Origin: Saprospiraceae bacterium
GTDB lineage: Bacteria; Bacteroidota; Bacteroidia; Chitinophagales; Saprospiraceae
Length of the DNA stretch: 33,458 nt
Assembly: GCA_013002995.1 (NCBI GenBank)
Contig: JABDLO010000215.1
Span: forward strand, 1-33,458
Direction: 5' to 3'
The notes under the pieces were generated by a model that was not told the DNA's origin, did no database searches, and saw nothing but the letters and a program-made list of their open reading frames with translations. A program made the position numbers and the translations under genes. Shown piece after piece: positions 1 through 33,458 of this stretch (position 1 is its first letter; each line of letters begins with the position of its first letter).

Positions 1-92
1 AACACAATTGTAAATTGTATGTTTACACTCTGTTTAATGCCTTAATCTAATTTTTTATTTGAATTATCCATTGACTAAAAAAACACCAATTC

Positions 93-413
93 ATGAAGAA
101 AATGATAGTTTTCGCCATCCTGCTAGGGGGCATTATAGCCTGCAGTGGGGGAAATGATAAATCGAAAAGTAATTCTAAATCAGCCACTGCAATTGATGGG
201 GCAAAGATTTATAAATCTAATTGTATGTTGTGCCATGGTGATGATGGCAAGCTAGGATTAAACAACTCAAAAGACCTTACCGTATCAAAATTGACTAAAG
301 AGGAAAGAATCGATATCATAACTAATGGTAAAAATACTATGGTAGGATTCTCATCATTACTTGATGAAGATGAGATCAAAGCAGTTGCTGAGTACACCTT
401 CACTTTAAAATAA
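93..413 (+). CDS. Small c-type cytochrome lipoprotein
   Basis: A 106-residue single-heme cytochrome c, probably anchored to a membrane and facing the periplasm, where it would carry electrons. Seen: an N-terminal hydrophobic segment ending in a lipobox (GGIIAC, Cys17 as the predicted lipidated residue), a Ser/Lys/Asn-rich linker at about 18-34, the heme-attachment motif CMLCH at 44-48, and Met83 in NTMVGF as the likely second axial ligand. The C-terminal helix EDEIKAVAEYTFTL is typical of cytochrome c class I. The stop is 8 bases before anmK, so it probably shares that transcript, although no functional link to sugar metabolism is evident. The redox partner is unknown. Class assignment is firm; lipidation is predicted from the motif only. 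Confidence 0.88.
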   Translation: MKKMIVFAILLGGIIACSGGNDKSKSNSKSATAIDGAKIYKSNCMLCHGDDGKLGLNNSKDLTVSKLTKEERIDIITNGKNTMVGFSSLLDEDEIKAVAEYTFTLK

Positions 414-421
414 TTTCATCA

Positions 422-1480
422 ATGGCAGCAAAGATCCTTGGTATGATGTCCGGCAGTTCACTGGATGGGCTGGATCTTGCCATCTGTGAATTTGAGGGAA
501 CCCAATATAAATTTCTTGCAACTGATCAGATTCTATTACCAGAATCAATAAAAACTAGATTATCAGATCCCTTGGGATTATCAAGCAAAGCTTTATTAAT
601 GCTTTCCAGTGATGTAGGGATGTTTTTAGCAGAGTCTTCCCGGGATTTCATTATAGAAACAGACATTCCGGTTGATCTCATTGTTTCACATGGTCATACG
701 ATTTATCATCAACCTGAATCTAATCTCAGTTGTCAGATCGGAAATGGAGGTATAATAGCTTCATTAACAGGCATTGATACACTTTGTGATCTACGCATTC
801 AGGATATAGCAAATGGTGGCCAGGGTGCACCCCTGGCATCATTAATTGATTTAAATCTTTTTAAAGACTGCAGTGTCAAATTGAATCTGGGAGGTATAGC
901 CAATGTTTCCATATCGATAAATGACCATGTGAGGTCTTGGGATGTATCTCCATGTAACCAAGTATTAAATCAACTGGCTTCATTTAAAGGTTATGAATAC
1001 GATGAAGGTGGAGGATTGGCCAGAATGGGTAACATCGATGAAGGGTTATGGAATATATGGAAATCAATTCCATTTTTTGAAATGTCTCCTCCTAAATCTT
1101 TGGATAATTATTGGGTCAAGAACGACTTCTTTTCAGCCGTCAAAGATGTAAAGATAGAAGACGCCTTACATACCATGTGTCGATTCCTGGCTGACACCCT
1201 TTCGAAGGATCTGAAGAAATATTTGCCGCAAGGCAACCACAAGATGTTGATCACAGGTGGGGGGGCACATAATCAATTCCTGTTAGAATGTATTTCTGAA
1301 AAAGTTGATGTTGAAGTTGTTGTACCAGAGGATGAAGTAATTGATTATAAAGAAGCTTTATTGATGTCTTACATGGGGCATCGATATCTAAAAGGGCAGG
1401 TCAATGTCATTGCGTCTGCGACAGGAGGTGATAAAGACATTATTGCTGGAGCATTATATAAAGGGAATGGAAAACAATAG
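422..1480 (+). CDS. anmK: Anhydro-N-acetylmuramic acid kinase
   Basis: AnmK phosphorylates and hydrates 1,6-anhydro-N-acetylmuramic acid, released during peptidoglycan turnover, to MurNAc-6-phosphate in the cytoplasm. Seen: the N-terminal phosphate-binding signature GMMSGSSLDGLDLA, the central GGQGAPLASLIDLNLF block holding the catalytic Asp region, LNLGGIANVS, and the C-terminal GGGAHNQFLL nucleotide-binding loop of the ASKHA fold. The length of 352 residues is close to the family norm. The usual DTGPGN segment reads DVSPCN here; comparable substitutions are, as I recall, common in Bacteroidota and do not suggest inactivation. It follows the cytochrome gene by 8 bases and overlaps the next gene by 14 bases, so translational coupling is likely. 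MurQ, which would act next, is not in the window. Confidence 0.95.
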   Translation: MAAKILGMMSGSSLDGLDLAICEFEGTQYKFLATDQILLPESIKTRLSDPLGLSSKALLMLSSDVGMFLAESSRDFIIETDIPVDLIVSHGHTIYHQPESNLSCQIGNGGIIASLTGIDTLCDLRIQDIANGGQGAPLASLIDLNLFKDCSVKLNLGGIANVSISINDHVRSWDVSPCNQVLNQLASFKGYEYDEGGGLARMGNIDEGLWNIWKSIPFFEMSPPKSLDNYWVKNDFFSAVKDVKIEDALHTMCRFLADTLSKDLKKYLPQGNHKMLITGGGAHNQFLLECISEKVDVEVVVPEDEVIDYKEALLMSYMGHRYLKGQVNVIASATGGDKDIIAGALYKGNGKQ

Positions 1481-2477
1481 TCATATATTGGTAACCGGAG
1501 CTACGGGGTTCATCGGTTCTTATCTGGTAAGACAACTGCTAAAGGAAGGGCATCAATCCATTACTTGTCTTAAAAGAGAAGGGAGTGATACTGGTACAAT
1601 TGAGGATATTTATGATCAAGTCAAATGGGAAACGGTTGATTTGCTGGAATCAGATAACTTATTTGATATAATAAAGGATCATGAATATGTATTTCATTGT
1701 GCGGCCATGGTGTCTTTCGATCCGGCCATGAGGGACGAGATGTTTAGGGCAAATGTAGAAGGTACTGGTAATGTGGTAAATGGTTGTATTGAAGCTTCTG
1801 TCACCCGATTAATTTATGTAAGTTCAGTCGCAGCCCTAGGTAGGGATCCTAAAATAAAAGTCATAAATGAGGAAGTAGAATGGTCAGAATCAAATTTAAA
1901 CAATGATTATGGCAAGTCTAAGATGCTTGCTGAAATGGAAGTGTGGAGGGCAAGTGCAGAGGGACTGGATGTTGTTATTGCCAACCCCTCGCTTGTACTA
2001 GGCGTTGGAGACTGGAACCGTTCTTCTCTCCAGATCTTTACACGCATCTATAAAGGAATAAAATTTTATCCATCTGGTGGAAATGGAGTTGTAGATGTAC
2101 GTGATGTGGTAGATGGGTTGGTCAGAATGGGCCATACAGATTCAATAAATCAACGTTTTATTTTAACTGGTGCAAATATCTCTTATGGGGATTTTTTCTC
2201 CATGATTGCTAAAGGACTTGGCGTTTCACCACCGTCCAGACCGCTTCCTGAGTGGTTAGGAAAGATGGCTCCTTTATTAGAAAAGATAAGATCCTTGATT
2301 CTATTTAGACCACCGATTATTACGCGATCAAGCCTTAGGACATTGAATCATATAAGTAAGTATGATAATTCTAAATCAATTAACACCTTAGGTATGAAAT
2401 ATAGATCAATTGAAGATACAGTTTCAGATTGTGCTATAGCTTATCTTTCCGGAAGCCAGGATCCACTTTCATCTTAG
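1467..2477 (+). CDS. NAD(P)-dependent epimerase/reductase (extended SDR)
   Basis: A 336-residue extended short-chain dehydrogenase. Seen: the Rossmann motif HILVTGATGFIGSYL (Gly11, Gly14, Gly17), the YVSSVAALG strand carrying the catalytic Ser region, and the YGKSK catalytic motif (Tyr148, Lys152). The C-terminal half resembles dihydroflavonol-4-reductase-like and sugar-epimerase-like proteins, but the substrate cannot be read from the sequence. I chose ATG 1467, giving MENNSHILVTG, because a Rossmann glycine motif near residue 11 is normal. An in-frame ATG at 1404 would add 21 residues with no domain sense and overlap anmK by 77 bases. With ATG 1467 the overlap is 14 bases. It lies between anmK and galM and is probably cotranscribed with them. 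Confidence 0.85.
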   Translation: MENNSHILVTGATGFIGSYLVRQLLKEGHQSITCLKREGSDTGTIEDIYDQVKWETVDLLESDNLFDIIKDHEYVFHCAAMVSFDPAMRDEMFRANVEGTGNVVNGCIEASVTRLIYVSSVAALGRDPKIKVINEEVEWSESNLNNDYGKSKMLAEMEVWRASAEGLDVVIANPSLVLGVGDWNRSSLQIFTRIYKGIKFYPSGGNGVVDVRDVVDGLVRMGHTDSINQRFILTGANISYGDFFSMIAKGLGVSPPSRPLPEWLGKMAPLLEKIRSLILFRPPIITRSSLRTLNHISKYDNSKSINTLGMKYRSIEDTVSDCAIAYLSGSQDPLSS

Positions 2478-2513
2478 AAAGATCAATAAATTATCACTAC
2501 ATTCATCTTTAAG

Positions 2514-3572
2514 ATGAAGGTGAGTCGCAAACTATTCGGAAATATTTCAGGTCAACAGATCTACCAGTATATTCTTTCTAATGATAATGGCATGGAATTG
2601 AAGGTGATCAATTACGGAGGCATCGTAACTCATCTATTGGTTCCTGATAAGGAGGGTAATATAAAAGATGTAGTGCTTGGGTTTGATCATTTAGACGGAT
2701 ATCTGGGGGACCATCCATTTTTTGGTGCAATTATAGGTCGGTATGGAAATCGGATCGCTCATGGACAGTTTTCTATCAATGATAAAATTTACCGGTTGCC
2801 CATAAATAATGGTGGTCATTGCCTGCACGGTGGTGTTGAGACGTTTTCACATAAAATATGGGATATTGAACCCATAGAACATCATGAATATTGCGGGTTG
2901 AAACTTTCTCTTACGAGTCCTGATGGAGATCAGGGATTTCCAGGAAACTTAAATGTTGAAGTACATTATCTGCTTGATGATTCCAATACATGGAGAATTA
3001 AATATAGGGCAATTACAGATCAAGCCACTGTGGTCAATATGACGCAACACGCATACTTCAACTTAAAAGGACATGATGGAGGCCCGGTACTTAAACACTC
3101 ACTGAGGTTGAATGCGGACCATTTTACTCCTGTTGATGAAACGATGATTCCTACAGGAGAGATAGCATCGGTAGAAAATACACCCTTTGATTTCCGATAT
3201 CCACAAGAGGTAGGGTTGATGATGGACGGTGGTTTAGACCCCATGATTGAAGGAGCGAGAGGTTATGATTTAAATTACGTATTAAATGGAGTAGATGGAG
3301 AATTACGACCTATCGCTGAAGTTGTCAATAATGTATCAGGTATTGTGATGGAAGTATGTACAACAGAACCCGGAGCTCAGCTGTACATAGGGAACTGGCT
3401 AGATGGAATCAAGGGGAAGGGAGGTGTTGCTTACCATGCATATCATGGACTCTGCATAGAAACACAACACTTTCCGGACGCTCCTAATCATCCTCATTTT
3501 CCCAGTACTTTTCTTCTCCCTGATGAAGTGCTGGAAAGTGAAACTTCTTATTCATTTTCTGTTCATAAATAG
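2514..3572 (+). CDS. galM: Aldose 1-epimerase (mutarotase)
   Basis: Interconverts the alpha and beta anomers of hexoses such as galactose and glucose. The 352-residue length and the whole-length pattern fit the GalM family. Seen: GIVTHLLVPDKEGNIKDVVLGF near the N-terminus, GRYGNRIAHGQF, the conserved HCLHGG segment, TQHAYFNLKGH containing the catalytic acid His, and the C-terminal ETQHFPDAPNHPHFPS block carrying the catalytic Glu. There is no signal peptide, so it is presumably cytoplasmic. It begins 36 bases after the SDR gene, the last member of the apparent four-gene run that starts at the cytochrome. No terminator is visible in the 250 bases that follow. Confidence 0.94.
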   Translation: MKVSRKLFGNISGQQIYQYILSNDNGMELKVINYGGIVTHLLVPDKEGNIKDVVLGFDHLDGYLGDHPFFGAIIGRYGNRIAHGQFSINDKIYRLPINNGGHCLHGGVETFSHKIWDIEPIEHHEYCGLKLSLTSPDGDQGFPGNLNVEVHYLLDDSNTWRIKYRAITDQATVVNMTQHAYFNLKGHDGGPVLKHSLRLNADHFTPVDETMIPTGEIASVENTPFDFRYPQEVGLMMDGGLDPMIEGARGYDLNYVLNGVDGELRPIAEVVNNVSGIVMEVCTTEPGAQLYIGNWLDGIKGKGGVAYHAYHGLCIETQHFPDAPNHPHFPSTFLLPDEVLESETSYSFSVHK

Positions 3573-3823
3573 TTGTTCAAAACATCAGAAGTCTAGTATG
3601 AGAATCGTTCTAAATGGTGATGATACATATCATTATTAAATAAGGTCTAATATACTAATTGCTCTTAATCAGTCACTTAGGTATTATGCTAAATTGTCTT
3701 GTATTTGCGTGAGTTGACAGAATAATATTTTCAATAATCTGATCTTATGGAAATAAAATAATAATATATATATTCATTCTTCTTAATTCAAAATCGATTA
3801 ACATTCATTAAAAAATAAATCAT

Positions 3824-5950
3824 ATGAGCGTTTCAACCAAGGACATAAGGAACGTGGTCTTGCTGGGCCATTCCGGTTGTGGTAAGACCACTTTTTCAGA
3901 GACCATGTTATTTGAATCTGGAGCCATTCCGAGGAGAGGAACTGTCGAGGCAGGATCTACTTTATCTGATTTTTCAAGTATAGAACAAGAGAGGGGTAAT
4001 TCAATTTTTTCAACTTTAATGCATACCAATTGGAGAGGTAAGAAGATAAACATTCTAGATACTCCTGGTTCAGATGATTTTGTCGGTGAAGTTGTCTGTT
4101 CAATGAGGGTTGCTGACACTGCTCTCATGTTGCTGAATAGCTCCAATGGGGTAGAGGTAGGAACAGAACTTGTGTGGGAGTACATTGAAAAATTTCACAC
4201 TCCTACAATCTTTATAATGAACCAGGTGGATCATGACAAGTCAGACTTTGATGCAGCACTTGAACAGGCTCAGTCCAGATTTGGTAATCATGTCATTCCA
4301 GTTCAATATCCTTTAAATCAGGGCAGTGGATTTAATACCATAGTGGATGCATTGAGGATGGTGATGTATGTATTTCCAGAAGGAGGTGGAAAACCGGAAA
4401 AACAAGAAATTCCGGAAAGTGAAATAGGCAGAGCACAAGAGATGCACAATGCTCTTGTAGAAGCTGCTGCAGAGAATGATGAAGGATTGATGGAGAGGTT
4501 TTTTGATGCGGGAACTCTTAATGAAGAAGAACTTGCTCAAGGACTTACCATTGCACTTGCCAATCAACAGATTTTTCCAGTCTTCTGTTGCTCATCAACT
4601 CAGAATATGGGAAGTGGAAGGATTATGGGATTCTTAAATGATATCGCTCCTTCTCCTGCTGATAGACCAGATGCTCCGACAGAGGATGGCGATACAATGG
4701 CTCCAGATTCTACCGGGCCAACGTCAATTTTCATATACAAGACATTTTCTGAGCCTCAGGTAGGAATGGTTTCTTATTTTAAGGTGTATAGTGGGACATT
4801 GAAAGCTGGAGATGAACTGGTTAATATGAAAAATTCCACGACTGAAAGATTCAATCAGCTCTTTGAAGCCAATGGGAAGGTGAGAAATACGGTTGATCAA
4901 TTAGTGGCTGGTGATATAGGAGTTACTGTTAAGTTGAAGAATTCACATACCAATAATACGCTCAATCAAAAAGGGTACAATAAGGAAATTAAAAAGATCA
5001 CATTTCCAGATCCTAGGGTAAGGACAGCGGTAGTACCACCTAGCAAAGCAGAAATGGAAAAACTGATGAAAGCCCTTCATCAGATTGAGGAAGAAGATCC
5101 TACCTTAATCATAGAACAAAGTGCTCAACTCAAGCAGACCTTATTGCATGGGCAAGGACAATTACACCTTGATATACTCAGGTATCGAATAGAGAAGGTG
5201 AATAACATCACCATGGAGTTTGAAGAACCTAGGATTCCATATAGGGAAACGATTACAAAAGTTGCCAATGGATCTTACAGACACAAAAAACAATCAGGTG
5301 GAGCAGGACAATTCGGTGAAGTGCATATGCGGATAGAACCATATTATGAAGATATGCCGGATCCAACAGACCTTTCTGTGAGAAAGAAAGAAATTGAGGA
5401 CTTGCCATGGGGTGGGAAACTCGCTTTTTATTGGTGTATTGTCGGAGGGTCCATTGATGCCAAGTATTCCAATGCTATTAAGAAGGGAGTCATGCAGAAA
5501 ATGGAAGAAGGACCTCTTACAGGATCTTATTGCCAAAATATAAGGGTTTGTATTTATGATGGAAAGATGCACCCAGTCGACAGTAATGATATGGCGTTTA
5601 TGATTGCTGCTGCACAAGTTTTTAAAACTGAATTTAAAAGTGCAGCACCTCAACTTATGGAACCAATTTATGATCTTGAAGTAATGTGTAGTGATACAGT
5701 AATGGGGGATATCATGGGAGATCTTCAGACCAGAAGAGCAATCATTCAGGGAATGGATGCTAAGGGTCATTACCAGATCATTAGGGCAAAAGTACCATTA
5801 GCTGAGTTGTATAAGTACAGTTCATCATTGAGATCATTGTCTCAGGGTAGAGCTAAGTTCTCAAGAAAATTTGCGGAGTTTAGCCCTGTACCACACGACT
5901 TACAACAGAAATTAATCAAAGAACACGAAGAAGAACTTGCAGAGGCTTAA
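3824..5950 (+). CDS. EF-G paralog (EF-G2-like) with defective GTPase motifs
   Basis: A 708-residue elongation-factor-G paralog with all five domains: GTPase (about 8-275), domain II (about 300-380), III (about 395-470), IV (about 475-590) and V (about 600-695). Seen: P-loop GHSGCGKT (15-22) and NQVD (133-136) in place of NKxD. Two key positions differ from canonical EF-G. Switch I reads RGNSI (57-61) instead of RGITI, losing the Mg-coordinating Thr, and DTPGH reads DTPGS (79-83), losing the catalytic His. The domain IV tip loops are intact (KKQSGGAGQFG and HPVDSNDMAF), so tRNA translocation contacts should be kept. Bacteroides EF-G2 is known as a paralog without GTPase activity that supports translation when nutrients are scarce; I infer the same class here. 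There is no rpsL/rpsG neighbour, so this is not the str-operon fusA. Confidence 0.92.
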   Translation: MSVSTKDIRNVVLLGHSGCGKTTFSETMLFESGAIPRRGTVEAGSTLSDFSSIEQERGNSIFSTLMHTNWRGKKINILDTPGSDDFVGEVVCSMRVADTALMLLNSSNGVEVGTELVWEYIEKFHTPTIFIMNQVDHDKSDFDAALEQAQSRFGNHVIPVQYPLNQGSGFNTIVDALRMVMYVFPEGGGKPEKQEIPESEIGRAQEMHNALVEAAAENDEGLMERFFDAGTLNEEELAQGLTIALANQQIFPVFCCSSTQNMGSGRIMGFLNDIAPSPADRPDAPTEDGDTMAPDSTGPTSIFIYKTFSEPQVGMVSYFKVYSGTLKAGDELVNMKNSTTERFNQLFEANGKVRNTVDQLVAGDIGVTVKLKNSHTNNTLNQKGYNKEIKKITFPDPRVRTAVVPPSKAEMEKLMKALHQIEEEDPTLIIEQSAQLKQTLLHGQGQLHLDILRYRIEKVNNITMEFEEPRIPYRETITKVANGSYRHKKQSGGAGQFGEVHMRIEPYYEDMPDPTDLSVRKKEIEDLPWGGKLAFYWCIVGGSIDAKYSNAIKKGVMQKMEEGPLTGSYCQNIRVCIYDGKMHPVDSNDMAFMIAAAQVFKTEFKSAAPQLMEPIYDLEVMCSDTVMGDIMGDLQTRRAIIQGMDAKGHYQIIRAKVPLAELYKYSSSLRSLSQGRAKFSRKFAEFSPVPHDLQQKLIKEHEEELAEA

Positions 5951-5994
5951 TGAATTAATCTTTTGTAGTTTATTGTTTTATAACTAGATTAAGA

Positions 5995-6059
5995 AGAGAA
6001 GGCATATTAATAATGTGATTGAATGCAATAGTCAACCACATTATTCCTTCTCTTTTTTT
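5995..6059 (+). terminator. Rho-independent terminator after the EF-G paralog
   Basis: Arms AGAGAAGG (5995-6002) and CCTTCTCT (6046-6053) enclose a second paired segment AATAATGTG (6009-6017) / CACATTATT (6037-6045), with a 6-base bulge on the 5' side. A run of T follows directly at 6053-6059. It lies 44 bases after the EF-G stop codon and faces rightward, separating that gene from the glycosyltransferase. Confidence 0.85.
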
Positions 6060-6072
6060 GTGCATCCTCCGA

Positions 6073-6102
6073 TTGTCAATTCACTACTCTGAAGTATTTT
6101 TA
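6073..6102 (+). promoter_or_regulatory. Possible Bacteroidota-type promoter for the GT4 gene
   Basis: TTG at 6073-6075 is followed after 19 bases by TATTTTTA at 6095-6102, one mismatch from TAnnTTTG. The spacing fits the phylum's -33/-7 arrangement, and the pair sits just after the terminator and about 55 bases before the GTG start. One mismatch in AT-rich DNA makes this weak. Confidence 0.3.
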
Positions 6103-6158
6103 TCGTGTTCAATTGATTCTGACTATAGCATTTCTTAAAGTCTCTATACCTTAGCATT

Positions 6159-7262
6159 GTGAAAATTGGATTCGATGCAAAACGACTGTTTCTGAATAAT
6201 ACGGGCCTTGGAAATTACAGCAGGACTCTGGTGAAAAATATGGAGCAGTTCTTTCCGGAGCACGAATACATATTATACACTCCGAGGATTGTTGAAAATG
6301 ATGCTACTCGATATTTCTTACAAGACAATAAGTTTGTTATAAAAGAAGGGCCGGCAATCTTTTCTTCGTACTGGCGAAGTAAAGGAATCGTGAAAGACTT
6401 ATTAAAAGATGGTATTGATATTTACCATGGTCTGAGTCACGAAATTCCATTAGGTTTATCTTCAACTGATATTCGTTCCTGTGTTTCAGTTCACGATTTG
6501 ATATTTGAAGTTTATCCAAAGTTGTTCAATTTTATAGATCGCAAGTTGTATCAACTAAAATATAAGTCTTCAGCTATCCGAGCTGATACAGTGATCGCAA
6601 TCAGTGAGTCTACAGCTCATGATATAGAGTCATTCTGGAATATAAGGAAGGACAAAATAGAGATCGTATACCAATCTGCTGGAGAAGCTTTTTTTAGGGA
6701 AACACGTAAAGAAGATCTCAATCGAAATCATTTCCTATATGTGGGTTCTATTATTGAGCGTAAAGGTTTACTGGATATTATAATTGCATATAATAAATGC
6801 ATGGAGGATCGTGATATGCCACCATTTAAAGTAATAGGAAGAGGCAAATCATACTTTAAAGCATGTAAAAATAAAGTTGCGGAATTGGGTCTATCCAATA
6901 AAATTCAATTTATAGGGGAGGTTAATAATTCAGAATTGATAAAATATTATGACGAGGCCATCATATTGATCTATCCAAGTGTTTATGAAGGATTTGGAAT
7001 TCCGATCATTGAAGCTTCATTGAGGAAAACTCCAGTCATCTGTTCCAATAAATCTTCGATGCCTGAGGCTGGAGGACCTCATGCATTATATGTTGGGCCT
7101 GGTGATGTAAATGGTTTAAGTGATGCGATGAACTTTTGTTTAGATAATCCCGATGAAGTAGCATTTCAGGCAGAAAAATCATATCTTTATGCCAGGAATA
7201 GATATAATGCTTCAGAGACGGCACATTCTTTGCTTAGTATTTATCGAAAAATGAAAGGATAA
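6159..7262 (+). CDS. Glycosyltransferase family 4
   Basis: A 367-residue GT-B glycosyltransferase, expected to move a sugar from a nucleotide-sugar donor onto a glycan or lipid acceptor at the cytoplasmic face of the membrane. Seen: N-terminal glycine-rich segment NNTGLGNYSRTL, HDLIFEVYP in the first Rossmann half, ISESTAHDI, the LYVGSIIERKG strand that opens the donor-binding half, and the retaining EX7E motif in YEGFGIPIIEAS (Glu277 and Glu285). The pattern is close to the mannosyltransferase-like GT4 group, but donor and acceptor cannot be assigned. The start is GTG, and a downstream ATG would remove the first strand. It is monocistronic, between two terminators, and no other polysaccharide genes are nearby. 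Confidence 0.9.
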   Translation: MKIGFDAKRLFLNNTGLGNYSRTLVKNMEQFFPEHEYILYTPRIVENDATRYFLQDNKFVIKEGPAIFSSYWRSKGIVKDLLKDGIDIYHGLSHEIPLGLSSTDIRSCVSVHDLIFEVYPKLFNFIDRKLYQLKYKSSAIRADTVIAISESTAHDIESFWNIRKDKIEIVYQSAGEAFFRETRKEDLNRNHFLYVGSIIERKGLLDIIIAYNKCMEDRDMPPFKVIGRGKSYFKACKNKVAELGLSNKIQFIGEVNNSELIKYYDEAIILIYPSVYEGFGIPIIEASLRKTPVICSNKSSMPEAGGPHALYVGPGDVNGLSDAMNFCLDNPDEVAFQAEKSYLYARNRYNASETAHSLLSIYRKMKG

Positions 7263-7403
7263 GATAAAAGTTTTGTAAAGTACTTAACTATCTTACCTGA
7301 AATTCTAAAATGATATTTGTTGCAGCGATGCAATTTATATAGATTTACAGCATCAGTTTAGAAATACACTGATGTTAAAATCCAGGTTTCATTCTCATTA
7401 TTT

Positions 7404-7436
7404 TGGGGTGGGTTCCAAAATTCCACCCCATTTTTT
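7404..7436 (+). terminator. Rho-independent terminator after the GT4 gene
   Basis: Stem TGGGGTGG (7404-7411) / CCACCCCA (7423-7430), an 11-base loop, then six T at 7431-7436. It is oriented for rightward transcripts and lies about 140 bases beyond the glycosyltransferase stop. On the other strand no U-rich tail follows, so it is probably not the terminator of the convergent VOC gene. Confidence 0.85.
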
Positions 7437-7456
7437 ATTCCCTTAAGTCATTGCTT

Positions 7457-7852
7457 TTAAAGAATTTGAACCAGCTGCAGGAAATTACCGCAGGTGTCAT
7501 CCAATATTGCAATTGCTGCTGTTCCCACTGAAGTTGGTTTTACAGAAAATGATACTCCGAGATCAGTTAACCTTTCATATTCTTTTTCTACATCATCTAC
7601 TTCAAGTTGAGCAACAGGTAATCCTGCATCTTTTATTGCTTTCTGATAGATCCTGGAAGGCTCAAAATGTAATGGAGCAGGTTCAAGTAGTATTTCTGCT
7701 CCATTCTCTTCTTGTGATGATTCAACCGTTAACCATTTATTACCTCCTCCCACATCTATATTGGTCTTTAGTTTAAGACCTAATATCTCGGTATAGAATT
7801 TTAAAGCTTTAGCCTGGTCGAGCACTGGGATGCTTAGAGTTTTGATTCTCAT
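7457..7852 (-). CDS. VOC family (glyoxalase-fold) protein
   Basis: A single-unit, 131-residue member of the vicinal oxygen chelate superfamily, whose members are metal-dependent lyases, dioxygenases or resistance proteins. Seen: SIPVLDQAKALKFYTEILGLKL at the N-terminus, KWLTVE in the first beta-alpha unit, and the second unit LEVDDVEKEYERLTDLGVSF ending with LDDTCGNFLQLVQ, where the metal-binding Glu of the family normally sits but a Gln (FLQL) is seen. I chose the start giving MRIKTLSIPVLD; an upstream in-frame Met would add 15 residues before the first strand without family support. It lies 108 bases downstream of the MFS gene on the same strand and may be cotranscribed. The substrate is unknown. 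Confidence 0.82.
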   Translation of the reverse strand: MRIKTLSIPVLDQAKALKFYTEILGLKLKTNIDVGGGNKWLTVESSQEENGAEILLEPAPLHFEPSRIYQKAIKDAGLPVAQLEVDDVEKEYERLTDLGVSFSVKPTSVGTAAIAILDDTCGNFLQLVQIL

Positions 7853-7960
7853 GATAAATGTGTTTTGATGTATTAAGATATCTAATTTAATGATCAATCA
7901 GAAATCACAATGTCTGGATTAGTGTCATGGAATAAATATCAACTCTAAAAAAGTTTTACT

Positions 7961-9166
7961 TTAATCAGAAATCTTATTCCGGATAAGGAGAAAACCAAGA
8001 ACACTTAGAGTATTTAGGCCAGCCATGCTATACCACAAAACTTCAAAACCATAAGCATCAAGAATTTGTGTCCCAAGTATTGGTGCAATTAAAAATGCCA
8101 ATGAAAACATCATTGTGTAGGCTCCCATATATTGGCCAAGTGAACCCCGAGACCCGCGTTTCAATGCCCATGTATTGGAATATGGAAAATTTAATATCTC
8201 TCCAAAGCCTACTAAAAATGAATAAGCCAAAAATATTACAAGCCAATGACCGGGTAGCAAGAAAGAGGCATGTGCCAATCCTATCATAGCTGCTCCTACT
8301 ATCACCCAGAAGAATGACCTTTTCAGATTTTCAGTAAAAAATATCACTGGCATCTCAAATAGAAATATGATCAATCCATTAAGTGTAAAAAACAAACCTA
8401 TCTGAAACTCACTCAGACTCCACTCTCTTTCAAAGAAAAGTGGAACAGTTGAAAGGATCTGAAAGAATGCAATCAGGTTGATCAGGTTTACAGCAACAAA
8501 TGCTATAAAGATGTAGTCTTTGTATACAGATTGTTTTGGATCATCATTGGCTTCTTCAATCTCTTCTGGATGAGAAGACTTTTCTGGCAACAATCTCAAT
8601 AAAAAGAAAGCTGCGATAAGACATGTTACTCCATCCAACACAAATAACCATACATATCCCATGGTTCCTGCAACGATCCCTCCTACAGCAGGACCTATAC
8701 TGATTCCTAAATTAATGGCCATACGAATCAAGGAAATGGACCTTGTGCGATTTTCAGGATCAGAATAATCATTAATTGATGACATTACAGCAGGACGTAA
8801 AGCATCCGCTATGGTGCTCACAATGAAAATGGCTATCATCAATAACCAATAAGATTTTATAAAACCCAGAGTAATCAATCCAACGCCTCCCAATAAAAGG
8901 CTATACGACATAACCTTATATGTTCCCCATCGGTCTGAAAGCCATCCCCCTAATGCGGAGCCTGCTATTGACCCCAAACCAAAACTGGCCGTGAGTAATC
9001 CAGCTTTGACAATGGAAAAATTTAATTCCTGAGTTGCATAAAGTGTAAGAAAGGGTATTACCATCATACCACTCCTGTTGATCAACATGATCAAGGACAG
9101 CAGCCATATCTCACGTGATAATCCACGGAAAGATTCCTTATAATATTTTATAGTGGTAACAATCAT
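7961..9166 (-). CDS. MFS transporter (drug/metabolite exporter type)
   Basis: A 401-residue major facilitator with about twelve hydrophobic helices and a polar central loop near residues 195-210 (LPEKSSHPEEIEEANDD). Seen: the motif A-like segment GGWLSDRWGTYKV after the second helix, and GPAVGGIVAG in the fifth helix, resembling motif C of proton-driven exporters. The best general match is the MdtH/YttB-like DHA1 group; the substrate cannot be assigned. AAGGA lies close upstream of the ATG as a modest ribosome-binding site. It is divergent from the thioredoxin-like gene at 9350 and precedes the VOC gene. Exporter plus VOC protein is an arrangement sometimes linked to small-molecule resistance, but nothing here proves that. 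Confidence 0.88.
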   Translation of the reverse strand: MIVTTIKYYKESFRGLSREIWLLSLIMLINRSGMMVIPFLTLYATQELNFSIVKAGLLTASFGLGSIAGSALGGWLSDRWGTYKVMSYSLLLGGVGLITLGFIKSYWLLMIAIFIVSTIADALRPAVMSSINDYSDPENRTRSISLIRMAINLGISIGPAVGGIVAGTMGYVWLFVLDGVTCLIAAFFLLRLLPEKSSHPEEIEEANDDPKQSVYKDYIFIAFVAVNLINLIAFFQILSTVPLFFEREWSLSEFQIGLFFTLNGLIIFLFEMPVIFFTENLKRSFFWVIVGAAMIGLAHASFLLPGHWLVIFLAYSFLVGFGEILNFPYSNTWALKRGSRGSLGQYMGAYTMMFSLAFLIAPILGTQILDAYGFEVLWYSMAGLNTLSVLGFLLIRNKISD

Positions 9167-9271
9167 TCCTTGCGCTGTAAAGCTATTAAATTCTATGTGT
9201 TGTGATCATTAACATTTTATTGAAAACTCATTAACAGAACATTGGATTTCCATTAACAGCATCCCTAAAAG

Positions 9272-9321
9272 AGAACAGATATGTTTGTTCTAACGCCACA
9301 AGAAGGACACTTGTGGACGTT
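9272..9321 (+). other. Two adjacent hairpins in the leader of the first thioredoxin-like gene
   Basis: AGAACA (9272-9277) pairs with TGTTCT (9286-9291). Immediately after, AACGCCACAAG (9292-9302) pairs with CTTGTGG-A-CGTT (9310-9321), giving eleven base pairs with one bulged A and a 7-base loop. The stems end 28 bases before the start codon of the gene at 9350. No U-tract follows at once, so a leader structure or a DNA site shared with the divergent MFS gene is more likely than a terminator. The role is unknown. Confidence 0.45.
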
Positions 9322-9349
9322 GATTATTTACTTTTTAAAATAAAATATC

Positions 9350-10228
9350 ATGAAAAAATATTTACTAATCTTATTATTTCTTCCATGCCTGAGTATTGGT
9401 CAGCAATCTTACCTGGATTCTCGCGGAGATCCTCAACTGTGGGGATCAGTTGAAATTTCAGATCTTAAAAAAGAAACATACGCTGAGTGGTTCCATGATT
9501 CTACTGAAGCCTATATTTCTAAAAATGAAAATCATGTAAGTGAAGGATTGATAGATTATAAGGTAAAGATATACATGGGAACATGGTGTGGAGACAGTAA
9601 AAGATGGGTTCCCAGGTTTCTGGAACAATGGGAAGCACTGGGGTTGAATTCTGATCGCATTGAGATTATCGGCTTACATGGAAATAGAAAGTTATATAAG
9701 CAAGCTCCGGATCACAGCGAGATGGAATATAACATTCACAGAGTTCCAACCTTCATATTTCTAAAAGATGGGAAGGAATATGCACGGATAGTTGAATCTC
9801 CTGTCAATGATCTCTACACAGATGTCGCACATATTGCCTCTGGGTATCCTTCGACACCACGGTACGCAGGAGTTACATTTCTGAGCAGTGTTATCGATAC
9901 CTTTGATCTTGCCGATATTAAAGAATCTGATATTGAATTGATGTCCCGCAAGATTTCAAGATTGGTTGCTAAGCCGGGAGAATTAAATACTTATGCTCAT
10001 AAATTATACTCAGACGGGAAGATTAAAGAGGCTGAATGGGTATATCAGCTCAACACACATTTATATCCATATCACCCTGGGGTCCTTCAGAGTATGGGAA
10101 CATTTTATAAAAATGTAGAAGATTTAAAAAAAGCCATTGAGTATTGCCATAAGTCATTAATCATAGAACCGGACAACCCAAAATTAATATCTTTATTGAA
10201 TGATTTAAATAACAGTAAATCAGACTAA
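9350..10228 (+). CDS. Secreted thioredoxin-fold protein with C-terminal TPRs, CxxS active site
   Basis: A 292-residue protein with a signal peptide (MKKYLLILLFLPCLSIGQ, cleavage likely before Gln) followed by a thioredoxin fold and two TPR-like repeats (about 213-246 and 247-280). Seen: the fold's active-site helix reads TWCGDSKRWVPRF, with Cys80 but Ser83 where a redox-active thioredoxin has its second Cys, and the cis-Pro loop RVPTFIF (Pro133). A monothiol CxxS site cannot perform ordinary dithiol exchange; such proteins may act on mixed disulfides, as isomerases, or as binding modules. It is paralogous to the next gene: both carry an LWG/FWG-x-x-xIS-x-LKK stretch before the fold. The periplasmic partner is unknown. 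The fold call is strong and the role is not known. Confidence 0.85.
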   Translation: MKKYLLILLFLPCLSIGQQSYLDSRGDPQLWGSVEISDLKKETYAEWFHDSTEAYISKNENHVSEGLIDYKVKIYMGTWCGDSKRWVPRFLEQWEALGLNSDRIEIIGLHGNRKLYKQAPDHSEMEYNIHRVPTFIFLKDGKEYARIVESPVNDLYTDVAHIASGYPSTPRYAGVTFLSSVIDTFDLADIKESDIELMSRKISRLVAKPGELNTYAHKLYSDGKIKEAEWVYQLNTHLYPYHPGVLQSMGTFYKNVEDLKKAIEYCHKSLIIEPDNPKLISLLNDLNNSKSD

Positions 10229-10432
10229 AATGTATTATATATAATCATAATGTGATTAAAATAATAGCTTAGTTCCTGCAATGATCAAAAGCATAACAGA
10301 TGGTGATTATAATTAATTAATTAGGGGAACGTAACGCCCCAGAAATGATTGATACAGTTAGAATACCATCTTACTATTTTATCCGAGTATTTAGGTATGA
10401 ACTTACTTCTAAAAAATTTAAATGATGTTATT

Positions 10433-10954
10433 ATGAAATCACTACTTGTTATTTTATCCCTTTTTATGGGCATGTCATTAAGTGCTCAGAAGTGGTATGT
10501 AGACCACAATGAAGAAATGCAGTTTTGGGGTGACATTTCTATAGAAAGCTTGAAAAAGGCACCTCACGGAGATTGGTATGCAGCATACTATGATGATTAT
10601 AATCCAGAAAGGAATGTAGTTATTGCTGAATCTTTTAAGGATGTTAATGTACTTGTTTACATGGGGACATGGTGCAGCGACAGCCAGGAATGGGTGCCAA
10701 AATTTGTAAAACTATGGGAGACAAATGGATTGCCAACGTCTAATATTTACCTGACCGGCCTTCATAATGGAGATGATAAATACAAACAATCACCTAATAG
10801 AAGTGAATTAACCTATGGAATAGAAAGGGTTCCTACGTTCATCTTCTTAAGGGATGGAGTGGAGATAGGAAGAATCACGGAATCTCCTACTAATTCACTC
10901 GAAGAAGATGTGGCCTTCATTGCATTTGAAAATCTAAGAGTGCCACACAACTAG
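10433..10954 (+). CDS. Secreted thioredoxin-fold protein, CxxS active site (paralog)
   Basis: A 173-residue paralog of the preceding protein without the TPR part. Seen: signal peptide MKSLLVILSLFMGMSLSAQ, the shared EMQFWGDISIESLKK segment, the active-site helix TWCSDSQEWVPKF (Cys81, Ser84), the LTGLHNGDDKYKQSP stretch equivalent to IGLHGNRKLYKQAP of its neighbour, and the cis-Pro loop RVPTFIF (Pro134). I chose ATG 10433 because it gives a clean signal peptide; an in-frame ATG at 10349 would add 28 residues that destroy it. The gap of 204 bases from its paralog suggests tandem duplication with separate expression signals, or a long shared transcript. The 3' end, including the stop codon, lies within an inverted repeat. 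Confidence 0.84.
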   Translation: MKSLLVILSLFMGMSLSAQKWYVDHNEEMQFWGDISIESLKKAPHGDWYAAYYDDYNPERNVVIAESFKDVNVLVYMGTWCSDSQEWVPKFVKLWETNGLPTSNIYLTGLHNGDDKYKQSPNRSELTYGIERVPTFIFLRDGVEIGRITESPTNSLEEDVAFIAFENLRVPHN

Positions 10955-11035
10955 AAGTAAGGTTCAATAATTCGGGACCTGGACCTTTTAGGAGAATTCC
11001 CCTTTCTTCACAGGTCCCGAACTTTATTACTTCTA
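10952..11035 (+). repeat. Long interrupted inverted repeat overlapping the thioredoxin-like stop codon
   Basis: Outer arms TAGAAGTAA (10952-10960) / TTACTTCTA (11027-11035) include the TAG stop codon itself. Inner arms TTCGGGACCTG (10971-10981) / CAGGTCCCGAA (11011-11021) give eleven perfect pairs. The central loop holds a near-palindrome around GAATTC (10990-11003). As RNA this is a strong stem, but no U-run follows, so it may act as an mRNA-stabilising 3' end or an atypical terminator rather than a classical one. No target duplication flanks it. Confidence 0.65.
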
Positions 11036-11061
11036 ATTATAAACCCGACCTTAACCTTATA

Positions 11062-11085
11062 GCAGGCTGAAGAAATTCAGCCTGT
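11062..11085 (+). other. Strong GAAA-loop hairpin upstream of gcvP
   Basis: CAGGCTGAA (11063-11071) pairs perfectly with TTCAGCCTG (11076-11084) across a GAAA tetraloop, and a G-U pair extends the stem by one. Only weakly U-rich sequence follows (CTGTGATTT). It lies 145 bases before the gcvP start and 27 bases after the preceding inverted repeat. It could end the thioredoxin transcript or sit in the gcvP leader. I looked for a glycine riboswitch here and did not recognise one. Confidence 0.5.
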
Positions 11086-11229
11086 CTGTGATTTAAGACC
11101 ATTCCCCTATAAATATTGTGTAAAAAAGTGCCTCCTTTTTAAACTTTTACTGGTTTAAAAATTTAAGTATATGTTCTTTATATTTAATACATTCGCAAGA
11201 CCATATTATCAACCTGACACCTTAATCAT

Positions 11230-14094
11230 ATGTCACACAATAAACTAACCACTTTTTCCCGAAGACACATTGGAATCAATGCAGGAGAATATGCAGAAAT
11301 GCTATCTACAATAGGAGATAAAAGCCTTAATGTTTTACTTGAAGAAGCTGTTCCATCCAATATAAGGATGAATAGAGATCTAAGAGTACCGGATGCGCTT
11401 ACAGAGTATGAGTATCTCAATGAGTTGAAAAAAATTGCTTCCAGGAATAAAGTCTTCAGATCTTACATCGGGCAAGGATATAATGGAACCATAACACCCT
11501 CCGTAATCCTTAGAAATATATTTGAAAATCCAGGTTGGTATACTCAATACACTCCATATCAGGCTGAGATTGCTCAAGGAAGGTTGGAAGCACTTCTTAA
11601 TTTCCAAACCGTGGTCTCTGATCTGACCGGCTTGCCGATTGCTAATGCATCTTTGCTAGATGAAGGAACTGCTGCAGCAGAGGCGATGTCAATGTTTGAA
11701 GCCATCAGAAATAAAAAGAGAAAAAAGAATCCGGCTACCCGATTTTTTATAGATAAGATGACGTATGCACAGACCATTGACATCATGCATACGCGGGCCA
11801 AACCACTTGACATTGAAATAGTGATAGGTGATTATCAAACTATGACGCTAGATGATTCCTATATAGGAGCTTTGATCCAATATCCTAATAGCCAGGGCTC
11901 GGTGGAAGATTATAGAGCTTGGGTAAAGCATTGCAATGAAAATGATATTTTGGTTTGTGTAGCTGCTGATATTCTAAGTCTTGCTCTACTGAATCCTCCC
12001 GGAGAGTGGGGTGCAGATGCAGTAGTAGGCAATACTCAGAGACTAGGAGTGCCTATGGGGTATGGAGGACCACATGCAGCATATTTTGCAACTAAAGAAG
12101 ACTTTAAACGTCAGATACCAGGTAGAATAATCGGGGTAAGTATAGATTCTCAGAATGATCGTGCACTCCGTATGGCTCTTCAGACCAGGGAGCAACACAT
12201 AAAAAGGGAGAGGGCAACTTCAAATATTTGCACGGCACAGGCTTTATTGGCCATCATGGCAGGAATGTATGCGGTGTACCATGGTCCTGAAGGAATAAAA
12301 GATATCGCCTTAACTATCCATGAAAAAGCCACAAGACTTCATCGATCACTTTCCGATAATGGATTCAATGTTGTTTCTGATCACTACTTCGATACCATAT
12401 TTATTCGATGCAATGATGATGAAATAGCTTCTATTAAAAGTAGAGCTGTTGAATCAGGAATCAATTTTTATTATGGAAATGATGTAATAGGTATAAGCAT
12501 TGATGAAACGGTTTCTGCTTCAGATTTAATTGACATTATAATTGTTGTTACAGGGGAAACAGTAGAAATAGAGGAATTGTCTTCAATGGCGATCCCGGAG
12601 AATTTACAACGAGAAAGTGAGTATTTAACACACGAGGTTTTCTCTTCTTACCATACTGAATCTAAAATGATGAGGTATATCAAGAAATTAGAAAATAAGG
12701 ACCTTTCTCTTGTACATTCCATGATTGCATTAGGATCGTGTACGATGAAGTTGAATGCAGCAACTGAACTAATACCAGTATCATGGCCTGAATTCTCTGC
12801 CATTCATCCATTTGCACCTATTGATCAAGTAGAGGGTTATCAACAGATATTTAAAGAGTTAGAAGCATATTTAAGTGACATTACCGGATTTACAGCTTGC
12901 TCATTACAGCCCAATAGTGGTGCTCAGGGAGAATATTCCGGTCTGATGACCATAGCAGCCTATCACGAAGATAGAGGGGATCATCATAGGGATATTGCAT
13001 TAATACCATCTTCAGCGCATGGAACTAATCCTGCAAGTGCTGTAATGGCAGGGATGAAAGTTGTTGTAGTGAAATGTGATGAAGATGGTAATATTGATGT
13101 TGAAGATTTAAAAGCTAAAGCTGAAAAATACAGTGATAATCTTGCTTCACTGATGGTGACTTATCCGAGTACCCATGGAGTCTTTGAAGAGGCAATCATC
13201 GAAATCTGTGATATTATCCATAACAATGGAGGCTTGGTGTATATGGATGGTGCTAATATGAATGCTCAAGTAGGGTTAACGAGTCCCGGAAATATTGGTG
13301 CAGATGTTTGCCACTTAAATCTGCATAAAACCTTCGCAATACCACATGGCGGTGGAGGCCCTGGAATGGGACCGATCTGTGTGAACGAGAAGTTGGCTCC
13401 TTTTTTACCTGGTCATCCTCTGGTGAAAACTGGCGGTGATAAAGGCATTAAAGCAGTTTCTGCTGCTCCCTGGGGTAGTGCAAGTATTTTATTGATATCC
13501 TATGGCTACATAAGAATGCTCGGGAAGAATGGAATGAAAAAATCCACTGAAATAGCGATTCTAAATGCCAATTATATGAAGGCAAGATTAGAAGAATATT
13601 ATCCTGTCCTGTACACGGGAGAACATGGACGTGTTGCTCATGAAATGATACTGGACTTACGACAATTTAAGCCTTTAAAAATAACGGCAGAGGATATTGC
13701 GAAGCGATTGATTGACTATGGATTTCATGCTCCCACACTTTCATTTCCAGTAGCTGGAACCATTATGATAGAACCTACTGAAAGTGAAGATAAAGAAGAA
13801 CTTGATCGGTTTTGTGACGCATTGATTTCAATAAAAGGCGAAATTGATGATGTAGCATCAGGAAAAGCTGACGCCGAAGATAATGTACTTAAGAATGCTC
13901 CACATACGGCTTCAATGATTACAGCTGATGAGTGGAATCACACTTATAAAAGAAGTCAGGCTGCTTACCCACTGGAATACCTTCAGGGTAACAAGTTCTG
14001 GCCATCGGTAGGAAGAGTAGATAATGCGCATGGTGATAGGAATCTTATATGTACTTGTCCACCCTTGGAAAGTTATGTAGATTCAGTAGATTAA
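11230..14094 (+). CDS. gcvP: Glycine dehydrogenase (decarboxylating), P protein of the glycine cleavage system
   Basis: The PLP-dependent P protein decarboxylates glycine and passes the aminomethyl group to lipoyl-GcvH; it acts in the cytoplasm and feeds one-carbon metabolism with GcvT, GcvH and Lpd. At 954 residues this is the single-chain form with both halves fused. Seen: N-terminal [17 protein letters not shown], the first-half pattern [21 protein letters not shown], and in the second half [34 protein letters not shown] and [19 protein letters not shown]. The PLP lysine is in [21 protein letters not shown] (Lys700). No gcvT or gcvH lies next to it, as is common in Bacteroidota where the genes are scattered. 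Nothing suggests truncation. Confidence 0.97.
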
Positions 14095-14226
14095 TTACTT
14101 GACTTAGAAGCAAGATGCTCAATGGATGTGCCTGTTACTCATTGAAGCTATCCATTTATTAGAATTATGTTCATATTGTTATTGTAAATGCAGTGTCTGA
14201 TATTATAATTCCATGAATGGTTTAAA

Positions 14227-14994
14227 ATGAACTGGTTCCTGATTTCTCTTTTACTTGTATGCCTGATGTTGATTTCTTATCAACAATATATCATCTTCAA
14301 GTCAAGATCTGCTTATTTAAGGGATCAATTAGAGATTCAACTAAAGATGAATGCCTTTAATCCAAATTCTCATTTTGCCTTTAATTCACTGAACTCTATA
14401 AAAAATCTTATACTTAAAGGTCAAGTAAGTGAAGCAAGTAATTATTTAACGACTTATTCAAAGGTTGTCAGGTATAATAATTCTTCTCAGGGGAAGGTAT
14501 TTTCTATGTTAAAAGATGAAATGGATAATTTGCTTTTATTTACCGAGCTGGAACGCCTTAGATTTCAGAAAGGAATAGAATTTCATTGTTACCTGGATCA
14601 TACCGTAGACCAAAATGCCATATGGATCCCCAGTAATCTTATTCAACCGATTATCGAACAATTGATATGGTGCTGCCTTGATTCTGAAAAAGCAACGCCA
14701 GCTCAACTTGTAATGTCTCTTTCATATGACGAGGGAATACTAGAGTGTATTATACGGGTCAACTCTGTTCCACCGTCTATATCAAATGACAGAGGAGATT
14801 TGGAAGATGGGGTTTTATTGACGCAATGGCTCAAGAAAAGAATTGCTATATTCAATAAATGGAAAGATGATCAAATACTTATTAAGAATATCGAACTCAT
14901 CGACAGTGAAAAAAATGAGAGGGGAATGGAAATTATAATAAAGCTAGCGGCCAAGTCCTGTATTCAAAAACCAGAACATCTTACAATATCATGA
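14227..14994 (+). CDS. LytS/YehU-type sensor histidine kinase homolog with degenerate ATPase domain
   Basis: A 255-residue membrane-anchored protein of the His_kinase (LytS) family. Seen: one transmembrane helix at 4-24, a helical linker, and the phosphoacceptor block SHFAFNSLNSIKNLI (His49), matching the usual NPHFxFNSLNSI with small changes. Downstream, RLRFQKGIEF is the normal linker to the ATPase. The ATPase domain is poor: the N-box, normally QPLVENAIKHG, reads QPIIEQLIWCCL with Gln145 for the ATP/Mg-binding Asn. No DxGxG motif is present (IIRVNSVPPSIS, 176-186), and the G2 region reads GVLLTQWLKKRI instead of GxGLxNxxxRL. I infer a catalytically dead or strongly altered kinase. It overlaps the response regulator gene by 4 bases (ATGA), so the two act together. 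Confidence 0.8.
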   Translation: MNWFLISLLLVCLMLISYQQYIIFKSRSAYLRDQLEIQLKMNAFNPNSHFAFNSLNSIKNLILKGQVSEASNYLTTYSKVVRYNNSSQGKVFSMLKDEMDNLLLFTELERLRFQKGIEFHCYLDHTVDQNAIWIPSNLIQPIIEQLIWCCLDSEKATPAQLVMSLSYDEGILECIIRVNSVPPSISNDRGDLEDGVLLTQWLKKRIAIFNKWKDDQILIKNIELIDSEKNERGMEIIIKLAAKSCIQKPEHLTIS

Positions 14995-15758
14995 TCATGC
15001 AAAATATCAAAGCCATCATCATTGACGACGAAAGTGACGCGATTGAATCTTTACAGTTTGAATTAGAACACTATTGTCCTGGAGTTGAAGTTGTAAGAAG
15101 CTATCAATCACCGGTTAAGGCCTTAGAAGTATATTCAGAATGGGAATGTGATGTATTATTTTTGGATATAGAGATGCCGGTAATGAGTGGATTTGATTTC
15201 CTGGAAAAAGTGGTAGAACTACCATTTCATGTAGTCTTTGTGACTGCGTACGATCAATTTGCTATAAAAGCTTTTGAATTTAATGCCTTTGATTATCTGC
15301 TTAAACCAGTGCAGAAAGATAAGTTGATAAGAGTAATTGAAAAAATAAGAAATAGCCAGGAAAAATCAATCGATAAGGTAGAGGTTAAGGCAGCAATTAC
15401 TAATATACAGTCTCAATCCAATCCTCTGGCAGAAAACATAGCTTTACCGACCTCAGAGGGATTTGTTTTTGTAAAGATCAATGACATACTATACGTCCAG
15501 GCAGAAAGCAATTACAGTTGGGTTCATATCGAAGACGGAAGAAAGTTTTTATTGTCCAAGACACTTAAAAGTATCGAAGAAATGATAGGATCACCTAAAT
15601 TCTTACGCGTACATCAATCGTTCTGTATCAATCTTACAAAGGTGTCAAAATATGTAAGAGGTCAGGGTGGCTACCTTGTATTAAAAGAGGGAACACAGGT
15701 TCCTGTTTCACGTTCCAAGAAGGAGGACTTGATGTCAATATTAAGTTCCGGATTTTAG
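14991..15758 (+). CDS. LytTR-family response regulator
   Basis: A 255-residue transcriptional regulator with an N-terminal receiver domain (about 5-122) and a C-terminal LytTR DNA-binding domain (about 150-252). Seen: acidic pair Asp12-Asp13, phosphoacceptor Asp59 in LFLDIEMPVMSG, Thr85 in VVFVTAYD and Lys105 in DYLLKPV, so the receiver is complete. The LytTR part contains ILYVQAESNYSWVHIEDGRKFLLSKTLKSIEE and FLRVHQSFCINL. The start ATG overlaps the kinase stop; a second ATG two codons later (14997) is equally plausible. An intact receiver beside a damaged kinase suggests phosphorylation by another kinase or by small phosphodonors, or phosphorylation-independent control. The targets are unknown. 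Confidence 0.93.
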   Translation: MIMQNIKAIIIDDESDAIESLQFELEHYCPGVEVVRSYQSPVKALEVYSEWECDVLFLDIEMPVMSGFDFLEKVVELPFHVVFVTAYDQFAIKAFEFNAFDYLLKPVQKDKLIRVIEKIRNSQEKSIDKVEVKAAITNIQSQSNPLAENIALPTSEGFVFVKINDILYVQAESNYSWVHIEDGRKFLLSKTLKSIEEMIGSPKFLRVHQSFCINLTKVSKYVRGQGGYLVLKEGTQVPVSRSKKEDLMSILSSGF

Positions 15759-15816
15759 ATATCAAGTAAAAATCCTGAAATGCTGACTGGCTTGAGATAA
15801 TCCCTATATTTGGATT

Positions 15817-16830
15817 ATGCCTTCGCTTGCTAAACTTAGAGATCATGGATACTGGGTGTCTCATCATTTTTACTGGCAATCACTAGTATACTACTTTTTG
15901 TATTCTGCAAGATTCAGGAGTTTTACGTTCTTTTCAGCTTGTGATCCGGCAATAGAACTTGGAGGCATGCTTGATGAAAATAAGAGTGACATTTATGCAC
16001 TTCTTCCATCTCAGTATGTACCTAAAACCATCAACGTTACAACTGATACTTTTCAACCATCAATGATCGCAGAAAATGGATTGGTATTTCCTTTAATCGT
16101 CAAGCCAAACATTGGTTTCAGAGGCTATAAAGTTGCCCAGGTATACTCTGTGGAAGAAATATTAAAATATCTGAAAGAACAAGATGAAGGGAGGGAGTGG
16201 TTGATTCAGGAATACCTGGATTACAAACGTGAGTATTCACTGCTTTATTATCGATATCCTGATGGAAGCAAAGCTGGAATCTCATCCCTCATTGAAAAGG
16301 TTTATCCCACTGTTTCCGGTGATGGCCTTTCCAGCATAAGAACACTTGTTGAGAATTATGATAATGCTTTCCTTGATAGAATGGATCTTGACAGAAGGTT
16401 TGGTGATACTCTGAATTCAATACCTGGTGCTGGAGAAATCATTCAACTTGATACCATAGGAAATTACTCGCGTGGTTCCAAGTTTTACAGCTTAATGGAT
16501 GAAATTGATGAAGGGTTGGTTGATGCAACAACCAGTTACTTCAGTCAGGTAAAAGATATTGACTTTTTCAGGATGGACTTCAAAGCAAATGACCTGGAGG
16601 CATATAAATCAGGGGACTTTGGCATCCTGGAAATCAACGGAACGAAATCAGAACCTCTTCATATTTATGATCCAAGATATGGTTTCTGGGATCGAACCAA
16701 AACCCTTGATGATCATTGGAAAATTATTGCAAGTATCGTGAATAACCGAAGGTCAATATCTGATTATCAATTTCCCTCGACGAGGGTAGGGCTTAAGTCA
16801 TTATTCTCGATTAAAAAACTAGTGGATTAG
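15817..16830 (+). CDS. ATP-grasp domain protein, D-Ala-D-Ala-ligase-like
   Basis: A 337-residue protein with an ATP-grasp fold, a family that joins a carboxylate to an amine or thiol through an acyl-phosphate. Seen: FPLIVKPNIGFRGYKV (91-106), with the ATP-binding Lys96 and a Gly-rich loop, WLIQEYLDYKREYSL (129-141) as the hinge, and Mg-binding positions in FRMDFK (Asp254) and LEINGTKSEP (Glu272, Asn274). An aromatic N-terminal stretch (14-40) precedes DPAIELGGMLDENK, a block I associate with an uncharacterised ATP-grasp group. The substrate is unknown; a peptidoglycan or peptide precursor is only a guess. TATATTTG, a perfect -7 box, lies five bases before the ATG, too close for a leadered promoter. 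Only 2 bases separate it from the TRIC gene. Confidence 0.82.
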   Translation: MPSLAKLRDHGYWVSHHFYWQSLVYYFLYSARFRSFTFFSACDPAIELGGMLDENKSDIYALLPSQYVPKTINVTTDTFQPSMIAENGLVFPLIVKPNIGFRGYKVAQVYSVEEILKYLKEQDEGREWLIQEYLDYKREYSLLYYRYPDGSKAGISSLIEKVYPTVSGDGLSSIRTLVENYDNAFLDRMDLDRRFGDTLNSIPGAGEIIQLDTIGNYSRGSKFYSLMDEIDEGLVDATTSYFSQVKDIDFFRMDFKANDLEAYKSGDFGILEINGTKSEPLHIYDPRYGFWDRTKTLDDHWKIIASIVNNRRSISDYQFPSTRVGLKSLFSIKKLVD

Positions 16831-16832
16831 GT

Positions 16833-17453
16833 ATGGAGTTACTTTACGTAGCGGATCTGGTGGGAACTTTTGTATTTGCGATCAGCGGAGTAATGGTTGC
16901 ATCAGCTAAAAAGTTTGATGTATTTGGCGCTTTTGTCATTGCATTTGTAACTGCGATTGGAGGAGGAACTTTAAGAGATATATTGATCGGCAGTTTACCG
17001 GTAGGATGGATTCAGGATGTAACCTACATCTTTGTTATCATGGTAGCCTGCCTATGTAGTGTTTTATTCAGCAGGTATATTATCAATCTGAGTAAGACGT
17101 TATTTCTGTTTGATACCATTGGTATTGCAGTCTTTACGATTCTGGGATTGCAGAAAGCCCTGGATGTGGGGACACCAGCCGTAGTAGCAGTAATGATGGG
17201 GACCATATCTGCAGTATTTGGTGGTGTGGTCAGAGATGTATTATGCAATGAGGAACCATTGATCTTTCGTAAAGAATTATATGCAACTCCTTGTATTTTT
17301 GGTGGTGTACTATATTTGATATTGGATCGATCAGGCCTCATTCAACCTGCAGTGATAGGAATTACCATTGCTGGAATAATAATCGTAAGATTGTTGGCAG
17401 TTAAGCGCCACTGGTCGCTTCCATTGATTAATCTTGAAAAGATCAGACATTGA
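16833..17453 (+). CDS. TRIC/UPF0126 (YadS-like) cation channel family membrane protein
   Basis: A 206-residue inner-membrane protein with about seven hydrophobic helices, formed from two inverted UPF0126 repeats. Prokaryotic homologs are trimeric channels related to animal TRIC proteins that conduct K+ or Na+. Seen: repeat one with DLVGTFVFAISGVMVASAKKFDVFG and the signature GGGTLRD (43-49), and repeat two with DTIGIAVFTILGLQKAL and GGVVRDVL (130-137). The length matches the family. It starts 2 bases after the ATP-grasp gene, so the two are almost certainly cotranscribed. Some homologs have been proposed to move glycine, which is worth noting given gcvP nearby, but nothing in the sequence decides the cargo. 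Its stop codon overlaps the broken VOC reading frame. Confidence 0.93.
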   Translation: MELLYVADLVGTFVFAISGVMVASAKKFDVFGAFVIAFVTAIGGGTLRDILIGSLPVGWIQDVTYIFVIMVACLCSVLFSRYIINLSKTLFLFDTIGIAVFTILGLQKALDVGTPAVVAVMMGTISAVFGGVVRDVLCNEEPLIFRKELYATPCIFGGVLYLILDRSGLIQPAVIGITIAGIIIVRLLAVKRHWSLPLINLEKIRH

Positions 17454-17628
17454 AAATCCTCAATTTACATCCTCAACTGTATACTGAAGATCTCAAAGCT
17501 ACTCTTCATTTTTATACAACATATTTGGACTTCCAAGTACAACCATATGTTGAAAAATGGGATTGGATGTCTCTAAAGTACAATGAGGTTGAATAGATGT
17601 TTACGATTCCTGATCAATATTACACTTT
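17450..17628 (+). pseudogene. VOC (glyoxalase-fold) gene remnant: in-frame stop and lost 3' half
   Basis: Reading from TTG 17450 gives NLHPQLYTEDLKATLHFYTTYLDFQV and then EKWDWMSLKYNEVE, the first beta-alpha-beta unit of a VOC domain. TAG at 17594-17596 interrupts it, and the same frame continues MFTIPDQY. Intact relatives typically read a Leu (VELMF-like) where the stop falls, so a single TTG-to-TAG change would explain it. The frame then enters the palindromic repeats at 17629, and no second half of the domain is recognisable beyond. It is a different VOC subfamily from the gene at 7457. The remnant overlaps the TRIC stop by 4 bases, so it was probably the third gene of that operon. Confidence 0.75.
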
Positions 17629-17967
17629 GTTGCAAATAAATTTGCAACTCCGATCATAGGACTTTCAAATTTATTTGAAAGAAAGGGGTCCAAGGTAAAT
17701 CCCCCACTTGTAATGTTATTCATTTACCATCACAGATGCATTATTATTCGCTACGTTTACTTTGCACTGGTATATTGCTATAGTGTTGACTTATGTTGCA
17801 AATAAATTTGCAACTCCTGCTCGACATAGGACTTTCAAATTTATTTGAAAGAATGACGTCAATTATAAATTCTCCACTTATCAGGCCTTTAAATATTTCA
17901 TGTGAAATACTTTAAAGTCTTTCAGGTTTACTACGGGTTCATGCTTCGTTGCAAATAAATTTGCAAC
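17629..17967. repeat. Array of palindromic repeats (three P1 and two P2 copies)
   Basis: P1, GTTGCAAATAAATTTGCAAC, occurs identically at 17629-17648, 17795-17814 and 17948-17967, each time followed by TCC. P2, CTTTCAAATTTATTTGAAAG, occurs identically at 17662-17681 and 17832-17851, each time preceded by ATAGGA. Both are 20-bp palindromes with 9-bp arms, and they share a 12-bp core: P1 has CAAATAAATTTG and P2 its reverse complement. The order is P1-P2-spacer-P1-P2-spacer-P1 with periods of 166 and 153 bp. The spacers are diverged but share short blocks such as TAAATnnnCCACTT. No reading frame or transposase lies inside. The array separates the VOC remnant from the convergent LON-domain gene. 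It looks like a REP/MITE-type family. Confidence 0.85.
17887..17917. repeat. Third, different palindrome inside the second repeat spacer
   Basis: CTTTAAATATTTCA (17887-17900) and TGAAATA-C-TTTAAAG (17903-17917) form 14 base pairs around a TG centre with one unpaired C. It has the same CTTT...AAAG ends as P2 but a different interior, so it may be a diverged relative of P2. Confidence 0.55.
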
Positions 17968-17978
17968 TCCATTGGAAA

Positions 17979-18617
17979 TTAAAATTCAGGGGGAATGACG
18001 TTTTTGAAATGTCCATTTAATTTAGCCTTAGATTTCATGGATTCCATTTCTTTTACAATAGGAAGTATATGATTTAAATGATCTATCATATACATCTGGC
18101 GTTCTACTTCACGGCCTAATTTTAGAAATTCAATTTCTTGTTGAAAACTGAAACCCACTTTATGTGCAACTTCATAAGTTCTGAATAGGGCAGGGCTTTT
18201 CAGAGGAACATTTTCAACATTCATGATAAGGTATAAATCTTTAAGGAGGGCTAGTAATTCTTTGTTCTTCTTAAAATTTGAATCCTGGTCCCAGTGCATC
18301 CTTTCTATTTCAGCACCAGGATAGAGCTTACCTATAATGGTCTTATAAAAGGCAATTATTTTTACAAGGCCTACTCCTTCTGTTCTTACATCCATTTTAC
18401 CATTATCGTATTTTTTTTCAATCTTGGAAAGTTTCATTTCTGCACCCACAGGGAGGTTTTTGCCATTGTAATGTGGACAGATGATAAATGTTTTACCTTC
18501 TGTATCACATTCATGAATGAGTTGCCGATACCTGGGTTCGAAAATGTGCAGGTTTAATTTCTCGCCGGGAAATGCGACAAGGTTTAATGGAAATAATGGT
18601 GATATAATCTCTGCCAT
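17979..18617 (-). CDS. LON peptidase substrate-binding (N-terminal) domain protein
   Basis: A 212-residue stand-alone protein carrying the LON_substr_bdg domain, without AAA or protease parts. Seen: the family opening SPLFPLNLVAFPGEKLNLHIFEPRYRQLI, then IICPHYNGKNLPVGAEMKLSKIEKKYDNGKMDVRTEGVGLVKI, and a helical C-terminal third. Bacterial stand-alone members are common and their biochemical role is not well established; substrate or protein binding is inferred from the Lon context. It is transcribed leftward, 62 bases after pepT, so it may be the last gene of a ggt-pepT unit. A P1 repeat ends 11 bases beyond its stop codon, which leaves no obvious separate terminator. Confidence 0.88.
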   Translation of the reverse strand: MAEIISPLFPLNLVAFPGEKLNLHIFEPRYRQLIHECDTEGKTFIICPHYNGKNLPVGAEMKLSKIEKKYDNGKMDVRTEGVGLVKIIAFYKTIIGKLYPGAEIERMHWDQDSNFKKNKELLALLKDLYLIMNVENVPLKSPALFRTYEVAHKVGFSFQQEIEFLKLGREVERQMYMIDHLNHILPIVKEMESMKSKAKLNGHFKNVIPPEF

Positions 18618-18679
18618 AGTTGTATAACAAATATGGTAGGGATTAGATTTATAAAGAAATAATTTTCTCCCAGCTTCCC

Positions 18680-19924
18680 TTAAGATTCGATCAATGAAGG
18701 GGCAGCAACGATCTGACAGATATTAAGAACCGTTTGGACCGCTTTTTCCATATCCTGAACAGATATGTATTCGTGTTTACTGTGGATGGCTTGCATCCCT
18801 GTAAATAGATTGGGACATGGTAATCCATTTGCCGAAAGGACAGATCCATCCGTACCACCTCTGATCATGGATTGATGGGGTTGAATTTCAGCCTGTTCCA
18901 TTGCCATGTAGGCAATCTTTTTAATGCGCGGCATGGCGGATACGATGTCCTTCATATTTCTATACTGTTCCTTAATCGTAAGGGTATAAGATGAATGTGG
19001 GAACTGCTGCAATACCTTATCAGAAATGGTCCTTAGATGCTCAGCAAGATGACTCAAACGTGAGGTATCAAATTCTCGTAAAATAAAATCAATTCTTGCT
19101 GCTTCAAGCTCCGCAACAATTTTTCCGGGATGTATAAAACCACCACTGCCATCAGTGGCTTCAGGGGCAAGATATTCTTTGGGAAGTGTATCAATGATCT
19201 TAGCCGCAATTTTAATGGCGGATTCCATTTTACCTTTGGCGTACCCGGGATGTGCTGCCACTCCCTTAATCTCAATTACAGCAGCATCAGCTGAAAATGT
19301 TTCTTCGCAATACTCGCCTCGAGGCCCACCATCTAATGTGAATCCATAATCACATTTTATTTTATCATAATTAACATGTGCAACCCCTTGTCCGACTTCT
19401 TCATCCGTTGTGAATAATATGATAATATCCCCATGCTTTATTTCAGGATTGTTTGCCAATTGCTGTGCCATGTCCATAATCACAGCAACTCCTGATTTAT
19501 CATCTGCTCCAAGCAGAGTCAATCCACTTGCAGTTATTATATCTTCACCCACTTTATCGCGTAAATATGGATAGTCTTTCAATTTAATTACCTGTTCCGG
19601 ATCATCAGGAAGAACAATGTCCTGTCCCTGATATGCTTTATGAAGGATAGGCTTTACATCTTTGCCACTGCAATCAGGAGCTGTATCCACATGAGAACAG
19701 AAAAAGATAGAATCTGTAGGGTGATCTACATTGGAAGGTATGTAACCATATACATATCCGTAATCATCAGTTTCTGCCTTCACACCTATATCTTTCAATT
19801 CCTTAAGTAGCAAATTGGATAGATTTTTTTGTTTTTCAGTAGAAGGAGAAGAATTGCTTTCAGGATCTGCCTGTGTATCAATCGTTACATACCTGAGAAA
19901 TCTTTCTGTTACAGTGTGTTTCAT
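18680..19924 (-). CDS. pepT: Peptidase T (tripeptide aminopeptidase)
   Basis: A cytoplasmic M20-family zinc aminopeptidase that removes the N-terminal residue from tripeptides. The length of 414 residues is typical. Seen: N-terminal VTERFLRYVTIDTQADP, zinc ligand His78 and Asp80 in FCSHVDTAPDCSG, bridging Asp141 in LGADDKSGVAVIMD, catalytic Glu175 and metal-binding Glu176 in FTTDEEVGQG, Asp198 in FTLDGGPRGE, and the late His in IHSKHEYIS. All catalytic positions appear intact. It lies 12 bases after the gamma-glutamyltransferase gene on the same strand. This fits a unit in which periplasmic gamma-glutamyl peptides are trimmed and imported peptides are finished off in the cytoplasm. Confidence 0.96.
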   Translation of the reverse strand: MKHTVTERFLRYVTIDTQADPESNSSPSTEKQKNLSNLLLKELKDIGVKAETDDYGYVYGYIPSNVDHPTDSIFFCSHVDTAPDCSGKDVKPILHKAYQGQDIVLPDDPEQVIKLKDYPYLRDKVGEDIITASGLTLLGADDKSGVAVIMDMAQQLANNPEIKHGDIIILFTTDEEVGQGVAHVNYDKIKCDYGFTLDGGPRGEYCEETFSADAAVIEIKGVAAHPGYAKGKMESAIKIAAKIIDTLPKEYLAPEATDGSGGFIHPGKIVAELEAARIDFILREFDTSRLSHLAEHLRTISDKVLQQFPHSSYTLTIKEQYRNMKDIVSAMPRIKKIAYMAMEQAEIQPHQSMIRGGTDGSVLSANGLPCPNLFTGMQAIHSKHEYISVQDMEKAVQTVLNICQIVAAPSLIES

Positions 19925-19936
19925 AGAGTTTTTTAT

Positions 19937-21652
19937 TTAAAAGCCAAGGGTTCCTCCATCAGGTCTCCTAGGATCAGAGGCTCCTAATATATAGCCATCT
20001 TTTAACATTATAGACTGAGTACTTCCCATCACAGATCGTTGTAATATAATGTGTCCTTTTTGGGCCAGTAGTTGTTTGGTGTCATGGCTCAATCCTTTTT
20101 CAGCATATAAGACATCGGGCAACCACTGATGATGAATTCTGACAGCATGAGACGCTTCAGCTATATTCATGTCATGGTCAATAACGTTGAGGATTATCTG
20201 TAATACAGTCGTAATAATTCTGCTTCCACCGGGGCTGCCTGTCGCCAGGTAAGGCTTTTTATTCTTGAAAACGAGCGTGGGGGTCATAGAGCTCAACGGT
20301 CTTTTACCCGGTTGAATAGAGTTGGCTTCTCCTCCTATTAAACCGAAAGCATTGGGAGTTCCTGGCTTAGCAGAAAAGTCACCCATTTCATTATTGAGAA
20401 GAATTCCAGTGCCTTTAGCAACTATGCCATTTCCGTATGAAAAATTGAGGGTATAGGTATTAGATACTACATTTCCTGCCTTATCTACTACTGTAAAGTG
20501 CGTAGTCTCATTACTCTCATAATCGACAGGGTTACCTGGCTTAATATTTTCTGAAGGAGTCGTAGAGTATCTATTTACTTTCTCTCTAAGGTCATCAGCA
20601 TATTCCTTGGAAGCTAATCCTTCAACAGGCACATCCCAAAACGCCGGATCACCAAGGTGTTCACTCCGATCAGCATAAGCGAGTTTCATGGCCTCAGCCA
20701 TAAAGTGAAGGGTTTCTGCTGAATTATGTCCTAGATATTTCAATGGGTATTGTTCAAGGATATTTAGCATCTGAACCACATGAACACCTCCGGAACTGGG
20801 TGGTGGCATGGAAGCTATTTCATATCCTCTATACTTTCCCCATACTGGTTCAGCTTCCTCTACTTGATAATTGGCAAAATCTTCCATCCTCATAATCCCA
20901 CCATTTTCCTTCATATCTTCAACGACCCTTTTGGCAATCTCTCCTTCGTAAAATGCTTTTGCACCATTTTTTGCTATTTGCTTTAAGCTCCAAGCCAGAT
21001 CTGGTTGCTTAAATATTTCTCCAGGTTGATAGTATTCATTATTTTCTTTATAAAAAACCTTCTCTGTTTCCGGGCAAGCCTTCAATCTATTCTCATAACT
21101 CTGCAAAAGTCGTGAGAAGTCATATGTCATTTCAAAACCATCTTCAGCAAGCCTGATGGCTGGTTGAAGTACTTCTTCAAGCGACATGGTTCCATACTTT
21201 TCAAGTGCATAGGCTAAGCCAGCAACTGTTCCAGGTACGCCTGCAGAATTGTAACTCAGGTTAAATGCCCGATTGTCTACATCTCCATTCTCATCCAGAA
21301 ACATATCTTTATCAGATGCACCAGGGGCCATTTCCCGATAATTAATAGAGGTGGTTTTATTTTCTTTTTCACTATGTAAGAGCATAAACCCTCCTCCTCC
21401 GATGTTCCCTGCACGTGGCAGTACAACAGCCAGGCTGAACCCCACGGCAACAGCAGCATCAACAGCATTTCCACCTTTCCGGAGAATTTCCACTCCTACC
21501 TTAGTGGCCTCATTATGCTGGGTTGCAACCATACCATTTTGTGCAACAATAGGGTGATGAATGGTTGCAGCATCGTAAATTGGAGTTTGTGCAATAATGC
21601 AATGATTAATGCTTATCAACAGAAGAATAATTGTGAATCGTAATTTCATCAT
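19937..21652 (-). CDS. ggt: Gamma-glutamyltransferase (glutathione hydrolase proenzyme)
   Basis: A secreted N-terminal-nucleophile enzyme that transfers or hydrolyses the gamma-glutamyl group of glutathione and related compounds in the periplasm. The 571-residue precursor has a signal peptide at about 1-21 (ends INHCIIAQ). Seen: MVATQHNEATKVGVEILRKGGNAVDAAVA, substrate-binding NIGGGGFM, and SMPPPSSGGVHVVQML. The autoprocessing site is NETTHFTVVD with Thr384 as the predicted nucleophile of the small subunit; GTGILLNNEMGDFS and LATGSPGGSRI follow. All expected motifs are present, so it should be active. ATG 21652 is followed directly by a second ATG, so the start may be one codon shorter. It is divergent from the SLC13 gene and first in the leftward ggt-pepT run. 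Confidence 0.96.
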   Translation of the reverse strand: MMKLRFTIILLLISINHCIIAQTPIYDAATIHHPIVAQNGMVATQHNEATKVGVEILRKGGNAVDAAVAVGFSLAVVLPRAGNIGGGGFMLLHSEKENKTTSINYREMAPGASDKDMFLDENGDVDNRAFNLSYNSAGVPGTVAGLAYALEKYGTMSLEEVLQPAIRLAEDGFEMTYDFSRLLQSYENRLKACPETEKVFYKENNEYYQPGEIFKQPDLAWSLKQIAKNGAKAFYEGEIAKRVVEDMKENGGIMRMEDFANYQVEEAEPVWGKYRGYEIASMPPPSSGGVHVVQMLNILEQYPLKYLGHNSAETLHFMAEAMKLAYADRSEHLGDPAFWDVPVEGLASKEYADDLREKVNRYSTTPSENIKPGNPVDYESNETTHFTVVDKAGNVVSNTYTLNFSYGNGIVAKGTGILLNNEMGDFSAKPGTPNAFGLIGGEANSIQPGKRPLSSMTPTLVFKNKKPYLATGSPGGSRIITTVLQIILNVIDHDMNIAEASHAVRIHHQWLPDVLYAEKGLSHDTKQLLAQKGHIILQRSVMGSTQSIMLKDGYILGASDPRRPDGGTLGF

Positions 21653-21754
21653 TGTTACTTACTATATGTGGTGGAATTTAATCCGTAATTTACCATTGAT
21701 TTCAATTTATCAAAGCATTTTTAGATGATAAATCATAGCTAAGAAAGACTAATT

Positions 21755-23221
21755 ATGGGGATTAGAAGATTGGGTTTGGTTTTAGGGCCTTTGTTATTCA
21801 TCATAACTAAGCTGTTTTTTCAGCCTGAGGCCTTGAGCCCTGAAGGAGTATCTATACTTGCCGCTACATTATGGATTGCAGTATGGTGGATTACGGAGGC
21901 CATCCCGATTGAGATGACAGCACTACTGCCGATTGTACTCTTTCCATTATCAGGAGGACTGTCTCTAAGTGAAACTTCTGCAAGTTATGGGCATAAATAT
22001 GTATTTCTTTATGTAGGTGGTTTTATTCTGGCTATTGCCATTGAAAGATGGAATCTTCATAAAAGGATTGCACTGACGGTAATTAATATGCTAGGGACAA
22101 GCGTAAAGATGATCATATTGGGATTTATGCTTGCAACTGCTTTTCTATCCATGTGGATTTCTAATACGGCAACTTCGGTCATGATGCTTCCTATTGGTAT
22201 GGCCATCGTATTACAGTTAAAAGACGATCCTAGAACCGTAGAAAATGAGAATATAATATTTGGCAAGGCATTGATGCTTGCTATCGCCTATAGCGCATCC
22301 ATTGGAGGTATGGCAACATTGATAGGAACGCCACCCAATCTTATCCTGGCAGGAGTTGTCGAGGAGTTATATGGGGTAGAGATTTCATTTGCTAAGTGGT
22401 TTGTTTTTGGACTCCCAATAGCTGTTGTGTTGCTTTTTATTTGTTGGAAATACCTAACCAATTATGCTTTTAAATTTAAGCAGGATGCTTTTCCGGGCGG
22501 TAGGGAAGAGATTAGAAAACGGTTAAAGGAGTTGGGTAGAATTTCATACGAGGAGAAATGTGTTTTGGGAGTATTTATTTTTACAGCGATTGCATGGATC
22601 AGCCGATCGTTCCTGTTGAGTAAATTTATTCCTGGCATTGATGATACCATTATTGCTATTGTTGCTGCATTTGCAATATTTCTGATTCCGGCGAGGCAGG
22701 ATCAGCCCCGAGCGTTATTGACATGGAAAGAAGCTGTTAAGTTACCATGGGGAATATTATTATTATTCGGTGGTGGCTTAGCATTGGCAGAAGGATTTAA
22801 AACAAGTGGATTGGCTGTTTGGATCGGTAGTCAGATGACCCTCCTGGAGGGTGCAACACTGATCGTGATATTATTGATCATTGTAGCTTCTGTTAATTTT
22901 CTTACTGAAATCACATCCAACTTGGCTACCACAGCGATGATCCTTCCTATTTTGGCACCTCTCGCATTGACAATCGATGTACATCCTTATCTTTTGATGG
23001 TAGGAGCTACTGTTGCAGCTTCTTGTGCATTTATGCTTCCGGTTGCAACGCCACCCAATGCTGTTGTATTTGGGTCAGGATATTTACGGATACCAGATAT
23101 GGTGAAAGCAGGAATATGGATGAATTTAATTTCGATTATTCTCCTTACAATTGCAGTCTATTTTTTGATGCCGCTGATCTGGGGTATTGATGCCGGTTCC
23201 TTTCCAGTTTCCTGGAAATAG
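21755..23221 (+). CDS. SLC13/DASS family sodium:carboxylate (or anion) symporter
   Basis: A 488-residue inner-membrane transporter of the divalent anion:Na+ symporter family, whose members import C4-dicarboxylates, citrate or sulfate. Seen: about eleven to twelve hydrophobic helices; ALLPIVLFPLSG early; the first SNT motif in WISNTATSVMMLPIG; SASIGGMATLIGTPPN; and the second, inverted-repeat SNx motif in ITSNLATTAMILPILAP, followed by ATPPNAVVFGSG. The paired SNT and TPPN-like motifs are the Na+ and substrate-binding signatures of the family. The combination suggests a dicarboxylate, but the exact substrate is not readable. The start is 102 bases from the divergent ggt start. The next genes follow on the same strand at gaps of 96 and 39 bases. 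Confidence 0.93.
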   Translation: MGIRRLGLVLGPLLFIITKLFFQPEALSPEGVSILAATLWIAVWWITEAIPIEMTALLPIVLFPLSGGLSLSETSASYGHKYVFLYVGGFILAIAIERWNLHKRIALTVINMLGTSVKMIILGFMLATAFLSMWISNTATSVMMLPIGMAIVLQLKDDPRTVENENIIFGKALMLAIAYSASIGGMATLIGTPPNLILAGVVEELYGVEISFAKWFVFGLPIAVVLLFICWKYLTNYAFKFKQDAFPGGREEIRKRLKELGRISYEEKCVLGVFIFTAIAWISRSFLLSKFIPGIDDTIIAIVAAFAIFLIPARQDQPRALLTWKEAVKLPWGILLLFGGGLALAEGFKTSGLAVWIGSQMTLLEGATLIVILLIIVASVNFLTEITSNLATTAMILPILAPLALTIDVHPYLLMVGATVAASCAFMLPVATPPNAVVFGSGYLRIPDMVKAGIWMNLISIILLTIAVYFLMPLIWGIDAGSFPVSWK

Positions 23222-23317
23222 AAGATTGTCCGAAAAAAATGTACATTGGTATAAAGGCAGGATTTATTTAACAGATATGCATGTTACAAATTGAGAATCA
23301 ATAAATAATTGACACAT

Positions 23318-23947
23318 ATGCTGGATGAATTGGTTAAGGTTTTTGATGATTTTACCAAAAAAAGTAGAATACAGGAATTGGAGACATTTTCCCGGGAGCA
23401 TGGTATTCCTTTCAAGCGTAAGATGAGCTATGAAAAACGGCCGACCAAATTAAAGGGGTTTAAGCCATTTATTAAAAAGGGAACCAAACGCATGATCGGA
23501 GTAATGGAAGTGACTCCCACTCAGTTTGAAGGTGAAATAAAGTTTTATGATTTTCTGAGGACCAGGGACCTCGAGACGAAATCTCAATCAACAATAGAAG
23601 TGTACTGTAAAGAATTAGATTCCCCTTATTGCATGGTGAGTCCTAAGTCTGCATTCAAAAAAATGAAAAACATTTTTGTTACTGAAGAAATGGAGTTGCC
23701 TTTTATTTCTGAATTTCAGAATAAGTATTACATCTCTGAAGATACTGAGGATACATTCATATTGAGACCTAGTGTAATGGAACTCATGGCTGACTATAAA
23801 GGCCTGACTTTGGAAGCAAAGGGAGATTATTTATTACTCTATTATAAAAATAAAGAAATTAAAGTGCATCAGGTTCTTGAGCATTTAAAGCTTGTGGAAG
23901 AATTGGTAGCTCTGATCTGTTATGATGATTCCGAAGATTATGTGTAA
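23318..23947 (+). CDS. Hypothetical protein, soluble, 209 residues
   Basis: I do not recognise this gene with confidence. Seen: no signal peptide or membrane segment; a charged N-terminal helix (LDELVKVFDDFTKKSRIQELETFSREHG); a Lys-rich segment around 27-57; then alternating beta-like stretches such as GEIKFYDFLRTRD and STIEVYCKELD. The C-terminal half has a rhythm of SPKSAFKKM, FISEFQNKYYISEDTEDTF, RPSVMELMADYKGLTLEAKGDYLLLYY. This faintly resembles an unnamed group of bacterial proteins with PExFxxK, PxFSxxY and DEExVR blocks, which is a weak impression only. I chose ATG 23318; an in-frame TTG three codons earlier (23309) is less likely. It lies between the SLC13 gene and ndh on the same strand. 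Confidence 0.75.
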   Translation: MLDELVKVFDDFTKKSRIQELETFSREHGIPFKRKMSYEKRPTKLKGFKPFIKKGTKRMIGVMEVTPTQFEGEIKFYDFLRTRDLETKSQSTIEVYCKELDSPYCMVSPKSAFKKMKNIFVTEEMELPFISEFQNKYYISEDTEDTFILRPSVMELMADYKGLTLEAKGDYLLLYYKNKEIKVHQVLEHLKLVEELVALICYDDSEDYV

Positions 23948-23986
23948 TTAAAACCTTTTCTTTGTATTGAAATACAGATCATCGTT

Positions 23987-25252
23987 ATGCCCATTAATTT
24001 ACCGGAAACGTCGCAGAAAAGAATTGTTGTTATAGGTGCAGGATTTGCAGGATTGACTTTTCTTAACAAGGTTAAGAAGCTGGATTATCAATTGGTACTT
24101 CTTGATAGGAATAATTATCATCAATTTCAGCCTTTATTCTACCAGGTCGCAATGGCAGGTCTGGAGCCATCATCAATATCGTTTCCTGTAAGGAAGGCGT
24201 ATCAGGGATGTGACAATGTATTTATTAGAGTCGCAGAAGTAGAAAGGATCGATCCTGGTGAAAAGAAGATATATACCAATATGGGATATGTGAATTATGA
24301 TATTCTGATTCTTGCACATGGCGCAACGACTAATTTTTTTGGTAATAAAGAGTTAGAAGAACGGACGTATGGATTGAAATCCGTTTCAGAATCATTAAGC
24401 CTGAGGAATGCCATCCTTCTCGATTATGAAAGAGCTCTGACAGAACGTGATTATGAAACACGTCAGGGACTGATCGATATTGTCATAGTTGGTGGAGGCC
24501 CGACGGGAGTTGAACTGGCTGGAGCTCTTGCTGAAATGAAATCATACATCTTACCCAAAGATTACCGCGAGCTCAATAATCAGGAAGTAGATATTTACCT
24601 GGTCCAGAGTGGCGATCACTTACTCCAGGGCATGTCAGAAAAGTCTAGCAAAACTGCAAGAAATTTCCTGGAAAAAATGGGAGTGCACGTTCTTACAGGG
24701 GTAAGAGTTACAGGTTATGATGGAGCTTATGTGAGTATGAATAACGGGGCGAAGATTAGAGCAGATAAAGTAATATGGGCTGCAGGTATCTGTGGTAATG
24801 AAACACCTGGGTTAAAAGAAGAAAGTGTAGGTCGAGGAAGAAGGTTGATCGTTGACAGGTACCACAGGGTGGAAGGACATGAAGATATTTATGCGGTTGG
24901 TGACATTGCCTACATGGATGAGGAGAAATTCCCACATGGGCATCCACAGGTCGCCCAGGTTGCCATCCAGCAGGCTGCTAACCTTGCAAGGAATTTCAAG
25001 AAGAAGAAAGCAAGGCCTTTTTCTTATAAGGATAAAGGAAGCATGGCTACTATTGGCCGCAATAAGGCAGTTGTTGATCTCACCTCATTTTCATTTACTG
25101 GTTTTATGGCGTGGATCGTTTGGCTATTTGTCCACTTATTTGCATTGATAGGGGTGAAGAATAAACTTTTTGTTTTTATCAATTGGCTATGGAATTATTT
25201 TACTTACGATCAATCGTTGAGGATTATCCTTAGAGCGAAAGAGACCAAATAA
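23987..25252 (+). CDS. ndh: Type II NADH dehydrogenase (NDH-2)
   Basis: A 421-residue FAD-containing, non-proton-pumping NADH:quinone oxidoreductase at the inner face of the cytoplasmic membrane. Seen: FAD-binding VVIGAGFAGL (13-22) with Gly17, Gly19 and Gly22, then YHQFQPLFYQVAMAGLEPSSISFP, a family hallmark. The second Rossmann motif IVGGGPTGVELAG (about 167-179) binds NADH; YAVGDIAY (about 302-309) is the FAD-binding end, and QVAIQQAANLARN lies at the quinone-side face. A hydrophobic C-terminal part (about 360-405) is expected to anchor the protein to the membrane. It starts 39 bases after the hypothetical gene. Its stop codon sits beside a terminator that faces the opposite way. Confidence 0.94.
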   Translation: MPINLPETSQKRIVVIGAGFAGLTFLNKVKKLDYQLVLLDRNNYHQFQPLFYQVAMAGLEPSSISFPVRKAYQGCDNVFIRVAEVERIDPGEKKIYTNMGYVNYDILILAHGATTNFFGNKELEERTYGLKSVSESLSLRNAILLDYERALTERDYETRQGLIDIVIVGGGPTGVELAGALAEMKSYILPKDYRELNNQEVDIYLVQSGDHLLQGMSEKSSKTARNFLEKMGVHVLTGVRVTGYDGAYVSMNNGAKIRADKVIWAAGICGNETPGLKEESVGRGRRLIVDRYHRVEGHEDIYAVGDIAYMDEEKFPHGHPQVAQVAIQQAANLARNFKKKKARPFSYKDKGSMATIGRNKAVVDLTSFSFTGFMAWIVWLFVHLFALIGVKNKLFVFINWLWNYFTYDQSLRIILRAKETK

Positions 25253-25283
25253 AAAAGTGCCGTCCCCTTAAGGGAAACGACAC
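25251..25283 (-). terminator. Leftward rho-independent terminator, probably the original end of the yceI-like transcript
   Basis: On the minus strand, GTGTCG (25283-25278) pairs with CGGCAC (25262-25257), including one G-U pair. The stem continues inward with CCC/GGG around a TTAA loop, and then six U (A run 25251-25256 on the plus strand). The tail overlaps the ndh stop codon. No U-run exists on the plus strand. The terminator is now about 290 bases from the yceI-like stop because of the inserted element at 25317-25569. Confidence 0.8.
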
Positions 25284-25316
25284 AACTATGATAAACTGAA
25301 TTCAACTTTATTAATA

Positions 25317-25569
25317 ACCTGAGTTCGATTGATAGTTTGCGGTTCAGAAAGTTAATAAATGGTAAAAGACAAGGTGGATGCAAGCAGGTTTATTGATATA
25401 AATCGATTAAATCCAACGAAGTATTTTATCATTTAGAACTTTAATTCCACATAAACAGCAATTTTCTTCCCAAAAATGGCTCGAAATAGTCCACTATTAC
25501 TTTGCCATTTTTAATCGAAACTTACTATTTATGTGGATTCTGAACTCGAAATATAAATCGAACTCAGGT
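25317..25569. mobile_element. MITE-like non-coding element with 32-33 bp terminal inverted repeats and 5-bp target duplication
   Basis: The ends are ACCTGAGTTCGATT (25317-25330) and its exact reverse complement (25556-25569). After a diverged middle, GTTCAGAA (25342-25349) and TTCTGAAC (25538-25545) match again, giving terminal inverted repeats of 33 and 32 bp. TAATA flanks both sides (25312-25316 and 25570-25574), a 5-bp target duplication. The 253-bp interior has no reading frame. Its right part is a nest of inverted repeats: 25446-25455/25528-25537, 25472-25480/25504-25512 and 25485-25490/25493-25498. The element entered the stop codon of the yceI-like gene; its terminal base now supplies the last A of TAA. 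It is non-autonomous, and the parent insertion sequence family is not identified. Confidence 0.82.
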
Positions 25570-26144
25570 TAATATGCAAGGTTTACAACAAGTTCAAACT
25601 CGTCATAAATGGTTTTGTCTCCAAGGTTATCGAAGAAACTTCCACTTCCATATCTGACGTTGTAGTCCGTTCTATCTATGGTAATTTCAGCTGTTCCTGA
25701 AGTTTCAGTCAAGTCAGCATTAAACTTGATTTCCTTGGTGATTTCTTTTATGGTAAGATTACCCACGATCTTATAGCTTCCAGGTGTTCCTCTCGAGACA
25801 ACTTTAGAGATTTCAAACTTAGCCATAGGATGATTATTTACTCCAAAAAAATCATCTGACTTCAAGTGACCGACAAGTTTCTGTGCACCCTTTCCTTTTA
25901 GGTCTGTACATTCGATGGTATTCATGTCAATGGTGAAGCTGCCACCTGACAACATTCCTGATTCATCAAATTCAAGCCCACCTTCACTGATTGCGATGGT
26001 TCCTGTATGAGATCCGGTTACTTTTTTTCCTTTCCACGTAATTACGCTCTCTGATGTATTCAATGATTTAACTATAGGGTCAACGTCATGTGCTACAAGA
26101 GACCCGGTAATAAACAAAAGTGCGAGAACAAATAAATTTTTCAT
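25569..26144 (-). CDS. YceI-family secreted lipid-binding protein
   Basis: A 191-residue protein of the YceI (polyisoprenoid-binding) family, a periplasmic lipocalin-like barrel that can bind a polyprenyl chain or similar lipid. Seen: signal peptide MKNLFVLALLFITGSLVA, then SESVITWKGKKVTGSHTGTIAISEG, GSFTIDMNTIECTDLKGKG, HLKSDDFFGVNNHPMAKFEI, GNLTIKEITKEIKF and the closing DRTDYNVRYGSGSFFDNLGDKTIYDEFELVVNL, all in the family order. The length is normal. It is transcribed leftward. Its stop codon coincides with the right end of the MITE, which restores TAA, so the protein is unchanged. Two palindromes upstream suggest regulation by a dimeric repressor or activator. The actual ligand here is unknown. 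Confidence 0.93.
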   Translation of the reverse strand: MKNLFVLALLFITGSLVAHDVDPIVKSLNTSESVITWKGKKVTGSHTGTIAISEGGLEFDESGMLSGGSFTIDMNTIECTDLKGKGAQKLVGHLKSDDFFGVNNHPMAKFEISKVVSRGTPGSYKIVGNLTIKEITKEIKFNADLTETSGTAEITIDRTDYNVRYGSGSFFDNLGDKTIYDEFELVVNLAY

Positions 26145-26177
26145 AATGATTTAATTTTATTAATAGTTATTGTGATA

Positions 26178-26197
26178 ATGGTATGTTAACACACCAT
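26178..26197. promoter_or_regulatory. Near-perfect palindrome upstream of the yceI-like gene (candidate operator 1)
   Basis: ATGGTATGTTAACACACCAT is a 20-bp palindrome with nine of ten arm positions matching. It lies 34-53 bases before the yceI-like start codon. Its centre is 24 bases from that of the next palindrome, about two helical turns, so two dimers could bind on the same face. Confidence 0.5.
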
Positions 26198-26201
26198 ATG
26201 A

Positions 26202-26221
26202 ATATTTGTTGTAACAAATAT
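26202..26221. promoter_or_regulatory. Perfect palindrome upstream of the yceI-like gene (candidate operator 2)
   Basis: ATATTTGTTGTAACAAATAT has perfect 9-bp arms around a GT centre, 58-77 bases before the yceI-like start. On the minus strand it includes CATATTTG, one mismatch from a TAnnTTTG -7 box, so a bound protein could block the promoter. The regulator is not encoded nearby. Confidence 0.5.
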
Positions 26222-26274
26222 GTAAATAATTGATCGATATTATTTAAAATATTGGATTTTAAAAGAATCTTAAC

Positions 26275-28038
26275 TTAATCCCAAAGGAATAAGTAGGGTA
26301 GGCGGGCTTGTGGGCCTGATCCCTTAGCCAAGGTGCGGAGGTGATTGTAGGTGTTAAGTGCTTCGGATTCCATTTTAGAAAGTGAAGCGTGAACAGAAGT
26401 GGACTCTTCCGGCATCAATGTTTCAATGATCTCTTTCCAGGGGTTTTCTTTGATTTTAGGGTATTCTGATATGTTGTATTCACTAATGTCTGCCATACCG
26501 GCTGCTATAGAAATGGCATCTTCTAAGGAACCCAATTTATCAACCAATCCATTTTGTACAGCTTCTTTTCCAGTCCATACCCGGCCACGAGCAAGTTTTT
26601 CAGCTTCTTCAAAAGTCATATTCCTGCCTTCAGCGACGATTCCTACAAAAGTCTCGTATAGATCATCAGTAAATTTTTGGAGATGATTGGACTCACGCTC
26701 GTCTAGATCAAAGTATGGAGAAAAGCTTACAGCATATGGGCTGGTCTTAAGTGTATCAAATTGAATCCCCAGTTTTTCATTTAATAACTTTCTTGCATTG
26801 GGGAATAATACGTAGACCCCAATTGATCCGGTTAGGGTATTGGGTGAGGCTACTATTGTGTCGGCGTAGGCAGATATATAATATCCACCGGATGCAGCAT
26901 AATCTCCGTAGGAAGCGACTACAGGTATGCCATTGTTTTTTAAATCATGAATATTCCTGGATATATTATCAGAAACCAAGCTATTTCCTCCAGGGCTGTT
27001 TACTCTAAAAACAACAGCTTTTACATTTTTATCTCTTTTGATCTGATCGAAGATCTTTCCATATTTTTCATCACTTATCGTGCCCTTAGACTTTGTGCCA
27101 TAGAGGATTTCTCCTTCAGCATAAACAATAGCAATTCTATCTTTGATTTTCACGTTGAAGTCAGACTTAATATATGGTAGATATTCTTCAAGTGTTACAT
27201 AAGTTACTTTCTTATTCTCACTGATGTTTAGTTGAGTCTTAAGTCTTGATTCAACTTCATCCCAGTACAATAAATCATCAACGAGATTGGCCTCAAGGCT
27301 TCCTTTTGCAGTGCCTCCCTGATACTCATCCATGATTTCTTTCAATTGTGTCATGGTAAGATTTCTTGAGTCACCTACATCAGAAAGCATGACCTCTTCC
27401 ATTACATTGAGGAAAGCTTTAGTTTGCTCACGGTTTGGTTCACTAATGGATGTTCTCCGATAAGGCTCTGTAGCACTTTTGAAATTCCCTGAATAAAATA
27501 TGTTCATTTCTACTCCTACCTTTTCAAGCATTTCTTTATAGAATGCAATGGCTACCCCATATCCTTTGAGATCTACATATCCATTTGGGTTTAACCATAC
27601 ACTATCTGCTGCTGTCGCAAGCCAGTAAGCAGATTGGCTGTATAGATCTGAATAGGAATAAACATACTTCCCGGATTCTTTAAAATCAAGGAGTGCGTTT
27701 CTGATTTCCAGTAAAGTGGATTGCCCACCCATGGCATATTGAGACTTTATTAGAATTCCATTAATTTTTGGGTCCTCAGCTGATTGTTTAAGTATTTTCT
27801 TGATGCTATTGAGGCCCACGTAAGTTTCTGTTGTAAACTCAAATTGACCTTCTGATACATTACCTGTTTTCTCCGGTATAAATGATGTTAGATCAAGAAG
27901 TAAGACAGATTCCTTCTTAAGTTCGGTAGGTCTTTGAGAAGCTGAAGTAATATATATACCTATTATCAGGCTGACCAATAATAATGCAATCAATGTTCCA
28001 AGACAGGAACCGGTTACGATTTTAATAAAATGCTTCAT
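26275..28038 (-). CDS. sppA: Signal peptide peptidase SppA (67K type)
   Basis: A membrane-bound Ser/Lys protease that degrades signal peptides left in the membrane after secretion. At 587 residues it is the long tandem-domain form, as in E. coli. Seen: one N-terminal transmembrane helix (about 10-31), the N-domain with catalytic Lys187 in YSGNFKSATEPYRR, RVNSPGGNSLVSD, and the C-domain nucleophile Ser383 in GDYAASGGYYISAYAD, followed by TLTGSIGV. Both catalytic residues are present. It reads leftward from a good promoter at 28058-28090. The yceI-like gene lies 130 bases downstream with its own upstream sites. Confidence 0.96.
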   Translation of the reverse strand: MKHFIKIVTGSCLGTLIALLLVSLIIGIYITSASQRPTELKKESVLLLDLTSFIPEKTGNVSEGQFEFTTETYVGLNSIKKILKQSAEDPKINGILIKSQYAMGGQSTLLEIRNALLDFKESGKYVYSYSDLYSQSAYWLATAADSVWLNPNGYVDLKGYGVAIAFYKEMLEKVGVEMNIFYSGNFKSATEPYRRTSISEPNREQTKAFLNVMEEVMLSDVGDSRNLTMTQLKEIMDEYQGGTAKGSLEANLVDDLLYWDEVESRLKTQLNISENKKVTYVTLEEYLPYIKSDFNVKIKDRIAIVYAEGEILYGTKSKGTISDEKYGKIFDQIKRDKNVKAVVFRVNSPGGNSLVSDNISRNIHDLKNNGIPVVASYGDYAASGGYYISAYADTIVASPNTLTGSIGVYVLFPNARKLLNEKLGIQFDTLKTSPYAVSFSPYFDLDERESNHLQKFTDDLYETFVGIVAEGRNMTFEEAEKLARGRVWTGKEAVQNGLVDKLGSLEDAISIAAGMADISEYNISEYPKIKENPWKEIIETLMPEESTSVHASLSKMESEALNTYNHLRTLAKGSGPQARLPYLFLWD

Positions 28039-28057
28039 TGTGCTTCTTGAACAACTA

Positions 28058-28090
28058 CAAAAATAGAACCAATGATATAAAAGAAATCAA
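28058..28090 (-). promoter_or_regulatory. Bacteroidota-type promoter for sppA
   Basis: On the minus strand TTG (28090-28088) is followed after 22 bases by TATTTTTG (28065-28058), an exact TAnnTTTG -7 box. The -7 box is 19 bases before the sppA ATG, implying a short leader. Spacing is within the 17-23 range reported for the phylum. Confidence 0.6.
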
Positions 28091-28149
28091 TTCTAAGATC
28101 AATCTCATTAAATAGACGACAATTATAACTATGAATGCATATGAAGTGT

Positions 28150-28803
28150 TCACCCTATGCTGAGACTCATGCGATGTACACCAGGCTGATATTTTCTTCC
28201 TATGATGTACTTAAGTTCTTCATAGTGTCTTGGATTCTCAACAAAGTCGATGGTATTGAGGTCTATTATTAAAATAGGTATCGATACAATGTTACGGAAA
28301 TATTCAAAGTATGAATTCTGAATACTTAATAAATAATCCTCGGTTATATCCTTCTCGTATGAACGGCCTCTTTTACGAATGTGATTCATCAATATATCCG
28401 TACTTCTATGGAAGTAAACCAGAAGATCGGGAGGAGGGAATGATTGATTTAGTACTCCAAATAGTTTAGTGAATAACCTATACTCCTCTTCAGAAAGGTT
28501 ATTTCTAGCAAAGAGTAAGGTCTTAGTAAAGAAATAGTCTGATACTGTAAACTGGAAGAAAAGATCCTGATTGACCAGATGACGTTGCAATTGTTTATGC
28601 CGTTCAGTCATGAAAAACAATTCTACCGTAAATCCAAATCTTTCTGGTTCTTTATAAAAATGAGGTAAAAAAGGATTATCATCAAATTCTTCAAGGATCA
28701 GCTTGCAGTCATATTCTTCCTTCAATTTCAGACAGAACGAAGTCTTTCCAGCTCCAATATTGCCCTCTATGCAGAGATAATTATGTGGAAATGGTGTACT
28801 CAT
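28150..28803 (-). CDS. Deoxynucleoside kinase
   Basis: A 217-residue deoxynucleoside salvage kinase that transfers phosphate from ATP to a deoxynucleoside in the cytoplasm. Seen: P-loop CIEGNIGAGKTSF (GNIGAGKT at 14-21), EEFDDNPFLPHFY as the substrate-side EE motif region, FFMTERHKQLQRHL, VSDYFFTKTLLFARNNLSEEEYRLF, PDLLVYFHRSTD with the strand before the lid, and the lid itself in IRKRGRSYEKDI. The SDY variant in place of DRS is, as I recall, usual in Bacteroidota homologs. Whether it prefers dA, dG or pyrimidines cannot be settled by eye. Its ATG overlaps the folK stop (ATGA), so the two are translationally coupled. Confidence 0.92.
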   Translation of the reverse strand: MSTPFPHNYLCIEGNIGAGKTSFCLKLKEEYDCKLILEEFDDNPFLPHFYKEPERFGFTVELFFMTERHKQLQRHLVNQDLFFQFTVSDYFFTKTLLFARNNLSEEEYRLFTKLFGVLNQSFPPPDLLVYFHRSTDILMNHIRKRGRSYEKDITEDYLLSIQNSYFEYFRNIVSIPILIIDLNTIDFVENPRHYEELKYIIGRKYQPGVHRMSLSIG

Positions 28804-29297
28804 ATGACAGGATCTACTATTATTTTATGTGCATATGAGGAATCCATACAATCCTCAGTTAACTTCCGGATTGAAACATCCAATAAAGGATGGATAAAAT
28901 CCGGAATAATATCCATCAATGGCAATAATACAAATGCCCTTTTCTGCATCATTGGGTGTGGGATTACGAGGGAATCTGTTTCTATGATCTCTTTTCCATA
29001 GAAGATGATATCAATGTCTATCCTGCGTGGACCCCAATGAAATTCTTTTTCTTTACCTATGATACACTCAATCTTTTGAATGTTTTTTAGAATATCTTCC
29101 GGGGATTGATAAGATTTTAAATGTATGGCCTGGTTAAGAAATTCAGGCTGATCTTTTATTCCCCAGGCTTCGGTGGCATATATTCCAGATGTATTGATGA
29201 TCTCACCACAGTGGATATTCAATAACCTTAAACATGTAGATAAGTTTTCTTCCCTATCTCCTATGTTGCTGCCGATATGTAATATTAAGTCATTCAC
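28800..29297 (-). CDS. folK: 6-hydroxymethyl-7,8-dihydropterin pyrophosphokinase
   Basis: FolK transfers pyrophosphate from ATP to 6-hydroxymethyl-dihydropterin in folate synthesis. Seen: LILHIGSNIGDREENL at the N-terminus, TSGIYATEAWGIKDQPEFLNQAI with the pterin-binding loop, and the signature HWGPRRIDIDIIFYG, followed by IPHPMMQKRAFVLLPL. I chose GTG 29297 (MNDLILHIGSN), which places the Gly-Ser-Asn motif at the usual distance. A TTG at 29306 would add three residues. TACATTTG, a perfect -7 box, overlaps that TTG, which speaks against it unless the box is chance. At 165 residues it is full length. folK followed by a deoxynucleoside kinase is a pairing I associate with Bacteroidota. Confidence 0.93.
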   Translation of the reverse strand: MNDLILHIGSNIGDREENLSTCLRLLNIHCGEIINTSGIYATEAWGIKDQPEFLNQAIHLKSYQSPEDILKNIQKIECIIGKEKEFHWGPRRIDIDIIFYGKEIIETDSLVIPHPMMQKRAFVLLPLMDIIPDFIHPLLDVSIRKLTEDCMDSSYAHKIIVDPVI

Positions 29298-29364
29298 GGA
29301 CCACAAATGTATGCATTATGATAAATAAAGGAATATACTCATATGATAATTCCTCAATGGACAT

Positions 29365-29390
29365 AAAAAAGCCCCTTAATTTAAGGGGCT
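29365..29390 (-). terminator. Rho-independent terminator after the alanine symporter gene
   Basis: AGCCCCTTAA (29370-29379) and TTAAGGGGCT (29381-29390) form a near-continuous palindrome. On the minus strand the hairpin is followed by six U (A run 29365-29370 on the plus strand). It lies 26 bases past the symporter stop codon and separates it from folK. Confidence 0.9.
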
Positions 29391-29415
29391 TGATATAGTC
29401 AAGGTTCTCGGACTA

Positions 29416-31038
29416 TTACGAATTTGTTTTAATTGCTTTGAGATATTTATTTAATTCATCCTTTACAAATGGGAATAAGAAGAATAATCCTATCATGTTA
29501 GGAAAAACCAATGCCAGAATCATCGCATCTGAAAATCTAAATACAGAATCTAATGAGGATGCTGATCCCACAACCACAAATACAAGGAATAATATCTTAT
29601 AAGTATAATCTGCCTTTTTGCTTCTTCCAAATAAGAATTTCCATGACTGAAGGCCATAGTAAGACCAGGATATCATTGTTGAAAATGCAAATAGCACTAT
29701 CGCTACGGTAAGTACAGCTGGGAACCATGGTAGTACATCTGCAAATGCCATTGACGTAAGATCCACACCTCCTACTGATTGGCCACCAATTACAACATTT
29801 CCAGCTCCATCTCCACCATAGATAAATACTCCTGATTGATTATACATAATAATAACCAATGCTGTCATGGTACAGATTACAACTGTATCAATGAAAGGCT
29901 CGAGTAATGCAACTATTCCTTCTGATGCTGGAAATTTAGTTTTTACGGCTGAGTGAGCAATCGCTGCAGATCCTGCACCTGCTTCATTGGAGAATGCTGC
30001 TCTTCTAAACCCAGTGATCAATACACCTATCAATCCACCAAGTCCTGCAGCAGGTGTGAAAGCCTGGCTGAAGATCAATCCGAAAGCATCGTCGAGGTAA
30101 CTGATATTAGCAAATATGATTACGAGACAAGCAATAACATAGATGACTGCCATGAAAGGAACAACTTTTTCAGTTACGCTGGCTATTCTCTTTATACCAC
30201 CTATGATTACGATACCTACAAGAACGGCAAAGATTAACCCAAAGATAAAGCCTGTTGCTCCTCCTTCAAGTCCCAGTGAAGTAACAAGCTGTGCTGTAGC
30301 TTGATTGGCCTGGAAAGCATTTCCACCACCGAATGATGCACCTACACACAGAATGGCAAACATAAAGGCAAGCACCTTTCCTAATCCTGCAAAGCCTCTC
30401 TCTTTCATACCTTTTGAAAGATAATACATAGGTCCTCCATATACTGTCCCGTCAGGGCCAACATCTCTGTACTTTACACCCAGTGTACATTCTACGAATT
30501 TAGAAGACATACCCAGAATTCCACATACTATCATCCAGAATGTCGCACCTGGACCTCCAATTGCAATAGCAAGTGCAACACCAGCTATATTTCCGAGGCC
30601 CACAGTCCCTGACACTGCAGTAGCCAATGCCTGAAAATGACTGACCTCCCCATCCTGGCTTTCATCTTTGATGGTATCAACAATGTCTCCATCAGCGATA
30701 TTTACCGCTGCGTGGGTATCAGCAACATGATGATCAATGCTATCATATTTTCCTCTTACCACATTAATCGCAAGTGGAAATTTAGTGATGCTGGGGAATT
30801 TAAAATATAAGGTGAAGAAAAATGCACCGAAGACCAATATGATCAATACTATGGGTATTGACAGATCATTAGTAATCGGGATCGAAGTAAAAATGAAGCT
30901 TTCCCATGCATCTGCAACAGGCGCGAATGCCTGATCTATTTTTTGATCTAATCCTACCGACTCCTCCTGGCCAAATGCCAGGAATGGTAAGGACAATAGA
31001 GCTATCAGAAAAGTAAGTCTCGTCTTAATTGTTTTCAT
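29416..31038 (-). CDS. Alanine/sodium (amino acid:cation) symporter, AgcS family
   Basis: A 540-residue inner-membrane importer of alanine or glycine driven by Na+. Seen: about eleven hydrophobic helices, the family signature VSGTVGLGNIAGVALAIAIGGPGATFWM, KFVECTLGVKYRD, DGTVYGGPMYYLSKGMKERG, GFRRAAFSNEAGAGSAAIAHSA and the closing SYYGLQSWKFLFG. Unlike the roughly 450-residue enterobacterial proteins, this has an N-terminal extension with a signal-peptide-like segment (about 8-23, ending LAFGQE) before the first conserved helix near 55, and a polar insert (about 93-127) rich in Asp and His. Such extensions occur, as far as I know, in other Bacteroidota homologs. It is monocistronic with its own terminator. 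Ala versus Gly preference is not readable. Confidence 0.95.
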   Translation of the reverse strand: MKTIKTRLTFLIALLSLPFLAFGQEESVGLDQKIDQAFAPVADAWESFIFTSIPITNDLSIPIVLIILVFGAFFFTLYFKFPSITKFPLAINVVRGKYDSIDHHVADTHAAVNIADGDIVDTIKDESQDGEVSHFQALATAVSGTVGLGNIAGVALAIAIGGPGATFWMIVCGILGMSSKFVECTLGVKYRDVGPDGTVYGGPMYYLSKGMKERGFAGLGKVLAFMFAILCVGASFGGGNAFQANQATAQLVTSLGLEGGATGFIFGLIFAVLVGIVIIGGIKRIASVTEKVVPFMAVIYVIACLVIIFANISYLDDAFGLIFSQAFTPAAGLGGLIGVLITGFRRAAFSNEAGAGSAAIAHSAVKTKFPASEGIVALLEPFIDTVVICTMTALVIIMYNQSGVFIYGGDGAGNVVIGGQSVGGVDLTSMAFADVLPWFPAVLTVAIVLFAFSTMISWSYYGLQSWKFLFGRSKKADYTYKILFLVFVVVGSASSLDSVFRFSDAMILALVFPNMIGLFFLFPFVKDELNKYLKAIKTNS

Positions 31039-31520
31039 GAGTTTGATTGAAAGTTAATTGGTTGAACAGGAATGAAATGAAATGTCCTGCCTCTTTTTCC
31101 GCACGTTAAGGTATTTATATTTTAATAATATACAAAATGCTATTATTTAAAGAATTCATAATGTTAACCATTAATGCAGATTCAGATATAGTGAAGAGAT
31201 ATTTGTGCTTTTTATACAGCTCCCTGAATTTTGAAATCCTTTTGCCAGAGTTGATAAATCATGATTCTTTTGGATTAATATTTCGATTTATAAATTGCTG
31301 TAAATCATGTATTTAACGTCAAATTAACATATGGTGAAAATCTATTTAAATTATTATCTATATAGAATTTTCCAATTCATCGAGAGTAATAATCAATTGA
31401 TAGAAAAAATGGATTCCAGATAAAGTTGAAAGCAACATTTGCCAAAAGGCATCGTATATAAATACGAGGACTCACACAAGCAAAAAATTTATTAAAACCA
31501 TTGTTAACTTTTAAAAATTT
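31039..31520. other. 482-bp intergenic region between divergent genes
   Basis: No convincing gene or RNA is visible. The region is very AT-rich and must hold the promoters of the symporter (leftward) and of the small secreted protein (rightward). Two small hairpins stand near the right end: GCC-AAAA-GGC at 31441-31450, and TCGTAT/ATACGA at 31452-31467. They lie 54-80 bases before the start codon at 31521. A 59-codon frame at 31137-31316 is discussed among the rejected items. Confidence 0.5.
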
Positions 31521-31871
31521 ATGATCATGAAAAAAATCAAGATCTTATTGGCCCCAATTTTTGCATTGTTATTGACCACCTCTTTAATGGCTGGAACAAG
31601 TCCCAAGAAAGGGTCTAAAGAAGCAAAAGAAGCTCTAAGAACCACCATCGCAAAGAAATTTAAATCTATCGATGTTGAAAGCCTCAATCTGAAGGACAAC
31701 GAAGTGAGAGTACAATTTGTCATCAATGATGAAAGTGAAATCATTGTATTGAGAACTGATAATAAAGAATTGGACGGTATCGTGAAAGCCACATTAAATT
31801 ATAAAGAGATTGATGCTGGAAATCTTTCAAAGAATAGCTTGTATGCCATCAACATTAAACTTGTATCTTAG
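31521..31871 (+). CDS. Small secreted protein of unknown function (TonB-C-like beta pattern)
   Basis: A 116-residue exported protein. Seen: a signal peptide (MKKIKILLAPIFALLLTTSLMA, cleavage before GTS), a Lys-rich segment with a helix (SKEAKEALRTTIAKKFKSID), then alternating strands NEVRVQFVINDESEIIVLRTDNKELDGIVKATLNYKEIDAG. Short exported proteins with this helix plus VxFxINxxGEIxVL strand pattern are common in Bacteroidota and recall the TonB C-terminal fold; the similarity is by pattern only. The start may be ATG 31521 or the ATG two codons later (31527), which begins the signal peptide more typically. It is a single-gene unit with a strong terminator 60 bases after the stop. Confidence 0.8.
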   Translation: MIMKKIKILLAPIFALLLTTSLMAGTSPKKGSKEAKEALRTTIAKKFKSIDVESLNLKDNEVRVQFVINDESEIIVLRTDNKELDGIVKATLNYKEIDAGNLSKNSLYAINIKLVS

Positions 31872-31930
31872 CGTCATAATCAGCGGCTATTCATGTAGTT
31901 GCTGGTTTTGATTCAAATTAATTTATTGGT

Positions 31931-31970
31931 TGGTTGTCAGAAAATGTTCTGGCAACCACCTTAAATTTTT
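31931..31970 (+). terminator. Rho-independent terminator after the small secreted protein gene
   Basis: TGGTTGTCAGAA (31931-31942) pairs with TTCTGGCAACCA (31947-31958) over twelve positions, one of them G-U, with an AATG loop. The tail CCTTAAATTTTT ends with five T at 31966-31970. It faces rightward and separates this gene from the convergent decarboxylase. Confidence 0.85.
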
Positions 31971-31995
31971 AGGAATCGATAATAATCTACAGAGC

Positions 31996-33458
31996 TTAAA
32001 TGCCAAGCTTTTTTAATTCCGGTTCTGATTGGATGATTTCATTGGCCATTTCGACGGCCCTGGGATCTGATACCAATTCAGGAGCATGATGTGGTTTTTT
32101 ACGTGCATCAATTACAAGTGATCCTCGGCATCCCCAATGCTTCTTTTCTGTGAAGCTCTCAATCCCATAAATATCGTGAGAAGGATTAGCCCTGGTGAAG
32201 GTTACCCATACAAAATTGTTGATATTGGCCGCTGCAAATTGTGCGTCATCACATAGTATAATTAATGGAAACCCACTTAGATTCTGATCTGATGCAACCT
32301 TACATAAATGCTCCAGCTCTTGCTCTGCTGAGGGATAATCAGTAAATGCATTTCCTTCAATGAACATAATTCCGGGCATATTTACTGCCACATCTTTTAT
32401 CTGTGGCAGATTTAATAAAGGTGGTATATCATAAATCAGATCCCTGACCTTATTGCCTCTGCAAGCAATGACCACTTTTGATCCGGCATTCCATCCCGAC
32501 CCTGAATAATCTAAGGTGTCAATAGTAGTCTTGGTCTGAAAATGTAAATCTCTTGTCCAGTCTACACGCTCCAAAAAATGATTGAAGAAATATGGCAGAT
32601 CGTGTGTATTCAATTTAGGATCGTCCTCATCAGCAGCGATCCAAAGGAACTTGGCCAGCGAGGTCTGCCCTGAGCCAATGATTCTATTGGCAATGGTAAG
32701 GATTTCTTCAGGTACTTTCTCTCTGAAGGGCATATACCTTTCTTTTCCGATTGCAACCAATAATGGATGCACACCAGCTGCATCAACGGCATTTAGTTCT
32801 ACCAATCCAGGGAATTCCTGGGGTGTTAACTCTTTTACTAATTCGTGGATTAGATAACCAAAACTTGAGTCCTCCTGAGGAGGCCGCCCTACCACTGTGA
32901 AGTGCCATAAAGGATCTTTTCGATGGTATACCTTATCCACTTTCATTACCGGAAAATCATGTTCAAGACTGTAATACCCGAGGTGATCACCAAATGGTCC
33001 CTCAGGTTTCTTTTTATTCTTTACGATGGTGCCAGTTATAATGAAATCAGCATCGGCTGAAATGATATGTCCAGCCTTATCTCTTGTCCATCTAAAGCTC
33101 CTGCCTCCTAGCATTCCAGCAAATGTCAATTCACTGATTCCTTCCGGCATTGGCATAATGGCTGAAAATGCATGAGATGGCGGGCCACCTATAAAGATAG
33201 AGCACTTGAATTCTTCCTCACTCTTGTTATACATTTCATGGTGTACACCTATTCCTCGATGAATCTGGTAATGCATTCCAACTTCTTCATTCTGCACATA
33301 ATCATTGCCACTCAATTGGATGCGATACATGCCTACGTTGGATTTCATAATGGACTTTTCTCCTGGAGGTAAGGTAAGAACCTGAGGCAATGTAACGAAT
33401 GCTCCTCCATCCATGGGCCAGGAGACAATTTGTGGAAGTTGATCGATGGTAGTAGTGC
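31996..33458 (-). CDS. UbiD-family (prenylated-FMN) decarboxylase, 5' end beyond the window
   Basis: The C-terminal 486 or so residues of a UbiD-family decarboxylase, which uses prenylated FMN to remove a carboxylate, often from an aromatic ring (ubiquinone or menaquinone precursors and others). The frame stays open to the window edge: before Met at 33414 it reads TTTIDQLPQIVSWP, which is conserved family sequence, so that Met is internal and the gene starts outside. Seen: WPMDGGAFVTLPQVLT, NVGMYRIQL, MHYQIHRGIGVHHEMY, IFIGGPPSHAFSAIMPMPEG, and EGPFGDHLGYYSLEHDFPV with the acidic active-site region, then a C-terminal IIQSEPELKKLGI. The substrate is not assignable. No UbiX-like gene is visible here. 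Confidence 0.92.
   Translation of the reverse strand, partial: TTTIDQLPQIVSWPMDGGAFVTLPQVLTLPPGEKSIMKSNVGMYRIQLSGNDYVQNEEVGMHYQIHRGIGVHHEMYNKSEEEFKCSIFIGGPPSHAFSAIMPMPEGISELTFAGMLGGRSFRWTRDKAGHIISADADFIITGTIVKNKKKPEGPFGDHLGYYSLEHDFPVMKVDKVYHRKDPLWHFTVVGRPPQEDSSFGYLIHELVKELTPQEFPGLVELNAVDAAGVHPLLVAIGKERYMPFREKVPEEILTIANRIIGSGQTSLAKFLWIAADEDDPKLNTHDLPYFFNHFLERVDWTRDLHFQTKTTIDTLDYSGSGWNAGSKVVIACRGNKVRDLIYDIPPLLNLPQIKDVAVNMPGIMFIEGNAFTDYPSAEQELEHLCKVASDQNLSGFPLIILCDDAQFAAANINNFVWVTFTRANPSHDIYGIESFTEKKHWGCRGSLVIDARKKPHHAPELVSDPRAVEMANEIIQSEPELKKLGI

Follow-up and report, generated by a model that had tools for sequence, protein, structure and literature searches.

Most REPs (repetitive extragenic palindromic sequences) have been sorted by their tag into two super-families, GTAG and CGTC, and those of the GTAG super-family go with RAYTs, as described in PMC3733652; RAYTs and REPs are also tabulated in PMC2817692. 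The E. coli RAYT recognises and cuts single-stranded REP, and TnpAREP is described as tolerating no change in the tag (PMC8266576). The Y and Z REPs of E. coli and the BIMEs that occur with TnpAREP provide the example of two subtypes arranged in inverted pairs and arrays (PMC6006769). A related system is the Group 3 REPtron Mb of Marinomonas sp. MWYL1, which combines a Y1 RAYT with a small perfect hairpin that has a TTTA loop and a tag on its 5' side (PMC8266576). SELEX and mutants of REPMb established that loop bases T12, T13 and A15 are needed while position 14 is free. The tag selects the dinucleotide that is cut: the first cut base pairs with tag base 4 and the second with base 3 or 2, and altered tags shifted the cut as this guide model predicts (PMC8266576). 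Hairpins without a GT[AG]G tag have been described for RAYT-like genes of TnpAY1 subclasses 2.6 and 3, with copies elsewhere in the genome, subclass 2.6 being found mostly in Bacteroidetes (PMC6006769). We found no literature on REPs of Saprospiraceae, and no paper that contains both "Saprospiraceae" and "repetitive extragenic palindromic", in a search that covered few of the subscription journals.

The array described here lies in a stretch of 33,458 nucleotides from a Saprospiraceae bacterium (the window; contig JABDLO010000215.1 of assembly GCA_013002995.1). A preliminary description had reported five 20-bp palindromes of two types, P1 and P2, identical within type. The window sequence bears out the five positions and the identity within each type, but the units are not full palindromes: each consists of an 8-bp stem closed by a loop of 4 nt, which reads TAAA or TTTA depending on the strand, with the trinucleotide GGA on one side. 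Because of this one-sided tag the array extends to 17970. P1 copy 1 occupies 17629-17651 on the minus strand (hairpin 17629-17648, tag 17649-17651, GGA on that strand) and is separated by a short spacer of 7 nt between the two facing tags (17652-17658) from P2 copy 1 at 17659-17681 on the plus strand (tag 17659-17661, hairpin 17662-17681). A long spacer of 113 nt (17682-17794), which resembles the next long spacer only over its first part, leads to P1 copy 2 (17795-17817, minus strand; hairpin 17795-17814, tag 17815-17817), a short spacer of 11 nt (17818-17828) and P2 copy 2 (17829-17851, plus strand; tag 17829-17831, hairpin 17832-17851). After a further long spacer of 96 nt (17852-17947), P1 copy 3 (17948-17970, minus strand; hairpin 17948-17967, tag 17968-17970) ends the array, 8 nt short of the 3' end of the next gene.

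The array 17629-17970 is placed between two convergent genes whose 3' ends both face it, a Gly_transporter gene (PF03458; 16833-17453, plus strand) and a gene with a LON_substr_bdg domain (PF02190; 17979-18617, minus strand). P1-to-P1 spacing is 166 and 153, in agreement with the composite period of 153-166 bp reported earlier, and P2-to-P2 spacing is 170. The core shared by P1 and P2, CAAATAAATTTG, occurs without mismatch five times in the window, each time within the array; allowing one mismatch gives six matches, whereas 100 shuffles averaged 1.0 and never exceeded 4. In the searched literature this string occurred in one wheat paper only. An Rfam search of the window gave no match at the gathering score. 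Between the Gly_transporter gene and the array, 17450-17596 holds a 48-codon open frame that, on inspection by eye, resembles the beginning of a glyoxalase-type gene and is perhaps a truncated remnant.

Read in the orientation that places TTTA in the loop, P1 (minus strand) is GGA-GTTGCAAA-TTTA-TTTGCAAC and P2 (plus strand) is GGA-CTTTCAAA-TTTA-TTTGAAAG. What separates the two types is the outer arm; GGA tag, loop and the inner CAAA/TTTG pairs are common to both. The orientation of the tag is fixed, with GGA preceding the hairpin in 25 of the 26 copies listed from this genome and GTA in the remaining one. Short end-tagged palindromes that form opposite-orientation dimers, mostly 3' of genes or between convergent genes, are equally typical of the GTAG and CGTC REPs of PMC3733652, from which P1 and P2 differ by their tag: GGA is neither GT[AG]G nor CGTC, and the string GGAC does not occur in that paper. 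E. coli REPs differ further, with GTAG and a longer, bulged stem (PMC8266576). The Marinomonas REP is closer in its small perfect hairpin, but carries GTAG 2 nt from a 5-bp stem, whereas in P1 and P2 NGGA directly precedes an 8-nt arm (PMC8266576).

The preliminary description had also suggested that P1 and P2 arms could pair with each other. Cross-pairing was not favoured as the main fold, since the predicted minimum-energy folds of four DNA and four RNA composites all consist of two separate hairpins. For the two composites in the window, folded as single-stranded DNA (z -5.9 and -5.8), the predicted structure contains, besides the two hairpins, a short stem in which TCC pairs with GGA. The predicted RNA folds are similar to the DNA folds and stable, with z about -3.6 to -4.8.

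The genome from which the window derives (5.35 Mb in 548 contigs) was searched with the pattern GGASTTKCAAATTTATTTGMAAS at up to three mismatches. This gave 31 copies, 22 of them exact, on 10 contigs, with none for the reversed control, which rules out a purely local duplication. A core match on C329 that had neither tag nor arms was excluded. The copies form 13 clusters, of which 10 overlap no ORF of at least 80 aa; the clusters on C136, C522 and C415 overlap a called ORF start or sit inside an ambiguous ORF. Orientation alternates in 17 of 18 listed neighbour pairs, and nine close facing pairs have their tags 6-11 nt apart. Thus many of these short palindromes are dispersed and extragenic, as REPs are, and they alternate in pairs and arrays, as in BIMEs. 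A count of 31 is low for a REP family and weighs against the explanation that we prefer.

Most of the copies adjoin gene 3' ends, a location that the preliminary description had proposed to test. The cluster on C415 was left out of this scoring because its ORFs are ambiguous; with genes taken as simple longest frames, a 3' end lies within 10 nt of 8 of the 12 scored clusters, whereas placing the clusters at random in their own gaps gave a mean of 2.9 (P 0.0001). Counted by edges, 9 of 17 3' edges lie within 10 nt of a cluster. This location, the 5 of 13 clusters that stand between convergent genes and the stability of the RNA folds would all be expected if the hairpins served chiefly at RNA 3' ends, as terminators or as stabilisers of mRNA, and were maintained through selection on gene expression and not as mobile repeats. 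We regard this as very improbable: 17400-18050 contains neither a T run nor a terminator-like site, and such a role leaves unexplained both the hairpins on either side of a RAYT gene and the lineage-specific arms described below. Action at RNA 3' ends could be a secondary role of the hairpins.

The extent of the dispersed unit was examined by all-versus-all blastn of the clusters. Among the best 80 lines, matches between loci were at most 72 bp and centred on the composite unit, and longer similarity lay within a local array. The exception in these lines was a match between C308 and C108, about 200 bp at 68% identity, that includes a long spacer. Our results fit dispersal of a short unit followed by local tandem growth. 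A MITE, that is a non-autonomous DNA transposon with P1 and P2 as its terminal inverted repeats, would account for the C308-C108 match, from which it follows that a longer unit may have moved once. As a general explanation it is extremely improbable, given the short extent of the other matches among the best 80, the single hairpins that stand alone at C29 and C415, and the Y1 type of the linked enzyme. As a separate observation, on C122 (5000-7887, at about 1534-1716 of that piece) a 183-bp stretch with GGATGTCTCA and TGAGACAGCC near its ends lies between a P1 and a P2, and looks like a MITE inserted between two REPs.

Copies in other genomes were sought in two ways. P1 at up to one mismatch was absent from 59 relatives (a species of the same genus, 74% complete, and 58 others), and the spread of the family is therefore known from four MAGs only, that of the window included. 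A scan of a genome collection returned 11 stretches from four other genomes, namely the Saprospiraceae MAGs JALVEG (5), CAMZKG (4) and JALSPW (1) and one Melioribacteraceae genome (1), whose single match falls inside an open frame and was treated as chance. JALVEG, CAMZKG and JALSPW each have two arm types (CTTTC/ATGTC, CTTGC/NYGTG and GTTTC/ATCGC, respectively, those of JALSPW resting on three hairpins only), and in all three the arms still pair and the AAA-TTYA-TTT core is unchanged. A search of IMG/VR gave no match. The loose pattern GGAN5AAATTTATTT, found 26 times in the window's genome against 2 for its reverse, is not diagnostic alone because it has matches in 105 of 150 genomes. One such match beside a RAYT, in genome G079, was rejected as it is not a hairpin. 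In that genome (C76, 19000-23000, at about 1140-1480 of that piece) a Y1 transposase-like gene is immediately preceded by tandem repeats of about 21 bp of the GTTGCTTGTGTGTAAAATAAA type, and in another (G021, C7, 1-1200, at 123-260) 48-bp tandem repeats with GGAACCCCAAATTTATTTGGGTCGAAGAC have the same loop core in a different setting. In genome G001 the best match to the window locus was the LON-domain gene, in another setting.

A linked transposase gene was found in JALVEG. Contig JALVEG010000113 encodes a 225-aa ORF (locus L123, 3751-4428) with core hairpins on both sides, exact P2 copies among them on each side. The ORF matches Pfam Y1_Tnp at 29.2 bits (cut-off 23), as do 28 of 29 members of its group, and NCBIfam REP_Tyr_transpos with an E value of 2.8e-17 and 63 bits, which is below the 80-bit cut-off. 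A profile of the 29 members matches E. coli TnpAREP (4er8; E 3.2e-6), with the invariant W of the group aligned to the W-Q of 4er8, read as W94-Q95 from the description in PMC6006769. The ORF is thus a Y1 HUH transposase related to TnpAREP, that is a RAYT, flanked by the same hairpins. Of 248 genomes of the family, 65 contain relatives at E values up to 1e-15. Core hairpins of 7 bp or more are present at 10 of 30 L123-like RAYT loci but at none of the 29 loci that represent another RAYT group; among 1500 Markov shuffles they appeared in 1. In CAMZKG, the nearest RAYT (57% identical) has GGC-tagged core hairpins with different arms on its flanks, which lack the CTTGC type that is dispersed in that genome; this is a finding that also counts against our preferred explanation.

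These comparisons bear on whether P1 and P2 might be operators of a regulator or nucleoid protein that binds double-stranded DNA, the dyad being a dimer site and the alternation incidental. The near-perfect dyads, exact in 22 of 31 copies, speak for this reading. Against this, the orientation of the loop relative to GGA is constant in P1, P2 and the other genomes, the arms vary between genomes while pairing stays, the JALVEG copies flank a transposase gene, and none of seven 5' gene edges (two of them ORF calls overlapping the cluster) lies within 10 nt of a cluster. We consider an operator function highly improbable. Our preferred explanation, with which these observations are in keeping, is that P1 and P2 very probably are two subtypes of one REP family, that the block in the window is a BIME in the form of an alternating tandem array, and that it was probably seeded by a RAYT whose gene is lost or unassembled. 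The likeness to REP/BIME families that had been noted from the window alone is upheld by the dispersed copies, the gene-3' location and the JALVEG RAYT.

A RAYT with such hairpins on its flanks, which the preliminary description proposed to look for, was found in JALVEG (with P2) but not in the window's own genome. The Y1/RAYT genes found in that genome are located on C93, C106, C137, C319 and C545, none of which bears P1/P2 hairpins. A profile search of the window's assembly returned one full-length member (C93:6958-7608) and two weaker matches, and no RAYT of the right group, a further point against the preferred explanation. In the tree the C93 RAYT is placed elsewhere, and the hairpins on its flanks, GGA-tagged as well, are of the GGGGCCTTCAGGCCCC type; since both its position and its hairpins are different, there is no assembled partner for P1 and P2. 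The GGGGCCTTCAGGCCCC hairpins constitute a second GGA-tagged REP type, whose stem is very different, and in the piece around the C93 gene (C93:5461-7728) they form facing composites at about 1180-1245, 1415-1480 and 2200-2265. The remaining genes were likewise rejected as the source of P1 and P2: their surroundings showed either different hairpins or repeats, or nothing of the P1/P2 type. The C106 gene is a remnant. The C319 RAYT (C319:3700-6100, at about 773-1359) is split over two frames and belongs to another group, with TCGAAGC/TTGAAGC hairpins on both sides. C137 holds two Y1 genes, of which the one at 1-561 is cut by the contig start with its upstream side unseen; a CGTC-like palindrome beside the IS200-type gene on this contig has one copy only at up to three mismatches. 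The RAYT-like gene on C545 (2000-4800), 29% identical to that on C137, lies among repeated AAGGTCTCCTGACCTC-type units. The missing partner would be either lost or hidden in an assembly gap, and the copies in this genome are now probably passive.

To place the GGA tag among those of other RAYT loci, the most repeated hairpin outside the gene was taken at 75 loci, L123 included although it had itself been chosen through the repeat. Of these loci 54 had such a hairpin, with a 4-nt loop in 40. The loop is TTNA in one orientation in 37 of the 40 families (no chance level was computed), which equals the Marinomonas loop rule of T, T, any base, A (PMC8266576). With orientation set by the loop, 15 of the 37 have a GT[AG] that begins 11 or 12 nt ahead of the loop and 13 have a GG that begins 11 nt ahead of it, and neither applies in 9. 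A protein tree was built by quick search from 74 of the 75 RAYTs. The AAA-TTYA-TTT core is found in 13 of the 20 loci of one tree group versus 1 of 54 elsewhere; support (SH-aLRT) is moderate, 89 for this group and 94 for a nested group of 13. All 9 scorable loci of the nested group have GG tags, and the other seven loci of the larger group comprise four GT (L187, L189, L190, L220), one ambiguous, one other and one without repeats. Judged from sequence, P1 and P2 match the type of the 13-member group in core, loop and GG position, with NGGA in place of the usual GTAG. The tree neighbours of the L123 group keep GTAN tags, in contrast to the atypical REPs of subclasses 2.6 and 3.

A relation between tag and protein was also examined. 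The two-way rule that Q after the invariant W goes with GTA and another residue with GG, fixed beforehand, failed on held-out loci: unambiguous calls among 39 such loci gave 8 GT and no GG with Q, and 2 GG and 5 GT without it. The one-way form, in which GG occurs only without Q, held in 12 of 12 cases, but in 11 of 13 when orientation was set by the loop (exceptions L214 and L225), and is not claimed either. The RAYTs of L214 and L215 are of another family of the class and have other hairpins.

The following course of events would fit these data. A RAYT of the nested 13-member group may have bound the hairpin as single-stranded DNA, with the NGGA tag serving as a guide and cutting and joining taking place at that point. 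Short units would thereby have been seeded behind genes, and some arrays would then have been lengthened by local duplication. If the Marinomonas guide rule is applied to NGGA by analogy, the predicted cut is at TC instead of CT, and the TC would be supplied by the complementary tag (TCC) of the facing partner REP, 6-11 nt away.

P1 and P2 are thus a dispersed, low-copy REP/BIME family, fairly ordinary for the window itself, and are confirmed as a tag variant within the REP/BIME kind. We tentatively suggest, as a possibility short of an even chance, that the guide may have switched from GTAN to NGGN in one RAYT clade at nearly the same position. In that case the tag would act as a specificity code that is able to evolve, and P1 and P2 would be an orphan population of the switched type. 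REPs have been sorted by GTAG or CGTC tag, and RAYT neighbours with GTAN and NGGN tags, nearly the same spacing and the same loop are natural pairs for experiments on how the tag is read and the cut chosen. Our findings also suggest that some REP families escape searches that rely on GTAG or CGTC.
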